Shown piece after piece: positions 1-64,000 of a DNA stretch of 64,000 nt; within the stretch, counting starts at the first letter, position 1; every line of letters begins with the position of its first letter. The stretch spans positions 1 through 64,000 of the forward strand of contig JAGUYG010000010.1 of NCBI GenBank assembly GCA_020061465.1. The letters run 5' to 3'. The DNA is from Ignavibacteriales bacterium. Its GTDB lineage: Bacteria; Bacteroidota; Ignavibacteria; Ignavibacteriales; Ignavibacteriaceae. The position numbers and the translations under genes are program-made. A model generated the notes under the pieces. It saw nothing but the letters and a program-made list of their open reading frames with translations, had not been told where the DNA came from and made no database searches.

Positions 1-54
1 AAAGACGAAATTAATGCCATCTGCAAATACTATGGTATTAAAGCTGCTGCTTAA
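1..54 (+). CDS. 3' end of an unnamed gene cut by the window edge
   Basis: The first frame reads 17 codons into a TAA at 52-54 and ends in CKYYGIKAAA. This looks like the last residues of a gene entering from the left, convergent with the lyase gene that ends at 94. Too little is visible to name it. Confidence 0.45.
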   Translation, partial: KDEINAICKYYGIKAAA

Positions 55-93
55 TTATCGTTAACATGTTATCAATAGTGATTCTCTAAGAGC

Positions 94-1485
94 CTAACTA
101 ATCTTATCAAACCTTGCCTGGAAGAATCTCAAATATTTAGGTTCATAAACCATTTTCAATCCATTTATCTTTTTTCTATCTCGATAAACCTGTGCAACAG
201 ATTCTACCATTACATCGATATGCGCTTGTGTATAAACTCTGCGTGGAAAAGTTAAGCGGACAAGTTCAAGTTTTGGATAACGATGCTTACCGGTTTCGGG
301 ATCTCGTCCGGAAGAAACAATTCCTCTCTCCATGCCGCGCACCCCGCTGTCGATATATATTTCTGCAGCCAGTGCCTGAGCAGGAAACAAGTCTTGCTTT
401 AAATGCGGCAAGAATTTTCTTGCCTCGAGAAAGATTGCATGACCGCCAAAAGGATAGACCATCGGAATATTATATTTTTCAAGTTGCTTTCCGCAATATT
501 CGATCTGACCGATTCTTGCTTTGATGTTATCGAACAGAACCATCTCTTCTATACCGCGCGCCATTGCTTCCATATCGCGTCCGGCAAGTCCGCCGTATGT
601 ATGAAGACCTTCGTAAACAACAACCATGTTGCGTGTTTCTTCGTAGACCTTTTTATTCCGTGTTGCAAGAAATCCGCCGATATTAACCATCAAATCCTTT
701 TTGGCACTTACCCATAGACCGTCGAAGTACGAACACATTTCTTTAAGAAGTGAAGCAATAGTTTTTTTGGCAAAACCTTTCTCGCGCATTTTAATGAAGT
801 ATGCATTCTCCGTTGCGCGTGTAGCATCGAACCAAAGTTTTACTCCATACTTATCAGTCAAATTTTTAACCTGTCGTAAATTTTCCATTGAGAATGGCTG
901 CCCGCCTGCCATATTAACGGGACCAGCCATGCTTACGTAAGGGATTTTTTTTGCTCCGACTTTTTTAATTAAGTCTTCGAGTTTCTGCAGGTCTATATTT
1001 CCTTTAAAGGGATGAAGATTTTGAGGATCGTGTGCTTCATCAATAATTACATCAACGAAAGTTCCACCGGCAAGTTCTTGATGAAGGCGGGTCGTAGTGA
1101 AATACATATTTCCCGGAATGAAATCTCCTGGTTTAATCATAGCTTTCGAAACTAAATGTTCGGCACCGCGTCCTTGATGAGTAGGAACAAGATACGGCAT
1201 ACCGTAATATTTTTTTATGTTATCCCATAGATAGTAAAAATTTCTGCTGCCTGCATAAGCTTCATCGCCAAGCATCATTCCAGCCCATTGATAATCGCTC
1301 ATCGCATTAGTACCGCTGTCGGTTAGCAGGTCGATATACACGTCTTCGGATTTAAGCAAGAAAGTATTATAGCCGGCTTTTTTAGCAGCTTTTTCACGAT
1401 ATTCTTGTGTTGTCATTTTGATAGGCTCAACCATTTTTATTTTAAAAGGTTCAGCCCAGCTTCTTTTAATTATTTTTTTAGCCAT
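94..1485 (-). CDS. tpl: tyrosine phenol-lyase (beta-tyrosinase), PLP enzyme
   Basis: A 463-residue PLP-dependent lyase of the tyrosine phenol-lyase/tryptophanase family, which splits the amino acid into an aromatic (phenol or indole), pyruvate and ammonia in the cytoplasm. It follows the Citrobacter enzyme almost end to end: LLTDSGTNAMSD near 53-64, PTHQGRGAEH near 101-110, the PLP lysine in SAKKD (Lys263), and the LRFF-ARF tail. The substrate-specificity segment reads MERG (Met385, Arg387). This matches Met379/Arg381 of tyrosine phenol-lyase; tryptophanases have small hydrophobic residues there. I therefore prefer the tyrosine enzyme, though automated pipelines often write tryptophanase for such proteins. 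The gene stands alone, with a possible small ORF upstream at 1555-1668. Confidence 0.9.
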   Translation of the reverse strand: MAKKIIKRSWAEPFKIKMVEPIKMTTQEYREKAAKKAGYNTFLLKSEDVYIDLLTDSGTNAMSDYQWAGMMLGDEAYAGSRNFYYLWDNIKKYYGMPYLVPTHQGRGAEHLVSKAMIKPGDFIPGNMYFTTTRLHQELAGGTFVDVIIDEAHDPQNLHPFKGNIDLQKLEDLIKKVGAKKIPYVSMAGPVNMAGGQPFSMENLRQVKNLTDKYGVKLWFDATRATENAYFIKMREKGFAKKTIASLLKEMCSYFDGLWVSAKKDLMVNIGGFLATRNKKVYEETRNMVVVYEGLHTYGGLAGRDMEAMARGIEEMVLFDNIKARIGQIEYCGKQLEKYNIPMVYPFGGHAIFLEARKFLPHLKQDLFPAQALAAEIYIDSGVRGMERGIVSSGRDPETGKHRYPKLELVRLTFPRRVYTQAHIDVMVESVAQVYRDRKKINGLKMVYEPKYLRFFQARFDKIS

Positions 1486-1554
1486 GTTTTCTCCGATTTA
1501 ATAAATTCATTTATTTGTCTAATGATAATAACAATTGCATCAAATAATTTTTAG

Positions 1555-1668
1555 TTAAACGAATTTCTTTTTTAGTTTCTTTCTGCGCAGCACTGCAAGA
1601 ATTCCCGCAAAGAATCTCACTTGGATATTAAGCCTGTTAGTGATTTTGGGATAGTTGGATTTATACAT
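1555..1668 (-). CDS. possible small basic protein or leader peptide upstream of tpl
   Basis: An ATG (1666-1668) opens 37 codons ending at TAA 1555-1557. The peptide starts MYKSNYPK and ends in a strongly basic RRKKLKKKF tail. An AAGGATAG stretch lies just before the ATG as a plausible ribosome site. Further upstream on the same strand is TAAATTTG (1783-1790), matching the TAnnTTTG promoter element. The ORF sits 69 bp before the lyase start on the same strand. Tryptophanase operons of other bacteria have a regulatory leader peptide (TnaC), but this sequence has no tryptophan and no visible relation to TnaC. It may be a real small gene, a leader or chance. Confidence 0.3.
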   Translation of the reverse strand: MYKSNYPKITNRLNIQVRFFAGILAVLRRKKLKKKFV

Positions 1669-1967
1669 TTTGTTCTCTATCCTTAAAAACTTGGCTGGTT
1701 ACAATCCCCATATTCAATTTATCATTTCGATATGTTGAAAAATAAAAATTACAGTTTCTCTCTCGATTCAATTTTTCCTATACAAATTTAGAAAAAATTA
1801 TGGATAGTAAGGGCGGAATCGTGATTTCAAATATTTTCAGGTTCATTTTCTCAACCATCTAATTAAATAAAAAGCTTGATTTTATATCAATTTCTTGGTA
1901 ATGAAACTAATAAGGGAAGAGTTTAAGGGAGAGGATGATTGGGCAATCTTTAAGAATCATTATTTAC
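1669..1967. other. AT-rich intergenic stretch
   Basis: About 300 bp between the small ORF and the decayed methylase-tail copy. I see the possible TAnnTTTG element at 1783-1790 (minus strand) and no convincing coding or repeated sequence. Confidence 0.4.
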
Positions 1968-2017
1968 TCAATTTTGTTTATTTATAAACACATACTGGAG
2001 GGACTTTAACTTCTTTG

Positions 2018-2037
2018 TCTGCCTAAAGTCAGATAAA
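2018..2037 (+). repeat. 20-bp micro-palindrome, copy A
   Basis: TCTGCCTAAAGTCAGATAAA, with TCTG/CAGA inverted ends, interrupts methylase-tail copy 1. The same 20 bases occur at 3983-4002 and 31731-31750. The intact tail at 7859/7860 lacks it, so this is an insertion relative to that sequence. Confidence 0.85.
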
Positions 2038-2057
2038 TAGGTGAGGTTGTAGAGTTT

Positions 2058-2102
2058 GTCCCGTAAGGGATTCTGCCGTAGACATTCCTTCGGAACTTCG
2101 GA
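2058..2102 (+). repeat. 45-bp palindromic insert in methylase-tail copy 1
   Basis: The block starts GTCCCGTAAGGGATTCTG and ends CCTTCGGAACTTCGGA. It is inserted exactly where the intact methylase gene runs uninterrupted (between 7879 and 7880). At 45 bp it keeps frame and adds 15 residues. A 44-bp relative occupies the same site in copy 2 (4023-4066). Confidence 0.8.
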
Positions 2103-2128
2103 ATAAACCATTATGTCTATCTCGTTTT

Positions 2129-2527
2129 CTAAATGCTTTGTCCTTCTAGGTTAGCAGGGGGATTTATAACGTTTATCATCTGGCTTAATTTTTTTGCTTT
2201 TCCATTTGATATCTGAACTTTTAATTCTGATTCTAGAATCAAGGCGTGGAAATCATTTTCGGGGATTTTATCTGGTTTTAGATATGTTCCGATATTTCTG
2301 GTTTGACCGGCATTAAGTTCGCCCACCCCAAAATTTTTACGAAAGGTTAATAGAAAATTAACAGCATCAGCTTTATTACGATCACCATCTCTATCTACTG
2401 AAACACCTTTTCTATCCTTAAAAAGTGCAGACGTCGGTCTATCCTCTTCGTAATTCCAGAAATTTGGATGGATGGCACGGTATAAAATTTCATTGTCTTG
2501 AATTTCAGATTCTGGAATAAAACTCAT
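2129..2527 (-). CDS. uncharacterised protein, third gene of a three-gene cassette
   Basis: A 132-residue soluble protein with no signal peptide or membrane segment. The recognisable core is LYRAIHPNFW followed by RPTSALFKDRKGVSVDRDGD (about 16-48). My recollection is that small uncharacterised proteins with an RAI...SSAxFK...SVDR layout occur in many bacteria, but I cannot name a family with certainty. The start overlaps the end of the upstream 208-residue gene by 23 bp, which suggests translational coupling. The last codons run into the decayed methylase-tail copy, so the original C-terminus may have been altered. Function unknown; the setting in a defence island suggests defence or toxin-antitoxin activity, which is inference only. 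Confidence 0.75.
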   Translation of the reverse strand: MSFIPESEIQDNEILYRAIHPNFWNYEEDRPTSALFKDRKGVSVDRDGDRNKADAVNFLLTFRKNFGVGELNAGQTRNIGTYLKPDKIPENDFHALILESELKVQISNGKAKKLSQMINVINPPANLEGQSI

Positions 2528-3131
2528 TAATCAACTTTATAATTTCATTAAACGAAAGTGATTCGTATTCAGTTTCCTTATCTACAATTTCCGAATAAGC
2601 AGAACATTTATCATCAAATATTTCAATTTCAAGATAATTTCCATTTGATTTTTCATACTCTAATTGTACACTCTGTCTTCCGGTCGGGAAAACGTTAGGC
2701 TGGAATCTTAAGAGTTGTGAATTAATAAAATCAAGAGCTTTTTGAATAATATTTTCAGAGAATGGTTCCGCACCATTTCCATTCCAGTCCGGTCCAAATT
2801 TCTTAAAAGATAAAACCGTATTAATATTGTTAAGCTTCTTTTTTAATTGATAATTCTCTGAATAAATCTTTCTTAAATTATTGATTTCATCTTTAATCGC
2901 ATCGTGCTCTAAAGAGATTTCGGCAAATTGACCTACCAAGGCATATTGAGTCTCTTTAATAGGAGCTAATTTTTTTTCAATTTCAGATTTGATTATTTGT
3001 TCAACATTAATAGGAATGCTGGTAACGGGGAAATCAAAATCAAAACTTGATACAGAACCAGAACTATATTGCTGAATCCCAAGCAGTGCTGCAAGATAAT
3101 TTTGGCGATTTTTATTTTGTAAATTCTCCAT
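2505..3131 (-). CDS. uncharacterised coiled-coil protein, middle gene of the cassette
   Basis: A 208-residue protein with no signal or membrane segment. Residues about 55-105 are rich in Glu, Lys, Leu and Asn with heptad-like spacing, predicting a coiled coil. The C-terminal half carries DWNGNGAEPFS, then FPTGRQSVQLEYE and YLEIEIF. From memory this WxGxGAxPxS...PTGR...LEIEI pattern recurs in uncharacterised bacterial proteins, often beside a partner like the 132-residue neighbour. The gene starts 7 bp after the 222-residue gene ends and overlaps the next gene by 23 bp, so the three are almost certainly one transcript. I do not recognise an activity; no catalytic motif is obvious. Confidence 0.75.
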   Translation of the reverse strand: MENLQNKNRQNYLAALLGIQQYSSGSVSSFDFDFPVTSIPINVEQIIKSEIEKKLAPIKETQYALVGQFAEISLEHDAIKDEINNLRKIYSENYQLKKKLNNINTVLSFKKFGPDWNGNGAEPFSENIIQKALDFINSQLLRFQPNVFPTGRQSVQLEYEKSNGNYLEIEIFDDKCSAYSEIVDKETEYESLSFNEIIKLINEFYSRI

Positions 3132-3138
3132 TGTCTTT

Positions 3139-3807
3139 TTAATCTTCTTTTAAATTTAAAAATTGAAAGAGTTCATTTTCGAAATAATCTTTAGCAGAAG
3201 TAAAAACTCTATCGCAAGTCTCTTTAGGTAAACCGCTTATTTTATTATCGGTAGTTTCATTAAAATCAACAGTGCCTTGAAGCATATAATTCTGTTCATC
3301 TTTCTCTACCATAGAAAGAAGAACATTGTAATCGTGTCCTTTATAATTTAATAAGTAGTTGAAACGAAAATCAATGCCTTTTAACTTTTTGCCAATACGA
3401 AAATTTTTAAAATACTGATCTTTCAGTCTAAAATGATTAGTTCCATTCGGCTTGTCCAATGTAATATCAAAATTTGTAACAAAGCCAATTAAGGATAATT
3501 TGACATTGGGGGAATATTTAAGCCAAATATTCAATATCTCTTTTGCATTTGAAATTATTTCATCAAATTCACGTCTGTCTTGATAAATAATCGTATTGGG
3601 AGTTAAGCGAATTTCAAAAGCGTCCTCAAGCCCAACTTTTAGAATATCCAGACCACCAATTTTTAAGGTATCGAAATTTAAATTTAATAACGATTGAATA
3701 TCATTAATTAAATTTGCCTTATAATTTCCATAATTGTGATCTTTACGGAAAGAGTGGAAGCCTACTAAGTAAGATGTAACTTGAATATTTTCCTTTTTAA
3801 TTTCCAT
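3139..3807 (-). CDS. uncharacterised protein, first gene of the three-gene cassette
   Basis: A 222-residue protein beginning MEIKKENIQVTSYLVGFHSF, with alternating strand-like segments (FDITLDKPN, GIDFRFNYLL, YMLQGTVDFN) and a C-terminal helix (VFTSAKDYFENELFQFL). It has no signal peptide, membrane segment or known catalytic motif. The layout of a beta-rich body, an LDID-like strand and a terminal helix is loosely like sporadically distributed TIGR04255-type proteins, but I cannot support that by eye. It is the promoter-proximal gene of the cassette, followed after 7 bp by the coiled-coil gene. A methylase-tail remnant lies just upstream (3885-4115). Confidence 0.7.
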   Translation of the reverse strand: MEIKKENIQVTSYLVGFHSFRKDHNYGNYKANLINDIQSLLNLNFDTLKIGGLDILKVGLEDAFEIRLTPNTIIYQDRREFDEIISNAKEILNIWLKYSPNVKLSLIGFVTNFDITLDKPNGTNHFRLKDQYFKNFRIGKKLKGIDFRFNYLLNYKGHDYNVLLSMVEKDEQNYMLQGTVDFNETTDNKISGLPKETCDRVFTSAKDYFENELFQFLNLKED

Positions 3808-3982
3808 AAAAACTTCTTTTTTTATTGTTAAATATAGTAAAGAATTGAAAGATTTTCAGTAATATTTCTAATCATTTAAGTCTCTCAATGTATTTCAAAT
3901 TTTTCATACTCTTCTTTAGAAATTATTTGCTCTAAGTCTGGAGCAATTTTGCCAGAGGCGGAAAGGTACTTTGACTTCTTCG

Positions 3983-4002
3983 TCTGCCTAAAGTCAGATA
4001 AA
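3983..4002 (+). repeat. 20-bp micro-palindrome, copy B
   Basis: Identical over 20 bases to the element at 2018-2037 (TCTGCCTAAAGTCAGATAAA). It sits between CTTCG and TAGGTG, which are contiguous in the intact methylase gene (7859/7860). Confidence 0.85.
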
Positions 4003-4022
4003 TAGGTGAGGTAGTAGAGTTT

Positions 4023-4066
4023 GTCCCGAAGGGATTCTGCCGTAGACATTCCTTCGGACCTTCGGA
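4023..4066 (+). repeat. 44-bp palindromic insert
   Basis: A relative of 2058-2102 at the same target position, starting GTCCCGAAGGGATTCTG and containing CCTTCGG hairpin halves. It is one base shorter than the copy-1 version, which shifts the frame. Confidence 0.8.
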
Positions 4067-4076
4067 ATAAACCATT

Positions 4077-4096
4077 CCGCCAAAGGACGGACAGGT
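4077..4096 (+). repeat. 20-bp insert with a hairpin core, present only in copy 2
   Basis: CCGCCAAAGGACGGACAGGT separates CCATT from ATGTC. These are contiguous both in the intact methylase gene (7889/7890) and in copy 1. TCCGCC and GG-A-CGGA can pair with one bulge. Confidence 0.75.
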
Positions 4097-4185
4097 ATGT
4101 CTATCTAATCTTTTAAGTGAATTAGATTGCCTATTGATTTTGCTTAATAAAAATTAAAAGCAATTTTACCAATTTTTAGAAAATT

Positions 4186-5955
4186 TTATGTAAATAGAAT
4201 ACAGGGATCATCTTCAGGTGTCATTATTGTAGTTTGTAGTTTTGCCCGGGTAGCACTTACCCGGAAATTATATTTTGCACTAATTCCAGCATTTTCTATT
4301 TTATTACCAAGTATTATTCTATCTGGATTGGATACTATAACTCCATTTTGTTTATGCGGCCAACCTTCAAAAATTATTACTTCATCAAATTGTTTTCCTT
4401 TGGCTTTATGCATATTCATTACGATAACCCCAGTTTCCGGCTTGACGGTTGTAGAAAAATGTTCGCGTATAAATGCTTGACGGACTATTTTAAGTGCATT
4501 ATTATATAAACCATTCTCACGCCAATCTCTTGATAAAGAATCTCTTAATTGAGTGCCCCTGTCTAATAATTTAATATTCTTTGCTTCTTCTGCTACTTGT
4601 TTTAGACGTTTACATGTACCTTGTTCAAGTAAACTACGAACTGCTAACCAATCTTTATCTGGGTTACCAGTTTTAATAAGTGATTTACATATAGTATATC
4701 TGTTAATCATTGGAAGTAAAATACTATTCTTAGGAATTTTTTTATTTAATTTTTCTAATGCCTTACCAATTCTTTCTGCTTCATAAATATCTAATTTTGT
4801 TGGTTTGTCGCCGCCACGACCTAAAAAGAAATTTTTTATCATAAGAATAAATTCAATTGTATCCTCTTCACTCTCATTTGGTTGCAGTAAAAATGCTATT
4901 ATTTCTGCCGATAATACAACACCCTCAACATCAATCATTGCGTGATTATGGATAGAAGGTAAAGATTTACTATCAGAAAGAAGGGCATCAGATACTTGCC
5001 GCATCATTTTTTTTGTGGGTGTTAAAATAGCAACGGACCAATTTTTCTTGTCTAAAGATTTTAATCTCTTAATAGAATTAAGCACTTCATATTTAAGATA
5101 TGAATAAGCTTGATTCTTATTAGGGGGATAAGCTTTTAATACAATTCCCTTATAATTAGCCTTAAAATTTCCAGATATTAAATCATCACCAAAAATTGTT
5201 ATTTCAGTGTCTTTATTCCGATAATTTTCATCACTAATATCAAACTCGGACGGAGTAAAAGTCTGCTTGAAATTATCTATTCTTTCTTGAGATGCACCTA
5301 AGAAATCATAAATACGTTGTTTAGGATCTGCTAGGGCAATTAATTTACTATACAAACCCAATTGAATTACTAATCTCCATTGATCGGAGTTGGTATCTTG
5401 AAATTCATCAAGAATAATTACCGGAAATACACCGGATATTATTCTCCTAATTTTATCACTTCCATGTAGTATATTGCCAGCAAAATGTGCAAATAAGTCA
5501 AAGCAAACCCTCCCTTCTTCAGTAGCTAATCTAAATCTTTCATTGTTAACAATTGCTTTAATTTCTTCCGCGGACTTATCTGAACTTCGTATGGCAGATA
5601 ATATAACAGCTTCACTTGGTGGAGACAAAATCGAAAGCTTTCTAGGAAGTCCTACAAGATACCCATGGGCTTTAATAACTTTCCAAAAGAAAGAATGATA
5701 AGTATCAACAAGAATTGAATTCTTGATTTCTGTTGTAAATTGAATATTTTCTTCAATAGCTTGAATTACTCTTGAAACGGTTGGACGAGCAAAACTAAGA
5801 AATAAAACTTTTTGTGTAGTAGTTAAATAATTGTTTGCAATGTGTGAAGCTTTTAAAATAGAAACGAAGGTTTTTCCGGAACCTGGGCCACCTATTATAA
5901 TAAGATGACCGTCCTTTTGAATAATTTGTTTTTTATTTTCGGAAAGTTCAATCAA
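4186..5955 (-). CDS. gajB: Gabija-type UvrD/Rep-like helicase GajB
   Basis: A 589-residue superfamily 1 helicase/ATPase. Visible motifs: Walker A GGPGSGKT (22-29), motif II DEFQDT (183-188), motif III ALADPKQ (207-213), the late NMHKAKGKQFDEV motif and the final VSATRAK arginine motif. The start is a TTG at 5953-5955 that overlaps the TGA of the ATPase-nuclease gene (TTGA), a sign of translational coupling. An OLD-family ATPase/TOPRIM nuclease paired with a UvrD-like helicase defines Gabija anti-phage defence. In that system GajB is thought to sense DNA ends made during phage growth and activate GajA. The protein is somewhat longer than the Bacillus GajB that I remember at about 500 residues. 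The assignment rests on motifs plus the pairing. Confidence 0.85.
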   Translation of the reverse strand: MIELSENKKQIIQKDGHLIIIGGPGSGKTFVSILKASHIANNYLTTTQKVLFLSFARPTVSRVIQAIEENIQFTTEIKNSILVDTYHSFFWKVIKAHGYLVGLPRKLSILSPPSEAVILSAIRSSDKSAEEIKAIVNNERFRLATEEGRVCFDLFAHFAGNILHGSDKIRRIISGVFPVIILDEFQDTNSDQWRLVIQLGLYSKLIALADPKQRIYDFLGASQERIDNFKQTFTPSEFDISDENYRNKDTEITIFGDDLISGNFKANYKGIVLKAYPPNKNQAYSYLKYEVLNSIKRLKSLDKKNWSVAILTPTKKMMRQVSDALLSDSKSLPSIHNHAMIDVEGVVLSAEIIAFLLQPNESEEDTIEFILMIKNFFLGRGGDKPTKLDIYEAERIGKALEKLNKKIPKNSILLPMINRYTICKSLIKTGNPDKDWLAVRSLLEQGTCKRLKQVAEEAKNIKLLDRGTQLRDSLSRDWRENGLYNNALKIVRQAFIREHFSTTVKPETGVIVMNMHKAKGKQFDEVIIFEGWPHKQNGVIVSNPDRIILGNKIENAGISAKYNFRVSATRAKLQTTIMTPEDDPCILFT

Positions 5956-7727
5956 GGGACACCACCATCATTAGTCGTGTTGTCTGAATTTGCTTCATTT
6001 TTATTGACAAACGGATTAGCATTACAAATATCCTTTAAATCAATGCATAATTGCTTAATCCACTGAGGAATATCATCCAAATTGCATTGAGAAAGAAAAT
6101 CAGCAATTCCCCAATTTCCTTTTGACCATTTAAAATAACTTAATAGGGCATCATCTGCTTGGACCTTAGGATTAGGATATTTTTCTGCTAAGTGTGGAGG
6201 CCAGCTTAAACTATCAATGAATCGTTCCTTAGCAGTAGAAGTAGTATTCTTGAGAACCAATAATTCAAACCCCTTTTCATCGTGCATAAATAATCTTTTT
6301 ACTATAGCTTCAATGTCAGCCTTATCTTGTTCAGTTTGTTTGTCGCAAACCACATAAACATCTTTACCAAGGTCTCTGTATAGACTTGAAAGTTCTTTAA
6401 TTTGGCTTTGACCTTCTGCATCTATAGTGCAAAACCCAAGTGACTCTAAAGGAGAATATGTATTAGATTCTAATTCAGATAATTTACGCGCAACAACTGG
6501 AAGAGCTGAGTTTTCAGTTGCACCTTCGGTAATTATAATTCTTCTAGAAAGAAGTGCTTCACAAAACCTATTTCTAAAATCTTTTCTAAATTTTTTGTGC
6601 TTAATGCTATCTGGCAACTTTATTTTTGATTGTTTGAGTTCACCAAATGAATCACGTTTTAAAATGACGATTTCTTCAATGTCAAATTCTTCAATCACGT
6701 AAGGTGAATGAGAAGTAAATAAAGATTGTGACGAAAGTTGATTTATTTCATGGATAACACGTTTTTGAGTATACGGCGGAATAGCAGTTTCAGGCTCTTC
6801 CATAGCAAAAATTACATTTTGTTTATCTTTAGCTATTTGTGATAACATTGCAAGAACAATAATATTTATTGTTCCAGAGCCTTGTCTGTAATATGGGGCT
6901 GAATGTTCATTTTCACCAGTTGAAACAAATGCCGTAACAATTTTCCTTAAATGCTCACGCGTAAGATTCGAAATTTTTAAGTGTGGTTTTGAGCCCCATT
7001 CCTTTGGAACATATTTTTTAATTGCTTCCTGTATACTTGATAGAACAGTTGATATACCTAATACATTTTCATCTTCAAGTTCAAATGAACTTAAGCGGCT
7101 TATTGTTTTTTCCCATAATTGTGGGCGAATTTCCTTTAATCGTAGGATAATATCTAAGAGGCTGCCATGTTCCAAACTTAATGCCCTTGTGCCAGTCCGT
7201 ATTGATCTTAAATACAAGAAGCCGCAGAATTGTTTATCTCTTTTTGTAAAAGGTACCGGGGAATCACTTTCTAAGAGACTTCTACTGTAATAAGTATTAC
7301 CCTTAAAATCATCATCTTCTTTATCATAGAATCCTTCGAAAGTAATTCTGATTGCTGCCTGAAAGTTAGAATTATCAATTTGAGTAATAGCAGGTTTATC
7401 ATATAAAGAATTATTTATTATATCCCACCACTCAATATAGTCGTAAAACTTATTTTTTTGATCTTCATTTAGGTCGGTAACTGTGACTTCAATAATGATT
7501 TTATATACTTCGCCCTGGTCACTTTGATATTTCCCTAAATAAAAATCATGTTCGTCAACAACAGGTGTTCTATTCAATCTATCAGGACCAAGCACTAAAT
7601 CAATTGCCTCTAATACTGTAGATTTCCCCGTATTATTATCTCCGATAAGTACAACATGTTTTGGGAAAATAAGATGACTTGTTTTTATACCTCGAAAGTT
7701 TTGAATTTGTAATTGGCAGATTTGCAT
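5952..7727 (-). CDS. gajA: Gabija-type OLD-family ATPase/TOPRIM endonuclease GajA
   Basis: A 591-residue protein with an N-terminal ABC/SMC-type ATPase: Walker A GDNNTGKST (29-37), an ABC-signature-like QGSGTINI (282-289), Walker B FAMEEPE (307-313) and switch histidine in TSHSP (338-342). The C-terminal TOPRIM domain shows ITEGATEN (Glu401), IDAEG (435-439), VVCDKQ (Asp462) and a late WSKGNWG. This is the OLD-family class that pairs with a UvrD helicase, i.e. GajA of Gabija, a nucleotide-sensing DNA-nicking enzyme. It starts 59 bp after the methylase gene and overlaps gajB by 4 bp, so the two are cotranscribed. The close size match to GajA makes Gabija more likely than a stand-alone OLD nuclease. 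Confidence 0.87.
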   Translation of the reverse strand: MQICQLQIQNFRGIKTSHLIFPKHVVLIGDNNTGKSTVLEAIDLVLGPDRLNRTPVVDEHDFYLGKYQSDQGEVYKIIIEVTVTDLNEDQKNKFYDYIEWWDIINNSLYDKPAITQIDNSNFQAAIRITFEGFYDKEDDDFKGNTYYSRSLLESDSPVPFTKRDKQFCGFLYLRSIRTGTRALSLEHGSLLDIILRLKEIRPQLWEKTISRLSSFELEDENVLGISTVLSSIQEAIKKYVPKEWGSKPHLKISNLTREHLRKIVTAFVSTGENEHSAPYYRQGSGTINIIVLAMLSQIAKDKQNVIFAMEEPETAIPPYTQKRVIHEINQLSSQSLFTSHSPYVIEEFDIEEIVILKRDSFGELKQSKIKLPDSIKHKKFRKDFRNRFCEALLSRRIIITEGATENSALPVVARKLSELESNTYSPLESLGFCTIDAEGQSQIKELSSLYRDLGKDVYVVCDKQTEQDKADIEAIVKRLFMHDEKGFELLVLKNTTSTAKERFIDSLSWPPHLAEKYPNPKVQADDALLSYFKWSKGNWGIADFLSQCNLDDIPQWIKQLCIDLKDICNANPFVNKNEANSDNTTNDGGVP

Positions 7728-7786
7728 TTAAGATCTCTTATTTTTTAGAAATTATTTTATTTATTTCCGGCTTACCCGCCGCAGCA

Positions 7787-10700
7787 TTACTCAAACTTAA
7801 AATTATTGTATTCTTTTTCCGTTAATGCGAAGGCGGGGTCTATTATTTTTACTTCTTCGTAGGTGAGGTAGTAGAGTTTATAAACCATTATGTCTATCTG
7901 ATCTTCTAATTGCTTGGTGTTGGCTTGGGGATCTTTTTGTTTGCGCTTTAAAATTTCATTTATAATTCTAATAAAATCTTTTTGCCTAGTTTTATCTAAT
8001 TTTTTAATCGGTAGCTGCTTAGCGTCATCAGGATAAAAATGTAATTTCTCTGAAAGAAAGCTAAGAAAATACCAATTGATCAATTTTGAATTTAAGACTG
8101 CAAGCAAATATCTATAATCATAATTAGAACTCTGATTAACACGAAGTTGATTTATGTTTCTTGTGACAGAGGAATGAGAAGCATTTTTTAGAAGAAACCA
8201 TAAAACACAGTTTATTATAGTATGGCTATTGTAGAGATGTTGATTATCTAATGAAAAACGTAATACATCTTTAACAACGTTGATAAACATTATTTTATCG
8301 TTTTCAAATAACTCCGGGAACATTGAATTATAATGTTGATTGGGATGATAATCTAACCATCCATTTTGTTTATGATAATATCTTTCAATGTTTTTGCCTT
8401 CTATAAACGGTTTGTATCCATTTTTATACTCTGTATGAATATAAAAATCTTTTGAAATTGATTTACTTTTGTGATTTAATCTTGCGCCATAAGCGATAAA
8501 ACAAATATCATTAAAGAGTATAGAATCATTTGTAATTTTTTCTTTTAATAAAATATTATCGAGAATTGGTTTAGTTTCAAATCTATTATCCTTTAACTGT
8601 AAAAATGATTGCTGATTTATTTTATGAGATATTATATTTTCCTTATCTAAGTCATTAATTGATGTCAATATTTTAATCGAAGTTTGTTCAACTTTTTTTT
8701 GTTTGGAAATTAGAATTACAATGTTTTTTACAGTTGCTTCGAAAACAAAAAAATCACTTGTATCTAATATTTGGATAATATGATTATTAGTGATAATTTT
8801 TTTTCTTAAAGCAGTGCCATATTTTTGATTTGTGAAAGCATAAGGAACTATAAATACTAATGTTCCACTTTTATTTAACAAAGATAATGAATGGTCTATA
8901 AATGCAATATAAATATCAGTTCTACCAACGCAAGTATCATAATTATTATAGAGATATTCTTTGAGCGATACTTGTAAATTTTCAATATTAATATAGGGTG
9001 GATTTGCAATAACTATATCAAAACCAGTTTTACTATGGAATACCTCTGAGAAGAAAGTTTTGAAATCAAAATCGATTAAATAACCAAAATTCTTTTCAGA
9101 ATTTTCTAATCTACTTTTTATTTGATTATCAATTTCATCTTTTAATATCTTTTTATTTTGGGCACGAGTCTCTATAAAAAATTCTTTTTTAAGGTTTTCA
9201 ATCTTTTCTGAAATCAAGCTTTTCCAATTCTCAGGAAAACCAATAAGTGAATTTCCCCTCACAATCTTATAATCCAAATTTGGCAGCGGTTTTATTTCCT
9301 TAAAATCGTCTTCATCAACTACAAGAGAGAGCCACAAGCGCAGCTTGGCTATTTCAACTGCCCCGGAGTCAATATCTACACCGTATAATGATTTCTCAAT
9401 ACATTCCCGCTTAAATTTATAAATAGTTCTGTTTTTATCTTTTATAAAAATAGACAAGAAATTTCTTGCACTAACTATTTCGTGCATCATTCCAACCGGA
9501 AAAGCACCAGAACCAACTGCCGGATCGCATATTAGAATATCAGCAAGCTTCTCATCAATAAGCTCTGCGTTTTTTCTTATCGTTTCCGGCAGCTTGTGGT
9601 AATAAGTTTCTGTTTCTTTCCCTTTAGATTCTACTACCGCTTCATTTTCGCCAAGCAGTTCACCATAGTTAATAAGAGTTTCAATATCTTCTTTAGGAAT
9701 AATCCCTCTCTCGGTCTCCCCCAAGGGGGGAGAAGATGAGACAACTTGTTCGGTGGAAACTTTTGCCATAGGCATTATCAATTGATAAGCATCCGCCTTC
9801 GCTGAAGCTTCGGCGGACAGGTCTGTTTTATCACTGAATTCAGAAGCGAGATAATTTATTAAGCTTTCCCGGCACATATAATGGACAATTTCTCTCGGAG
9901 TATAATAAACACCGTATTGCTTATTAAATTTGTTTTCTTCTCCTTTCTTACCACTGCTTAATGCTTTATTGTATTCATTAAAATTATCGGGGCGTATAGC
10001 ATTAAATTTTTCATAAGCTTTACCAAGCAGTTCCGGGTCAATAGCAACTTCTTTTTCGAGAGGTTCATCTTCAATTACGGTAAAGTTGTAGCGGTCAAAA
10101 ATATCAAATATTCCATCGCCGGTATCGCCTACTTTTGTTTTGGTGCTGTTGGAAAATAATTCATTAGATAAAATTATATCCGTGTGAACCCAATCGTAAT
10201 TATTTATTGGATCAAAAAGTCCGCCGTTGAGAAAGGGAATTTTGCAATTAAAACGGCTGTAGTAATAATCTTGTCTATCATATCTTAATGCTTCATAGAA
10301 AAGCGGTTCTAAAATATCATTAAAGAAATTTTTATAATCTCCGTGCTTTTTATCCAAAAGCTCTCTTAAAAATTTCTTAGAACCGGTTCCCCAATCAGAA
10401 TCTCTTTCTACTCCAAACCAGCCTTTCTTTTGCAAGAAGTAAAGAAAAACAATCTGCCCTAATAACTTTTTAGAAAAATCAACTGAGTTTACATTCTTAG
10501 AATCAAATTCTGCTTTTAGTTTTGAATCATTCTTTAATACTTTATCAAGTTCAAGTTTGGTACGGATGAAAAGATTACGATATTCAAGAAAAAATTCTCG
10601 TGTAACTGTTTCTATGTTGAAAGCTTGCTCGAGGTCATTAAGTGTTGGACTTGGGATTTCAGTTAATATTTTTTGAAACTGATTTTGAGCAGTATGGCTT

Positions 10701-11170
10701 CTTTCATTTGCGCCAACAAGAAAGGAATATCTTTTAGCGGGTGAAAGTTCAATTTCAATTTTAGTTTTATTTAAATTGAAATCCATTTTAACAAGAGAGA
10801 AACGCCAATCATCATAACCTTCAGTAAAAAACGCAACAAGCGCAGCTTCGTGGTTTCTCTGCTTCAGGTGTCTTGCAATAAAATTTCTTTGTAAAGTTCT
10901 TGCACGTTCTAAGGTAATATCTCTTTTAACATTCACAATAAGTACATCAATCCCGCTTTGCGGAATATCTTGGGTTGTATATTGCCCTACCCGTTTGTAG
11001 GATTTAATTGCATTTCGAAATGATTCGGGAATATAATTCCCAGTCCAGGTTTGGCTTTTAGATTCATCAAGACTATTAAGTAGATTTTTGATGAAGTAAG
11101 TGAACTGAGATTCATCGAAAGGTTTTTCGAAAGTATTTACTACAAGATTTTTGGCTTCAAGTTTATTCAT
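7787..11170 (-). CDS. Eco57I-type adenine methylase/restriction protein (type IIG-like)
   Basis: A 1127-residue protein. Residues about 1-200 form an N-terminal region with SGIDVLIVNVK and an alpha/beta pattern as in Eco57I-type enzymes, a possible nuclease. The N6-adenine methyltransferase core has motif I DPAVGSGAF (about 546-554) and motif IV FDIVIANPPY (about 716-725). The last ~300 residues resemble a TaqI-type target-recognition region. A 30-35 residue low-complexity stretch (about 450-490, with LSAEASAKADA and SSPPLGETERG) corresponds to two palindromic inserts. It probably methylates and restricts DNA together with the PLD-helicase of the same island. The 3' end has been duplicated twice downstream (1968-2130, 3885-4115). 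A separate restriction subunit is not needed if the N-terminal domain is active, which is unproven. Confidence 0.85.
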   Translation of the reverse strand: MNKLEAKNLVVNTFEKPFDESQFTYFIKNLLNSLDESKSQTWTGNYIPESFRNAIKSYKRVGQYTTQDIPQSGIDVLIVNVKRDITLERARTLQRNFIARHLKQRNHEAALVAFFTEGYDDWRFSLVKMDFNLNKTKIEIELSPAKRYSFLVGANERSHTAQNQFQKILTEIPSPTLNDLEQAFNIETVTREFFLEYRNLFIRTKLELDKVLKNDSKLKAEFDSKNVNSVDFSKKLLGQIVFLYFLQKKGWFGVERDSDWGTGSKKFLRELLDKKHGDYKNFFNDILEPLFYEALRYDRQDYYYSRFNCKIPFLNGGLFDPINNYDWVHTDIILSNELFSNSTKTKVGDTGDGIFDIFDRYNFTVIEDEPLEKEVAIDPELLGKAYEKFNAIRPDNFNEYNKALSSGKKGEENKFNKQYGVYYTPREIVHYMCRESLINYLASEFSDKTDLSAEASAKADAYQLIMPMAKVSTEQVVSSSPPLGETERGIIPKEDIETLINYGELLGENEAVVESKGKETETYYHKLPETIRKNAELIDEKLADILICDPAVGSGAFPVGMMHEIVSARNFLSIFIKDKNRTIYKFKRECIEKSLYGVDIDSGAVEIAKLRLWLSLVVDEDDFKEIKPLPNLDYKIVRGNSLIGFPENWKSLISEKIENLKKEFFIETRAQNKKILKDEIDNQIKSRLENSEKNFGYLIDFDFKTFFSEVFHSKTGFDIVIANPPYINIENLQVSLKEYLYNNYDTCVGRTDIYIAFIDHSLSLLNKSGTLVFIVPYAFTNQKYGTALRKKIITNNHIIQILDTSDFFVFEATVKNIVILISKQKKVEQTSIKILTSINDLDKENIISHKINQQSFLQLKDNRFETKPILDNILLKEKITNDSILFNDICFIAYGARLNHKSKSISKDFYIHTEYKNGYKPFIEGKNIERYYHKQNGWLDYHPNQHYNSMFPELFENDKIMFINVVKDVLRFSLDNQHLYNSHTIINCVLWFLLKNASHSSVTRNINQLRVNQSSNYDYRYLLAVLNSKLINWYFLSFLSEKLHFYPDDAKQLPIKKLDKTRQKDFIRIINEILKRKQKDPQANTKQLEDQIDIMVYKLYYLTYEEVKIIDPAFALTEKEYNNFKFE
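9715..9733 (+). repeat. in-frame palindrome inside the methylase gene
   Basis: TCTCCCCC-AAG-GGGGGAGA, a perfect 8-bp-arm hairpin, encodes part of SSPPLGETERG within a linker of the methylase. It resembles the CCTCTCCC-type hairpins inside the helicase gene. Confidence 0.7.
9792..9817 (+). repeat. second in-frame palindrome inside the methylase gene
   Basis: TCCGCC...GGCGGA arms enclose a GAAGCTTC core and encode LSAEASAKADA. It lies 58 bp from the other hairpin, and the two account for a low-complexity insertion before the methylase core. Confidence 0.7.
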
Positions 11171-11188
11171 AAAAATTATTATTGACTT

Positions 11189-11217
11189 AGAATAATTTTG
11201 ACTAATTGTCTTGACAA
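11189..11217 (-). promoter_or_regulatory. putative promoter of the methylase gene
   Basis: Reading leftwards: TTGTCA (11217-11212), a 17-bp spacer, then TATTCT (11194-11189), 18 bp before the ATG at 11170. The -35 overlaps the small palindrome ATTGTC-TT-GACAAT (plus strand), a possible regulator site. This suggests the methylase-gajA-gajB stretch has its own promoter. Confidence 0.35.
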
Positions 11218-11247
11218 TGTAAAGGCACTAATTTATTTTGGGATTGA

Positions 11248-11327
11248 AATTAAGCCTACTCTATTACGAACGTCGACTTCAAGTCGTTTTCCGAGTAATC
11301 GGAATAGTTTTAGGGCGGGCTTAATTT
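11248..11327 (+). repeat. 80-bp inverted-repeat element at the 3' end of the DUF3800 gene
   Basis: Ends are AAATTAAGCC (11248-11257) and GGCTTAATTT (11318-11327), a perfect 10-bp inverted repeat. Inside are GACTTCAAGTC and CCGAGTAATCGG hairpins, giving a multi-stem fold. The right end supplies the last codons and TAA of the DUF3800 gene (read on the minus strand). It could also act as a terminator for that gene. Confidence 0.65.
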
Positions 11328-12125
11328 GTTTTCCGTCGTTAGTTTATTTTGATGATTATAATAGTGTTTATTTCCCTCGTATTTAGAACTATCATACAAA
11401 TCTATTATCAACGAAATTTTATCTTCCAAAAAATTGTAATATCTAATATCACCGCGTTCAAACACACGCTGTACCGCCCAACATAAATAATCGGAAATTG
11501 TTAATAAAGGTTCGGTAGTAGGATATTGGACATTAAATGCAATATCTGTTATAAAATCCTTTTCGGGTTTATTTTTTTTAAATCTTTTCTGAGCAGTTTC
11601 AATGGCTATCATTAGGTTGGTATTTTTTGTTGATTTGCCGAGCTGGGATACATTTAAGATTAACTTACCGCCGATTTCAAATTTATTCTTAATTAGATGT
11701 GAGAACAGGTCCGCATAAAATTCAGATTCATTGGAATTATGTTTGTTAGCAAAAATTTCATAAATTTTTCTGCCAACAACTGCTTCAAAACTAAGGTCAA
11801 TTGATTTAATAAATTTGAAAAACTTTTCTCTCACCTCAGGCACATTATCTTTAGCGTGGAAATAGAAACTATCTTTTTCAATCTTTTTACGGACACTCGG
11901 AACGTCTTTTAAATACTCATCATTTTCAATTTCTTTTTGAGGTTCGATTATTTTTGTGCGGATTGGAAGTAAGGATTCTCTGAATTTTACCATACCAAGG
12001 ATAAAGCTTAGGCTAACACCTTCTACTTTGCCAACAGAAGGGATTTTACCTTTACCGAAAAAAGTTGTATCGCCGGCTTCATCTAAAAACCTATGATAGA
12101 ATTCGTTGGATTTATTTTTACTCAT
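11310..12125 (-). CDS. DUF3800 domain protein
   Basis: A 271-residue soluble protein opening with YHRFLDEAGDTTFF, the N-terminal FLDE(S/A)GD signature of the DUF3800 family, proposed to have an RNase H-like fold. It also has the conserved late segment ISDYLCWAVQRVFERGD (about 212-228). DUF3800 genes are frequent in defence islands and prophages but lack a firm biochemical role. Here it lies between higA and the methylase, 139 bp upstream of the latter. Its last six residues (NKLSPP) and stop codon come from the inverted-repeat element at 11248-11327, so the native C-terminus was probably replaced or extended. Acidic residues in the N-terminal motif (Asp, Glu, Asp) could be catalytic, which is inference. 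Confidence 0.83.
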   Translation of the reverse strand: MSKNKSNEFYHRFLDEAGDTTFFGKGKIPSVGKVEGVSLSFILGMVKFRESLLPIRTKIIEPQKEIENDEYLKDVPSVRKKIEKDSFYFHAKDNVPEVREKFFKFIKSIDLSFEAVVGRKIYEIFANKHNSNESEFYADLFSHLIKNKFEIGGKLILNVSQLGKSTKNTNLMIAIETAQKRFKKNKPEKDFITDIAFNVQYPTTEPLLTISDYLCWAVQRVFERGDIRYYNFLEDKISLIIDLYDSSKYEGNKHYYNHQNKLTTENKLSPP

Positions 12126-12179
12126 TTATGTAAATATAATTTTTTACTTCTATAAATTTTTTTTCAGCATTTAATTTTT

Positions 12180-13286
12180 TCAGGTATATCTTTCTCTCAA
12201 ATCATTGTGCCAGGATGGTGGAATTTTTTCATCGTGTTGAAGTCTGCCAACTACAATACCTGGGTGGATATTTATTTGTTTCGCAAACTTCAAAATATCT
12301 TGTTTATAAAATGCTCCCCGTTCAACAAAATCTTCATATTCAGGCGCGGGGACTAAATTATCAGAAGCAAATTCATTCGCTTCATTCTCAAGAGATTTTA
12401 CCACAAAATCAACGTCATCGCTTTCTATATAAACTTGCTGTTTGCTGTGCAATAAAATGTGACCAAGTTCGTGGAATAAGCTGAACCAGAACATATCAGC
12501 CCATCTACCCCTAATAGTTATCATTAAAACAGCTTTATTTTTGTTGAGCCAAAAAGTAGCACCGTGAGCACAAGTTTTCGGAAGATGCGGAACAATAATA
12601 AGCGCGATGCCAGCATCAGAAAATTTATTTTTTAATTCTTTTTGAAATTTCTCTGGCAACTGAGTTGTCATTCCTCTTAAAGTTGGTAACAGCTTGTAAA
12701 GTTTTTCGGAGTCAAATGGTTTGGTATCAATTTTATACGCTTCAATTTCACCAATCCGCAGCCAGGAAATAACAGCTTCTGAAGATACTTTATGATTTTT
12801 ATTTATGTTTTGTCTGAAAAACGGCTGATATCTTTTCACGTTATCCAAATTCAAAAGAGAAGTAACTCCCAAGAATTTTTGCAGTTCTTCTACTTTCTCA
12901 ATTGGTTTAGATTTCTGTTCAACGTAACCATATTTAGAAAGTTCATTATAACAAAATTTAGATATTAATGGAGTTTGTTTTTTTCTTCTTTCTATCTCTT
13001 TCTGTTCTTGCAATTTTGCTAAAGTAAGCCGGTACTCAGCTTCAAGCCCAATCCAAATATGTGCAGGAACGCTAGTAACTTTTTCAAGCTGCAATGCTGT
13101 GTCTGGAGTGATTGCTTTATCACCTCTAAAAATAGCGCTAAGCTTAGCAGCTGGTCTGTTCATCCTTCTGGCTAATTCATCCTTTCCCATTCCCAAGTCT
13201 TCTAAAACTTCTACAAGAAATTCACCCGGTGGAATAGGAAGATCGCTATATATTTCTTCCCGAAGGGATATACTATTAGTCATCAT
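12180..13286 (-). CDS. higA: HigA-type antitoxin fused to an ImmA/IrrE-like peptidase
   Basis: A 368-residue protein. Residues about 15-80 form an XRE helix-turn-helix of HigA type (PPGEFLVEVLEDLGMGKDEL, then RRMNRPAAKLSAIFRG). The C-terminal half is an ImmA/IrrE-like metallopeptidase with WFSLFHELGHILLH (HExxH near 272-276) and a downstream ENEANEFASD glutamate segment. This long architecture is a known HigA variant, and the peptidase could remove a partner or itself under stress. It starts inside the toxin gene (11-bp overlap), so translation is coupled. The HTH probably binds the paired CTTTACC-N5-GGTAAAG sites at the operon promoter. Lies within the defence island between the helicase and the DUF3800 gene. 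Confidence 0.88.
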   Translation of the reverse strand: MMTNSISLREEIYSDLPIPPGEFLVEVLEDLGMGKDELARRMNRPAAKLSAIFRGDKAITPDTALQLEKVTSVPAHIWIGLEAEYRLTLAKLQEQKEIERRKKQTPLISKFCYNELSKYGYVEQKSKPIEKVEELQKFLGVTSLLNLDNVKRYQPFFRQNINKNHKVSSEAVISWLRIGEIEAYKIDTKPFDSEKLYKLLPTLRGMTTQLPEKFQKELKNKFSDAGIALIIVPHLPKTCAHGATFWLNKNKAVLMITIRGRWADMFWFSLFHELGHILLHSKQQVYIESDDVDFVVKSLENEANEFASDNLVPAPEYEDFVERGAFYKQDILKFAKQINIHPGIVVGRLQHDEKIPPSWHNDLRERYT

Positions 13287-13578
13287 AATGTTTGCTTACC
13301 TCCTCAATTCTTGCTATTTCAAGATTTTCACCGTGAAGTGTAAAAATCAATCTATAAAATCCGGTTAATATTATTGACCATTCTCCTTTTCTATCACCTT
13401 TTAAAGGGTGGCATCTGAGAGTGCGGATTGATTTTAATTCTTCAATGTTTCTCGATTTCTTTATAATATTAATTCTTTGGATATATTTTCTACCGACTTG
13501 CTCACCATAAGCTTTAAAAGCTTCGTTTGAGAATTCATACTGTTTTTGGAGTGATTTTGTTTTAAACCGGATTTCCAA
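13276..13578 (-). CDS. higB: HigB/RelE-family toxin
   Basis: A 100-residue basic protein with the RelE/HigB fold signature: KSLQKQYEFSNEAFKAYG near the start, LRCHPLKGDRKGEWSIIL in the middle and a terminal strand EIARIEEVSKHYDD. HigB toxins cut mRNA on the ribosome. The toxin-first order and overlap with the HTH gene are typical of higBA. A clear promoter (TTGACA, 17 bp, TATATT) framed by two inverted-repeat operators lies 50-105 bp upstream. Plausible role: stabilise or guard the surrounding defence island. Confidence 0.88.
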   Translation of the reverse strand: MEIRFKTKSLQKQYEFSNEAFKAYGEQVGRKYIQRINIIKKSRNIEELKSIRTLRCHPLKGDRKGEWSIILTGFYRLIFTLHGENLEIARIEEVSKHYDD

Positions 13579-13606
13579 ATATTTTCCCTAAAAGAGTGAT
13601 TAAATA

Positions 13607-13682
13607 CTTTACCTTTAGGGTAAAGCAAATATAACTATACGCTATGAGTATGTCAATAATAATCTTTACCCCTTAGGTAAAG
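13607..13682 (-). promoter_or_regulatory. higBA promoter with paired operators
   Basis: Two near-identical inverted repeats, CTTTACC-TTTAG-GGTAAAG (13607-13625) and CTTTACC-CCTTA-GGTAAAG (13664-13682), are centred 57 bp apart. Between them on the minus strand is TTGACA (13656-13651), exactly 17 bp, then TATATT (13633-13628). The -10 also reads as TATATTTG, the Bacteroidota TAnnTTTG form. One operator lies just upstream of the -35 and the other just downstream of the -10, a layout suited to repression by HigA bound at both sites. Confidence 0.8.
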
Positions 13683-13724
13683 GCATAAAAACAACTATTC
13701 TAAAACCGTTAAAACGGTTGAAAA

Positions 13725-16700
13725 TTATTTTAGGTTATCACTGTTCCCACGACTGAAGTCGTGGGTTACTAAATACTCTGATAAAATTACTTCTCTTGGA
13801 CCAAAAATATCTGCCGCAGAATGGCTTATATGTTCTGTGAAAAATTCCTCGGGAATATTTGTTTTTATTTTCGATAATATTTTAATCGGGTCTTCGATTC
13901 CTATAAGAGCCTGAGCAACATTTTTAGTTGTCTGTTTCGGTAAAGCTCCATCTTCAAGAAGTTTTATTACCTTTTGAATATAGTGATCATCATCTTCAGT
14001 AAAACCTTGATAATTTTTTATTTGTTTTGATCTTAGAATTCGCAAAATTTTTGTTACGTTATCTCTACCACCTCGGGTTGTTGTTTCGGATCCATATTCT
14101 TGTGTTGCTTCTTTGAAAGCCGCTTTATTCTTCTCTAAAAAGGTGTAAAATTCTCTTTCGATTTTTTCCCGCTTGGTATCGAGCTTTGATTCAAGAATTT
14201 TGGCAGATTCAAGAAAATCTAATTCATGCGTTACTACTTCAACCTCACCCTCGGTCCCTCTCCTTGGCAAGGAGAGGGAAGAAATGAAGAATTTGTGAAG
14301 CTTGCTTTTACGGAAATAAGTAAGTAGAGAGCCCTCACCCCGCCCCTCTCCCAAAGGGAGAGGACTTTTTTTAGCAGAACGGGCTTTCTTCGGAAGATGT
14401 TTTATCTTTGAAAAAAGATCAACATTGTTATCGCGTATGTCCCGGATAATTTCAAGATACTTCAATTCGCTTTCAACTTCCTCATCTTCTCCGGTGATTG
14501 TTTTTTTAGAAGTTAATCTCCGGAATAAATCGTGAGATTTAATTTCTTCACCTTCAGTTAATAAACGTGCATCGTTACCAAGCATTTCAATAAAAGCGTG
14601 AATTTTTGCCTCAGCAGCTTCTTTCAGCTTTATAAGGTCATTGCTTTTGATAGTAGGAAAGAAATTATATGTATAAATTCTATCAAACTTAGTATCAACA
14701 CGGTTTACTCTTCCTACCCTTTGAATTAAACGAGTAGGATTCCAGGGAATATCATAATTGATTACAATATTAGATTGATGAAGATTAACACCTTCAGAAA
14801 GCACTTCTGTTGAAACTAAAATCTTAATATCATTTTTAGGTCTTCTAACTTTAGCATCGAAGTTATTAATAATTTTTTCCTTAACGTTTGCAGTAGATTG
14901 ACCAGAAAAAGCCAAAACGACTTTCCCAAATTTTTTCTGAAGCTCTCTTTCAAGATATTCGGCAGTATCCTTTGACTCAGTAAAGATTATCAGTTTAGTT
15001 TCTTTTAATACAGAATTTGTTTTCTCCGTGAGGAGTCCTTCGGACAATAAATGAATCAGCTCGTCAAGCTTGGGATCAGAATTAATTTCATTCCAAAGAG
15101 ATTGTATTTCCTTTAAGGTGTTGAGATCAGATTCCAGGTTATTTATTAAATCGGAAGTGAAGTCAGATGCTTTATATTCATCTGCTTTATCTTCCTCAAT
15201 TAATTTTGCAATTAAATCATATTCTTCGTCTTCCAAAAATTCAAAGATTTTGCCTATATATTTTTTGCTAATAAAAACAGAGCCATTACCTTTAGCGTAA
15301 GCTTTTATGAATGCTGTATATGATCCGATAAAATTATTTAATGAATTCTTAAATGCAAAGAAACTGCTTTCAAGCCTTTTGATTAAAAGGATTTTCATTA
15401 AGCTTTTTAGATTTCTTTGAGAGAGTTCTTGAATCTGGGTTAATCCTTTAGTATCGCGTAAATATAATAGCGGTGAATATCTTGAATATGTAAAAGCCGG
15501 ATTGGTTAATGCTTTAATTGTATAATCGAATGCGTAATTTATTTTTTTATCAAATTGGTATAGAATAGGTCTTGGATCTTCAACATCCGGAAATTTCAAT
15601 CCTTGTTTAACCAAATCGTCTTTGAAATATTTATCAACCTCGTTTCTGGTTCTTCTTACCATAAGGTATTTGAGGACTTTATCGCGAATCTGTTTTGCAT
15701 TGTCTCTTACAATCGCTAAATATTCATCTTTGTTAGTTTGTCTATCAAGTCCTTTTAATCTGTTCTCTAACAATTTAAAGAATGCATCAAGCTTTTTAAT
15801 GTTAGGTATTGTGCTGTTTCTTCCGCTTTGGAACAGTTTAATCTGACTTAATATATCTGACGGTGTATTATTAAGCGGTGTTGCCGAAACAAGAATAACT
15901 CTTTTACCTCTGCAGATTTGAGCTAGAAGCTCGTAAGTTATATTCGATTCGGAACGGAAACGATGAGCTTCATCAATAAAGACATTCTTATATTTATCTG
16001 TCCCTCGCTTAATAATTTTTTCAAGCTTTCCGATGGATTCAAAATCAGCAGCGATCTTAAAATCCGAGAAGATATTTTTCCATGAACCGGGATTATCTTC
16101 ATCCAATAAAACAGGCGGAGCTATAATGAGATTATATCCATCAAGTTCATTTGCAAGTAATGCCGAAATAAAAGTTTTACCAAGACCCACTACATCAGAA
16201 ATAAATACACCACCGTAAGCTTCCAGCTTAGCTTTTGCATCTTTAACCGCTTCAGCTTGATATTCTAATTCTATGAAATTAATTGGGGTATATCTTTTGG
16301 TAAGCTTTTCTTTATCAACACTGATCTTTTCTTGGAAATATTCGTACAGAAATTTTAAGTAAAGCTCATAAGGGGTGATAATATCATTCAACCAGGTTTT
16401 TGTGTGAACTGTTTCGATATACTCTTTGGATATATCTACAGCATCTTTCCATAAGTCTTCAAATTTTGCCAGGGCGAATTTTACATCAGAAGAATTCTTT
16501 AATTCAACGTTGAATTCTCGATTGGCGATTAGACCGGATTCAGAAAAATTACTGGAACCGGTTATTACTCTACCGTAATCTCTATCTGTTTCTTTAAAGC
16601 GTAAAATGTATACTTTAGCGTGAATATCTTTGGAAGGATAAGCCCGGATTTCAAGTTTGCCGGATTGAATAAATTCTATAAATTTTTTAACTCCGAGCTC

Positions 16701-17039
16701 TACATCAAAAGAATCTTCGGATTTTTCTAATTCATTAACTACTGCTGAAGAAAAAGTAGTACGGGTATTTTGGTTAGTTTCGAAATCAATTGTAGTTTGT
16801 TCCCGTAGGGACAGGTTCGATTCTTCGATTATTTCATAAGTTTTCTTGTCAATGTTTAATCCTACTAAGATTCTTATCTTTTCAATTGATTCAAAAGATT
16901 GGTATAGGCGAAAGAAACCACTTGTACGGAAATAACCAACAAGTATGTCGAAATACTGCCCATCCTTAAGGGTTCTTAGAAATCTATCTAATAGTGTCGA
17001 ACCGGGTTCGTTAGTGAAGAATGTTAAGTCCGATTGCAT
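13725..17039 (-). CDS. PLD-type nuclease fused to a SNF2-like helicase
   Basis: A 1104-residue protein. The N-terminal domain is a phospholipase-D-family nuclease with a single HxK...GSSN motif (His140, Lys142, Gly161-Asn164). A superfamily 2 helicase follows: Walker A DVVGLGKT (282-289), DEAH (356-359), SATP (385-388), then a HELICc domain with VSTEVLSEGVNLHQ and QRVGRVNR. Such PLD-helicases often accompany Eco57I-type methylases as a restriction-translocase partner. DISARM is unlikely because no DUF1998 (DrmB) gene is present. Near residues 893-935 a Pro/Gly/Arg-rich stretch (SPLPLGEGRGEG, LSLPRRGTEGE) is encoded by two hairpin elements, and the last ~13 residues (THDFSRGNS) by a third. These look like in-frame insertions in a flexible linker and tail. 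Confidence 0.88.
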   Translation of the reverse strand: MQSDLTFFTNEPGSTLLDRFLRTLKDGQYFDILVGYFRTSGFFRLYQSFESIEKIRILVGLNIDKKTYEIIEESNLSLREQTTIDFETNQNTRTTFSSAVVNELEKSEDSFDVELGVKKFIEFIQSGKLEIRAYPSKDIHAKVYILRFKETDRDYGRVITGSSNFSESGLIANREFNVELKNSSDVKFALAKFEDLWKDAVDISKEYIETVHTKTWLNDIITPYELYLKFLYEYFQEKISVDKEKLTKRYTPINFIELEYQAEAVKDAKAKLEAYGGVFISDVVGLGKTFISALLANELDGYNLIIAPPVLLDEDNPGSWKNIFSDFKIAADFESIGKLEKIIKRGTDKYKNVFIDEAHRFRSESNITYELLAQICRGKRVILVSATPLNNTPSDILSQIKLFQSGRNSTIPNIKKLDAFFKLLENRLKGLDRQTNKDEYLAIVRDNAKQIRDKVLKYLMVRRTRNEVDKYFKDDLVKQGLKFPDVEDPRPILYQFDKKINYAFDYTIKALTNPAFTYSRYSPLLYLRDTKGLTQIQELSQRNLKSLMKILLIKRLESSFFAFKNSLNNFIGSYTAFIKAYAKGNGSVFISKKYIGKIFEFLEDEEYDLIAKLIEEDKADEYKASDFTSDLINNLESDLNTLKEIQSLWNEINSDPKLDELIHLLSEGLLTEKTNSVLKETKLIIFTESKDTAEYLERELQKKFGKVVLAFSGQSTANVKEKIINNFDAKVRRPKNDIKILVSTEVLSEGVNLHQSNIVINYDIPWNPTRLIQRVGRVNRVDTKFDRIYTYNFFPTIKSNDLIKLKEAAEAKIHAFIEMLGNDARLLTEGEEIKSHDLFRRLTSKKTITGEDEEVESELKYLEIIRDIRDNNVDLFSKIKHLPKKARSAKKSPLPLGEGRGEGSLLTYFRKSKLHKFFISSLSLPRRGTEGEVEVVTHELDFLESAKILESKLDTKREKIEREFYTFLEKNKAAFKEATQEYGSETTTRGGRDNVTKILRILRSKQIKNYQGFTEDDDHYIQKVIKLLEDGALPKQTTKNVAQALIGIEDPIKILSKIKTNIPEEFFTEHISHSAADIFGPREVILSEYLVTHDFSRGNSDNLK
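13746..13765 (+). repeat. hairpin element in the last codons of the helicase gene
   Basis: CCCACGACT-GA-AGTCGTGGG, a perfect 9-bp-arm inverted repeat, encodes THDFSRG at the helicase C-terminus, 21 bp before the end of the gene. It could also serve as a terminator stem. Confidence 0.7.
14255..14279 (+). repeat. in-frame hairpin element in the helicase gene (1)
   Basis: TCCCTCTCCTTG-G-CAAGGAGAGGGA, perfect 12-bp arms, preceded by CCTCACCCTCGG. It encodes the LSLPRRGTEGE part of the helicase linker. Confidence 0.75.
14345..14363 (+). repeat. in-frame hairpin element in the helicase gene (2)
   Basis: CCTCTCCC-AAA-GGGAGAGG, perfect 8-bp arms, preceded by CCTCACCCCGC. It is a relative of 14255-14279 in the same orientation 90 bp away and encodes SPLPLGEGRGEG. 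Confidence 0.75.
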
Positions 17040-17137
17040 TGAATGATAATAAAATGATTTAATGATATGAAAATATAATCTTTATTCCTGAAAAGATTTT
17101 GTTTGATATTAGTTTTATTAAGGTTTTTATCATCCTC

Positions 17138-18130
17138 TCACATGCCGATTAACTGCGGTGCATAAATCGAGTAATCTATCAAAGCTTTAGAAGCTATATT
17201 ATCCAGCCAGGCTTTTTCCGAATGCGAAATTTTCATTAAATCTGTTGTAGAAATGGATTGAAATTTTTTGTGGACTTCATCTAAAGTCCTTAATTCGCTC
17301 TTAAAAAATAAACCGCTTTTAAATTCTTTTAATGAGATAAATTTTTCGTATTCTTTATCTTTTATCCTAACCAGCTCGGTTCTTAAATATTTTTCTGATT
17401 CCAATAAACCAAACAGAATACTGAATTGATCGGGAACTGAACCCATATCGATTGCCGCATATTTACATCCGGATATAGAATAACCGGTGTATTTGTAATT
17501 TGCAAAATCGGCATAGAATAGTAATTTATTCAATCTAACTTTAAAGGGTGCAGATGCGACGAAATAGAGCACCATATTTGTGAATTTGTTAAAATCAGGC
17601 ACGCTAAATCCGGTAAAACGATTGGGTATTATATCATAGGGAAAAATACTTCGTTCAATCAATTTATCGAGTCTTTCATTAATTTTCGAATCCAATTTCT
17701 TAATTATCTCTTCAAACTTTTTATCAGAAAGAAGCGATTTGCTTTTTGAAATTAGTTCTTTAAATGAGCCAGGGTTTAGAATTAAGGTTAGTACCGTTGC
17801 ATTACCTCCGGCAGGCAGCTCGCCACTCTCGTACAACCTGTATTGATTGGCACCGAATCCCAGCAGCTCGGACATTTTTGCAGCAGATAAACTGTAATGT
17901 TCACGAAGTGAAGTCAACTGAGAGGGAAATGGAATAGAATATTTCTCACGATATTTATTATAAACCTGGTTAGTGTTTAAAGTATCAATTTCAGTGGTAG
18001 TAAATTCCTCTTTGCATTTATTACATTTATAGAAATATTCAAAAAGTTCAAATTCTTCTTTCCTAAAAATTCTCTTCTTCCTTTGGTAAGATAAAACAGC
18101 ATCTCCTTTTTCACATAGTGGACATTTCAT
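17138..18130 (-). CDS. MqsA-like zinc/HTH antitoxin with a Panacea (DUF4065) domain
   Basis: A 330-residue protein. The N-terminal zinc-binding part has two CxxC pairs (Cys3/Cys6, Cys36/Cys39). It is followed by an XRE-like HTH (LREHYSLSAAKMSELLGFG, YESGELP) as in MqsA antitoxins. The C-terminal part, from about 180 on (FTNMVLYFVASAPFKVRLNKLLFYADF), is a SocA/Panacea domain, a chaperone-like antitoxin module. It lies about 100 bp downstream of the disrupted toxin at 18229-18579 in the same orientation, the usual toxin-then-antitoxin order. With the toxin interrupted, this antitoxin may now act only as a regulator, or may neutralise another toxin. Confidence 0.8.
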   Translation of the reverse strand: MKCPLCEKGDAVLSYQRKKRIFRKEEFELFEYFYKCNKCKEEFTTTEIDTLNTNQVYNKYREKYSIPFPSQLTSLREHYSLSAAKMSELLGFGANQYRLYESGELPAGGNATVLTLILNPGSFKELISKSKSLLSDKKFEEIIKKLDSKINERLDKLIERSIFPYDIIPNRFTGFSVPDFNKFTNMVLYFVASAPFKVRLNKLLFYADFANYKYTGYSISGCKYAAIDMGSVPDQFSILFGLLESEKYLRTELVRIKDKEYEKFISLKEFKSGLFFKSELRTLDEVHKKFQSISTTDLMKISHSEKAWLDNIASKALIDYSIYAPQLIGM

Positions 18131-18228
18131 AATATACCTCTTACTATAAATTCGCTAAAATTTGATTTTTCTAAATACAAGTAAATTCAAAAACTGTTAT
18201 GTAGAATTGCTTTTCTTATCGTCTAGTT

Positions 18229-18579
18229 TTATTTGTATGGATAAGTCATTTTCTTTTCGGCAATATGGAATGAAATACATAACACTTCTCTACCTCTCCA
18301 CAGAGAAATCTTTATATAAACTTGCTTATTTTTTATAGTAACGCCAAATTCCCAAAACGGAAGACTTTCAGGGTCAAATTAATCTTCGCTTGGACCTCGA
18401 TAATAATCTTCGGTTTTTAGTTTTTCAATATATTTGAGACGTTGTGCATGGGTGATTTCAAGGTCATAAAGTGCTTGCCCATTTTTTTCTCTATTCTTAA
18501 AAATAATATCGAATGTTTTCAATTTGATCTTGAATTCCTTTAGAAAACTTTCTATTTCCAGCTTATCCGAATATGGCAT
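18229..18579 (-). pseudogene. TA toxin gene interrupted by an in-frame TAA
   Basis: The ATG at 18579 opens 66 codons (MPYSDKLEIESFLKEF to YYRGPSED) and stops at TAA 18379-18381. The same frame then continues open for 49 codons to TAA 18229-18231, reading FDPESLPFWEFG, KNKQVYIKISL and CISFHIAEKKMTYPYK. Toxins that I recall beside MqsA-like antitoxins have exactly this second half after a DYxxGP motif (tryptophan segment, then VYIKI). So the full protein would be about 115-116 residues, and a single codon has become a stop. Whether readthrough or a restart makes any product cannot be seen. Family name (MqsR-like) is tentative. Confidence 0.75.
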
Positions 18580-18742
18580 TCGAAACTTAAATTTTTATTT
18601 TAATAAAACAACTAAATAGTTGAATAATATTGTAATATTATCAAATTATCGAATTAATAAGTTGCAATTAAATAACTCTTTTCTATTTCAAATAATTATA
18701 ACCCCCCCAAAAATTTTACAGTGCGAACTGCATATTTCACCC

Positions 18743-19945
18743 TCATTCCATTCTCAAAACCTCCTCTACTCTTTCCATTGCCCAATCAATTTCTTCTTTT
18801 TTAATTACAAGCGGCGGGGCAAAGCGGATAACATTCTCGTGAGTTTCTTTGCAAAGAACTCCTTTCTGCATCAGTGCTTCGCAGAATCTTCGTGCGCCTT
18901 TTGCTTCAGGTTTAAGTTCAACTCCGATGAACAATCCTTTTCCTCTTACTTCTTTTACATGAGGTGATTGAACCTCTCTTAATCTTTCTCTGAAATATTC
19001 ACCGAGTTTGAAAGAATTTTCAATTAGATTTTCTTCGACTAAAACTTTTATACTCTCACGCGCTACTGCTGCACCTAAAGGATTTCCGCCGAAAGTTGAA
19101 CCGTGATCGCCGGGTTTAAATACTCCCAAAACTTCTTTCATCGATAGCACTGCAGAAACCGGATAGCAGCCTCCTGATAATGCTTTACCGATAATAACCA
19201 TATCGGGTTTGATGCCTTCATACTCGTATGCAAAAAGCTTTCCGGTTCTGCCTAATCCGGATTGAATTTCATCTGCAATGAACAAAACATTATTTTTTTT
19301 ACAAATCTCATAAGTCTCTTTCAGATAACCCTCAGGAGGAACAACCACTCCGCCTTCACCCTGGACAGGTTCAACAATAAACGCGACCGTATTTTTTGTT
19401 ATCGCTTTTTCTAATTCTTTTGCATCGCCATAAGGGATAATCTTAAATCCCGGAGTAAATGGTCCAAATCCATCACGATATTGATCTTCGGTTGAAAAAC
19501 TGATTACTGTAATAGTGCGTCCTGCAAAATTATTTGTGCAAGCGATAATTTCCGCAGCGTTGTCTTTAACTCCTTTTGTTTTATATCCCCACTTACGTGC
19601 TGCTTTTAATGCCGTTTCAACAGCTTCCGCACCTGAGTTCATCGGCAGTACTGTTTCGTATCCCGTAAGCTCACACAGCTCTTTGCATAGTAATGGAAGT
19701 TGATTATTCCTAAATGCTCTGGAGGTTAGTGTAACTTTTTCTGCTTGTTCTTTTAATACTTTTATAATTTTAGGATGACAATGTCCTTGATTAACTGCTG
19801 AGTAAGCAGCAAGACAGTCAAGATATTTTTTACCTTCAACATCGTAAACCCACACACCTTCCGCTCTGTCTATAACCACATCGAGCGGGTGATAATTGTG
19901 TGCGCCAAATTTTTCTTCTAATTGAATATAATCCTGCGATAGCAT
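18743..19945 (-). CDS. rocD: ornithine--oxo-acid aminotransferase
   Basis: A 400-residue class III PLP aminotransferase that turns ornithine and 2-oxoglutarate into glutamate semialdehyde and glutamate (arginine/proline interconversion, cytoplasm). It begins EEKFGAHNYHPLDVV, characteristic of ornithine aminotransferases. It has NSGAEAVETALKAARKWG (103-120), the cofactor-binding ADEIQSGLGRTGK (Asp225) and the PLP lysine in IIGKALSGG (Lys254). Length and motifs match RocD from end to end. It stands alone, divergent from yjbQ; the ~195 bp between them must hold both promoters. Confidence 0.95.
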   Translation of the reverse strand: MLSQDYIQLEEKFGAHNYHPLDVVIDRAEGVWVYDVEGKKYLDCLAAYSAVNQGHCHPKIIKVLKEQAEKVTLTSRAFRNNQLPLLCKELCELTGYETVLPMNSGAEAVETALKAARKWGYKTKGVKDNAAEIIACTNNFAGRTITVISFSTEDQYRDGFGPFTPGFKIIPYGDAKELEKAITKNTVAFIVEPVQGEGGVVVPPEGYLKETYEICKKNNVLFIADEIQSGLGRTGKLFAYEYEGIKPDMVIIGKALSGGCYPVSAVLSMKEVLGVFKPGDHGSTFGGNPLGAAVARESIKVLVEENLIENSFKLGEYFRERLREVQSPHVKEVRGKGLFIGVELKPEAKGARRFCEALMQKGVLCKETHENVIRFAPPLVIKKEEIDWAMERVEEVLRME

Positions 19946-20140
19946 AAATCGTTCCTTTTTATTGTTGCTTGTTTAGAATTTGCAAACTCAATTTATTAAA
20001 TTACAAGCGAATTAGGAAAGATTAATGATTTATATTTCACAAAAGAGTATGCACAATCAAAGTCATTGATCAAATAACGACAAGGCTCAGTATGTAGGAA
20101 AATTTTTTGTGAAATGGTTAAATTATTTTGGAGGAAAAAT

Positions 20141-20569
20141 ATGATAACCATAGAAACACATTCCATTAATGTAAAAACACAGGGTAATTGCGAAATAATC
20201 GATTTAACGCCCAACGTTCAAGAGATAATCAGGGAAAAAAGTTTTATCGAGGGAAATGCACTTATTTTTGCTTCCGGTTCAACAGCCGGAATAACAACAA
20301 TTGAATACGAACCGGGGCTGTTAAAAGATTATCCTAAATTTTTCGAAAAAATTATTCCATCGAACATTTCATATCACCATGACGAGACCTGGCACGATGA
20401 CAACGGGCATTCACACGTTCGTTCGGCTTTGCAAGGTACTTCGTTTGTAGTTCCATTTAAAGAAGGAAAACTATTACTTGGAACATGGCAGCAAATTGTT
20501 TTGATTGATTTTGATAATCGTTCCAGAAGTCGAAGTATTGTGGTTCAGTTGATGGGTGAAAAAGTATAA
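20141..20569 (+). CDS. yjbQ: YjbQ family (UPF0047) protein
   Basis: A 142-residue single-domain protein of the YjbQ/UPF0047 family. Some members show weak thiamine-phosphate synthase activity, but the physiological role is unsettled. Family signatures: GNALIFASGSTAGITTIEYEPGLL, HHDETWHDDNGHSHVRSAL with the conserved histidines, and GTWQQIVLIDFDNR near the end. I choose ATG 20141 over an in-frame ATG 27 bp upstream because GGAGG (20130-20134) sits 6 bp before it and the family usually starts at this point. Monocistronic, divergent from rocD. Confidence 0.92.
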   Translation: MITIETHSINVKTQGNCEIIDLTPNVQEIIREKSFIEGNALIFASGSTAGITTIEYEPGLLKDYPKFFEKIIPSNISYHHDETWHDDNGHSHVRSALQGTSFVVPFKEGKLLLGTWQQIVLIDFDNRSRSRSIVVQLMGEKV

Positions 20570-20691
20570 ATAATAAACAAAATTAATTGTTAATAAACAA
20601 AGGAAATTTAGGAAATTTTGGTTGCTAATTAAGGGGCGATTATTTAATATATACTTCAGAATTTCATCATTTAATAAAAGCGAGGCGGTCT

Positions 20692-23600
20692 ATGAAAAAA
20701 CTTACATTACTTATTTTAGCAATTCTTTTTTCTGCGAGTTTAAATTATTCGCAAGTAACAACCCTGTGGGAAAAATCTGCCGCGGCTGGTACTAAACCCG
20801 TTTGGGAAACAGGCAACAATACCAGAGGATTAGCGTACGGTTTAGTCGGCGGTAACCAACGTTTGTATGTTCCTAATCGTCATGCAGACGTAGGCGGAAA
20901 GCAAATTTTTATTTTTAATGCAGCCACCGGTGATTCTATTGGTATGCTAGACACAACCGGAATTTTAGGCGGTACTTTAGCTGTAAACGATGCAGAGGTA
21001 TCATCTGATGGCAAAATATTCGTCTGTAATTTAGTTGTAGGTGGTTTCTTCAAGGTTTACAGATATGATAGAGAGGCATCGGCACCTGTAGTTGTAATAA
21101 ATTATGAAACTACTTTGAGATTAGGCGATAAGATAACTGTAACCGGCTCGACTGCGGACAATTCAATTATCATTTGGGTTGTGGCATCTCTTGCCAGTCC
21201 CGGCGCTGGTAGTTTAATTAAATTCACAACTACCGATAATGGTGCGAGTTTTACTCCAACAATAATTCCAATTGCAACTACGGCAAGCAGTGCTTCTGCC
21301 GGACCACTTCCGGATGCTAGTTTTTATATTAATGCTCATGGAACAACCCCAGCTAAATACAACGCTGATGGAACTGCCATTGGTACAATTCCAACTGCAG
21401 TAATCTCAACAAGCGGCAGTGCAATCAGGCATCTCGTAACCTCAGGCGGGGATGAATATTTAGCCGCAAATGAACTCTTAACAACTACAAATAATGCAAA
21501 GATTATTAAAGTAGTGGGTGGGGATCCTACTGCAGCGACAAGTTTTGCCACAACACCGGTGCTTGGTGCAGCATCAGCAGGCGGACTTGGAGATGTATCA
21601 ATTCGAAAAATTAGTGATTTAATTTATAACGTATATGTACTAGCAACAAATAACGGTTTCGGCGCATATAAGGTTGATTTAAGAAACAACTTAGCTGGTG
21701 ATTACTATATACCACAGGGTGCTAATCCGCAAGGATTTGCAACCCTTAATGATGCTGTTACATCACTAAATACCAATGGTGCTCTTGGAACAGTTAACTT
21801 TCTATTAGATGCGGACGAATTAAGGGAAAATTCTTTTACTTTTACCGAACTTTTATCGGCAGATAACAATGTGGTTATCAAACCAGCTCCCGGAAGAACT
21901 TGCACATTGTTTGTTACGTCCAGTCCTACAGTAGGAAACGGACCTTTTATGATTGGCTTTAATAGTGGGTATGTCACTTTTGATGGAAGCAATAACGGTA
22001 CTGACAGCCGCAACCTGATCGTTACTACTGAACAAACAGCACCCGTAGTTGACCTTCCTTTTACTTTAAACAATGCAAATGCGGATAACGTTGTTTTGAA
22101 AAACCTTATTATTAAAAATATTGTGGAGGGTCAAACTAACTTCCGCTATGGTGCGGTTATTAACGATCTTGGTGGTGTTACCGGATTCCGTGTTGAAAAC
22201 TGCCAGATTGGAACTGCGGAACGACCGGTAAGACGCGACGGACTTGCCCCATGGGGCGGCGGAGCCGTAGCTAATCAGTTCAGTATTGTTAATAATGAAA
22301 TTTATTGCGGAACCCGCGGTGTTGCTACTATTTATCTAACTAATAGTGAGATAATTGGTAATACAATAAACCTTTTACCAACTACAGCCGCAGCTACAGA
22401 TGCGTTTAACCATGGCATTTACATTACCGGACATACCGGCACGCTGCTTATTCATGAAAATACAATTAACTGCCTTGAAAAAACAATTCATGCCAGCGCT
22501 TACCTAATAGGTATTGCTTTTGCTGGAAATGGTTCTGGAGAAACAGATATTATCAGTATTGTCAATAACATGGTTAATGTAGGTGCCGCGAACGAAACAC
22601 GATATACTTATGGAATAGGTTTACGTTCAGCTCTGACTATGGGGAATCTTAAAATTTATCATAACACAATTGTGATAAACAATAATTCTTCTGCATTAAC
22701 AAGCCATGCCATTGGTAATCATACAAATGGTACCGGTCCGGTTAACATTGATTTGAAGAATAATATTATTATAAATAATCACTCTGGCAACACAGCTTCG
22801 TCTGCCATCGGCGTCATTCCGGCTACTTCCGTTCTGACTTCAGATTATAATCTTCTTCTCTCAAATCAGAATTTCGTGAATTACCAGGGAACAACTTATG
22901 CTGACCTGGCAGCCTGGCAAGCGACACTTCAAGATGCCAACTCGGTAAGTAAAGTTGTTAATTTCGTTTCGGGTACCGATTTGCACTTAGCCGGAGCCTC
23001 AGTAGGCGATTTTGATTTAGCCGGAACACCGATTGCAGAAATTACCACAGATATTGATGGTGACACACGTAGCGCAACATATCCGTATATGGGTGCTGAC
23101 GAAGGAGATGTTCCACTTGCACTACAAGAGCCATTAGTATTAGAAGAAAACTTTGATTATGGAGCTTCCGACAATTCCGATCTCTTAGCGGTAACAACTA
23201 ATTGGACAAGGCATAGTGGAGCAGCAGGTCCCAGCTATACTGCAGCAGGGCTTACATATCCCGGGTATCCTTCCTCAAATATCGGCGGAGCAGTGAATTT
23301 CACTAACGGTGGATCGGGTGTTAACGATGGAGACGTTCATCGAACATCCGATTCGTTAGCAACAACAGGAAATCTATATGTAAGTTGCTTGGTTAAAATA
23401 AATTCTGCTTTAGCAACCGCGGATTATTTCTTCCATCTAGGACCTAAAACTCTTGGTACTACCTTTAGAGGAAGAGTTTATGCTAAGACTAACGGAGCCG
23501 GTTTCAGTGTAAGTTTAAGTAAAACAGGAAATCCAATTGTTGATAATGCTACTGTACTGAATTTTGGACAAACATACTTATTTGTTTTAAAATACTCTTT

Positions 23601-24378
23601 AAATACAACGGCTACAGATGACGACATTGTTACATTGTACGTTTATGATACCGGCGTTCCCGGTGCAGAACCTGGAACACCAGTAGTAACTATAGGTCCT
23701 GTAGGTGCTGGTGTAGCTGATGGATTAACAAATATTGGTGCTATTGCCATAAGACAAGGCACTAATACGCCAACAGGCATAATAGATGGCATCAGAGTAT
23801 TTACCTCCTGGGATGCTATACCTGTCGAATTAACTTCATTTATAGCTAATGTAGATGGTAACAGTGTAAAACTTAATTGGTCAACTGCGACCGAGACAAA
23901 CAACTCTGGTTTTGAAATTGAAAGAAAATCTACTACTTCAAGCTGGTCAAAAGTTGGATTCGTTCCTGGTTTCGGAACCACCACCGAAGTGAAAAAGTAT
24001 TCTTTTGCTGATAACAATCTTGCTGCTGGTACTTACAGTTACAGATTAAAACAAATTGATTTCGACGGTACATTTGAATATTCAAATATAGTTGAGGTTG
24101 AAGTTAATGCTCCGACGGTATTCGACTTAGCTCAAAACTATCCCAATCCGTTTAATCCTTCAACTACAATAAGCTACACCATTCCTAAGGATGTAAAGGT
24201 AAGGTTGGATATCTTTACGATTCTTGGCGAACATGTGGCTGCACTTGTTGATGAATTTCAAACGGCTGGAAAATACAGCGTTGTATTTGATGCAGGAAGA
24301 TATCCAAGCGGAACCTACATTTACAGATTAACTGCGGAAAATAATGTCATTACAAAGAAGATGATGCTGGTTAAATAG
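20692..24378 (+). CDS. secreted DUF4623/beta-helix protein with a T9SS sorting domain
   Basis: A 1228-residue exported protein. The signal peptide is MKKLTLLILAILFSASLNYSQ. Residues about 23-340 resemble DUF4623: TTLWEKSAAAGTKP, NQRLYVPNRH and the DGKIFVCNLVVGGFFKVYRYD propeller-like repeats. About 345-800 is a right-handed beta-helix (GFATLNDAVTSLN, FDGSNNGTDSRNL, VVLKNLIIKNI, many Asn/Gly turns). About 820-1045 looks like a lectin/LamG-type sandwich. The end is a type A sorting domain with NYPNPFNPSTTISY and YRLTAENNVITKKMML. It is thus exported by Sec, passed through the type IX system and probably surface-attached. Ligand unknown; extracellular glycan or adhesion is a guess. A strong terminator follows. 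Confidence 0.88.
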   Translation: MKKLTLLILAILFSASLNYSQVTTLWEKSAAAGTKPVWETGNNTRGLAYGLVGGNQRLYVPNRHADVGGKQIFIFNAATGDSIGMLDTTGILGGTLAVNDAEVSSDGKIFVCNLVVGGFFKVYRYDREASAPVVVINYETTLRLGDKITVTGSTADNSIIIWVVASLASPGAGSLIKFTTTDNGASFTPTIIPIATTASSASAGPLPDASFYINAHGTTPAKYNADGTAIGTIPTAVISTSGSAIRHLVTSGGDEYLAANELLTTTNNAKIIKVVGGDPTAATSFATTPVLGAASAGGLGDVSIRKISDLIYNVYVLATNNGFGAYKVDLRNNLAGDYYIPQGANPQGFATLNDAVTSLNTNGALGTVNFLLDADELRENSFTFTELLSADNNVVIKPAPGRTCTLFVTSSPTVGNGPFMIGFNSGYVTFDGSNNGTDSRNLIVTTEQTAPVVDLPFTLNNANADNVVLKNLIIKNIVEGQTNFRYGAVINDLGGVTGFRVENCQIGTAERPVRRDGLAPWGGGAVANQFSIVNNEIYCGTRGVATIYLTNSEIIGNTINLLPTTAAATDAFNHGIYITGHTGTLLIHENTINCLEKTIHASAYLIGIAFAGNGSGETDIISIVNNMVNVGAANETRYTYGIGLRSALTMGNLKIYHNTIVINNNSSALTSHAIGNHTNGTGPVNIDLKNNIIINNHSGNTASSAIGVIPATSVLTSDYNLLLSNQNFVNYQGTTYADLAAWQATLQDANSVSKVVNFVSGTDLHLAGASVGDFDLAGTPIAEITTDIDGDTRSATYPYMGADEGDVPLALQEPLVLEENFDYGASDNSDLLAVTTNWTRHSGAAGPSYTAAGLTYPGYPSSNIGGAVNFTNGGSGVNDGDVHRTSDSLATTGNLYVSCLVKINSALATADYFFHLGPKTLGTTFRGRVYAKTNGAGFSVSLSKTGNPIVDNATVLNFGQTYLFVLKYSLNTTATDDDIVTLYVYDTGVPGAEPGTPVVTIGPVGAGVADGLTNIGAIAIRQGTNTPTGIIDGIRVFTSWDAIPVELTSFIANVDGNSVKLNWSTATETNNSGFEIERKSTTSSWSKVGFVPGFGTTTEVKKYSFADNNLAAGTYSYRLKQIDFDGTFEYSNIVEVEVNAPTVFDLAQNYPNPFNPSTTISYTIPKDVKVRLDIFTILGEHVAALVDEFQTAGKYSVVFDAGRYPSGTYIYRLTAENNVITKKMMLVK

Positions 24379-24399
24379 CCTTCATAAAAATCTTTGTCG

Positions 24400-24438
24400 A
24401 AAACCTCCGGTAAAATTTTATCGGAGGTTTTCTGTTTT
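24400..24438 (+). terminator. rho-independent terminator after the DUF4623 gene
   Basis: AAAACCTCCG (24400-24409) pairs with CGGAGGTTTT (24422-24431) across a 12-base AT-rich loop, then CTGTTTT. It lies 22 bp after the stop codon and is symmetrical enough to work on both strands. Confidence 0.85.
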
Positions 24439-24577
24439 AAATCGCGACTCAATTAATTGCTGTCCAATATAAATTTGAAATAGTAAAAAAGATTCTCTAT
24501 AAATCTGTATTCTATAAGTTTTTTTCTTAACTGAATTCAATCCTTTTGTTTAATACGGAATCAACTTCCTTTTAACA

Positions 24578-24801
24578 TATAACTCACGTTACGCAAAAAA
24601 TGAATGGCATGATCAATTGAGGATTTTATATTGTAATAGAGCTATACGAATTCGTTAATTCGATTTATATGAAATTATTTGAGATTACGGGCGTAAAGAC
24701 GGGGCATGCCCCGTCTTTACAACTGTATAACATGACAAATCTTATAGCTAGGAAACGGACTCAAACTATTTTTTTCAAAATTCTGCGTAAAGTGAGTTAT
24801 A
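24578..24801. mobile_element. MITE-like element of 224 bp with 18-bp terminal inverted repeats
   Basis: Left end TATAACTCACGTTACGCA (24578-24595); right end TGCGTAAAGTGAGTTATA (24784-24801). They are inverted copies with one mismatch. The interior has no coding potential and holds the perfect palindrome at 24693-24720. No target duplication is clear. Size, inverted ends and lack of a gene fit a miniature inverted-repeat transposable element. Confidence 0.6.
24693..24720. repeat. perfect 28-bp palindrome
   Basis: GTAAAGACGGGGCA followed at once by its exact complement TGCCCCGTCTTTAC. It is GC-rich in AT-rich surroundings and lies inside the MITE-like element. It has the form of dispersed bacterial palindromic repeats. 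Confidence 0.85.
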
Positions 24802-24860
24802 AAATAAGCTAATCCATTGGATCCTTTGATAAGGTTTAAGTGATTTTTTTACTGCATTTG

Positions 24861-24971
24861 TTACTAAGGTTTTTGATTGTCTCTAAGAGTTATCAGCCAA
24901 TCCAGATAATATATTACCTGATAAAAAGTTTAACCGAAGTACTCTTTTTATATTTCTGAAAACCTTAGTAA
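24861..24971. repeat. 13-bp inverted repeat enclosing 85 bp
   Basis: TTACTAAGGTTTT (24861-24873) and AAAACCTTAGTAA (24959-24971) are exact inverted copies. There is no coding sequence between them. It is either a second miniature element or a long structured RNA stem upstream of the amylase gene. The remaining ~170 bp before the amylase start show only a possible TATATTTG promoter element at 25089-25096. Confidence 0.55.
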
Positions 24972-25146
24972 TAATAACTATCCCCGTAATCTATTCACCT
25001 TATTACCTTATTTTTTGGGATAAAATTATTTTGGTCATATATAATTCAATTCTTAACATTATCTGTTTCCTCAAAATTGTAAGATGCCTATATTTGTTTT
25101 GAGATAAATATTAAATCGATATTCTAAATAATATTCAAAGTTAGTT

Positions 25147-27975
25147 ATGAAGAAATTTTTCTTGCTTCTTTTTGCTGCCGCCAATCAGTTTTTATTTTCA
25201 CAAGTTATTACCTGGACGCCGCCTTTTCCAACCGAGAACGATTCCATCACTGTCATCTTCGATGCTACTAAAGGAAATGCCGGTTTGAAGGGCTATACGG
25301 GAGATGTTTATGCCCATACCGGTGTTATTACAAGTTTTAGTACCTCGCCAAGCGATTGGAGATATGTATTAACAAGCTGGGGACAGAACACTCCCAAAAC
25401 AAAATTAGAAAGAATCGGAACAGATCTTTATCAATACAAAATATATCCTACTGTAAGAAGTTTTTATAATGTATCCTTCAGCGAAAAAATTTTGCAAGTT
25501 GCATTTGTTTTTAGGAGTGGAGTTCAGGTTGGAGGCAGATATCTAGAAGGAAAAACCGAAAGCGGAGGAGATATATTTCTTCCTATTTCGGAAGAAGGAC
25601 TTAATATTTCAATCGTGGAACCGGCTCAATCATTTCTCTTTGCCGATATGAATGACACTATAAAAGTTAAAGCTGTTTCATCTCATGCTATAAACATTTC
25701 GCTTTATATTCAAAATAGTTTGGTAACTCAAACTTCGGATAGTGTGCTTATTTATAATATCATTACAAGTGAGACGGGGAAAAAATGGGTTAAAGCTATA
25801 GCATCGGCTTCAGATGGAAGTACTGCTGCAGATTCTTTTTACTATGTGGTCAATCCACCTCTTACTATTCAAGAATTGCCGGCAGATGTCAAACCCGGGA
25901 TAAATTATACAAGTGCTTCTTCAGTAACATTTTGTTTGTATGCACCACAAAAAAAATTCGTTTATGTGATTGGAGACTTCACCAATTGGCAAGTTGAAAC
26001 CGAATATCTAATGAAGCTGGCACCGGACAGCTCTACATATTGGATTGAAGTGAATGGATTAGTACCGGATCAAGAATATATTTTTCAATACTTTGTCGAT
26101 GGAGAAATTAGAATAGCCGATCCATATTCTGAAAAAGTCAGCGACCCGTGGAATGATCATTATATCAGTTCTTCAACATACCCGGATTTGATAAAATATC
26201 CTGCAGGAAAAACCTCTGAAATTGCCTCAGTTATTGAAACCGCACAAGCGCCATTTCAGTGGAAGATAACTGATTTTCAAAGACCGGATAAAACTAAATT
26301 AATTATTTATGAACTTCTTATAAGAGATTTTTTATCAACTCACGATTATAAAACACTTATCGATACTTTAAACTACCTGAAAGAGCTTGGAGTAAATGCA
26401 ATTGAATTAATGCCTATAATGGAGTTTGAAGGAAACGAATCGTGGGGATATAATCCAAGTTTTCATCTTGCGGTGGATAAGTATTATGGACCAAAAAATG
26501 AATTAAAAAGATTTATCGATACCGCACATGAGATGGGCTTTGCAGTGATTCTCGATATGGTGCTTAATCATGCGTTTGGTCAATCGCCTTTAGTAAGATT
26601 ATGGTGGGATGCAGCAAATAACAGACCCGCAGCAAACAGTCCCTATTTTAACCAAATACCAAAACACGATTATAATGTGGGATTTGATTTCAATCATGAA
26701 AGCGAAGCCACGAAATATTTTGTCGATAGAGTTAATTCCTTTTGGATCACCGAATATAAATTTGACGGATTCCGTTTTGATCTTTCGAAAGGATTTACAC
26801 AAAAAAACTCACTGGGAAATGTAAATCTGTGGGGACAATTTGATGCTTCCAGAATCGCAATTCTGGAAAGAATGGCGGATAAAATTTGGGAGATCGATTC
26901 TTCGGCTTATGTTATACTAGAACACTTTGCTGATAACTCGGAAGAAAAAGTTTTATCCGATTATGGAATGCTGCTTTGGGGTAACTTAAATTATAATTAC
27001 AACGAAGCAGCAATGGGATACCACGATAACAACAAATCAAATTTTTCCTGGGGCTCGTACAAAGTAAGAGGATGGAACGATCCTCACCTTATTACCTATA
27101 TGGAAAGTCATGATGAAGAAAGATTGATGTATAAAAATTTGATGTACGGAAATTCAAGCGGGGATTATAGCATTAAAAATTTAGCGGTGGCGTTAAATAG
27201 GATGAAGCTTGCCGCAGCCTTTTTCTTTACTATTCCTGGTCCCAAAATGCTGTGGCAGTTTGGTGAATTAGGATATGATATTTCAATCGATAATCCTTGC
27301 CGATTGTGTAACAAACCGATAAGGTGGGATTACTTTAACGACCCTCGAAGAAACAAATTATATAAAACTTTCAAAGCACTCATAGAATTAAAAAAGAATT
27401 ATGAGGCATTCGAAAGCGATAATTTTGCTTTGAATGTAGCTTCGTCAGTGAAAAGAATAAATATTTATCATCCCACAATGGATGTTGTGATAATCGGTAA
27501 TTTTGATGTAATAACTAAGTCCATTGATCCGGCTTTTAGTTCAACAGGAATTTGGTATAATTATTTTATGGATGACAGTATCGTTGTAACCAATACTTCA
27601 GAACAAATTTCATTAGCTCCGGGTGAATTCCATATCTTCACGAATGTAAGGTTGCCGGCGCCGGAGCCGGATATATTAACCAGTACAGAAAAATTATCGG
27701 ATGTTCGCCCTGCTAGTTTTTCATTGGAACAAAATTTTCCCAATCCTTTCAATCCCTCTACCATTATTACTTATCATATTCCGGAGAAAGAATTTGTTAC
27801 TTTAAAAGTTTATGATTTGTTAGGAAGAGAAGCGGCAGTACTCGTTCAAAAAGAACTTGACGCCGGGATTTATATGGTTGAGTGGAATCCGGTCGAAACT
27901 GCAAGCGGAGTGTATATCTATACTTTACAGGCTGGAAAGAATATCACCTCGAAGAAAATGATATTGCTGAGGTAA
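25147..27975 (+). CDS. secreted GH13 alpha-amylase-family enzyme with a T9SS sorting domain
   Basis: A 942-residue exported glycoside hydrolase. Signal peptide MKKFFLLLFAAANQFLFSQ; a beta-sandwich region (about 20-240); a CBM48/E-set-like module (SVTFCLYAPQKKFVYVIGDFTNW, about 255-335); then the GH13 barrel. Catalytic residues: nucleophile Asp545 in GFRFDLSKGF, acid Glu592 in VILEHF, and Asp656 in ESHDEE, with the usual DMVLNHAFG region before them. The tail is a type IX sorting domain (NFPNPFNPSTIITY). The CBM48-like module suggests alpha-1,6-branched substrates such as glycogen or pullulan, but the exact specificity is not visible. Acts outside the cell or on its surface. Confidence 0.92.
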   Translation: MKKFFLLLFAAANQFLFSQVITWTPPFPTENDSITVIFDATKGNAGLKGYTGDVYAHTGVITSFSTSPSDWRYVLTSWGQNTPKTKLERIGTDLYQYKIYPTVRSFYNVSFSEKILQVAFVFRSGVQVGGRYLEGKTESGGDIFLPISEEGLNISIVEPAQSFLFADMNDTIKVKAVSSHAINISLYIQNSLVTQTSDSVLIYNIITSETGKKWVKAIASASDGSTAADSFYYVVNPPLTIQELPADVKPGINYTSASSVTFCLYAPQKKFVYVIGDFTNWQVETEYLMKLAPDSSTYWIEVNGLVPDQEYIFQYFVDGEIRIADPYSEKVSDPWNDHYISSSTYPDLIKYPAGKTSEIASVIETAQAPFQWKITDFQRPDKTKLIIYELLIRDFLSTHDYKTLIDTLNYLKELGVNAIELMPIMEFEGNESWGYNPSFHLAVDKYYGPKNELKRFIDTAHEMGFAVILDMVLNHAFGQSPLVRLWWDAANNRPAANSPYFNQIPKHDYNVGFDFNHESEATKYFVDRVNSFWITEYKFDGFRFDLSKGFTQKNSLGNVNLWGQFDASRIAILERMADKIWEIDSSAYVILEHFADNSEEKVLSDYGMLLWGNLNYNYNEAAMGYHDNNKSNFSWGSYKVRGWNDPHLITYMESHDEERLMYKNLMYGNSSGDYSIKNLAVALNRMKLAAAFFFTIPGPKMLWQFGELGYDISIDNPCRLCNKPIRWDYFNDPRRNKLYKTFKALIELKKNYEAFESDNFALNVASSVKRINIYHPTMDVVIIGNFDVITKSIDPAFSSTGIWYNYFMDDSIVVTNTSEQISLAPGEFHIFTNVRLPAPEPDILTSTEKLSDVRPASFSLEQNFPNPFNPSTIITYHIPEKEFVTLKVYDLLGREAAVLVQKELDAGIYMVEWNPVETASGVYIYTLQAGKNITSKKMILLR

Positions 27976-28000
27976 TTACGTCTAGTCAATTTAAAGATTA

Positions 28001-28771
28001 TTAAATTCTTCTTTTTATTTCAGCAAGTATAACTGCAGTAGCTGCTGCCACATTTAATGACTCTGCATTTCCAAAGCGGGGGATGGTAATTCGTAAATCG
28101 GTATTACCCAAAACAACACTTGAAGGACCGTGCGCTTCGCTTGAAAAAATTATAACTGCCTTATCCGGAAGCTTCATTTCAAAAATATTTTCACCTGTTA
28201 AATCCGCACATAAGATTTTATAATTCTTTGACCTCAATTTTGAAAGAACAACTCCGGTAACAAGTTCATCAAAAATTTTTAAATGGAAAATTGAACCCAT
28301 GCTTGCACGGATGGTTTTAGGATTATAAATATCCGCTGAATTTTGGCTTATCAGAATTTCATTTATGCCGAACCAATCGCAGTTTCGTATTATTGCGCCC
28401 AAATTTCCCGGCTCGGTAATGTTATCAAGCAAAACTATCAGCTTTGATTTGAGATTGAGGTTTTCAATCAAATTGTGTTTTGGTTTATCAAAAACACCAA
28501 CGATGCCTTGAGGTGTTACAGTGTCTGTTAATCTTTTAAGCTCAGTTGCTTTTAACTCTTCAAGTCTTATTTGAAGTTTACGGCATCCGGAAATAAAATC
28601 TTCTTCGTGCCTGGCAAATTCGGCAGTAAAAAAAATTACTTCGGCATTTATTCCACTCTCCATTGCTTCTTCAATGATTTTCTTTCCCTCTGCTAAAAAT
28701 TTTCCTTCCGAGTCGCGGTACTTTTTATGCAGCAGAGATGAATAATATTTTAATTTGTTTTTAGAAATCAT
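28001..28771 (-). CDS. TrmH/SpoU-family RNA 2'-O-methyltransferase
   Basis: A 256-residue SPOUT methyltransferase using S-adenosylmethionine to methylate ribose in rRNA or tRNA. An N-terminal RNA-binding substrate domain (about 1-95: SSLLHKKYRDSEGKFLAEGKK) is followed by the knotted catalytic domain with LDNITEPGNLGAIIRNCDWFG (motif 1), IFSSEAHGPS (motif 2) and IPRFGNAESLNVAAATAVIL (motif 3). Target unknown; 23S rRNA is the commonest for this form. Its ATG overlaps the stop of the DUF971 gene (ATGA), so the two are translationally coupled. Convergent with the amylase gene. Confidence 0.92.
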   Translation of the reverse strand: MISKNKLKYYSSLLHKKYRDSEGKFLAEGKKIIEEAMESGINAEVIFFTAEFARHEEDFISGCRKLQIRLEELKATELKRLTDTVTPQGIVGVFDKPKHNLIENLNLKSKLIVLLDNITEPGNLGAIIRNCDWFGINEILISQNSADIYNPKTIRASMGSIFHLKIFDELVTGVVLSKLRSKNYKILCADLTGENIFEMKLPDKAVIIFSSEAHGPSSVVLGNTDLRITIPRFGNAESLNVAAATAVILAEIKRRI

Positions 28772-29109
28772 ATTAAGTTATCATAACCATGAGATTTACC
28801 TGATGCTTGATCTTTATCTAATTGTTTTAAGTATTCCCATGAATAAATTCCTGTGCTGTGCCCGTCCTTCCATGTTATTTGAATTGCGTAACCTCCAACT
28901 GTTTGAATATCTTTTATTTTATAAGCGTCGGGATTAGTTAGCTTCTGTTTAGCCGGGCGATAAGTTTTTAGCAGAACAGTTTCTCCCTTGCAATTGGCAC
29001 AAGGGCATTCATCTCTTAAATATTTCAGAGTAATGAGACTTTCCGCTCCGTCATTCCATTTGATAACTAATTTATCTTTATCTTTTATTTTTATTTGTAT
29101 TGCGGACAT
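28768..29109 (-). CDS. DUF971 (gamma-butyrobetaine hydroxylase N-terminal-like) protein
   Basis: A 113-residue protein of the DUF971 family. Signatures: the IKWNDG and LRDECPCANCKGE zinc-binding cysteine motif (CxCxxC near 36-41), VGGYAIQITWKDGHSTGIYSWEYL and a terminal acidic/basic tail. Stand-alone bacterial members are linked to iron-sulfur or zinc handling, without a settled function. It is the first gene of a two-gene operon with the RNA methyltransferase and overlaps it by 4 bp. Its start region is divergent from the glycosyltransferase, whose plausible start lies 32 bp away. Confidence 0.9.
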   Translation of the reverse strand: MSAIQIKIKDKDKLVIKWNDGAESLITLKYLRDECPCANCKGETVLLKTYRPAKQKLTNPDAYKIKDIQTVGGYAIQITWKDGHSTGIYSWEYLKQLDKDQASGKSHGYDNLI

Positions 29110-29140
29110 TTATCTTAACCCAACATTAATTGAAAAAGCT

Positions 29141-30298
29141 TTGTTAATTGTACTTAAAATATTACTGTTCGTCAATTTCGTTGCTGCGATATCCTTTTTA
29201 TTTCTTTTTCAAAAATACGGAATAAAAAAGTTATCGGGATTTCAAAGAGTTTCCGGTAAGAAAATTGCCGAACCGATTACAACCATTGCTCCATTAAAGA
29301 ATGTCAAAGAATCAGAAATTCAAAATTTAAGAACAATTATTAAAGAACAGCCTAATGAAAAAAGTTCAGTAATTGCTGTAATCGAAAGTGAAGGTGAGAA
29401 ATATTATCCGGCATTAAAAAAATTATCGGGAGAATATCCACAGTTTAAAATTATATTGAGCGGCTCGCCCGGTTTACACAGCGGAAAAGCGCATAACATG
29501 TATGCGGGTTTACTTAATGCCAAAACTGAAATTGTAGTTTTTATGGACGCAGATGTAGAGGCACGAAAGCATAATTATGAGGATCTTTATTCTGCATTGC
29601 TTAGTGAAGAAACTGCGGGAGCTTTTTCACCCGCTTTTTATAGCGGAGACAATGCATTTAAAATGGCAAAATTAGTTACGAATTATTTTTTTACTCATTT
29701 ACTGATGAGTCTTCCCCCCTCATTTAAATTTAATTTTTGTGCCGGTTCGTTTATGATGTTTAAAAAATCAGCAATTGAAAAAGCCGGGGGCTTTGAAAAA
29801 ATTTTAAATAATATAAGCGATGATGCTTCACTCGGAAAGCTTTTAACCTCGGCTGGTTTTAGTATAACATACGGAAATAATGCCGTGATGATGGCAAATG
29901 ATACCGGCAATATGTACCTCGATGTTAAGCAAGTAATAAAATGGATAGTGATAATCAGAAAATTTTTAGGCTGGAAATATTTTTTAATTCCGTTTACTTT
30001 TTACACAGGAAACGCTTTAATATTAACTTGCTTGCTCTCTTTTTATCAAGTTGAAATTTTGAATTTAATATTACTTATTTTTGTGATTGTAATACGACTT
30101 TATACTACTATTGTACAAGATTTTATATTAAAGATTTATCATAATAAAATGTTTGATTATTTGTTGATTTTAATTCTCTCCTTTTTTCAACCCTTTGCCT
30201 GGCTTTTTAGTTTTCTGTTTAATTCTGTTGATTGGGGAGGCAGAGTGTATAAAATTGGAAAAGGCGGAAAGATTATTTCGGTTAATGAAAAGGCATAA
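29141..30298 (+). CDS. membrane glycosyltransferase, GT2/GT21 (ceramide-glucosyltransferase-like)
   Basis: An inner-membrane glycosyltransferase. One N-terminal membrane segment (LLFVNFVAAISFLFLF) is followed by a GT-A domain with ITTIAPLKNVKESE, donor-site VVFMDADVEARK, the pre-acceptor FCAGSFMMFKKSAIEKAGGF, SDDASLGKLL (catalytic DD), and then three or four C-terminal membrane helices. The layout matches family 21 ceramide-glucosyltransferase/HpnI types, which glycosylate lipids. The open frame extends upstream to 28988, but that part lies antisense to DUF971. I take the TTG at 29141 as the more likely start; TTG 29060 or ATG 29033 remain possible. Confidence 0.8.
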   Translation: MLIVLKILLFVNFVAAISFLFLFQKYGIKKLSGFQRVSGKKIAEPITTIAPLKNVKESEIQNLRTIIKEQPNEKSSVIAVIESEGEKYYPALKKLSGEYPQFKIILSGSPGLHSGKAHNMYAGLLNAKTEIVVFMDADVEARKHNYEDLYSALLSEETAGAFSPAFYSGDNAFKMAKLVTNYFFTHLLMSLPPSFKFNFCAGSFMMFKKSAIEKAGGFEKILNNISDDASLGKLLTSAGFSITYGNNAVMMANDTGNMYLDVKQVIKWIVIIRKFLGWKYFLIPFTFYTGNALILTCLLSFYQVEILNLILLIFVIVIRLYTTIVQDFILKIYHNKMFDYLLILILSFFQPFAWLFSFLFNSVDWGGRVYKIGKGGKIISVNEKA

Positions 30299-30319
30299 AC
30301 AAAACTGAGTGACTATAAA

Positions 30320-31636
30320 ATGATTTATGAATTTATTCTTTTTTTTCTTTTGATTTTCTTTGCCGGATATTTATCGGCGGCTGAAATTGCTATTGCCTCT
30401 TTTGGCTCGAGTAAAATTAACGAGCTTAAGGATAAGAACGATAAATCGGCGGCAATATTTGAGCGAATCCAAACAGAAAGCAACATCTTTTTCGGAACTA
30501 TACAGATAACAACAAATCTATCGCTTACTGCCGCAGCGGTTATAGTATTTCATTTGTCACTTATAATGTTGAGTCCCATTATTTCGGAAAGCGGATTTTA
30601 CATAATTAGTGAGTATCATACTATAACTTCCTTGTTGATTGCACTGATTGTAGTTTCATTTTTTACGATGGTATTCGGGATATTAATACCCAAAGTAATT
30701 GGATTTAGGTACGCCGAAAAAATCGGAAAAACATCCGGCAAGTTTTTATTACTATTGATGAAGTTGTTTAAGTATCCGGTAATCATTCTGACAAATTTCA
30801 GCAACGCATTACTCTCCCCGTTAAAAGAATCGACAAATTTTTCGCAGACCCGCTTTTCGGAAGATGAGATAAGAATTATCATTTCGGAAGGAGTAAAATC
30901 CGGTGCGCTCGACGAAACCGAGCAGGAAATAATTGAAAATATTTTTGAATTTAATGATCTAAAAGCGCACGAAGTTATGATTCCAAGAACGGAGATGAAT
31001 GCAATTGAATTAATCGATGATGACAATGAAGTTATTACGAAGGTTATACAATCGGGGCATTCGATTCTTCCTGTTTATGAAAATTCGGTTGATAACATAA
31101 TCGGTGTGCTTCATACTAAAGACCTGATTAAATCCTTTGTTGAAGGAAAAACGATTTCGATAAAAAGCTTAATCAGACCTGCTTACTTTATTCCGGAGAC
31201 AAAATTGATTTCTGAAATTTTAAGGGAGATGCAAAACCGCGGCGAACGATTAGCTGTTGTTACCGATGAATACGGTGGAACCGAAGGAGTGATAACGATT
31301 GAAGATATTCTTGAAGAAATAGTTGGTGAGTTAGGTAATAACGATACCGCACAAGATAAAGAATTCAGCAGACTGCCGGACGGAAACTACTATGTATTAG
31401 GTTCCATGTCTATAGATGACTTCAACGATACATTCAATAAAGATTTGCAATATTCGGATGAATATAATACCGTAGCCGGATTTGTTGCTGCCCAGACCGG
31501 CAAAATTCTGAACGTTGGCGAAAAGCTGGAATATGAAGAATTAACATTTGAATTGATAAAGAAGATTCGACAGAAGATGGTGCAGTTCAAAATCTTTTCT
31601 AAGAATAACGACTTTGGCGAAGCTGAAAGAAATTAA
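30320..31636 (+). CDS. GldE/CorC-like CNNM-CBS membrane protein
   Basis: A 438-residue membrane protein. The N-terminal CNNM/DUF21 domain (about 1-185) has three or four hydrophobic helices (FILFFLLIFFAGYLSAAEIAIASF is typical). A CBS pair follows (about 205-330: MIPRTEMNAIEL, VVTDEYGGTEGVITIEDILEEIVGE), then a CorC/HlyC transporter-associated domain (about 345-430: DGNYYVLGSMSIDDFN). Relatives act in Mg/Co handling. In Bacteroidota the equivalent GldE supports gliding/T9SS function, a plausible but unproven link to the T9SS cargo genes here. It follows the glycosyltransferase by 21 bp and is probably cotranscribed. Confidence 0.9.
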   Translation: MIYEFILFFLLIFFAGYLSAAEIAIASFGSSKINELKDKNDKSAAIFERIQTESNIFFGTIQITTNLSLTAAAVIVFHLSLIMLSPIISESGFYIISEYHTITSLLIALIVVSFFTMVFGILIPKVIGFRYAEKIGKTSGKFLLLLMKLFKYPVIILTNFSNALLSPLKESTNFSQTRFSEDEIRIIISEGVKSGALDETEQEIIENIFEFNDLKAHEVMIPRTEMNAIELIDDDNEVITKVIQSGHSILPVYENSVDNIIGVLHTKDLIKSFVEGKTISIKSLIRPAYFIPETKLISEILREMQNRGERLAVVTDEYGGTEGVITIEDILEEIVGELGNNDTAQDKEFSRLPDGNYYVLGSMSIDDFNDTFNKDLQYSDEYNTVAGFVAAQTGKILNVGEKLEYEELTFELIKKIRQKMVQFKIFSKNNDFGEAERN

Positions 31637-31715
31637 ACATTTAAAGCTTAAGACAATTCTTGAAAAGGAAGTAAATTTGTAGTAGTTTTACGCCTCGAAA
31701 TATTGGAGGTAATAA

Positions 31716-31763
31716 GCTGGTGTAGCTCAGTCTGCCTAAAGTCAGATAAATTGGTAGAGCAGC
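31716..31763 (+). pseudogene. partial tRNA-Thr copy split by the 20-bp micro-palindrome
   Basis: GCTGGTGTAGCTCAG (31716-31730) plus TTGGTAGAGCAGC (31751-31763) repeat the first 28 bases of the intact tRNA 26 bp downstream. The 20-bp element TCTGCCTAAAGTCAGATAAA lies at 31731-31750 in the D-loop. The copy ends after the D-arm, so it cannot be a functional tRNA. Confidence 0.85.
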
Positions 31764-31788
31764 TTATAATTAATAATGAAAGTTTTTT

Positions 31789-31861
31789 GCTGGTGTAGCT
31801 CAGTTGGTAGAGCAGCGCACTTGTAATGCGCCGGTCGGCGGTTCGAATCCGTTCACCAGCT
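31789..31861 (+). tRNA. tRNA-Thr (anticodon TGT)
   Basis: Complete cloverleaf: acceptor GCTGGTG/CACCAGC with discriminator T, D-arm GCTC...GAGC, anticodon stem GCGCA/TGCGC around loop CTTGTAA (anticodon TGT), and T-arm GGCGG-TTCGAAT-CCGTT. CCA is not encoded. A terminator follows. Confidence 0.95.
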
Positions 31862-31871
31862 CACAAAAACG

Positions 31872-31905
31872 ACCCGAAGAGGCTGCTCTTCGGGTTTCTC
31901 ATTTT
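31872..31905 (+). terminator. rho-independent terminator after tRNA-Thr
   Basis: ACCCGAAGAG (31872-31881) pairs with CTCTTCGGGT (31886-31895) around a GCTG loop and is followed by TTCTCATTTT. It starts 10 bp after the tRNA. Confidence 0.85.
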
Positions 31906-31942
31906 AAATTGTAAAAAGAAGTAATGAACAGGTCGGTGGGTT

Positions 31943-31980
31943 CTCCCGAAGGGATCACTTTGTGAGAATCCCTTCGCGAG
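31943..31980. repeat. palindromic element with CGAAGGGAT arms
   Basis: CTC-C-CGAAGGGAT (31943-31955) and ATCCCTTCG-C-GAG (31968-31980) pair with a single C:C mismatch around a 12-base loop. The CCCTTCG core is shared with the inserts at 2058-2102 and 4023-4066. No gene is credible between the terminator and the TetR promoter (31906-32283). Confidence 0.7.
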
Positions 31981-32218
31981 CCCGGAAAGATGCGAATATG
32001 GAATGTTTTCGCAGTTTTTTTTTACTCTTCCAGGATTTAGCTGCGATCCAAATTATGCCTGCACACTCATTGTCCGTCATTATTATGTCCTTTTTGGTTT
32101 TTATCTACTAAATTCTCTTTCACGTCGTCTCACATTTATTGGATTTCAGAATACACTTGATATGAAAAATCCATTTTTCACCGATTAAGGGGTAATTTTA
32201 GGCATGAGATTTTATAGC

Positions 32219-32236
32219 AAGGGCAGGGAAGCCCTT
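32219..32236. repeat. short hairpin AAGGGC/GCCCTT
   Basis: AAGGGC-AGGGAA-GCCCTT, perfect 6-bp arms, 48 bp upstream of the TetR promoter. It could be another small palindromic element or a terminator stem. Confidence 0.4.
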
Positions 32237-32283
32237 TATAATTTAAATAATTATGATCTGCAGTAAAAAAATCCTATAAACAC

Positions 32284-32333
32284 TTGACACGTCCTTAAAA
32301 GTATCTTATATTTGTTAGTGAGTGTTAACTAAT
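32284..32333 (+). promoter_or_regulatory. promoter and operator of the tetR-efflux operon
   Basis: TTGACA (32284-32289), 17 bp, TATATT (32307-32312); the -10 extends to TATATTTG (TAnnTTTG). Directly downstream is GTTAGTGAGTGTTAACTAAT (32314-32333), with TTAGT/ACTAA inverted ends. The same motif recurs at 32962-32981. Its position over the start of transcription suits TetR repression. Confidence 0.75.
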
Positions 32334-32347
32334 TTATCAAAAAGAAT

Positions 32348-32938
32348 ATGTCACGACTAAGTACAGAAGAAAGACAAGACATGATCATTGATGAAGCCAT
32401 CAAGATAATACATGCAGGTGGTTATCAATCATTCTCGATCAGAGAACTGGCTAAAAGTGTTAAAATAAGTGAACCAGCTATATACCGCCACTTTTTAAAT
32501 AAGGAAGATATAATTCTTGGCATAATGAATAGAATGCTGGATTTTGATTACCTGCTGGAAAAAGAACTTCTAACGAAGAAAACAGCTAAGGTAAAAATCA
32601 AGCATTTCGTCCTCTTTCATTTTGAATTTCTTGAAAAAAACTATGAAATGACATCCGTTTTATTTGCCGAAGATATTTTTAACCAAAGTGAAATACTTAA
32701 AAACAGATTAAAATTCATCATTCAAAAAAGAAAAAGCCTGCTTAAAAGCATTATAGACGAAACTCACAGCGACGGTGAGATAGTGGACGTGGATATAGAA
32801 GATTTACTTACGATAATATTGGGTACTATTAGATTAACCGTTCTTGAATGGAGATTAAGCGGCTTCAATTTTTCACTTGTAGAAAGAGGCAAGAAAATAC
32901 TAAAAACTTTGGATGGATTAATTTTCATCAAGAAATGA
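32348..32938 (+). CDS. TetR-family transcriptional regulator (first of two)
   Basis: A 196-residue regulator. The N-terminal HTH (about 8-55) reads IDEAIKIIHAGGYQSFSIRELAKSVKISEPAIYRHFLNKEDI, a classic TetR DNA-binding domain. The C-terminal ligand domain is helical and not assignable to a ligand. It begins 15 bp after the operator motif at 32314-32333, so autorepression is likely. A second TetR gene and an efflux operon follow, fitting control of drug or toxic-compound export. Confidence 0.9.
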   Translation: MSRLSTEERQDMIIDEAIKIIHAGGYQSFSIRELAKSVKISEPAIYRHFLNKEDIILGIMNRMLDFDYLLEKELLTKKTAKVKIKHFVLFHFEFLEKNYEMTSVLFAEDIFNQSEILKNRLKFIIQKRKSLLKSIIDETHSDGEIVDVDIEDLLTIILGTIRLTVLEWRLSGFNFSLVERGKKILKTLDGLIFIKK

Positions 32939-32961
32939 ACTCTTATTTTTTTAACTATATA

Positions 32962-32981
32962 GTTAGTGAACGTTAACAAAC
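32962..32981 (+). promoter_or_regulatory. second TetR operator-like site
   Basis: GTTAGTGAACGTTAACAAAC matches GTTAGTGAGTGTTAACTAAT at 32314-32333 in 16 of 20 positions. It lies between the two tetR genes, next to ACTATATAGT, a possible -10 region. It suggests the second tetR and the pump genes are also directly controlled. Confidence 0.65.
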
Positions 32982-32992
32982 ATTATTGCATA

Positions 32993-33631
32993 ATGAGAAC
33001 ACATAAAAATCATATTGACCGCTCAGATGAACAACGAATGAGGTTACTTAATTTTCTTGGTGAAAAGTACCTCGAAAAAGGATATCAGAATTATAGAGTA
33101 GCTGATCTCGCTTCTGAATTAAACATCATTAAAAAGACATTCTACAAACATTTCAGAAATAAGGAAGATTTAGTTAGAGAAGTGTTAACCAAGTATCTAA
33201 GAGATGCTTATACGACGGTTGTAACTATTATTCAGGCAAAATCAAATGTTGTCGAAAAATTTTTATCACTATCTAAAATGGTTGAAATTTATTTTAAAAT
33301 ATTCAATGAAACGTCAATTGCAAGATTAAAGCAATATCAACCGCAACTTGCAGTGCAAATAAATGAGTTTAGGAGTAATCGTGTAATACCTCTCATTAAA
33401 TTACTGCTTAAGATAGGCTCAAGAAAAAAACTGATAATTAATATACCTCCGGAAATAATATTACAAACTTTTACAGCGGCTTTAGGTTCAATAATAGACA
33501 ATAAATTTATCGGAACAACCGACTACTCCTTTAGGCACACTTTCAAGTATGCATTTTATATGTTATTAAACGGAATTTTAACCAAAAAAGGAAAACAATA
33601 TTTAAACCATAAAATTGAGGAAACCAAATGA
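32993..33631 (+). CDS. TetR-family transcriptional regulator (second of two)
   Basis: A TetR-type regulator of 212 residues from ATG 32993. The frame is open from a GTG at 32966, but that would start inside the operator motif. HTH segment: LLNFLGEKYLEKGYQNYRVADLASELNIIKKTFYKHFRNKEDLV. The C-terminal domain is helical. It is distinct in sequence from the first TetR, so the operon may integrate two signals or use a heterodimer (inference). The stop overlaps the ATG of the adaptor gene (ATGA), indicating coupling to the pump. Confidence 0.88.
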   Translation: MRTHKNHIDRSDEQRMRLLNFLGEKYLEKGYQNYRVADLASELNIIKKTFYKHFRNKEDLVREVLTKYLRDAYTTVVTIIQAKSNVVEKFLSLSKMVEIYFKIFNETSIARLKQYQPQLAVQINEFRSNRVIPLIKLLLKIGSRKKLIINIPPEIILQTFTAALGSIIDNKFIGTTDYSFRHTFKYAFYMLLNGILTKKGKQYLNHKIEETK

Positions 33632-34593
33632 AAATGTTAAAAATGCTTATCATTTTTTCCGCATCGCTAATCTTATTCGGATGTGGCAATGATGAAACAA
33701 TAAAATTTATCGATGCATCCGGAACCATTGAATCAACAAATATAACCGTTAGTTCAAGGACTGCAGGTAATATCGAGACGATAAACTTTATTGAAGGTTC
33801 AAAAGTGAATGCCGGAGATTCGATAATTATAATCGACCACGAGTTACTGGAGATACAATTACAACAGGCAATTGCCGGTAAAGATGCAGTTGCGGCTCAA
33901 TTAAATCTGATGCTTGCAGGAGCAAGAGAAGAAGATATAAATCAGGCTGAGCAAAATCTTAATCAGGCAAAGATTAACTACGAAACTGCTGAGAGAGATA
34001 AAGAAAGGATGCAGAATTTATACGATTCCCGCTCAATAACTAAAAAGCAATATGAAGACGCAATTGCCAGATATGATTTGATGAGTGCACAGTACAAATC
34101 TGCGCATGAAAATTATAATAAAGTAAAAAAGATCTTCAGACAGGAAGAGATTGATCAGGCGAGGGCAAATCTAAATAAAGCTATTGCGGGGGTTGATTTA
34201 CTGAAGAAGAATATACGGGATAGTTATGTGATTTCCCCGATAAACGGATTTCTTGTTAAGACTTTTGTTGAAAGAGGAGAAAGTGTTACTCCAATGTCTT
34301 CGCTTTTCAAAGTATCTGATCTCGATATCGTTGAGTTAGTGATCTATGTGTCAACATTAGAGCTTGGTTATGTGAAACTGGGGCAGAGGGCAGAAGTAAC
34401 AATTGATACATACAAAGATAAAATATATGAAGGGAAGGTTACTTATATATCGCCAGAAGCAGAATTCACTCCAAAGAATATTCAGACGAAGGATGAAAGA
34501 ACAAAACTGGTATTTGCAGTCAAGATTACAATACCGAATGAAGATTATGATCTAAAACCAGGTATGCCGGCAGATGCAGTTATCAATTTGTAA
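33628..34593 (+). CDS. HlyD/YbhG-type efflux adaptor lipoprotein
   Basis: A 321-residue membrane fusion protein. The lipobox LILFGC places the lipidated cysteine at Cys19, so it is anchored in a membrane and faces the periplasm. Two lipoyl half-motifs (AGNIETINFIEGSKVNAGDSIIII and SPINGFLVKTFVERGESV) flank a long coiled-coil hairpin (about 85-190, rich in Gln/Ala/Glu). A beta-barrel domain follows (VTIDTYKDKIYEGKVTYISPEAEFTP). It should bridge the ABC-2 permeases and TolC of the same operon. The arrangement resembles E. coli YbhGFSR. Confidence 0.92.
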   Translation: MKMLKMLIIFSASLILFGCGNDETIKFIDASGTIESTNITVSSRTAGNIETINFIEGSKVNAGDSIIIIDHELLEIQLQQAIAGKDAVAAQLNLMLAGAREEDINQAEQNLNQAKINYETAERDKERMQNLYDSRSITKKQYEDAIARYDLMSAQYKSAHENYNKVKKIFRQEEIDQARANLNKAIAGVDLLKKNIRDSYVISPINGFLVKTFVERGESVTPMSSLFKVSDLDIVELVIYVSTLELGYVKLGQRAEVTIDTYKDKIYEGKVTYISPEAEFTPKNIQTKDERTKLVFAVKITIPNEDYDLKPGMPADAVINL

Positions 34594-34607
34594 TGAAGGA
34601 ATTAAAA

Positions 34608-35522
34608 ATGAACGAAGTAATTAAAATAGAAAACCTTAAACGAAGCTACGGAGATCTTGTTGCTGTAAACGGTGTATCATACTCAATAGCCAAAGGTGAG
34701 ATGTTCGGACTGGTTGGTCCTGATGGCGCAGGAAAGACGACAACTATCAGAATGTTAATCGGTTTACTGCGACCGGATTCCGGCAACGCTGAACTGCTGG
34801 GTTTCGATCTTAGAACCCAGAAAAACAAAATCAAAGATGAAATCGGTTATCTATCACAAAGATTTTCTCTATATGGTGATCTGACAATTGATGAAAACAT
34901 TGAGTTCTTTGCAGACATACACGGAGTAAAGAATTTCAAAGAAAGAAGAAATGAACTACTTGAGTTTACAAGGTTAACACCTTTTCGTGACCGGCTCGCA
35001 GATAAGCTTTCCGGCGGAATGAAACAGAAACTTGCACTTGCCTGCACGCTTATTCATAAGCCAAAGATAATTTTCCTCGATGAGCCTACAACGGGAGTTG
35101 ATCCGGTTTCAAGAAGAGATTTCTGGAAGATACTTTCAAACCTTCTAAAAGAAGGAATAACAATTTTTATGACCACTCCCTATCTTGATGAAGCTGAACG
35201 ATGTAACAGAATTGCGCTAATGAACAACGGCGAGATAATAAGCTGGGATACACCGAAGAATGTGAAAGCTTCACTTAAAGGACAAATAGTAGAAATTGTG
35301 TGCTCACCCATTCGTGATGCATATAATGTTATAAAATCAAATACAAATTATGAAGTTCAGATGTATGGCGACAGACTTAATGTTGCTTTGAAAAGTTATG
35401 ATGATGAATATGCTAAGCTCGAAAAACTTTTAACTGAAAATAATATTCAGATAGTTGATCACAGAGTGATTACGCCATCACTGGAAAATGTATTTATTCA
35501 TTTAATAAGTAAAGCATCATAG
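34608..35522 (+). CDS. ABC transporter ATPase (YbhF/CcmA-like), first
   Basis: About 304 residues from ATG 34608. I choose this over ATG 34593 because AAGGA-ATTAAAA precedes it, as it does before the next gene. Walker A GPDGAGKTT, the Q-loop at YLSQRFSLYGDLT, signature LSGGMKQKLALA, Walker B IIFLDEPTTGVDP. The usual H-loop histidine is replaced: the motif reads MTTPYLDEAE, with proline where most have MTTHYLDEAE. That may impair hydrolysis at one site, as in transporters with one degenerate ATPase. The second ATPase of the operon keeps TTHYLDEAE. The pair probably forms a heterodimer driving the two permeases. Confidence 0.92.
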   Translation: MNEVIKIENLKRSYGDLVAVNGVSYSIAKGEMFGLVGPDGAGKTTTIRMLIGLLRPDSGNAELLGFDLRTQKNKIKDEIGYLSQRFSLYGDLTIDENIEFFADIHGVKNFKERRNELLEFTRLTPFRDRLADKLSGGMKQKLALACTLIHKPKIIFLDEPTTGVDPVSRRDFWKILSNLLKEGITIFMTTPYLDEAERCNRIALMNNGEIISWDTPKNVKASLKGQIVEIVCSPIRDAYNVIKSNTNYEVQMYGDRLNVALKSYDDEYAKLEKLLTENNIQIVDHRVITPSLENVFIHLISKAS

Positions 35523-35539
35523 AAATAAAGGAATTAAAA

Positions 35540-36856
35540 ATGAAAAAAATAATTTTATTAAGCTTAATGATGATATCAGTCCTTTACTCTCAAACACAGA
35601 AACTGACTCTGCAGGAAAGTATTGATCTTGGGCTTCAGAACAATAAGGATATAAGAATATCTCAATCTAAGATGAAAAGCTCAGACGCGAAAGTCTCCGA
35701 AGTGAGTTCAATGTTTCTGCCGCAGTTAAAGTTTATGGCAAATTATACAAGGTTGAGCGATAATGTTCCTCCGTTTGAGGTTGTAACTCCTTTTTCACCT
35801 ATGCCGATTAAGATATCCGATCCGGTACTGAATAATTATAATCTCAGACTTTCATTGCAGCAGCCTTTATTTACAGGATTCAAACTTTCATCATCAAAGA
35901 AAGCTGCTGAGTATAATTTTAATGCGGCTGAATCAGAATACTCAAAAGAAATAAACGAAGCGGCAATGAACATTCACATTGCTTTCTGGAATTATTACAG
36001 AGCACAGGAGGTAAGAGATCTTTTGGTTAGCAGTCTTAAGCAAATTGAAAATCATCTTAAAGACACTAAAAACTTTCTTGATAACGGGCTCGTAACTCAG
36101 AATGATTATTTGAAACTCCAGGTGCAGTATTCAAACACTAAACTGCAACTGATTGAAGCTGAAAATAATCTGGAAGTGGCTCGCGCGGTATTTAATAAAA
36201 CACTCGGACTTCCACTTGAATCTTCCACAGAAATTGCTGCAGAAAAATTAAAAGCTCAGAGTGTAGAATATGATCTTGAAGATTTAATCAATGAAGCTAA
36301 AGCAAATCGTGATGAAATTGAATCATTAGCTTTCAAATTAAAATCTACAGAAGAAAATATAACAACAGCAAGATCAAGCTGGTTTCCAAGTGTATACTTA
36401 ACAGGCAATTACTATTACAGTAATCCTAATACAAGATTTCAACCATTAACCGATCAATGGAATGATACGTGGGATGTCGGTGTAACTTTAAGCTGGGATA
36501 TCTGGGATTGGGGATTAACTTCTTCAAAAACAACCCAGGCTCAGGAGCTTTCTATGCAGACCCAGGCTTCATTAGAAAAATTAAATGACAATATTGAAGT
36601 GGAAGTCTATCAAAGCTATTTGAATCTGGTTAAATCAAAAGAAAAAGTTGATGTGAGCAAGCTCAGCTTAGAACAGGCTTCGGAGAATTATCGTATCACA
36701 TCTGAAAAATATAATGAGCAATTAGCAACGAGCACAGACCTGATCGATGCAGAAGTATCTGAGCTGCAGGCAGCAACAAATCTCACATCTTCTTTGATTG
36801 AATATAATTTAGCAAAGGTGAGGCTTGAGAAGGCAATTGGAAAGAGAATCTATTGA
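35540..36856 (+). CDS. TolC-family outer-membrane efflux protein
   Basis: A 438-residue TolC-like channel. Signal peptide MKKIILLSLMMISVLYSQ, then LTLQESIDLGLQNNKDIRISQSKM and its mirror repeat in the second half (LEDLINEAKANRDEIESLAFKLK), giving the duplicated helical-hairpin/beta-strand layout (FLPQLKFMANYTRL, WFPSVYLTGNYYYSNP). It forms the outer-membrane exit duct for the ABC pump. An AAGGAATTAAAA ribosome site precedes the ATG, as for the ATPase gene. Directly after the stop lies the repeat that begins the inserted S23-type gene segment. Confidence 0.93.
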   Translation: MKKIILLSLMMISVLYSQTQKLTLQESIDLGLQNNKDIRISQSKMKSSDAKVSEVSSMFLPQLKFMANYTRLSDNVPPFEVVTPFSPMPIKISDPVLNNYNLRLSLQQPLFTGFKLSSSKKAAEYNFNAAESEYSKEINEAAMNIHIAFWNYYRAQEVRDLLVSSLKQIENHLKDTKNFLDNGLVTQNDYLKLQVQYSNTKLQLIEAENNLEVARAVFNKTLGLPLESSTEIAAEKLKAQSVEYDLEDLINEAKANRDEIESLAFKLKSTEENITTARSSWFPSVYLTGNYYYSNPNTRFQPLTDQWNDTWDVGVTLSWDIWDWGLTSSKTTQAQELSMQTQASLEKLNDNIEVEVYQSYLNLVKSKEKVDVSKLSLEQASENYRITSEKYNEQLATSTDLIDAEVSELQAATNLTSSLIEYNLAKVRLEKAIGKRIY

Positions 36857-37306
36857 GAAGTCAGAAGACAGAAGGTTTTTAGATAAGAATCTCATTAAAT
36901 AATTCATTCAATAAATTAAAAAGGAGATAGAAATGAAATCCAAATCTTTTAAGGAACTCATTGTATGGCAGAAAGCTCATCAATTTGTGCTGGCTGTTTA
37001 TAAAATGACGAAATCATTTCCGAAGGAAGAATTATTTGGATTGACTTCTCAATCCAGAAGAGCGGCTGTTTCTATACCTGCTAATATAGCTGAAAGCTAC
37101 AGAAAAAGAGGTAAATCAGATAAAGCAAGATTTTTAAATATATCTGAAGGCTCATTAGAAGAATGTAAATATTATTTAATACTCACAGCAGATTTAGGAT
37201 ATGCGAATATAGATAAAGAAAAAGAACTGGCTGAAAAAGTAAGTAAATTATTAAATGCTTATTCAAGCAAAATTCTGTCTTCTGACTCCTGACTTCTGTC
37301 TTCTGA
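36855..37306 (+). mobile_element. inserted segment with a four-helix-bundle gene flanked by repeats
   Basis: The left flank GAGAAGTCAGAAGACAGAAG (36855-36874) is the inverse of TTCTGTCTTCTGACT (37273-37287) on the right. The right flank also carries CCTGACTTCTGTCTTCTGA (37288-37306). They bracket the S23-type gene, which sits between tolC and the second ABC ATPase of an otherwise compact operon. This resembles the intervening sequences with S23 proteins known from bacterial rRNA genes. Whether it moves is unknown. Confidence 0.5.
36933..37292 (+). CDS. four-helix-bundle protein (S23/IVP family)
   Basis: A 119-residue helical protein of the S23/23S-rRNA-intervening-sequence family: FKELIVWQKAHQFVLAVYKMTKSFPKEELFGL, then QSRRAAVSIPANIAES and SEGSLEECKYYL are the family core. 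Relatives occur in rRNA intervening sequences, near diversity-generating retroelements (Avd) and scattered in genomes, generally thought to bind nucleic acid. An AAGGAGAT ribosome site precedes the ATG. It has no evident link to efflux, and the repeats around it suggest later insertion into the operon. Confidence 0.92.
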   Translation: MKSKSFKELIVWQKAHQFVLAVYKMTKSFPKEELFGLTSQSRRAAVSIPANIAESYRKRGKSDKARFLNISEGSLEECKYYLILTADLGYANIDKEKELAEKVSKLLNAYSSKILSSDS

Positions 37307-37315
37307 AAGGAAATT

Positions 37316-38254
37316 ATGAATAGTATAGAAGTAAATAATCTCACAAAAAAATTCGGCAGCTTTACTGCCGTAGACAAAGTTTCATTCACTGTTAAGCAGG
37401 GAGAGATATTCGGATTTCTCGGAGCTAACGGAGCAGGGAAATCTACAACCATCAGAATGCTTATCGGAATTCTTGAACCGACTTCAGGTGACGCATTAGT
37501 GGGAGGCTACAGCATTATGAAACAACCGGATAAAGTTAAAACACAAATCGGTTATATGTCGCAGAAGTTTTCTTTATACAATGATCTTACTGTTGAAGAG
37601 AACATCCGGTTCTTTGCAGGAGTGTATGGATTAGCAGGAAATAAATATGAAGAACGGAAGAAGTGGGTTTTGAAGGTCGCCAATCTTGAAGGCAAAGAAA
37701 AACTTCTTACAGGATCTCTGCCTGGCGGTATCAAACAAAGACTTGCATTAGGTACTGCAGTAATTCACGAACCAAAAATTGTTTTTCTGGATGAGCCTAC
37801 TAGCGGAGTTGACCCCGTATCGAGAAGAAATTTCTGGGATCTGATAAACGATCTTTCTGCAGGAGGTACAACTGTGTTGGTTACAACACATTATCTGGAT
37901 GAAGCAGAATTTTGCAATGATATAATCCTGATAAACGCAGGAAGATTGATCGCACAGGGAAACGCAAAAGAGCTTAAAACGAACTACATAAAAAATACAA
38001 TCCTCGAAATTGAATCCGACAGAGTTGTTGACAGTATGGCAATCCTGGAAAAAGAAGACTGGGTTGGTGAAACTTCAATATTTGGAAACAACATTCATAT
38101 AATATTAAATGATAATGCAAAAGGCGAAGCTGAGGTCAAAAATATTCTAACGAATGAAAATTCAATTGCAGTTCACAGGGTTGATAAGATAGTCCCGACA
38201 TTGGAAGATGTTTTTATTCATCTTTTGGAAAAGGATAAAGCAAATGTTTTATAG
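37316..38254 (+). CDS. ABC transporter ATPase (YbhF/CcmA-like), second
   Basis: A 312-residue ATPase. Walker A GANGAGKST, Q-loop YMSQKFSLYNDLT, signature LPGGIKQRLALG (proline where the neighbour has serine), Walker B IVFLDEPTSGVDP and an intact H-loop TTHYLDEAEF. The variant signature here and the variant H-loop in the first ATPase are complementary changes, which would suit a heterodimer with one consensus site (inference). The stop lies inside the start of the permease gene (11-bp overlap). The ribosome site GAAAGGAAATT lies in the right flank of the inserted S23 segment. Confidence 0.92.
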   Translation: MNSIEVNNLTKKFGSFTAVDKVSFTVKQGEIFGFLGANGAGKSTTIRMLIGILEPTSGDALVGGYSIMKQPDKVKTQIGYMSQKFSLYNDLTVEENIRFFAGVYGLAGNKYEERKKWVLKVANLEGKEKLLTGSLPGGIKQRLALGTAVIHEPKIVFLDEPTSGVDPVSRRNFWDLINDLSAGGTTVLVTTHYLDEAEFCNDIILINAGRLIAQGNAKELKTNYIKNTILEIESDRVVDSMAILEKEDWVGETSIFGNNIHIILNDNAKGEAEVKNILTNENSIAVHRVDKIVPTLEDVFIHLLEKDKANVL

Positions 38255-39374
38255 AATTTACGCTATTGCAAAAAAAGAGTTTAGACAGTTGAAGCGTGAT
38301 ACAAGGATGCTTTTTATAGTATTCTTCTTCCCGGTTGTTTTACTGGCAATTTTTGGTTATGCAATAAACTTTGATGTTAAGCATATTAAGATTGCAGTAT
38401 ACGATCAGGATAAATCCGATTATACAAGAGAGTACTTAAACGGATTGGTAAGCTCTGAATATTTTGATATTGTTACACACATAGATAGTGATGATGAGAT
38501 AAAAAGATTATTAGATGAAAAGATAGTTCAGGCGGTAATAGTATTTCCTAATGATCTTTCAAGAAAATTAAACAATAACGAAGAAGTAAAAGTGCAGTAT
38601 CTGGTTGACGGAGTTGACGGAAACACTGCAAACGTGATAGTAAACTATGTAAATGCAGCCACCTATAGTTATTCTTTGAAACTTACAAAAGAATATCTGG
38701 CTGTTACCGGAAAGAAGATTTATGTTCCAATAGATCTTGAGCCCAGATTCTGGTTCAATCCTGAGTTAGAGAGCACAAAATTTTTAATACCCGGTTTAAT
38801 GGGCATGATACTGATTATAACCGCAGTTATTTCAGTATCATTATCAATAGTAAGAGAAAAAGAAAGGGGGACTATAGAACAAATAAACGTGTCACCACTT
38901 TCATCATTAGAATTAATTATCGGCAAGACGGCTCCTTACATTGTTATATCACTTATTAATGCTGCTATTGTGCTGTTTGCAGGATATATTCTCTTCGGGA
39001 TAGTAATTAAAGGCGATATTTTTTTACTTCTTTTCAGCACTTTAACATTTTTATTTGCCGCACTCGGACTTGGAATATTTATTTCCAGTGTTGCAGATTC
39101 ACAGCAAGTGGCTTTTCAGGCAGCTAATGTTACCTCACTGTTGCCATCGCTGATTCTGTCAGGATTTATTTTCCCTATTGAAAGTATGCCGACTATCATT
39201 CAGTGGGTTACAAACATAACACCTGCAAAATTTTACATAGTATCTCTAAGAGCAATTTTATTAAGGGGGGTTGGAATTTCTGCTTTCTGGGAGCAGTTGA
39301 TTTATTTGCTGATTTTCGGAGTGATATTTATTTCACTTGCAACTTTAGTTGATAGAAAAGCAAAGGCTGCTTAA
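38244..39374 (+). CDS. ABC-2 type permease (YbhS/YhhJ-like), first
   Basis: About 376 residues from ATG 38244; the frame opens 36 bp earlier, but those codons lie within the ATPase gene. One N-terminal helix (MLFIVFFFPVVLLAIFGYAINF), a large periplasmic domain (about 45-175: IAVYDQDKSDYTREYLNGL), then five C-terminal helices including EKERGTIEQINVSPLSSLELIIGKTAPY, the ABC-2 coupling segment. This matches the YbhS/YhhJ class that works with an HlyD adaptor and TolC. Acts in the inner membrane. Confidence 0.93.
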   Translation: MFYRIYAIAKKEFRQLKRDTRMLFIVFFFPVVLLAIFGYAINFDVKHIKIAVYDQDKSDYTREYLNGLVSSEYFDIVTHIDSDDEIKRLLDEKIVQAVIVFPNDLSRKLNNNEEVKVQYLVDGVDGNTANVIVNYVNAATYSYSLKLTKEYLAVTGKKIYVPIDLEPRFWFNPELESTKFLIPGLMGMILIITAVISVSLSIVREKERGTIEQINVSPLSSLELIIGKTAPYIVISLINAAIVLFAGYILFGIVIKGDIFLLLFSTLTFLFAALGLGIFISSVADSQQVAFQAANVTSLLPSLILSGFIFPIESMPTIIQWVTNITPAKFYIVSLRAILLRGVGISAFWEQLIYLLIFGVIFISLATLVDRKAKAA

Positions 39375-39413
39375 TAGAGAGTTTATTAAAAAATCAAATA
39401 AGAGATTTGAAAA

Positions 39414-40544
39414 ATGAAAACCATATATCAATTTATTATTAAAGAACTCCTGCAGTTTAAGCGTGATAAAAAAATGAGAGCGGTTGTTTTTATGGCACCC
39501 ATCTTACAGCTTATATTACTTGGCTACGCTGCCAATATGGATGTTGATATTGTCCATACTACAATATTTGATCAGGACAAAACCGCGACCAGTAGGGAGT
39601 TTATAAAAAACTTCGAGGAATCGGGATACTTTGCAATCGATTATTATGCGGCAAGCTATGAGGAAGCAACAGAATTGATTGATATGGGCAAAACAATTGT
39701 AGCAATCGTGATCCCGAAAGACTTCGAAAAGAATTTAAACAGACGTGAAACCGTTTCGGTTCAAACTTTATTTGAAGGGTCCGATGGAAACACATCATCA
39801 ATTGCGTTGGGGTATATTCAGGGAATTACAAACCGATTCTCTAAGAAAATCATAACCGAAACTAAAGACAAATACGGTGTGAATCTTGCTTTATCAGGTT
39901 CATTAACTCCGGAAGTCAGGGTATGGTACAATCCCGAAATGAAAACAAGAAACTATATGGTGCCTGGCATTATGGGATTGATATTAATGATAACAACTTT
40001 GTCACTTATGTCAATGGCAGTTGTAAGAGAAAGAGAGATCGGAACTCTTGAACAATTAATAGTAACACCGATAAAATCTTTTCAACTCATACTTGGCAAA
40101 CTGATTCCGTTTACTATGATAGGATTTATCGTGTTAGTTATTGTGATGCTTATTATGACGCAATGGTTCGGTATAGTCGTAAGGGGGAATCCTTTGTTCT
40201 TATTATTTACCGCTCTTTTATTTGTACTCTCTAACCTGGGGTTGGGTCTATTCATCTCTACGGTTTCAAAAACACAGCAGCAGGCAATGATGGCTTCAGT
40301 CTTTGCTGTCATGATGCCGATGATTTATCTCTCAGGTTTTGCATTCCCGATTGAGAATATGCCGAAGGTTGTACAATACATAACCCATCTTATTCCATTG
40401 AAATACTTTATTACAATACTCCGCGGGATTGTCCTTAAAGGAATCGGATTCTCTGCACTGTGGGTTGAAACACTGATATTATTCGGAATGGGTGCAGGTA
40501 TTTTGATTATTAGCTCATTAAGATTTAGTAAGAAGATTGAATAG
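39414..40544 (+). CDS. ABC-2 type permease (YbhR/YhhJ-like), second
   Basis: A 376-residue paralogue of the preceding permease with the same layout: N-terminal helix (AVVFMAPILQLILLGYAANMDV), periplasmic domain starting TTIFDQDKTATSREFI, REREIGTLEQLIVTPIKSFQLILGK, and C-terminal helices ending near GMGAGILIISSL. The two permeases probably form a heterodimeric channel with the two ATPases. It is the last gene of the efflux operon; the next gene follows after about 60 bp. Confidence 0.93.
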   Translation: MKTIYQFIIKELLQFKRDKKMRAVVFMAPILQLILLGYAANMDVDIVHTTIFDQDKTATSREFIKNFEESGYFAIDYYAASYEEATELIDMGKTIVAIVIPKDFEKNLNRRETVSVQTLFEGSDGNTSSIALGYIQGITNRFSKKIITETKDKYGVNLALSGSLTPEVRVWYNPEMKTRNYMVPGIMGLILMITTLSLMSMAVVREREIGTLEQLIVTPIKSFQLILGKLIPFTMIGFIVLVIVMLIMTQWFGIVVRGNPLFLLFTALLFVLSNLGLGLFISTVSKTQQQAMMASVFAVMMPMIYLSGFAFPIENMPKVVQYITHLIPLKYFITILRGIVLKGIGFSALWVETLILFGMGAGILIISSLRFSKKIE

Positions 40545-40607
40545 TAATGTAAGGAAAAGAACATTGTTCTAACTAAATAATTGGAATAAAACTAAGTGGA
40601 TAATATC

Positions 40608-42011
40608 ATGAAACAAAAATTACTCATCATGCCAGCAATTCTGTTGTTGGCAACCATTTCTATCTCTGCGCAAACGAATCAATTTATCTCTTTGCGTAAA
40701 AGTCAATTTCATAGCCAGAATATAAATCTGAATGAAACATTGGTTCAGAAAACTTTAGTTGAAAAAAATTATTGGCTGCCTGCTGTTGAAATTATCGGCT
40801 TGAATTTCGGTGTGTGGGGCTATCATCGATACTTAAGCGGTGAGCATTGGGCAGATATCAGTATGGAGTCAATCAAAAATAATTTTAAGAATGGATTTGA
40901 ATGGGATGTAGATGGTTATTTGATTAATCAATTTTGGCATCCGTATCACGGTGCTAATTATTTTAACACAGCTAGATCTAATGGGCTTGAATTTTGGGAG
41001 TCTGCTCCCTATGCCTTTTTCGGAAGTCTGATGTGGGAATATTTTATGGAAAACGAACCCCCTTCTTATAACGATATTGTAAATACTCCGGTTACGGGAA
41101 TTATTTTCGGTGAGATCTCTTTCCGCGTTTCTAATTTAATTATAGATGAAAGCACCGCAGGGTTTGAAAGATTTCTCCGAGAATTTTCTGCAACGTTGAT
41201 TAATCCGATGCAAGGATTAAACCGTTTGATTAGGGGCGATATGTGGAGAGCGGGAAGTTCCCAAAAGAATCCTGATTTTAACCTAATCGTATCATCGGGT
41301 GTTCATAATGTTTTTTTCAGCGGTAAGATGAACAATAGTAAATCTTATATTACTCTCAGGGCAGATTTAAATTATGGCGATAAATTTGCCGTTAACAAAC
41401 ACGAAAAACCGTTCGACTTTTTCACCCTTCAGACGGAAGTAAACTTGGCAAAAGACGATAATATAGTAGGAATTTTTGCCAGCGGTATGATTTGGGATGG
41501 TAATTTAGAACTATCCAAAACATCGAAAAATATTATAGGTGTTTATAAAGAAATTGATATCCACATAAATACCGTTTACAAGCTTTCGGCAACTAGCGTA
41601 ACAGGACAAATTATTAATACAGTACCTATTTCATCAACCACATCGCTGCAAAATCATATTGGATTATCGGCAATTCTAATGGGCGGCACTAATTCAGAAT
41701 ACGCAAGCGAATATGGAAAGGATTATAATATTGGTCCCGGAGCTAGTGCTAAAGTTGGTTTTAGCTTAGCTTTTGAAAATTTTGGAGAATTCTATTCCAA
41801 TTATAAAAGGTACTGGATTCATACATTAAGCGGTGCCGACAGCGAACAATTTGTGGGGCTTCTTAATGTTGGAATGAATTATAATTTGTTTTCAAAAACC
41901 TCCCTTGGTTTAGACTTTCTGCTCTACGAAAGATATGGCGATTATAAATACTTCCCAGATACTCAAGATGTTAACTCAGCCGTAAGGTTTTATATCAAGC
42001 AGACAATTTAA
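40608..42011 (+). CDS. DUF3943-like outer-membrane/periplasmic protein
   Basis: About 467 residues from ATG 40608 (signal MKQKLLIMPAILLLATISISAQ; a GTG 12 bp upstream is less likely). The DUF3943-like core reads NGFEWDVDGYLINQFWHPYHGANYFNTARSNGLEFWESAPYAFFGSLMWEYF, followed by ISFRVSNLIID. The second half alternates strands ending in aromatic residues (NVGMNYNLFSKTSLGLDFLLYERYG), consistent with a beta-barrel. Function unknown; members are envelope proteins. Downstream of the efflux operon, perhaps cotranscribed. Confidence 0.85.
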   Translation: MKQKLLIMPAILLLATISISAQTNQFISLRKSQFHSQNINLNETLVQKTLVEKNYWLPAVEIIGLNFGVWGYHRYLSGEHWADISMESIKNNFKNGFEWDVDGYLINQFWHPYHGANYFNTARSNGLEFWESAPYAFFGSLMWEYFMENEPPSYNDIVNTPVTGIIFGEISFRVSNLIIDESTAGFERFLREFSATLINPMQGLNRLIRGDMWRAGSSQKNPDFNLIVSSGVHNVFFSGKMNNSKSYITLRADLNYGDKFAVNKHEKPFDFFTLQTEVNLAKDDNIVGIFASGMIWDGNLELSKTSKNIIGVYKEIDIHINTVYKLSATSVTGQIINTVPISSTTSLQNHIGLSAILMGGTNSEYASEYGKDYNIGPGASAKVGFSLAFENFGEFYSNYKRYWIHTLSGADSEQFVGLLNVGMNYNLFSKTSLGLDFLLYERYGDYKYFPDTQDVNSAVRFYIKQTI

Positions 42012-42049
42012 CACGAAAAATAAATGATCTATTATTAATAGGATATTAA

Positions 42050-42454
42050 ATGAAAATAAATTTTGTAATGGCAGCCCTTGGTTTACTAATAGCACTCAGA
42101 CCTTTGGTGCAAGATCAAATTTATTTAACCGACCTAGAAAAAACGAAAGAGTATTTATCCCTTTCAGACATTCAATTTAAGGTCGTCAAACAAAAAGTCG
42201 CTCAAATAAATGAGGTGCTTGAAGAGGACGAAAGAATACTAGCTGAATTAAAAGAGAGAATAAAGAACGGTAACGAACCCGGATTCTTTGAAAAAATTAG
42301 TGTGAAAAGAGGAAGGGATAAAAGAACAGCTAAACTCGCTGAAAATTTAACCGATATAAAAAATCAACTCAGCGAAGAACAAAAACTTAAATACTCAAGG
42401 ATGGTTAAACCCGAACTGAAATCTTTAAACAGAGAAGAAATTTTTGGGAAATAA
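42050..42454 (+). CDS. small Spy/LTXXQ-like exported protein
   Basis: A 134-residue protein with a weak signal sequence (MKINFVMAALGLLIALRP) and a helical, highly charged body. Two Spy-like motifs are visible: YLSLSDIQFKVVKQKVAQINEVLEEDERILAELK and LTDIKNQLSEEQKLKYSRM. This is the paired-helix layout of Spy/CpxP-type periplasmic chaperones and metal sensors. Similar small proteins occur in the sigma-controlled operon at 52394 and 55333. Starts 38 bp after the DUF3943 gene. Assignment to the family is by pattern only. Confidence 0.65.
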   Translation: MKINFVMAALGLLIALRPLVQDQIYLTDLEKTKEYLSLSDIQFKVVKQKVAQINEVLEEDERILAELKERIKNGNEPGFFEKISVKRGRDKRTAKLAENLTDIKNQLSEEQKLKYSRMVKPELKSLNREEIFGK

Positions 42455-42548
42455 ATTTATTATAAAAAAAAGCAATTAAGCTATAATGACAATTTGCCGG
42501 TTCCTGCGTCTGAAGCAGAATATATTTCGAAGAAATATTACACGCATC

Positions 42549-43853
42549 GTGAAAAAATACTCCAAATTATTTTTATTTATTCTAATGTTTGTTCACTCCG
42601 GCAGTTTGTTTTCACAATCGAAAATTGAAGATGGTCAGTCGGTAAAGCAAAATATTACCACTTCAATACTTCCATTTACTCTTTACAGTGAAATGTTCGG
42701 CTGGGCTGCCGGAGGTTTCGTAGGTATTCAAGGGCTGTCCCAGAAAAATATGTCGCTTTATATGGGTGGGCTGGTAAGCACAAACGGAACTAAGTACGGC
42801 TTTATTCAATTCAGGGAATTTTATTTACCGTTCTATCCCCGGCTTTATATTGCACCGGATATTCTCGGAGGATATTTCGGTGCTTTAAAAGTATATAAAG
42901 ACAATCCGGCGAATATGAATTCTGATCCACATAAACCACGAGCCGGCAGTAATGAATCTGTCAAGGCGGATTATCTAGAAGTAAGCGGTTCAGATCAGTG
43001 GTATGAAATGAAGTTTAGATTTCTGTTGCCTATCGGGCACGGTAAAGATGAAGTTTATTTTTCCCCGGAGCTGGAAAACGGAATTTTACAATCCGGCGAA
43101 ATGGGGGGAACGCATTGGAATCCTTTCATAAGCGGAAGAACTTTTATTGATATAAAACCATTTTACAGGAAGCGGGTTTCATTTGCCACTAACGGAATTG
43201 AGTTTGCGTTAACAAGGGAGAACAAAGATTTTTACATTAACCCGACGCGCGGCAGCCTGCAGAAGTTTGCTTTCAGAAGAGACTTCGGCTGGTTTGATTC
43301 AATGGCGCCCTGGAGTGTAATTGAAACAGACCTTCTTTGGTATCTTCCGCTTCACGAAATGTTTGGTAGTAAAAATTCTCTCCCAAAAGTATTAGCTCTC
43401 GACTTCTGGACGGTGAACACATTAACTTGGGATAATTACTATATAGAAGGTACAGCGCCGGATGGAAGCATAATAAAAAAATTTCATCGTCCACCGCCCT
43501 ATACGGGTGCATATCTCGGCGGAAGATACAGACTGCGCGCTTATTACGAGGGAAGGTTTAACGATAGAGCTGCAATTTATTACGGGGCGGAGTACAGGCA
43601 GATAATTCCGTGGAATCCTTTCGACCATTGGTCTTTAACAAGAAAGTTAAACATACATTGGCTCCAGTTTGCGGTTTTTGCAGAACTGGGGCGAGTTGCA
43701 CCCGCGTGGACACTCGAAACACTTCATACCGATATGAAATGGAGCGCCGGAGGTGGTATAAGAATATTTATGAATAATCTTATTCTTAGAGCTGATGCTG
43801 CATTTGGTAAAGAAGGGATGTTTATGCAAATGTATGTAGACCATGCATTTTGA
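42549..43853 (+). CDS. Omp85/BamA-like outer-membrane beta-barrel (surface antigen)
   Basis: From GTG 42549 it has a clean signal peptide (KKYSKLFLFILMFVHSGSLFSQ) and about 434 residues; an ATG at 42486 would add 21 residues with no clear ribosome site. The body alternates strands with aromatic girdles (FIQFREFYLPFYPRLYIAPDILGGYFG, AYLGGRYRLRAYYEGRFNDRAAIYYGAEYRQ). It ends WSAGGGIRIFMNNLILRADAAFGKEG...YVDHAF, typical of Omp85 barrels with a terminal phenylalanine. No POTRA domains are present, so it is a barrel-only form. A 3' fragment of a paralogue lies at 61127-61342. Confidence 0.85.
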   Translation: MKKYSKLFLFILMFVHSGSLFSQSKIEDGQSVKQNITTSILPFTLYSEMFGWAAGGFVGIQGLSQKNMSLYMGGLVSTNGTKYGFIQFREFYLPFYPRLYIAPDILGGYFGALKVYKDNPANMNSDPHKPRAGSNESVKADYLEVSGSDQWYEMKFRFLLPIGHGKDEVYFSPELENGILQSGEMGGTHWNPFISGRTFIDIKPFYRKRVSFATNGIEFALTRENKDFYINPTRGSLQKFAFRRDFGWFDSMAPWSVIETDLLWYLPLHEMFGSKNSLPKVLALDFWTVNTLTWDNYYIEGTAPDGSIIKKFHRPPPYTGAYLGGRYRLRAYYEGRFNDRAAIYYGAEYRQIIPWNPFDHWSLTRKLNIHWLQFAVFAELGRVAPAWTLETLHTDMKWSAGGGIRIFMNNLILRADAAFGKEGMFMQMYVDHAF

Positions 43854-44000
43854 GATAGATTCTTGATAAAAAGTTTAAAGACTATCTTGCTCTGAAATCT
43901 CCCTTTCATTCACTAGCCCTAAAACTTATGAAGTAACAACCGCAAGTTTTTCCAATCTCACGTGTCAAATGTTGTATCAATTAAAAAAGGAAGCACTCTA

Positions 44001-46277
44001 TTGAATAAAAATCAGTCAACCTATGGCGTTATCATATTTATGCTAACCTTAATAAATTTTATAGTCTTCACAAGTGAAATAATAAGTCAGAGTAAAACCG
44101 GAATAATTTCAGGTGAAGTGAGAGACGCCGTAACAAAACAACCCTTACCAGGAGCAAATATTATTATTGAAGGAACAAGTATTGGCGCCGCTTGTGATGA
44201 GAATGGATATTACTCAATAAAAAATGTAATACCGGGTAAATACAATTTAAAAGCATCAATGATTGGATATGAAGCTTCAGCTTATACTGATGTGACAATA
44301 AATCCCAATAGAAACCACTCGGTTAATTTCGAACTCCGTTCGGTTACAATGGAGATGGAAGAAGTTCAGGTTACCGCGGATTATTTTTCAAAGCCCGCCG
44401 AAAACCCGGTAAGTTTCAGAACTATTTCACCAGAAGAAATTAGAAGATCACCCGGTTCGGCAGAAGATATTTTTAGAGTAATGCAGTCGCTGCCCGGAGT
44501 TGCGACCGCCGGGGCGAGAAGTGCACAGCTTATTGTAAGAGGAGGCAGCCCGGACGAAAATTTAACGCTGTTGGATGGTATAGAAGTTTATAATCCAATA
44601 CATTTTGCGCGGACGGGCGAATCTATGGGAATAATCAGCATAGTTAATCCCACTCTGCTTCAAAAAGTTGACTTTTTAACCGGTGGTTTTCCCGTGAGAT
44701 ATGGCGATAAAATGTCTTCTGTTTTTGATATGAGTTTGCGGGAAGGCAACAAGGAAATTTTTAATACCGATGCCAACTTAAATATTGCCGGATTCGGAGT
44801 AATGTTAGACGGACCGCTAATTGAAAATAGTAATATGGTTTTTTCTTTAAGACGCGGATTTTTCGATTTGATTACATCCACAATGAATAGACCGGCAGCG
44901 CCAAGTTATTATGATGCAGTCGGTAAAATCACTTACGATCTAAACAATAAAAATAGAATCAGTCTTGTTGGATTTTATTATTTGGATCAGATTGAGCGAA
45001 CAGGTTCAACAAAAGAGGAAAATGTTAATTGGAATAGATACGATAATTTGACGCGTGATGATTACGGTGCAGCATTAGGAATTAATTGGCGTTCTCTTAT
45101 TTCCGAAAAAGCTTTTTCATTAGTAACCGCTTCATACACAAGTAACGGATGGAATACGTTACAAGGAACCGAGTCGGAGCCGTCTTTGATGGGCGAAGAT
45201 ATACGGGAAGATGAATTTAGTCTCAAATCAGAATTGAACTATCAGTTATCCTCAAATATTAATTTAAAGTTAGGCGGACAATTTAAAGTCATCAGCTCAA
45301 GCAACGAATCGTGGAGCCCGGGAGATACACTCAGAAACGGTACAATCATTCCCGCGAATACAATATCGTATCAACCCGACGCTACTATAAAAACAGCCTT
45401 ATTTTTACAATCCTCATTTCGCATTATTGATCCGCTGATTATTACTACCGGGCTGCGCTATGATTATTTTGCACTTACAACAGAAAATAATTTCAGTCCG
45501 CGTATTTCTCTCTCATATAATTTCTCTGACAAAACTACTTTTAATTTAGCGTGGGGAAAATATTACCAATCGCCGGCGAGTTATCAGATAGCTCCCGATG
45601 AACGAAATCTTTCGTTGAAAAGCAGTTATGCAACTCACTATATAGCCGGAATTGAACAGCGATTAGGTTATGATACTAAAGCAAGCATTGAAATTTATCA
45701 TAAGGAACTTTCGAATCTTATTGTTGACCCGGACAGTTCGAATTTACTTATTAATACGGGAAGCGGGTATGCACAAGGAATCGAATTCTCACTTCAGAAA
45801 AAGTTTACCGATGGTTTTGTTGGAAGCGCTTCTTATTCTTATTCAATTTCAAAAAGACGAGATTATGAATCAACAATGCTGTATGATTTTGAATATGACA
45901 GACCCCATATTATAAATTTAATATTCGGACTTGAAATAGGCGCCGGCTGGCAAATTGGAGCGAAGTTTCAATATGCTTCCGGCAATCCATACACTCCGGT
46001 TATAGGAGTAAGTGAAAGAAATAACTCGTTTTATTTAGTTGAAGGAGAGAAAAATTTTGCGCGTTATCCCGATTATCACAAATTAGACCTTCGCATTGAT
46101 AAGCAGTTCATTTTTGAATCGTGGTCATTCTCTGTATATCTCGATTTGTGGAATGTGTTTAATAGGGATAATGTTATTTCTTACTCATTCAAAGCAGAGC
46201 CAAACGGGACAATAACCACAAATCCACGTTATGATTTTGGAATTACGCCTATACTGGGTTTTACGGCTAAGTTTTAA
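44001..46277 (+). CDS. TonB-dependent receptor with a carboxypeptidase-regulatory domain (1)
   Basis: About 758 residues if started at TTG 44001, which follows AAGGAAG at good spacing; an ATG at 43962 in the same frame adds 13 residues. Signal/anchor helix YGVIIFMLTLINFIVFTSEIIS, then a CarboxypepD_reg-like domain (ISGEVRDAVTKQPLPGANIIIEGTSIG). The TonB plug has VMQSLPGVATAGARSAQLIVRGGSPDENLTLLDGIEVYNP, followed by a 22-strand-type barrel ending LGFTAKF. Substrate unknown. No SusD partner is present, so polysaccharide uptake is not indicated; a metal or small-molecule ligand is as likely. Confidence 0.9.
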   Translation: MNKNQSTYGVIIFMLTLINFIVFTSEIISQSKTGIISGEVRDAVTKQPLPGANIIIEGTSIGAACDENGYYSIKNVIPGKYNLKASMIGYEASAYTDVTINPNRNHSVNFELRSVTMEMEEVQVTADYFSKPAENPVSFRTISPEEIRRSPGSAEDIFRVMQSLPGVATAGARSAQLIVRGGSPDENLTLLDGIEVYNPIHFARTGESMGIISIVNPTLLQKVDFLTGGFPVRYGDKMSSVFDMSLREGNKEIFNTDANLNIAGFGVMLDGPLIENSNMVFSLRRGFFDLITSTMNRPAAPSYYDAVGKITYDLNNKNRISLVGFYYLDQIERTGSTKEENVNWNRYDNLTRDDYGAALGINWRSLISEKAFSLVTASYTSNGWNTLQGTESEPSLMGEDIREDEFSLKSELNYQLSSNINLKLGGQFKVISSSNESWSPGDTLRNGTIIPANTISYQPDATIKTALFLQSSFRIIDPLIITTGLRYDYFALTTENNFSPRISLSYNFSDKTTFNLAWGKYYQSPASYQIAPDERNLSLKSSYATHYIAGIEQRLGYDTKASIEIYHKELSNLIVDPDSSNLLINTGSGYAQGIEFSLQKKFTDGFVGSASYSYSISKRRDYESTMLYDFEYDRPHIINLIFGLEIGAGWQIGAKFQYASGNPYTPVIGVSERNNSFYLVEGEKNFARYPDYHKLDLRIDKQFIFESWSFSVYLDLWNVFNRDNVISYSFKAEPNGTITTNPRYDFGITPILGFTAKF

Positions 46278-46344
46278 GGTTTGAAAAATTTTTTATGGAA
46301 ATAGTAAATGGATTTATTGTTTGAGAAAATTTAAACTAATAAAC

Positions 46345-46403
46345 AAATGCAAAGTTGAAGAGAATACCTATTAAACAAACTAAACAGAAATCTTGTCTAA
46401 TTA
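46345..46403 (+). repeat. 59-bp direct repeat, copy A
   Basis: Starts AAATGCAAAGTTGAAGAG and runs to GTCTAATTA. It matches 47817-47875 with three mismatches by eye. Lies between the first TonB receptor and the radical SAM gene. Confidence 0.85.
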
Positions 46404-46442
46404 CTAACGTCTATTTGGTTTTTTAATAAAAATGGAGACACA

Positions 46443-47687
46443 ATGAAACACACAATAATTAATCCCGCGAACCTTTACCGCTTGCCTTGGACGTTACCCG
46501 ACAACGGAATTTCATGGCTTGAACCGACCGCTCGCTGCAATCTGAATTGTTACGGCTGTTATCGCAAGAACATCAAAGATTCTCATAAAACTATGGAACA
46601 GGTAAAACACGAACTTGATGTATTTCAATCGTTAAGAAAAACAGATTGCATTTCAATTGCTGGCGGCGAACCGCTTCTTTATCCAAACATTGTTGAGTTG
46701 GTTGCGGAAATAAAATCTCGCGGATTAAAACCGATTATTAATTCAAACGGAATAGCTCTTACAAAAGAATTATTACACGAACTAAAAGAAGCAGGAGTTT
46801 TTGGTTTTACTTTTCATATCGATAGCAAACAAGGGCATGGTCGAGAACCAAAGTGGGAAGGTAAAAATGAACTTGAGTTAAATGAACTGAGATTGCATTA
46901 CGCCGAAATGCTCGCGGTTGAAGGTGGAATTGCATGCTCATTTAATTCCACTGTTTACGGCGATACGCTGCAATATGTTCCGGGGGTAGCGGCATGGGCG
47001 CAGGAGCATATCGATATTGTTCATACAATGGTTTTCATTTTGTTCCGTTACATAACTCCGGACTTGCCGTATGATTTTTATGCCGGCGATAAAAAAATTG
47101 TATTTGATGATATTCATTATCATTCGGATAAACAAGAAGTAACCAACTTAATGGCACCGCAAATAGTTGCGGAAATAAGGAAGAAAGAACCTACCTTTTC
47201 TCCCGCCGCATTTTTAAACGGTACTCACAAAGCAGATGATTTTAAATGGCTTCTGACAGAACGCATCGGAACAAAAGATAAAGTTTTCGGCTATCTCAAT
47301 AATAAATTTATAGAAATGGTAATGGAATTCTATCATTATAGAAATGACAGATATTTATCATACGCTTCTCCTAAAACATTAAGCTTAGGCAGAGCTACTT
47401 TGTTTAATCTATGGGCAATAAACAAAAGCGTTCGCAAGGCGTTAAAAAAATATCTTGGATATTTAGCAGTGAACCCGTTCAGAATTTTCAAGAAAGTTTA
47501 TATGCAGTCAATCATGATCATTCAGCCGGTAGATTTTATAGCAAACGGCGATCAAAGTATGTGTGATGGTTGTCCGGATATAACCGTGTGGAAAGATAAA
47601 AACGGGAAAGATCAATTGGTTTGGTCTTGCAGGCTTGAAGAACCGATGCAATACGGTGAGTTTTTGCATACTGTTCCTAAAAAATAA
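46443..47687 (+). CDS. radical SAM protein
   Basis: A 414-residue radical SAM enzyme. The 4Fe-4S cluster motif CxxxCxxC is Cys32/Cys36/Cys39 (ARCNLNCYGCYRK), followed by the SAM-binding ISIAGGEPLLYP (GGEP motif). A C-terminal set of cysteines (Cys374, Cys377, Cys396 in MCDGCPD and WSCRL) may bind a second cluster or zinc, as in SPASM-like enzymes, though the full seven-cysteine SPASM pattern is not seen. No peptide precursor gene is evident nearby. It lies between two TonB receptors and is bracketed by 59-bp direct repeats. Reaction unknown. Confidence 0.88.
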   Translation: MKHTIINPANLYRLPWTLPDNGISWLEPTARCNLNCYGCYRKNIKDSHKTMEQVKHELDVFQSLRKTDCISIAGGEPLLYPNIVELVAEIKSRGLKPIINSNGIALTKELLHELKEAGVFGFTFHIDSKQGHGREPKWEGKNELELNELRLHYAEMLAVEGGIACSFNSTVYGDTLQYVPGVAAWAQEHIDIVHTMVFILFRYITPDLPYDFYAGDKKIVFDDIHYHSDKQEVTNLMAPQIVAEIRKKEPTFSPAAFLNGTHKADDFKWLLTERIGTKDKVFGYLNNKFIEMVMEFYHYRNDRYLSYASPKTLSLGRATLFNLWAINKSVRKALKKYLGYLAVNPFRIFKKVYMQSIMIIQPVDFIANGDQSMCDGCPDITVWKDKNGKDQLVWSCRLEEPMQYGEFLHTVPKK

Positions 47688-47816
47688 TTGGTTTTAATAA
47701 AGCCTAATAAGAAGAATAAAAAAATCTCAAAAAACATTCAAATTTTAAGATTAGAGAAAATTTTTGATGAAAATAATGAATGTATCCATTGTTGTAAAAA
47801 ACTTAATCAAATAAAT

Positions 47817-47875
47817 AAATGCAAAGTCGAAGAGAATACCTATTAAACAAACTAAACAGAAAACTTGTCCAATTA
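47817..47875 (+). repeat. 59-bp direct repeat, copy B
   Basis: Second copy of 46345-46403, same orientation, 1472 bp further on and just upstream of the second TonB receptor. With copy A it brackets the radical SAM gene. Confidence 0.85.
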
Positions 47876-47931
47876 AAAATGAAATTTTTTAATATAAATC
47901 CGTTAATAACAAATTAAGCAGGTAAAAATCT

Positions 47932-50376
47932 ATGAGAAAAGATCTTATCGCCTTTTGTATTATATCACTTCTACTAGCTGAATTTATATACGGACAAGTA
48001 AGTTCGCAGGTTGCCTCGTACGATATAAAAGGTTATGTAAAAGACAAACAATCAGGGGAAGCGCTTGTATTTGCCAACATAATAATTGAAAATACAAAGA
48101 TAGGGGCAGCTACAAATAATCAAGGGCACTTTGTAATTGTTAACGCCCCGGCAGATTCATTAACACTCATCATTTCATATATCGGATACCATAGTAAAAA
48201 GCTATTACTTGATAACCGGAAAGGTAACACTAAAACTATTTTGATTGAGCTGCTTCCCAAAGCGATTGAAACTGATGAAGTGGTCGTTGTTGCCGAAGAA
48301 TATAAAATCTGGAAGAGTGAAGATGAAATAAGTAAAATAAAAATTTCCCCGGCAAACATATCTTCCCTTCCAAGAATCGGAGAGGCTGATATTTTTCGTT
48401 CATTACAACTGCTTCCGGGAATAAGCGCTATTAGTGATGGATCAGCCGGTCTTTATGTTCGCGGTGGAACGCCGGATCAAAATTTAGTATTACTCGACGG
48501 TATGACTATTTATCACGTGGATCACTTCTTCGGATTTTTCAGCGCTTTTAACTCCGAAGCCATAAAAGACATTCAGGTTTATAAAGGTGGATACCCGGCA
48601 AAATATGGAGGAAGATTATCAAGTGTTGTTGATCTTACAGGTAAAACCGGTAACGTCAATGATTTTAAGATGAGTATCGGTGCGAACCTTTTAAGTGCAA
48701 ATGCCGTCGCTGAAATTCCCATACTAAACAAAGGGAGTATATTAATTTCTGCACGTAGATCATTTGCTGATTTTATCGACAGTTATCTTTATAATTCGAT
48801 TTACTCTACACTTTCAGGCGGTGAAAGTTCAACAACTACAACACCGATACCGGGCGCCGGAAGAGGCGGACAACAATCCCAAAATATTCTCCCTTCTTTT
48901 TATTTCTATGATTTAAATGCCAAGATATCTTATCAGTTTAGCGAGTTGGATTTTGTTTCATTAAGTTTTTATAACGGAGCAGATTATTTGGACGAATCGA
49001 CCGACCCGCAGCAAGTAACTTTGCGAAGCGGGAACCGTTCTTCTACAAGAAGCACTAACGATTTAACTGAATGGGGAAATCTGGGGATGAGCTTAAGATG
49101 GGCTAGGCAATGGACTCCTCGTTTTTATAGTAATGCCCTTGTTTCATTTTCAAATTATTACAGCGATAATTTTCTTGAAAGATTATTTGCCTTGAATGTC
49201 CAAACAGACAGCTTGAATTATTCTAACCCTTCATATAAATCAATTCAAGAGAATGATGTTACTGATCTAAGTTTCAAATTAGACAATGAATGGAACATTC
49301 ATCAATCTCATAAAATAGGGTTTGGATTACAATTCTCTTCGATGCAGACAAGTTATATCTACAATGTAAACGACACCTTATCAATATTGAACAAAGATAA
49401 CAAAGCAATATTTTCATCCCTTTATTTGGGAGATAAATGGGCTTTAACCGATCGGATAATTTTAGATTTCGGACTACGGGGAACTTATTATGATATAACA
49501 ACAGATGTTTATATCGAACCAAGATTTTCTTTTTCTTATTCATTATTAGATAATCTCAAACTTAAAGGAGCGTGGGGTCAGTATTATCAATTTGTTAATC
49601 AAGTGGTAAGCGAAGATCTGCTTGAGGGCAATAAAGATTTTTGGCTGCTGACAGATGAAACTATGCAGCCCGGTTTTGCAGAACATTTTATACTCGGCAC
49701 CGAATATGAGACAAACGATTATCTTTTTAGCATTGAAGGATATTATAAAAATCTAAATAACCTTTTCGAGTTCTCACAGCGCATCCAAAGAAATCCTCGT
49801 GATTTTGCAAATAATCAAAACAACTTTATCACCGATTTTTTAACCGGTGATGGTTATTCAACAGGCATAGAATTTCTGGTGCAAAAAAAGTTCGGGAATT
49901 TTAACGGATGGCTAAGCTACACTTTAAGTAAAGTTGAATATGAATTCCCCGCAATTGATGACGGCAAACCTTTCCCGGCTGATCAGGACAGAACACACGA
50001 AATAAAAATTGTCGGCACTTACAATATCGGGAATTGGAACTTTTCGGCAAACTGGATATTTGCCACGGGTCAACCTTATACTTCACCGGAATCACAGTAT
50101 TTCATAACACTCCTCAATGGCGAAACGGTTAGTTACATTCACGTAAGCGATAAAAACGTTAACCGGCTTCCCGATTATCACCGTTTAGATGTCAGTGTTG
50201 CTTACAAATTCAAAAATAAATCATTGAGCGGCGAATTGGGTTTATCTGTTTTCAATCTCTACAACCAAAAGAATGTGTGGTATAAACAATATGATCTCGA
50301 TGTAATTCCAATTACTATAACTGATGTTACTATGCTTGGAATTACACCTACAGTATTTTTCAAAATCAATTTTTAA
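47932..50376 (+). CDS. TonB-dependent receptor with a carboxypeptidase-regulatory domain (2)
   Basis: An 814-residue outer-membrane receptor. Signal peptide MRKDLIAFCIISLLLAEFIYG, then a CarboxypepD_reg-like domain (IKGYVKDKQSGEALVFANIIIENTKIG). The plug has LQLLPGISAISDGSAGLYVRGGTPDQNLVLLDGMTIYHVDHFFGFFS, and the large barrel ends FFKINF. It is related to the receptor at 44001 but clearly diverged. The stop overlaps an ATG of the following lipoprotein frame, so the two are coupled and probably act together on one ligand. Confidence 0.92.
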   Translation: MRKDLIAFCIISLLLAEFIYGQVSSQVASYDIKGYVKDKQSGEALVFANIIIENTKIGAATNNQGHFVIVNAPADSLTLIISYIGYHSKKLLLDNRKGNTKTILIELLPKAIETDEVVVVAEEYKIWKSEDEISKIKISPANISSLPRIGEADIFRSLQLLPGISAISDGSAGLYVRGGTPDQNLVLLDGMTIYHVDHFFGFFSAFNSEAIKDIQVYKGGYPAKYGGRLSSVVDLTGKTGNVNDFKMSIGANLLSANAVAEIPILNKGSILISARRSFADFIDSYLYNSIYSTLSGGESSTTTTPIPGAGRGGQQSQNILPSFYFYDLNAKISYQFSELDFVSLSFYNGADYLDESTDPQQVTLRSGNRSSTRSTNDLTEWGNLGMSLRWARQWTPRFYSNALVSFSNYYSDNFLERLFALNVQTDSLNYSNPSYKSIQENDVTDLSFKLDNEWNIHQSHKIGFGLQFSSMQTSYIYNVNDTLSILNKDNKAIFSSLYLGDKWALTDRIILDFGLRGTYYDITTDVYIEPRFSFSYSLLDNLKLKGAWGQYYQFVNQVVSEDLLEGNKDFWLLTDETMQPGFAEHFILGTEYETNDYLFSIEGYYKNLNNLFEFSQRIQRNPRDFANNQNNFITDFLTGDGYSTGIEFLVQKKFGNFNGWLSYTLSKVEYEFPAIDDGKPFPADQDRTHEIKIVGTYNIGNWNFSANWIFATGQPYTSPESQYFITLLNGETVSYIHVSDKNVNRLPDYHRLDVSVAYKFKNKSLSGELGLSVFNLYNQKNVWYKQYDLDVIPITITDVTMLGITPTVFFKINF

Positions 50377-50387
50377 TGGTGATTAAG

Positions 50388-51209
50388 ATGAAAAAAATGA
50401 CATTCATAACAATAATAATCGCACTGCTTTTCTTTGCAAGCTGTTCTGAAGATAATCCCGTTGAGAGTAGTTCAAGGCTTTATGTGATTATCGCTTTTCT
50501 ATATGCTGGTGAACAAGTTGATGATATTCAAATTACTGAAACTCTTCCATTAGGTTCACCCGATACAGTCGCACCCCCTATAACAAATGCTAAGGTAGTT
50601 CTAAAGAGAGAGGGTGATAATTTTCCTTTAATACCTTTGAATAACAAACCCGGGTATTACACTTATCAAGGGAATGACCTTAAAATTGCCAGCGGTGAAA
50701 AATTTAGAATCGAAGTAATTTATAATGATATTTTTTCTTACGGTGAAACAATTGTTCCGGATATGCCTAAAAATGTAAGTATAATGGATTCAGTTTTGGA
50801 AGTACCGGAATTATCGATGTATGACTTTCGGAATCTAAATGTAGAAGACTATTCAATTTTAATTTCCTGGGATAATCCCGATGCTTCTCTTTATTATGTT
50901 GTGATTGAAAATTTAGAAACTGATCCGGAACCAATACTTAGCGATATACCTGAAAGGATGCTGCGAAGGCAATTCATCACTTCGCCGGCAAAGATTTCTG
51001 AATATATAATTTCACCAATGAATATAGCTTATTTAGGTCGTCACAGAGCAATTGTTTATAAGGTTAATCAAGAGTATGCCGATTTGTATGAATCGAGAGA
51101 ACAAGATTCGAGAAATCTAAATGAACCGCTTTCAAATATATACGGTGCGCTTGGTGTTTTTAGCGCATTTGCAAGCGACACTGTTTATTTTGATGTTGTA
51201 AGAGAGTAA
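50388..51209 (+). CDS. DUF4249-like lipoprotein partner of the TonB receptor
   Basis: About 273 residues from ATG 50388, preceded by GGTGATTAAG; another in-frame ATG at 50376 overlaps the receptor stop. Lipobox LFFASC with lipidated Cys19 (SEDNPVESS follows). The body is beta-rich (SRLYVIIAFLYAGEQVDDIQITETL, ITNAKVVLKREGDNF, GKFRIEV-type strands), which fits DUF4249-like lipoproteins encoded beside TonB receptors in Bacteroidota. It probably serves as a surface ligand-binding or plug-assisting subunit. Family assignment by pattern and position. Confidence 0.75.
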   Translation: MKKMTFITIIIALLFFASCSEDNPVESSSRLYVIIAFLYAGEQVDDIQITETLPLGSPDTVAPPITNAKVVLKREGDNFPLIPLNNKPGYYTYQGNDLKIASGEKFRIEVIYNDIFSYGETIVPDMPKNVSIMDSVLEVPELSMYDFRNLNVEDYSILISWDNPDASLYYVVIENLETDPEPILSDIPERMLRRQFITSPAKISEYIISPMNIAYLGRHRAIVYKVNQEYADLYESREQDSRNLNEPLSNIYGALGVFSAFASDTVYFDVVRE

Positions 51210-51283
51210 ACGGATGAACAAATAAACGGCATAAAAATAAAATTGTTTCTAATGTGTATGAAAGAGCGATGGATTTATAGTTA

Positions 51284-51850
51284 ATGGAAGAAACACAAAT
51301 AATAGAACATCTAAAAAACGGTGATGGGTTCATATATAAGTATGTTTATGATCAATATGCGCGTATGGTTTATAGTGTATGCTCTCGTATGACAAGCAGC
51401 AAAGAAGAAGCTGAAGATGCTGTTCAAGATGTGTTCATAAGAGTTTTCGATTCAATCAATTCTTTCCGTGAAGATTCAAAACTATCCACTTGGATTTACC
51501 AAATTTCCGTAAACATTTGCATTAACAAAACAAGAAGAAAGAAAGTAATAAGCTTTTTATCTCTGGATTTTTGGGAAGAAGAAAAAGGAGAAAAAGAAAT
51601 GGCTGTTGAAAATATTACACCCGGTGATGATTTGGAAAAATCTGAATTACAGAAAATTGTTCAGGATGCAATAAATACACTGCCGGCAAAGCAGAAAACG
51701 GCAGTAATATTATCCCGTTATGAAGAATTATCTTATAAAGAAATATCTAAAATAATGGGAGTTAGTCTTTCTTCTGTTGAATCGCTTCTATTCCGTGCAA
51801 AAGAAAATCTGGCAAAAAAACTAATTCGTTATAAAGAAATATTTCAATGA
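51284..51850 (+). CDS. ECF-type RNA polymerase sigma factor
   Basis: A 188-residue sigma-70 ECF factor. Region 2 (about 12-78) shows YDQYARMVYSVCSRMTSSKEEAEDAVQDVFIRVFDSINSFREDSKLSTWIYQISVNICIN. Region 4 (about 125-180) shows LPAKQKTAVILSRYEELSYKEISKIMGVSLSSVESLLFRAKENL. It heads a run that continues with its anti-sigma factor and a complete tripartite efflux system, so it most likely directs that operon in response to an envelope or metal signal. The TonB receptor pair upstream is a possible signal input, though FecA-style transduction would need an N-terminal signalling domain that is not seen there. Confidence 0.94.
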   Translation: MEETQIIEHLKNGDGFIYKYVYDQYARMVYSVCSRMTSSKEEAEDAVQDVFIRVFDSINSFREDSKLSTWIYQISVNICINKTRRKKVISFLSLDFWEEEKGEKEMAVENITPGDDLEKSELQKIVQDAINTLPAKQKTAVILSRYEELSYKEISKIMGVSLSSVESLLFRAKENLAKKLIRYKEIFQ

Positions 51851-51902
51851 CCGCAAGTTTTTAGTTGAATATGTGTCTTATCATATTAGAAAAGGTAAAG
51901 TT

Positions 51903-52397
51903 ATGAAACACAAAAAAATTCAAAAAAAGTTTCTTCTTTATATAGACGGCGACTTGTCCGAAACTGAAAAGTTATTGATTGATCAGCACTTGGATGAATG
52001 TGCTGAGTGCAAAAGACATTTCGAAGAACTTGCCAATATCTGGAATGAAGAAAGAATATTAGAATCTCCGCTGCCTTCTCCGGCATTATGGTATGATTTA
52101 AAAGATAGAATGGAAAAAGAAGCTGAGAAATCTAACCCGTTTAGGGCTATTGTTGGCAATGCTAAGCTATTACTTAATTCTGTAATAACGGTTGGTGTCG
52201 TTGTCATTGCAATTTTCATCGGTTCAAGGTTCGGAAACTTACTAAGTCCTCAGAACGCCAGTCAGAATGTTACGTATGCACAATCAGAAAATAGTAGAGA
52301 CGAATTTGGTATGAGTTACTTTGATGCAGTGCCACCCAATAGTATAGCTAAGGATATATTCATTACAGGTTTAGACAAAGGAGGAATTCAAAAATGA
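51903..52397 (+). CDS. zinc-finger anti-sigma factor
   Basis: A 164-residue inner-membrane protein from ATG 51903; an upstream in-frame start at 51873 lacks a better ribosome site. The N-terminal zf-HC2 domain has His29, Cys33 and Cys36 (HLDECAECKRHF), the ZAS motif that holds ECF sigma factors. One membrane helix (LLLNSVITVGVVVIAIFIGSRF, about 82-103) is followed by a short periplasmic tail. The gene lies 52 bp after the sigma gene and overlaps the next by 4 bp. The adjacent Spy-like protein may be the sensor that releases it. Confidence 0.9.
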   Translation: MKHKKIQKKFLLYIDGDLSETEKLLIDQHLDECAECKRHFEELANIWNEERILESPLPSPALWYDLKDRMEKEAEKSNPFRAIVGNAKLLLNSVITVGVVVIAIFIGSRFGNLLSPQNASQNVTYAQSENSRDEFGMSYFDAVPPNSIAKDIFITGLDKGGIQK

Positions 52398-52897
52398 AAA
52401 AAAGAATTACGATTTATCTGATTGTTATTATAACCTTGATCAATCTTTCATCCTTAGGAACTATCATATACTTGAAGTGGACTTCAAAGAATGATGTATC
52501 CGTAAGCTTTCTACCGGGAAATAGATTCGAACTTATTAAAGAAGAATTAAAATTAACTCCGCAACAGATAGAACAATTCGAAAAGATCAGAACAGAATTC
52601 CACTCCAGGCTCGATACGCTTGATACAAAATTCAGCTCGCTCCGTAAAGAAATGCTAAATGAAATTTGGCAGTCACAAGAACCCGATAGTCAAAAGTTAG
52701 AAAATATTTTGGAGCAGTTCAGCCGGCAGCAAGTGGAAACTCAAAGATGGATTGTGCAGCATTTTTATAAATTCAAAGAGGTATTAACACCGGAACAAGC
52801 CGAGAAATTTTATAAGATTGTTTCAGAAAGATTTCCGGGACTGCAAAGAAATCCCGGTTTAAGGCAGATGATTGATAAACAAGAGGAATGTGAATGA
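52394..52897 (+). CDS. Spy/CnrX-like periplasmic sensor protein
   Basis: A 167-residue protein with an N-terminal membrane anchor (IYLIVIITLINLSSLGTIIYL) and a helical periplasmic part: FELIKEELKLTPQQIEQFEKIRTEFHSRLDTLDTKFSSLRKEML and KEVLTPEQAEKFYKIVSERFPGL carry LTPxQ motifs of the Spy/CpxP/CnrX (heavy-metal resistance) family. Anchored members beside ECF/anti-sigma pairs act as sensors, as CnrX does for CnrYH. It overlaps the anti-sigma gene and the TolC gene by 4 bp each. The ligand (metal or misfolded protein) is not visible from sequence. Confidence 0.85.
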   Translation: MKKRITIYLIVIITLINLSSLGTIIYLKWTSKNDVSVSFLPGNRFELIKEELKLTPQQIEQFEKIRTEFHSRLDTLDTKFSSLRKEMLNEIWQSQEPDSQKLENILEQFSRQQVETQRWIVQHFYKFKEVLTPEQAEKFYKIVSERFPGLQRNPGLRQMIDKQEECE

Positions 52898-54252
52898 AAA
52901 TCAAGTATCCAAATAATCAACAAAAAATTGTGACTAAAGTTAAGTTAATTGAAAAGATAATTCTTCTGTTATTGTTTTCTGTTTCGATTGCAAGCGCTCA
53001 AGGCAATATTGAAAAATATTCTTTGGAAGATTGCATTCAAATTGCACTGCAAAATAACCCGGGAATAAGATCTTCATCTTATTATGTTGATGAAAGCGGG
53101 TTAAAGATAAAAGAAGCAAAAGGCGGTTTATACCCCAACTTAAATTTTAATACATCTGCTAACCGCTTTTATTCAGAGAATCAAACGGGCAGCTTTATAA
53201 GCAATGATAATCTCAGCGCCGGACTCTCAACCCGTTACACAATTTTTCAGGGATTCAAAACTACAGCTTCCGTTAATGCAGCCAAAGAAAACTTTAATGC
53301 GAATATTGCGCAGCACACTGTCAATAAAGAAGATCTGATTTTGAATGTAACAGAAGCATATTACAAACTTCTTCAAGCAGAACGGTTTCTTAAAACTACT
53401 GAAAAAGCAGTTGAGCGCGCTAAGTTGTTTCTGGAATATGCCGAAGCCAGGTATAATAACGGGCTTGCTTCTCAATCGGATTTATTAAAAGCAAAAGTTG
53501 AATTCTCAAATGTCGATCTCGCCCTAATCCGTGCACGCAATGCAAGGTTAGCATCAATGGGAAAGTTAAACACCTTGCTGGGTAAAAGTGCTTCGGATAT
53601 TATCATTGTTGTTGATAACCTTGAGACTGCTGCTTTTAAAGAGTTGAGCGATTCTTTATCCATACAAGAAAACATTAGCGGATTAGTTGAAGCAGCATAT
53701 CAAAACCGTCCGGAGATAAATAGAATAAAAAGCCAAATGAATGCACAGCAAGCGTATTTGACAATGGCAAGAAGTGAATATTTCCCTACACTTTCACTTG
53801 ATGCGAACTATAATTATGCTGGTGAAACTACAGCCGATCTGCGGGCTTCTTCTTTTGTGGGATTGAGTTTGAATTTCCCCATCTTTAATGGTTTCTCAAG
53901 TGAAGCGAGAGTTGATGAAGAAAAAATTGCGCTTAAAAATTTAGGAGAGCAGGAAACATCTCTTCGCAATCAGATTAGTCTTGAAATTTGGAACGCATAT
54001 TTAGGTGTGAAAGAATCTGTTGAACGAATTAACAACACAAAAATTTTCTATGAAAACGCATTGGAAAACTTACGAATTGCAGAAGGCGAATATAAAGAAG
54101 GTGTCGGCTCTATGCTTTCTTTGGTTGATGCACAGACTAATCTTGTAACCGCAGAAGAAAGTTATATTGAAGCTCTTGCCGATTACGGGATATCCATTGC
54201 ATCGCTTAAACGAGTTACCGGAATTAAAAATATCGAGGAGATCTTGAAGTGA
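52894..54252 (+). CDS. TolC-family outer-membrane efflux protein
   Basis: A 452-residue TolC-like channel with a late signal peptide (LIEKIILLLLFSVSIASAQ) after an unusual basic N-terminal extension of about 17 residues. Repeats YSLEDCIQIALQNNPGIRSSSYYVDESG and LVEAAYQNRPEINRIKSQMNAQQAY mark the two symmetrical halves. GLYPNLNFNTSANRFY and YFPTLSLDANYNYAG are the barrel strands. It supplies the outer-membrane duct of the MacAB-type pump and overlaps both neighbours by 4 bp. Confidence 0.93.
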   Translation: MKIKYPNNQQKIVTKVKLIEKIILLLLFSVSIASAQGNIEKYSLEDCIQIALQNNPGIRSSSYYVDESGLKIKEAKGGLYPNLNFNTSANRFYSENQTGSFISNDNLSAGLSTRYTIFQGFKTTASVNAAKENFNANIAQHTVNKEDLILNVTEAYYKLLQAERFLKTTEKAVERAKLFLEYAEARYNNGLASQSDLLKAKVEFSNVDLALIRARNARLASMGKLNTLLGKSASDIIIVVDNLETAAFKELSDSLSIQENISGLVEAAYQNRPEINRIKSQMNAQQAYLTMARSEYFPTLSLDANYNYAGETTADLRASSFVGLSLNFPIFNGFSSEARVDEEKIALKNLGEQETSLRNQISLEIWNAYLGVKESVERINNTKIFYENALENLRIAEGEYKEGVGSMLSLVDAQTNLVTAEESYIEALADYGISIASLKRVTGIKNIEEILK

Positions 54253-55304
54253 AAAAAAAATGGTATTTAATCTTTGGAAGTATAATAGCTGTAGTTATTC
54301 TATATTTTATTGTTAGTTCATTTTTCTCAAATTCAAATGAGAAGATTAATAAATATACAACGGCTGTTGTAACAAAGCGTGATATTGGTTCAAGCGTACT
54401 TGCAACGGGAATAATAAAACCGATGGTTGGAGCCGAAGTTCGTGTTGGTTCCCGTGTCTCCGGGTTAGTTAAAAGTCTTCACGCAAATGTTGGTGATTAT
54501 GTTAAGAAAGGTCAGATCATTGCTGAATTAGAGCCTTCTGAATTGGAAGCAAAGTATAATCAATCTCTTGCATCGCTTCAAAATGCACGTGCTAATTACG
54601 AATATGCAAGGTTGGATTTTGAAAGACAAAAATCATTATTCAAACAAAATTTTATCTCTCAAAATCAGTTAGATCTTGCCGAAAAAACATTTGAGATCAA
54701 CAAGGCGCAAATGGAACAAGCGGAAGCAAATCTTGAATTTGCTAAAGTTCAATTGGAATACACAAAAATAACTGCACCGATTTCAGGTATTATTGCTTCG
54801 GTTTCAACACAAGAAGGCGAAACTGTTGCCGCAAGTTTTGCCGCCCCAACCTTTGTTACAATAATCGATTTAGAACGGCTTGAAGTATGGGCTTACGTTG
54901 ATGAAACAGATATAGGAAGAATCAACGAAAATCAAAAAGCAACCTTTACAGTTGATACTTATTCAGATACTGATTTTGAAGGAATCATTACAGCAATCTA
55001 TCCGAAAGCGGTAATTCAGGATAACGTTGTTAATTATGTTGCTACATTAAAAATAACAGATTTTGAGGAAAGAATATTGCGACCGGAGATGACTGTTACC
55101 GTTACAATTTATTTAGATATAAAAGAGAATGTTCTAGCTGTACCAAATAATGCAGTAAAGCGTGAACAAGGAAAAACAGTTGTAAATGTTCTTGATAACA
55201 ATGGTAAAATAATTCAGCGCAATGTAAAAACCGGATATTCTGCAAACGGTTATATTGAAATTTTAGATGGTATAAGAGAAGGTGAAAAAATCATAATTCA
55301 GTAG
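54249..55304 (+). CDS. macA: MacA-type periplasmic adaptor (RND/HlyD family)
   Basis: A 351-residue membrane fusion protein. An N-terminal anchor helix (WYLIFGSIIAVVILYFIVSSFF) is followed by lipoyl half-motifs around VGSRVSGLVKSLHANVGDYVKKGQIIAELEPSELEAKY and ITAPISGIIASVSTQEGETVA. A coiled-coil hairpin (about 90-155), a beta-barrel domain (FTVDTYSDTDFEGIITAIYPKA) and a membrane-proximal domain complete it. It links the MacB-type permeases to TolC. The gene symbol is by architecture and neighbours; substrate unknown. Confidence 0.9.
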   Translation: MKKKWYLIFGSIIAVVILYFIVSSFFSNSNEKINKYTTAVVTKRDIGSSVLATGIIKPMVGAEVRVGSRVSGLVKSLHANVGDYVKKGQIIAELEPSELEAKYNQSLASLQNARANYEYARLDFERQKSLFKQNFISQNQLDLAEKTFEINKAQMEQAEANLEFAKVQLEYTKITAPISGIIASVSTQEGETVAASFAAPTFVTIIDLERLEVWAYVDETDIGRINENQKATFTVDTYSDTDFEGIITAIYPKAVIQDNVVNYVATLKITDFEERILRPEMTVTVTIYLDIKENVLAVPNNAVKREQGKTVVNVLDNNGKIIQRNVKTGYSANGYIEILDGIREGEKIIIQ

Positions 55305-55332
55305 TAATGAATTAACAATTAAGAGTCATAAA

Positions 55333-55752
55333 ATGAAAAAATATAATTTATTTCAAATTGCTTGCCTAACAATTTTAGCTATTAGCGGTACTTTGTTTGC
55401 GCAACAAGAGTCATCAAAAATTAACTTAACGAATTATAATGGTGCTAAAAGTTATCTTAATCTGGATATTGATCAGCAGCAAATTATTGAACCGCTGGTA
55501 ACGGAAATTAAATCAATAATTGATTCGGACGAGAAAGCTATGCAAGATATGCGTTCAAAGATGCAATCTATGGGTATGCCCGATCCATCATTAAGAGAAA
55601 AGATGATGAAAGAACGTGAGGAAAGACAGAGTAAAACTGATGAATTAAGTAAAAAAATAGAACAGGCTTTAAACAAAGAACAAATTGAGAAATTCAAAAA
55701 AATTGAAAAGCCTAATCTTATGAATAAGTCAAAGCAAATGAGAGGAAAGTGA
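55333..55752 (+). CDS. small Spy-like exported protein
   Basis: A 139-residue protein with signal peptide YNLFQIACLTILAISGTLFAQ and a helical, Met- and Lys-rich body: YLNLDIDQQQIIEPLVTEIKSIIDSDEKAMQDMRSKMQSMGMPDPSLREKMMKEREERQ, then LNKEQIEKFKKIEKPN. The two-helix layout with an LxxxQ motif resembles Spy-type periplasmic chaperones, and the methionines could bind copper or silver (inference). A second such protein in the operon after the one at 52394. Its TGA shares a base with the ATG of the following gene. Confidence 0.75.
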   Translation: MKKYNLFQIACLTILAISGTLFAQQESSKINLTNYNGAKSYLNLDIDQQQIIEPLVTEIKSIIDSDEKAMQDMRSKMQSMGMPDPSLREKMMKEREERQSKTDELSKKIEQALNKEQIEKFKKIEKPNLMNKSKQMRGK

Positions 55753-56570
55753 TGTTAAAAAATTATTTGAAAGTTGTTCTGTCCTTATTTTTTATCTCGA
55801 TATTCACTCAAGGTTGTAAAGAAATTGAAATGACAAGCCAATGGAATCAACACGATATTGAAATTGACGGAATAGACCTTGAATGGTCGGGCAGTTATAA
55901 ATTCCTTGAAGATGAAAAAGCAGTAATCGGAGCTAGAAACGATTCAACGTATCTGTATTTAGTCTTTAAGACAGTGGACAATCAAACAATGCAGAAAATA
56001 ATTGGGAATGGATTAACACTATGGATAGATCCATCCGGAGAAGAGGAAAAAAGTTTCGGCATTCATTATCCTATTGGAATGATGGATTGGAATAAATCTC
56101 AATTGTATGATCCGGCGGATTGGGGTGCACCGGAAGAAAGAGAAAAAAGATTAAAAGAGAAATCAAAAATTATGTTGAATGAATTAGAAATTATTGCTCC
56201 GGTTGGTCGTAGTCAGCATAAATATTCTATGAGTAATCCGTATGGGATTGAACTTGCTCTTAAAGACACAATCGGCACATTGATTTATGAATTGAAAATT
56301 CCTTTAACACAGCCCATTGGCTCAATGTACGATTTAAATCTTATTACAGGAAGCAAGGTAAATATTGGTATAGAAACCGGCGAGATAGACCGACAAAGTA
56401 TGATGGACAAAAAATCTTCCGGCGGCGGAATGACAGGAGGAGGTAGAGAAGGCGGAATGATGGGCAAAGGCGGCGGCAAAGGACGTGGTAATCCAGATGC
56501 AATGAAGAATATGTTAGAACCGATAAAGCTCTGGATAAGTCTGACTCTTGCTGCCGGTAAAACCAATTGA
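55752..56570 (+). CDS. lipoprotein with a DOMON/CBM9-like domain and a Gly/Met-rich tail
   Basis: About 272 residues from ATG 55752, preceded by GAGGAAAG. Lipobox FTQGC (lipidated Cys22). The core is beta-rich with CBM9/DOMON-like features (IEIDGIDLEWSGSYKFLEDEKAVIGARNDSTYLYLVFKT, LTLWIDPSGEEEKSFGIHYP). A low-complexity tail (SSGGGMTGGGREGGMMGKGGGKG, given in part) precedes MKNMLEPIKLWISLTLA. DOMON-type domains bind sugars, haem or other ligands. Met/Gly-rich tails occur in metal-handling proteins, but no specific ligand can be claimed. Position in the pump operon suggests an accessory envelope role. Confidence 0.7.
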   Translation: MLKNYLKVVLSLFFISIFTQGCKEIEMTSQWNQHDIEIDGIDLEWSGSYKFLEDEKAVIGARNDSTYLYLVFKTVDNQTMQKIIGNGLTLWIDPSGEEEKSFGIHYPIGMMDWNKSQLYDPADWGAPEEREKRLKEKSKIMLNELEIIAPVGRSQHKYSMSNPYGIELALKDTIGTLIYELKIPLTQPIGSMYDLNLITGSKVNIGIETGEIDRQSMMDKKSSGGGMTGGGREGGMMGKGGGKGRGNPDAMKNMLEPIKLWISLTLAAGKTN

Positions 56571-56636
56571 TAATAGTGATATCAAATAGTTCAAGCAAAG
56601 TTTTTAAAATTGAAAAAAAATAAGGAGATATAAATT

Positions 56637-57380
56637 ATGGCAGCAGTAGTGCAGGCAATAAATCTTAAAAAAGTTTATCAAAAAAATAACAATGTTCCCG
56701 TCTACGCTCTAAACGATGTTTCGGTAGAAATTAATAAAGGAGAGTTTATAGCGATAATGGGCGCTTCAGGTTCGGGTAAATCTACTTTGATGAATATCCT
56801 AGGATGTTTAGACCGCCCGAACGAAGGTAAAGTTTTACTTGACGGAGAAGAAGTAAGCAAATTGGATGATGAGACGCTCGCGAAAATAAGAAACAAAAAA
56901 ATCGGGTTTGTTTTCCAAACCTTTAATTTATTACCCCGAACAAATGCATTGGAAAATGTAGAACTTCCCTTGATTTATTCCGATAAAGATAATTTAACCG
57001 ACCTCGCTAAAACTGCTCTTATAAAAGTTGGATTAGGCGATAGATTAGATCATCAGCCGAGTGAACTTTCCGGCGGGCAGCAGCAAAGAGTTGCAATTGC
57101 AAGAGCGCTGGTAAATGATCCCGAAATTATTTTTGCCGATGAACCTACAGGAAATCTCGATACAACATCAAGCTACGAGATTATTAGTCTTTTACAGGAA
57201 TTAAATAAAACCGGGGTGATAGTTGTAATTGTAACACACGAACCGGATATAGCCGAATATGCAGAAAGAATAATTAAAATTTCAGACGGTAAGATTATAA
57301 GCGATGAAAAAAATGATAGAATACGTCAAGCGAAAGATGAGTTATTAACAATCGCTCAAAATACGGAGATGAAACAATGA
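56637..57380 (+). CDS. MacB/LolD-type ABC ATPase
   Basis: A 247-residue ATPase: Walker [11 protein letters not shown]-loop [21 protein letters not shown] (the NLL pattern of the MacB/LolD/FtsE group), signature [15 protein letters not shown], Walker [13 protein letters not shown] and H-loop [14 protein letters not shown]. It powers the three following MacB-type permeases, which lack their own ATPase domains. An AAGGAGAT ribosome site precedes the ATG, and the gene overlaps the first permease by 4 bp. Confidence 0.95.
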
Positions 57381-58594
57381 AAACCGGAAGAATTATAAAA
57401 ACCGCATTCAGAGGTTTAAGCAAAAATAAAATGCGTACCTTCTTTATGATGATAGGAATTGTCATCGGTATAATGGCTGTAACGATGGTTATCTCAGTCG
57501 GACTTGGAGCAGAAGAGAGGGTAATGGAACGCGTAAAGAAATTTGGATTAGAAAGTGTAATGGTCTTTTCCGGCGGCGGCACTCAATTGATGGGGAGCGA
57601 ATCGGGTGGACTGACTACTACTTTAAAATTATCCGACGCTGAAGCGCTTGTTTTACAAGTAAGTAACATCAACGATGTCGCACCCTTCAGCCGTATGCCA
57701 AATGCAACAGTCAAATATCAAGAGTTATCCTCGAACCCTTCGATTCAAGGCGTTACGGCTTCTTATACCTCGGTTTGGGATATTGATGTTAGTGAAGGAA
57801 GATTTATTTCCTTCGAAGATGATGCACGCATGACTCGTGTTTGTGTTATAGCACCTACGGTGCAAAAAGAATTGTTTGGTGAGATGGATCCTATAGGTGA
57901 ACAAATCCGCATTGGTAATGTACCCTTCGAGATTATAGGAATATTACAGCCGCGTGGTACAAGTCCGGGCGGCGGCGATATGGATAATAGAGTATTTATT
58001 CCGTTACAAACATTGATGAGAAGAACTGCAAATATAGATTATTTAGCCGGTATAAAAGTACAGTTAAAATCAATCAAGGATATTGACAATACATCGGCAA
58101 ATATAAAATCAATTTTGCGCGAACGACATAAGTTAACTAAAGGCGAGCCGGATGATTTCCGTGTAATAACGCCGACCGAAGTAACACAGTTTGCCGAAAA
58201 AGTTTCCGGCACTTTCAATTTGTTTCTTGTACTCGTTGCCGGTATTTCTTTAATAGCCGGCGGGTTTGTTATTACCAATATAATGCTTATTTCCGTGAGT
58301 GAAAGAAAAAATGAAATTGGTTTGCATAAAGCAGTCGGCGGGCGTAAAAAAGATATTCAAATGCAATTTTTACTTGAGACAATAACAATAACCTTTGTCG
58401 GCGGAGTAATTGGAATCGTTTTGGGATTTATCGGCGCGAAAATTATAAGCCTTATCACGGAGATACCAGCCTCTTACTCTTGGGAAGGAATTCTTACAGG
58501 TATAATATTCTCAAGTTTGGTTGGATTAATTGCCGGAATGCAGCCGGCTAAAAGAGCATCATCTTTAGACCCGATTGAAGCGTTAAGATCTTAA
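57377..58594 (+). CDS. MacB-type permease, first of three
   Basis: A 405-residue FtsX/MacB permease without an ATPase domain. One N-terminal helix (MRTFFMMIGIVIGIMAVTMVISVGLGA), a periplasmic MacB core domain (about 45-260: IDVSEGRFISFEDDARMTRVCVIAPTV), then three helices with VSERKNEIGLHKAVGGRKKDIQMQFLLE, the coupling motif. It ends MQPAKRASSLDPIEALRS. Together with the ATPase, MacA and TolC genes it forms a tripartite exporter; which substrate is unknown. Confidence 0.93.
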   Translation: MKTGRIIKTAFRGLSKNKMRTFFMMIGIVIGIMAVTMVISVGLGAEERVMERVKKFGLESVMVFSGGGTQLMGSESGGLTTTLKLSDAEALVLQVSNINDVAPFSRMPNATVKYQELSSNPSIQGVTASYTSVWDIDVSEGRFISFEDDARMTRVCVIAPTVQKELFGEMDPIGEQIRIGNVPFEIIGILQPRGTSPGGGDMDNRVFIPLQTLMRRTANIDYLAGIKVQLKSIKDIDNTSANIKSILRERHKLTKGEPDDFRVITPTEVTQFAEKVSGTFNLFLVLVAGISLIAGGFVITNIMLISVSERKNEIGLHKAVGGRKKDIQMQFLLETITITFVGGVIGIVLGFIGAKIISLITEIPASYSWEGILTGIIFSSLVGLIAGMQPAKRASSLDPIEALRS

Positions 58595-58624
58595 ACGCAG
58601 CAATCACAATTCTTAGGATACACT

Positions 58625-59845
58625 ATGATGAAATTTTTAAGAGTTTCAAAAGCAGCTTTCAAAATACTTCTGATGAATAAAATCCGTTCCTTTTTGATGA
58701 TGCTGGGCTTTATCATCGGGATTGCAACACTAACAATAATTGTAGCTGCTGGTGTGGGAGCTAAGGAAAAGGTTGTCGAAAAAGTCAAGACCCATGGGAT
58801 CGAAACTATTATGATTCGTCCCGGCGCCGGACAGGTGCGAGGGCTACCGGGCAGCGACCGCAGTCTTGTCTCGCTCACTATAGCGGATGCCGACGCCATC
58901 ATTGAGCAAGTTCCGCATGTGAAACAGGTAACACCCGTTCAGAATAAGGGAGGAGTGGAAATCAAGTACGGAAACAGAAGTACAACGACGACGATATTCG
59001 GTGCAACTCCAAATTGGGCTGAGGTTCGGGGCTGGCAAATAGAAAGCGGTGCATTTATCAGCCAAGAAGACGTTTCCAGCCTGGCGAAAGAATGTATCAT
59101 CGGGCAAACCGTGTTGACCCAGTTATTTAGTGGCGTCAATCCGCTCGGTGAAATGATACGGATCGGCAATGTTGGTTTCACCATTAAAGGTGTTTTCAAA
59201 ACCAAAGGCGCCAGCTTGGGTGGCGGTGATAGAGATAACCGCATTGTCATTCCAATTACTACCGCTTCACGAAGACTTTTCAACCAAACGCATCTTAATC
59301 AGATTATGGTGCAAGTGGATGATCTTACCGAAATGGAGAATGTAGCGGAGAATGTAACCAGTCTTCTCAGAGCCCGGCATGAGCTATTACCGTCTGAACC
59401 AGATGATTTTAGTTTGCGCCTTCCCAAGGAAATGATCGAACAGGCTACGGAAATTTCCGACACCTTTACACTACTGTTGGGATTGATTTCTGGCATTTCG
59501 CTTCTGATTGGTGGAATTGTGATTATGAACATAATGCTGATTTCAGTAAGCGAGCGCAAACAAGAAATTGGTCTTCGTAAAGCTGTGGGCGCAGGCAGTA
59601 AGGATATTCTGTTGCAGTTTGTTCTGGAATCTCTGGTGGTAACATTTTCGGGTGGTATTTTAGGTTTGCTGGTTGGCATTCTAGGTGTGAACATTATGGT
59701 AATGTTTACCAACACACCGGCGGCGGTTTCATGGGAAGTCTTTGCTTTGGCATTTGGATTTTCTTTTGTAGTTGGGGTCATCTCTGGCGTTCATCCTGCC
59801 AACAAGGCAGCACGTTTAGACCCGATTGAAGCGCTAAGATCTTAA
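58625..59845 (+). CDS. MacB-type permease, second of three, with GC-rich interior
   Basis: A 406-residue MacB/FtsX permease with the same layout as its neighbours (MNKIRSFLMMLGFIIGIATLTIIVAAGVGAKE; VSERKQEIGLRKAVGAGSKDILLQFVLE; end HPANKAARLDPIEALRS). Its interior is much richer in G and C: bases 58801-58860 are 39/60 G+C by my count, against 23/60 for 60001-60060 in the next gene. Yet the start and the last ~30 bases match the neighbourhood, the end being nearly identical to the end of the first permease gene. This looks like a mosaic, with foreign sequence recombined between conserved ends. The protein appears intact. Confidence 0.92.
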   Translation: MMKFLRVSKAAFKILLMNKIRSFLMMLGFIIGIATLTIIVAAGVGAKEKVVEKVKTHGIETIMIRPGAGQVRGLPGSDRSLVSLTIADADAIIEQVPHVKQVTPVQNKGGVEIKYGNRSTTTTIFGATPNWAEVRGWQIESGAFISQEDVSSLAKECIIGQTVLTQLFSGVNPLGEMIRIGNVGFTIKGVFKTKGASLGGGDRDNRIVIPITTASRRLFNQTHLNQIMVQVDDLTEMENVAENVTSLLRARHELLPSEPDDFSLRLPKEMIEQATEISDTFTLLLGLISGISLLIGGIVIMNIMLISVSERKQEIGLRKAVGAGSKDILLQFVLESLVVTFSGGILGLLVGILGVNIMVMFTNTPAAVSWEVFALAFGFSFVVGVISGVHPANKAARLDPIEALRS

Positions 59846-59864
59846 ACTTTCTCAATGAGATAAA

Positions 59865-61085
59865 ATGAAAATCTATCGAAGTTTAAAAATATCGCAGAAA
59901 ACATTACTCGCACATAAACTTAGAACTGTTCTGGCACTTTTGGGAATAATAGTAGGTGTTTCGGCGGTGATAATAATGATTGCAATAGGTAATGGTGCTG
60001 AAGAAGAAGTTGTCTCTAAGATTGAGGCTATGGGAACCAATTTAGTTATTGTCAATGCCGGTGAAATTAGAACAACAGCCGGCAGGCAGTTCAGAGGTAC
60101 TGTAACAACATTAACCTTAGAAGATGCCGATGCAATTGAAGAAAATATAAATTCTGTTATAGGTGCAGCACCGATTCAAACTAAAAAGCTGCAGGTTAAA
60201 TACGGTAATTTAAGCACGAGCACAACGATCGTAGGTTCAGCACCTAATTTTACTTCTGTGAGAAATTTTAAGATTGAAAAAGGTGTTTTTTTTACGGAGA
60301 TGGAAGACAAAGCTTCAGTGAGAGTTGCAGTACTTGGCGCAGGTGTAGTTAAAAATATTTTTGGGAATGATGATCCTATTGGGGCAACAATACGAATCGG
60401 CAAAGTTCCTTTTAAGGTAATCGGTATGCTTGAGTCTAAAGGCGTTGATATGTATGGAACGGATCAGGATGATCAGATAATTATACCTATTAGAACTGCG
60501 CTGAGAAGAGTGTTTAATCAAACGTATATCAATTCGATTTATCTTCAGATAGATAAACAAGAGAATATGCAGAATGCCGTTACTTCCATTCAAGAAATGT
60601 TACGTGAACAGCATAAATTAGATAAAAAAAATAAGCCGGATGATTTCACTATTCAAAATCAGGTTGATTTAATCGAAGCACAAAAAGAAACAAGTGATAC
60701 TTTTACAACATTAACTGCAAGTATTGCGGGTGTTTCACTAATTGTCGGCGGAATTGGAATCCTTGCGGTTATGTTACTGTCAATCAGAGAAAGAACTAAC
60801 GAGATAGGTTTGAGAATGGCGGTAGGTGCAAGAAGAAAAGATATCCGTACACAATTTTTATTTGAATCAGCTTTCTTAAGTATTGGCGGCGGAATAATTG
60901 GTATTTTTATCGGGATTATAACGTCACTATCAATAAAATATATTTTTGATTGGAGCATTGTTATCTCTCTAACATCAGTAGTGTTATCGTTTGGATTTTC
61001 AATGGCAATCGGTGTATTCTTCGGTGTTTACCCGGCACATAGAGCTTCTTTGTTAGATCCTATAAATGCATTGAGGAGTGAGTGA
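59865..61085 (+). CDS. MacB-type permease, third of three
   Basis: A 406-residue MacB/FtsX permease: N-terminal helix (LRTVLALLGIIVGVSAVIIMIAIGNGAEE), MacB core domain (FFTEMEDKASVRVAVLGAGVVKNIFGNDDPIG), three C-terminal helices with SIRERTNEIGLRMAVGARRKDIRTQFLFE, end YPAHRASLLDPINALRSE. It is the most standard MacB sequence of the three. MacB normally works as a homodimer, so three adjacent permeases with one ATPase imply alternative heterodimers or separate pumps. Last gene of the operon; only debris follows. Confidence 0.93.
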   Translation: MKIYRSLKISQKTLLAHKLRTVLALLGIIVGVSAVIIMIAIGNGAEEEVVSKIEAMGTNLVIVNAGEIRTTAGRQFRGTVTTLTLEDADAIEENINSVIGAAPIQTKKLQVKYGNLSTSTTIVGSAPNFTSVRNFKIEKGVFFTEMEDKASVRVAVLGAGVVKNIFGNDDPIGATIRIGKVPFKVIGMLESKGVDMYGTDQDDQIIIPIRTALRRVFNQTYINSIYLQIDKQENMQNAVTSIQEMLREQHKLDKKNKPDDFTIQNQVDLIEAQKETSDTFTTLTASIAGVSLIVGGIGILAVMLLSIRERTNEIGLRMAVGARRKDIRTQFLFESAFLSIGGGIIGIFIGIITSLSIKYIFDWSIVISLTSVVLSFGFSMAIGVFFGVYPAHRASLLDPINALRSE

Positions 61086-61126
61086 AATAAAATTTTTTAT
61101 AAGATTGAATTTGTGGTTAGTCATTC

Positions 61127-61342
61127 ATAAAAAGTCTTAATGTACATTGGTTTCTAGCAGCAGTATTTATTGAAGTAACTCGCGTCTCGCCCGAGTGGTC
61201 ATTTGAATTGCTTCACACCGATATGAAATGGAGCGCAGGAGGTGGATTTAGAATTTTTATGAACAACTTGATCTTAAGAATTGATAGTGCTTTCAGTGAA
61301 GAAGGAAATTTTATTCAAATGTATGTTGATCATGCGTTTTGA
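61127..61342 (+). pseudogene. 3' fragment of an Omp85-like barrel gene
   Basis: In frame this reads SLNVHW, then LLHTDMKWSAGGGFRIFMNNLILR and ends YVDHAF-TGA (61340-61342). It matches the last ~70 residues of the barrel gene at 42549-43853 (LETLHTDMKWSAGGGIRIFMNNLILRADAAF...YVDHAF) closely but not exactly. Nothing of the first 360 residues is present, so it is the remnant of a paralogue, left immediately downstream of the efflux operon. Confidence 0.85.
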
Positions 61343-61539
61343 AACTATTATTAATTTTTACTTTTTTTATAACTAAAAAGTTAGTCATAAGACTAAAATG
61401 AAAATCAGATAAAAAATATACGGAACTTAATTATTGTTGATAGGTGATTTAAGATTCTGGAAGAATTGAAAAATACTTTCAGTTCCTTCAAAGTTTAGAG
61501 TATTATCCCATTTGTCAAATATGATTAGATTGATTTTAA

Positions 61540-61998
61540 ATTAAAACTTTTATATGCCCACTAGATTATGGCAAATATATCAGCATCATTAAAAATCTTA
61601 AACATGTAGAAGAAACCGATCAGCTTAAACGGTATATTAAAACATTTCCAAATGTAATTCTTACAAGTTTTTATGAGTTCAGGCTTTATAGAGAAGGTGA
61701 GTTGATTGCGGAAGTACAAATAGCACGTCCGCAAATTGCAAGACATATTAAAGCAATTCCTCCTGTTGAAAATGAGAATGAGTTTTATGATCTGTTGAAT
61801 ATTTTCTTTTCTTATTCTTTACCGGCAATATTCACCTGTGCATTCGGCTATCCAATGAAAGAAGCTGCAGAAATAGCTTTAAGTACAATTATTAAGATGA
61901 CCAGACAGTATAATCACTTAAAGTTTATAAGGGTTGTTCTCTACAATCATGATGATTTTAATATCCATTCCGATATGCTCAACACTTTTATTGAGTAA
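61540..61998 (+). pseudogene. chimeric remnant: restriction-enzyme piece joined to a macro-domain tail
   Basis: One open frame with no proper start (stop at 61537-61539). Codons from about 61558 read DYGKYISIIKNLKHVEETDQLKRYIKTFPNVILTSFYEFRLYREGELIAEVQI and EFYDLLNIFFSYSLP, the pattern of the N-terminal region of type ISP-like restriction-methylase proteins. The frame then passes directly into AIFTCAFGYPMKEAAEIALSTI and FIRVVLYNHDDFNIH, the C-terminal signature of macro (ADP-ribose-binding) domains. Neither part is complete. The junction near 61820 looks like a deletion that fused two genes. Any translation product is doubtful. Confidence 0.65.
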
Positions 61999-62272
61999 AA
62001 CTATTAGGTAATATCATAAACATTCTATAACAACATATAAGAAAACATCTCTTTGCGTCGACAGCGAAGCGAATGACGTACAATATGAAAATTAATTATT
62101 TTTGTGTTTCTATTTTAAAGAGAAGTGATAGTAATCATAGCATTTTTTAAAATTACACTATTTTTTCGTTAAAACTACTTCAGCTACAGCTTCAGTTTTT
62201 AGTTCTTACCTATTTAAAAGTTATAAGCTTTATTCTTAAGAATTTATTTAACCGCTCTGATAATCTACTTTC
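61999..62272. other. intergenic stretch without a gene
   Basis: AT-rich sequence between two remnants. A GC-richer patch at about 62055-62080 has weak inverted symmetry (CGTC/GACG). Stops occur in all frames examined; nothing else is recognisable. Confidence 0.4.
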
Positions 62273-63745
62273 TTGACTATATTTAATGTTGAAAACGGAG
62301 CCGACGGCATACAGATCAGCGGGGCTTCAAATTACAATGAAATTTCTTTCAGCCGGATTGCATTTAACAGAAGAAACGGAGTTACAATTCTTGACAACAG
62401 TAAGTTTAACTTAATCACACAATACTCTTTTTTCAATAATGATGAATTAGGAATCGACCTAAATGGTGACGGTGTAACGCCAAACGACGAAAACGATTTG
62501 GATGATGGGCCAAATGATCTGTTGAACTTTCCGGTAATTACTAATGTTGAAGAAAACACATCAGGTGAAATATTTAATATTTCAGGTGATGCGCTGCCCG
62601 GTTCTGCTGTAGAATTATATCTTGCAGACTACCAGACAGGAATTTCCGGTCATGGTGAAGGGAAACAATATCTTGGATCGGTTATCGCAAATCAATCGGG
62701 CAAATTCGAATTAAATTCTGTTCCATTATGCCCGGGTTCGGTAATAACTGCAACAGCTTCAATAAACCACACTACATCTGAATTTGCGGCGAACTACAAG
62801 TATTATGGCTTGTACCCAAATATTTCTATTTCGGATAAAAGCTATGATTTCGGTGAAGTATATAATTTTTCTTCCTCATCGTGGGATTCTTTATTGATAC
62901 TAAATACCGGTGAGGCAGTGCTGGGAATTCAAAAAATTTCATTCGCTAAAGATGACTCAACATTTTTTATCGATTCTACTTTTCAATTTCCCTTATATAT
63001 AATGCCGGGTGGTTATGAATTCATTAAAATTATATTCCAACCGAAAAGGAAAGGAAAATTAGTTGATACACTTTTTGTTAACTCCAATGACCCTGACGAA
63101 CCGATACTAATGGTAAGGCTTGAAGGATATAGTAAAAACAATCCTCCGTCTCCATTTAATTTAACCTCACCGGAAAATAATGCATCTATTGATAGTTCTA
63201 TTATTACCTTTATTTGGAATGCTAGTACAGATATCGATGGCGATGTGGTAACTTATGGTTTATATCTTAAGGGAAACGAAATCGACACTTTAATCAGTCC
63301 GATAACAAATAATAACTTTCAGTTGAATGTGAATGATTTGAATATTTCTGGATCGCTAATTTGTTCATGGAATGTTCATGCAACAGACGGCATCGACACT
63401 ACATTTAGCAGCGAAACTAGGAACATCACAATAAGTACAAAGGCTGATATGGACAGGATTCCGGATAAATACTCACTTGAACAGAACTATCCTAATCCTT
63501 TTAATTCAACAACGATTATTGAATATTCGATTCCGGAACAAAGCAGAGTTACATTAGACATATTCGATGTATTGGGAAATAAATTGCTCTCACTTATTGA
63601 TGAAGAGAAGGATGCCGGTTATTATAAAGTTGATTTTTCCGTAAGATCCTTTGGAAATGCTTCAGCTTTTTCAAGCGGAGTATATTTGTACAGGCTCAAA
63701 GCCGGAAAATATATGCGTACTTTCAAGATGATTCTATTGAGGTGA
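62273..63745 (+). pseudogene. 5'-truncated T9SS-exported protein
   Basis: A 490-codon frame that begins inside a right-handed beta-helix (NGADGIQISGASNYNEISFSRI, NNDELGIDLNGDGVTPNDENDLDDGPNDLLNFPVI). It has no signal peptide and only a TTG as nominal start; a stop lies 12 bp upstream. The rest is coherent: an Ig-like/ASPM-SPD-2-Hydin-type module (LILNTGEAVLGIQKISF, FQPKRKGKLVDTLFVNSNDPDEP), a fibronectin-like module and a type IX sorting domain (QNYPNPFNSTTIIEYSIP). The protein therefore lost its 5' part and could not be exported by Sec as it stands. Confidence 0.7.
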
Positions 63746-63750
63746 GAAAA

Positions 63751-63797
63751 AACCTTCGGGGTTGCTCATTGCAAAAGCCGCTCAAACCTCGGAGGTT
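63751..63797. repeat. paired AACC(T)C-GG hairpins after the T9SS gene
   Basis: AACC-TTCGG-GGTT (63751-63763) and AACCTC-G-GAGGTT (63785-63797) are two small hairpins of similar sequence 34 bp apart, just after the stop codon. They may act as a terminator or be dispersed palindromes. Confidence 0.5.
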
Positions 63798-63848
63798 AGG
63801 GAAGTAATACAGCCTAAATTTCAAAAACGAAACCCTATCAGCTACAAC

Positions 63849-64000
63849 ATAACTATAATGTGGCTGATAAAATTCTTAGGATTTGTTTTTTGGCTATCAA
63901 TACAAAAAAAATATCATCCCTTCGGGATTATATTTCTTACTAGCATATTGATAACTATAATACTATCATCCCTTTGGGATTTAATTGATGGGCATTGTTT
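63849..64000 (+). repeat. ~51-bp tandem repeat with ATCCC/GGGAT hairpins, running off the window
   Basis: ATAACTATAAT occurs at 63849-63859 and 63951-63961, 102 bp apart. ATCCC-TTC-GGGAT (63916-63928) and ATCCC-TTT-GGGAT (63968-63980) are 52 bp apart. Cut into ~51-bp units the three blocks align loosely, each with a GGATT(T) half-way and a GGC/AGC-AT segment near its end. The array continues beyond 64000. The units lack the near-identity and spacer structure of a CRISPR. Confidence 0.6.

Follow-up and report, generated by a model that had tools for sequence, protein, structure and literature searches.

Miniature hairpin insertions in decayed methylase tails and across the genome of an Ignavibacteria-class bacterium

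The window analysed here, 64,000 nucleotides in contig C60 of an incompletely assembled genome (4.2 Mb, 122 contigs), contains an intact type IIG restriction-methylase gene (7787-11170) and two decayed remnants of a methylase-like C-terminal tail, and all three tails are on the minus strand. The tail of the intact gene (7787-7930) is uninserted, copy 1 (1999-2120) carries two hairpin blocks, and copy 2 (3885-4115) carries four. A Gabija pair, with GajB at 4186-5955 and GajA at 5952-7727, is flanked by these tails, and the locus is thus a defence island whose modules are separated by tail remnants. The island (4186-17039) comprises the Gabija pair, the type IIG restriction-methylase, a PLD-helicase with a DrmD-like match and a PD-Lambda-2_B-like protein. 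Isolated type IIG methylase C-terminal tails are also found in related genomes (L088:12078-12221 in relative G263, and L091 in relative G009), and these, together with the isolated tails at 1999-2120 and 3885-4115, may be what is left after modules integrated at the tail.

The blocks of copy 2, all written on the plus strand, are block 1 (3984-4003, 20 bp, T20 family; TCTGCCTAAAGTCAGATAAA written from 3983), block 2 (4023-4066, 44 bp), block 3 (4077-4096, a 20-bp hairpin with a CAGG tail; TCCGCCAAAGGACGGACAGG from 4076) and block 4 (3948-3966, a hairpin with an AAGG tail; TTTGCCAGAGGCGGAAAGG). Block 2 folds as a single long hairpin (MFE -16.6 kcal/mol as RNA), and in blocks 1, 3 and 4 the fold is a hairpin followed by a 4-nt tail. 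The blocks are too short to code, in line with the earlier remark that units of this size cannot encode a mobility enzyme. When blocks 1-3 are removed, copy 2 consists of ACTTCTTCGT, AGGTGAGGTAGTAGAGTTT, ATAAACCATT and ATGTCTATCTAATCTTTTAA joined end to end, with 2 mismatches in a 59-bp core against positions 7851-7909 of the intact gene. The earlier note had described copy 2 as collinear with the intact tail except for blocks of 20, 44 and 20 bp, inserted at points equivalent to 7859/7860, 7879/7880 and 7889/7890, and both the collinearity and the insertion points were reproduced, save for a 1-nt ambiguity (T) at the junction of block 1, beyond which target duplication is absent. It was also correct that copy 1 has block 1 (2019-2038, plus strand) and block 2 (2058-2102, plus strand, a 45-bp variant with one additional base within the hairpin) and lacks block 3. 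The three blocks named in that note are real, but block 4 had been overlooked; it was recognised by comparing copy 2 with the tail of G263, and without it the reading ...EEVKVIAPDLEQIISKEEYEKF is regained.

The methylase orthologue of G263 (57% at the amino acid level) has none of the blocks, and the isolated tails in G263 and G009 also lack all of them; the uninserted tail is therefore the ancestral form, and the longer versions are not. Freed of its blocks, copy 2 reads ...MVYKLYYLTYEEVKVIAPDLEQIISKEEYEKF, near ...MVYKLYNLTYEEVKIIDPNIEQLISKEEYERF in G263. Copy 2 is therefore a homologous tail, with an end closer to that of G263 than to that of the local intact gene, and not a fresh, simple duplicate of 7787-7930. 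None of blocks 2-4 is itself a dispersed repeat: block 3 has no further exact or near copy outside copy 2 in the whole genome at up to 3 mismatches, and blocks 2 and 4 have none beyond copies 1 and 2 in the approximately one third of the genome that was searched.

The expectation that the blocks would recur elsewhere in the genome, which thus fails for blocks 2-4, holds for block 1 and its structural family. As a 19-bp sequence, block 1 has five exact occurrences genome-wide, too many for chance, and three of the five lie within pseudo-tRNA copies that belong to two tRNA loci. First, a truncated tRNA-Thr copy (31716-31763, plus strand) has an exact copy of block 1 (31732-31751, plus strand) in its D-loop, and the intact tRNA-Thr (tgt) gene at 31789-31862 on the same strand represents the uninserted state. 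Second, contig C12 has a pair of degenerate tRNA-Gly copies, each with an exact or near block 1 in the D-loop, and the adjoining intact tRNA genes, as at the tRNA-Thr locus, are without the block. The exact 20-mer also occurs once in a relative within the same family, Ignavibacteria bacterium GWC2_36_12 (G306; MGZZ01000139.1, 18,972 bases). Structural relatives of block 1 are found in pseudo-copies of tRNA-Asp (CCTGTTTGTAGGCAGGTAAA) and tRNA-Met (TCCACCTAAAGTTGGATAAA), and the family, with about a dozen loci in the genome, has a common architecture of a covarying 4-bp stem, a mismatch, a CTAAAG-type loop and a TAAA tail. When loci were picked solely by the loop CTAAAG and the tail TAAA, 14 were obtained, and 7 of them had a 4-bp outer stem (TCTG/CAGA, CCTG/CAGG, TCCA/TGGA or CCTA/TAGG). 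These four stem sequences differ with matching changes on both sides, an observation that carries less weight if the copies share ancestry, as they may. The same seven loci have a constant Y.Y (pyrimidine) mismatch adjoining the loop, and six of them are preceded by G. A TAAA tail is not enriched after 4-bp stems in general, and only the CTAAAG-loop subset is convincing.

Pseudo-fragments were found near 11 of the 44 tRNA genes examined, several of them with inserts in or beside the D, anticodon, variable and T loops, and none of the intact tRNA genes looked at had an insert. In some cases, at tRNA-Asn and tRNA-Gly, 9-11 bp were replaced instead of a clean insertion. Degenerate tRNA copies bearing hairpin inserts, in many cases arranged in tandem, were seen at 31716-31862 of the window and in other stretches of the genome (L022:3875-4107, L023:5930-6523, L070:8350-8960, L125 and L116).

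Beyond the tRNA loci, about 1.38 Mb of stretches (approximately one third of the genome) was read directly, and pattern searches were run on the whole genome. By comparing repeats within the genome, 43 distinct filled positions were identified in the 1.38 Mb, with widely varying insert lengths and sequences and with a mode at exactly 18 bp (16 of the 43). No filled position was found in the samples of G306 (0.26 Mb) or G263 (0.24 Mb), where repeats are present, compared with 18 in 0.61 Mb of the genome's own sequence. The main 18-mer pattern, TCCNNNGGATCSNNNSGA, gave 323 strand-hits here versus 0-12 in 40 relatives, with palindrome-like copies scoring on both strands, and the reversed-pattern control gave 0 matches. 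GC-rich palindromic words are strongly over-represented in 1.07 Mb, led by GGATCGTTCCGA and GGATCCTTYGGA. On viral contigs there was a single 18-mer, which is likely due to chance.

The 18-mers go into a CNTN^NANG-like site and leave no target duplication. Among 39 non-redundant copies, C was found at -4 in 59%, T at -2 in 82% (p=2e-10) and A at +2 in 72% (p=7e-7); pairing of the flanks that would extend the hairpin was not seen, and the two sides were independent. No perfect palindrome was present among the 39 copies, versus about 7 expected from random arm pairing, a test that is weakened if the copies descend from a few masters. In addition, a 23-bp hairpin was found at the exact centre of a palindrome, between GGGGCA and TGCCCC, in three places and in both orientations. 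Palindromes of the type GAGACGGGGCATGCCCCGTCTC, some with the central 23-bp hairpin, lie at 24693-24720 of the window and at L072:15066, L128:1670 and L146:5688. In L015, L019, L025, L037, L040 and L063, an intergenic repeat of greater length (gagtcttctct...aaaaaggtattttcat...) has 18- and 27-bp inserts in varied combinations, so that filled and empty states form a natural series. Taken together, we conclude with high confidence that the blocks represent genuine insertions of miniature hairpin repeats specific to this lineage, and their size of 18-44 bases makes them among the smallest mobile-looking elements known. The earlier description of nested hairpin-forming blocks, dropped in at exact points without clear target duplication, is thereby supported and extended: they are precise insertions, nested or sequential, within a genome-wide population.

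The position of the inserts within and beside tRNA loops would fit an RNA-mediated process, in which a cleaved tRNA or mRNA takes up a hairpin RNA and a reverse transcriptase converts the product back into DNA. However, the genome has one RVT_1 gene and it is interrupted, which makes such a route unlikely, and the 18-mers occur on both strands of intergenic DNA and of repeats. We regard this process as quite improbable.

Several 18-mers lie in frame inside genes. In the YacP/NYN protein, SERSFG follows HFDGF, and this exact six-residue insert is absent in 19 of 19 aligned relatives. In T9SS C-terminal sorting domains (PF18962), four tails have an 18-bp insert at one site (one of the four with 7 more residues), and 12 have a 4-residue linker and are empty; one of the filled sites is in ORF 62273-63745 of the window, where the element TCCGTAAGATCCTTTGGA (63638-63655, plus strand) adds SVRSFG in frame to the sorting domain. 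The Cas1 gene (L138:4581-5675) also has an in-frame SERSFG 18-mer, in a region too variable across relatives to prove insertion; YacP, the clean case, and Cas1 were the two gene cases compared with relatives. Phase 0 is the usual position of the insert in real genes and yields linkers of the SxGSxG or SERSFG type, and the 18-mer TCCAAAGGATCGTTCCGA, as read from its sequence, is stop-free in all six frames. These in-frame cases make the likeness to Rickettsia palindromic elements, drawn in the earlier note, better than was first assumed.

Since phase 0 predominates in genes, selection at the peptide level is likely, and one could suppose that the in-gene 18-mers are SxGSxG coding linkers that arose independently, with only the intergenic palindromes being repeats. 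The same nucleotide 18-mer is, however, also found at non-coding sites and in other phases, in many cases with like flanks, and we consider independent origin very improbable. The gene cases also bear on the reading that the long forms are ancestral and that 7787-7930 and the other empty sites are deletions. One pair alone cannot tell insertion from deletion, and no support for deletion was found; the block-free methylase and isolated tails of the relatives, the lack of the YacP insert in every aligned relative and the majority of T9SS tails being empty all stand against it. This reading, almost certainly wrong, was rejected on the empty state of the relatives' methylase tails and YacP.

The genome has ten Y1_Tnp transposase genes, and Y1 is the only class of candidate enzyme found here with a known action on such hairpins. 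Linkage to a RAYT-type transposase, a check proposed in the earlier note, was sought and not found. None of the ten is clearly linked to the 18-mers or 20-mers: neither was found in a REP arrangement beside any of them, and two of the ten have 18-mers at a distance of about 500 bp or less, little above chance. TAAA is the commonest 4-nt loop among the GC-rich hairpins in the sample, and C-TAAA-G loops are found in palindromes adjoining some Y1 genes. Two of the ten genes, at L102 (C1) and L103 (C7), are flanked by their own REP family of AACCTCCAACGTC / AACCTCCGAGGTT hairpins, each thus being a RAYT with its own REP family.

While the pattern of mobility is itself strongly supported, the mechanism can be proposed only in conditional terms. 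The hairpin itself would be the substrate, the moving form would be a folded single-stranded DNA, and a RAYT/IS200-type Y1 (HUH) transposase acting in trans would carry out the transfer. Insertions have hit sites that tolerate them: methylase tails and tandem tRNA copies that are already broken, repeats between genes, other palindromes, and genes where the reading frame is kept. Selection would then retain them only if the copy is dispensable or the site can accept a short SxGSxG-like linker. That mobile hairpin repeats of about 18-44 bp have proliferated in this Ignavibacteria-class lineage, moved in trans by Y1, is a proposal to which we give about even chances; for the Y1 mechanism, its enzyme part, our confidence is even at best and perhaps somewhat lower. 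Y1 enzymes typically require a short asymmetric target, and the symmetric flank motif of the 18-mers is a poor fit with that habit. Given the diversity of insert lengths and sequences, a single enzyme might also fall short as an explanation.

The main rival to the Y1 mechanism is templated insertion, in which template switching during repair or replication would copy a short hairpin donor into broken or nicked DNA, with no dedicated transposase. Such copying could account for the blunt joins without target duplication, the broad spread of insert lengths and sequences, the replacement of 9-11 bp in tRNA-Asn and tRNA-Gly, and the dominance of the triloops GAA and AAA among the GC-rich hairpins. 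The sharp 18-bp mode, however, points to a specific machinery, and the defined symmetric flank preference, the T9SS paralogues hit at the same site and the restriction to one lineage also weigh against it, so that we think it unlikely to be the correct account. A further reading, speculative and also rather unlikely, is that an undescribed enzyme inserts folded 18-bp imperfect hairpins at symmetric CNTN^NANG sites without target duplication, a non-coding element thereby writing stop-free six-residue linkers of the SxGSxG type into proteins. If this is true, no smaller mobile element that alters proteins would be known than the 18-mers.

How elements of about 20 bp, far too short for a gene, move between sites is a question also raised by the small dispersed repeats (SDRs) of cyanobacteria. 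Here, one chromosome offers many clean filled/empty pairs with a defined length and flank motif, on both strands, and with nested and in-frame cases, and these pairs, together with only a handful of candidate enzymes, make the question of movement testable. The elements also show one way in which proteins can acquire short flexible linkers.

Compared with known small repeats, the elements described here are best read as of the SDR/REP kind, the SDRs being compared by secondary description. SDRs appear as "very small mobile repeated elements" where Elhai et al. 2008 is cited in PMC3116915 and PMC3733652, and a passage of PMC2884548 presents them as dispersed repeats of about 20 bp whose mechanism of movement is hypothetical. 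Similarly, a repeat of about 20 bp is present here in many copies (323 strand-hits for the 18-mer, and about a dozen loci for block 1), and filled and empty sites indicate insertion; the differences are the phylum, the in-frame 18-mers and the TAAA-tailed hairpins in pseudo-tRNAs. REP/REPIN elements are described as going with RAYT (Y1) transposases in a passage of PMC3116915, and REPs as tagged GTAG or CGTC in one of PMC3733652. Our elements resemble them in being short imperfect hairpins without target duplication, in a genome that has Y1 transposases and, beside two of these, true REP families, but they are shorter, are mostly single units with no link to a Y1 gene found, and have no GTAG/CGTC tag, the 20-mers ending in TAAA and the 18-mers being tagless. 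With Rickettsia palindromic elements they share a palindromic structure and in-frame positions within genes (here YacP and the T9SS tails), whereas those elements are about 100-150 bp long and ours are 18 bp with no CGTC end. Finally, the GC clusters and double-hairpin elements of fungal mitochondria are short GC-rich palindromes in AT-rich DNA that are optional between alleles, and the present elements are likewise dispersed, GC-rich, short and optional; the GC clusters, however, belong to organelle DNA, and certain of them produce a short target duplication, unlike the elements here.
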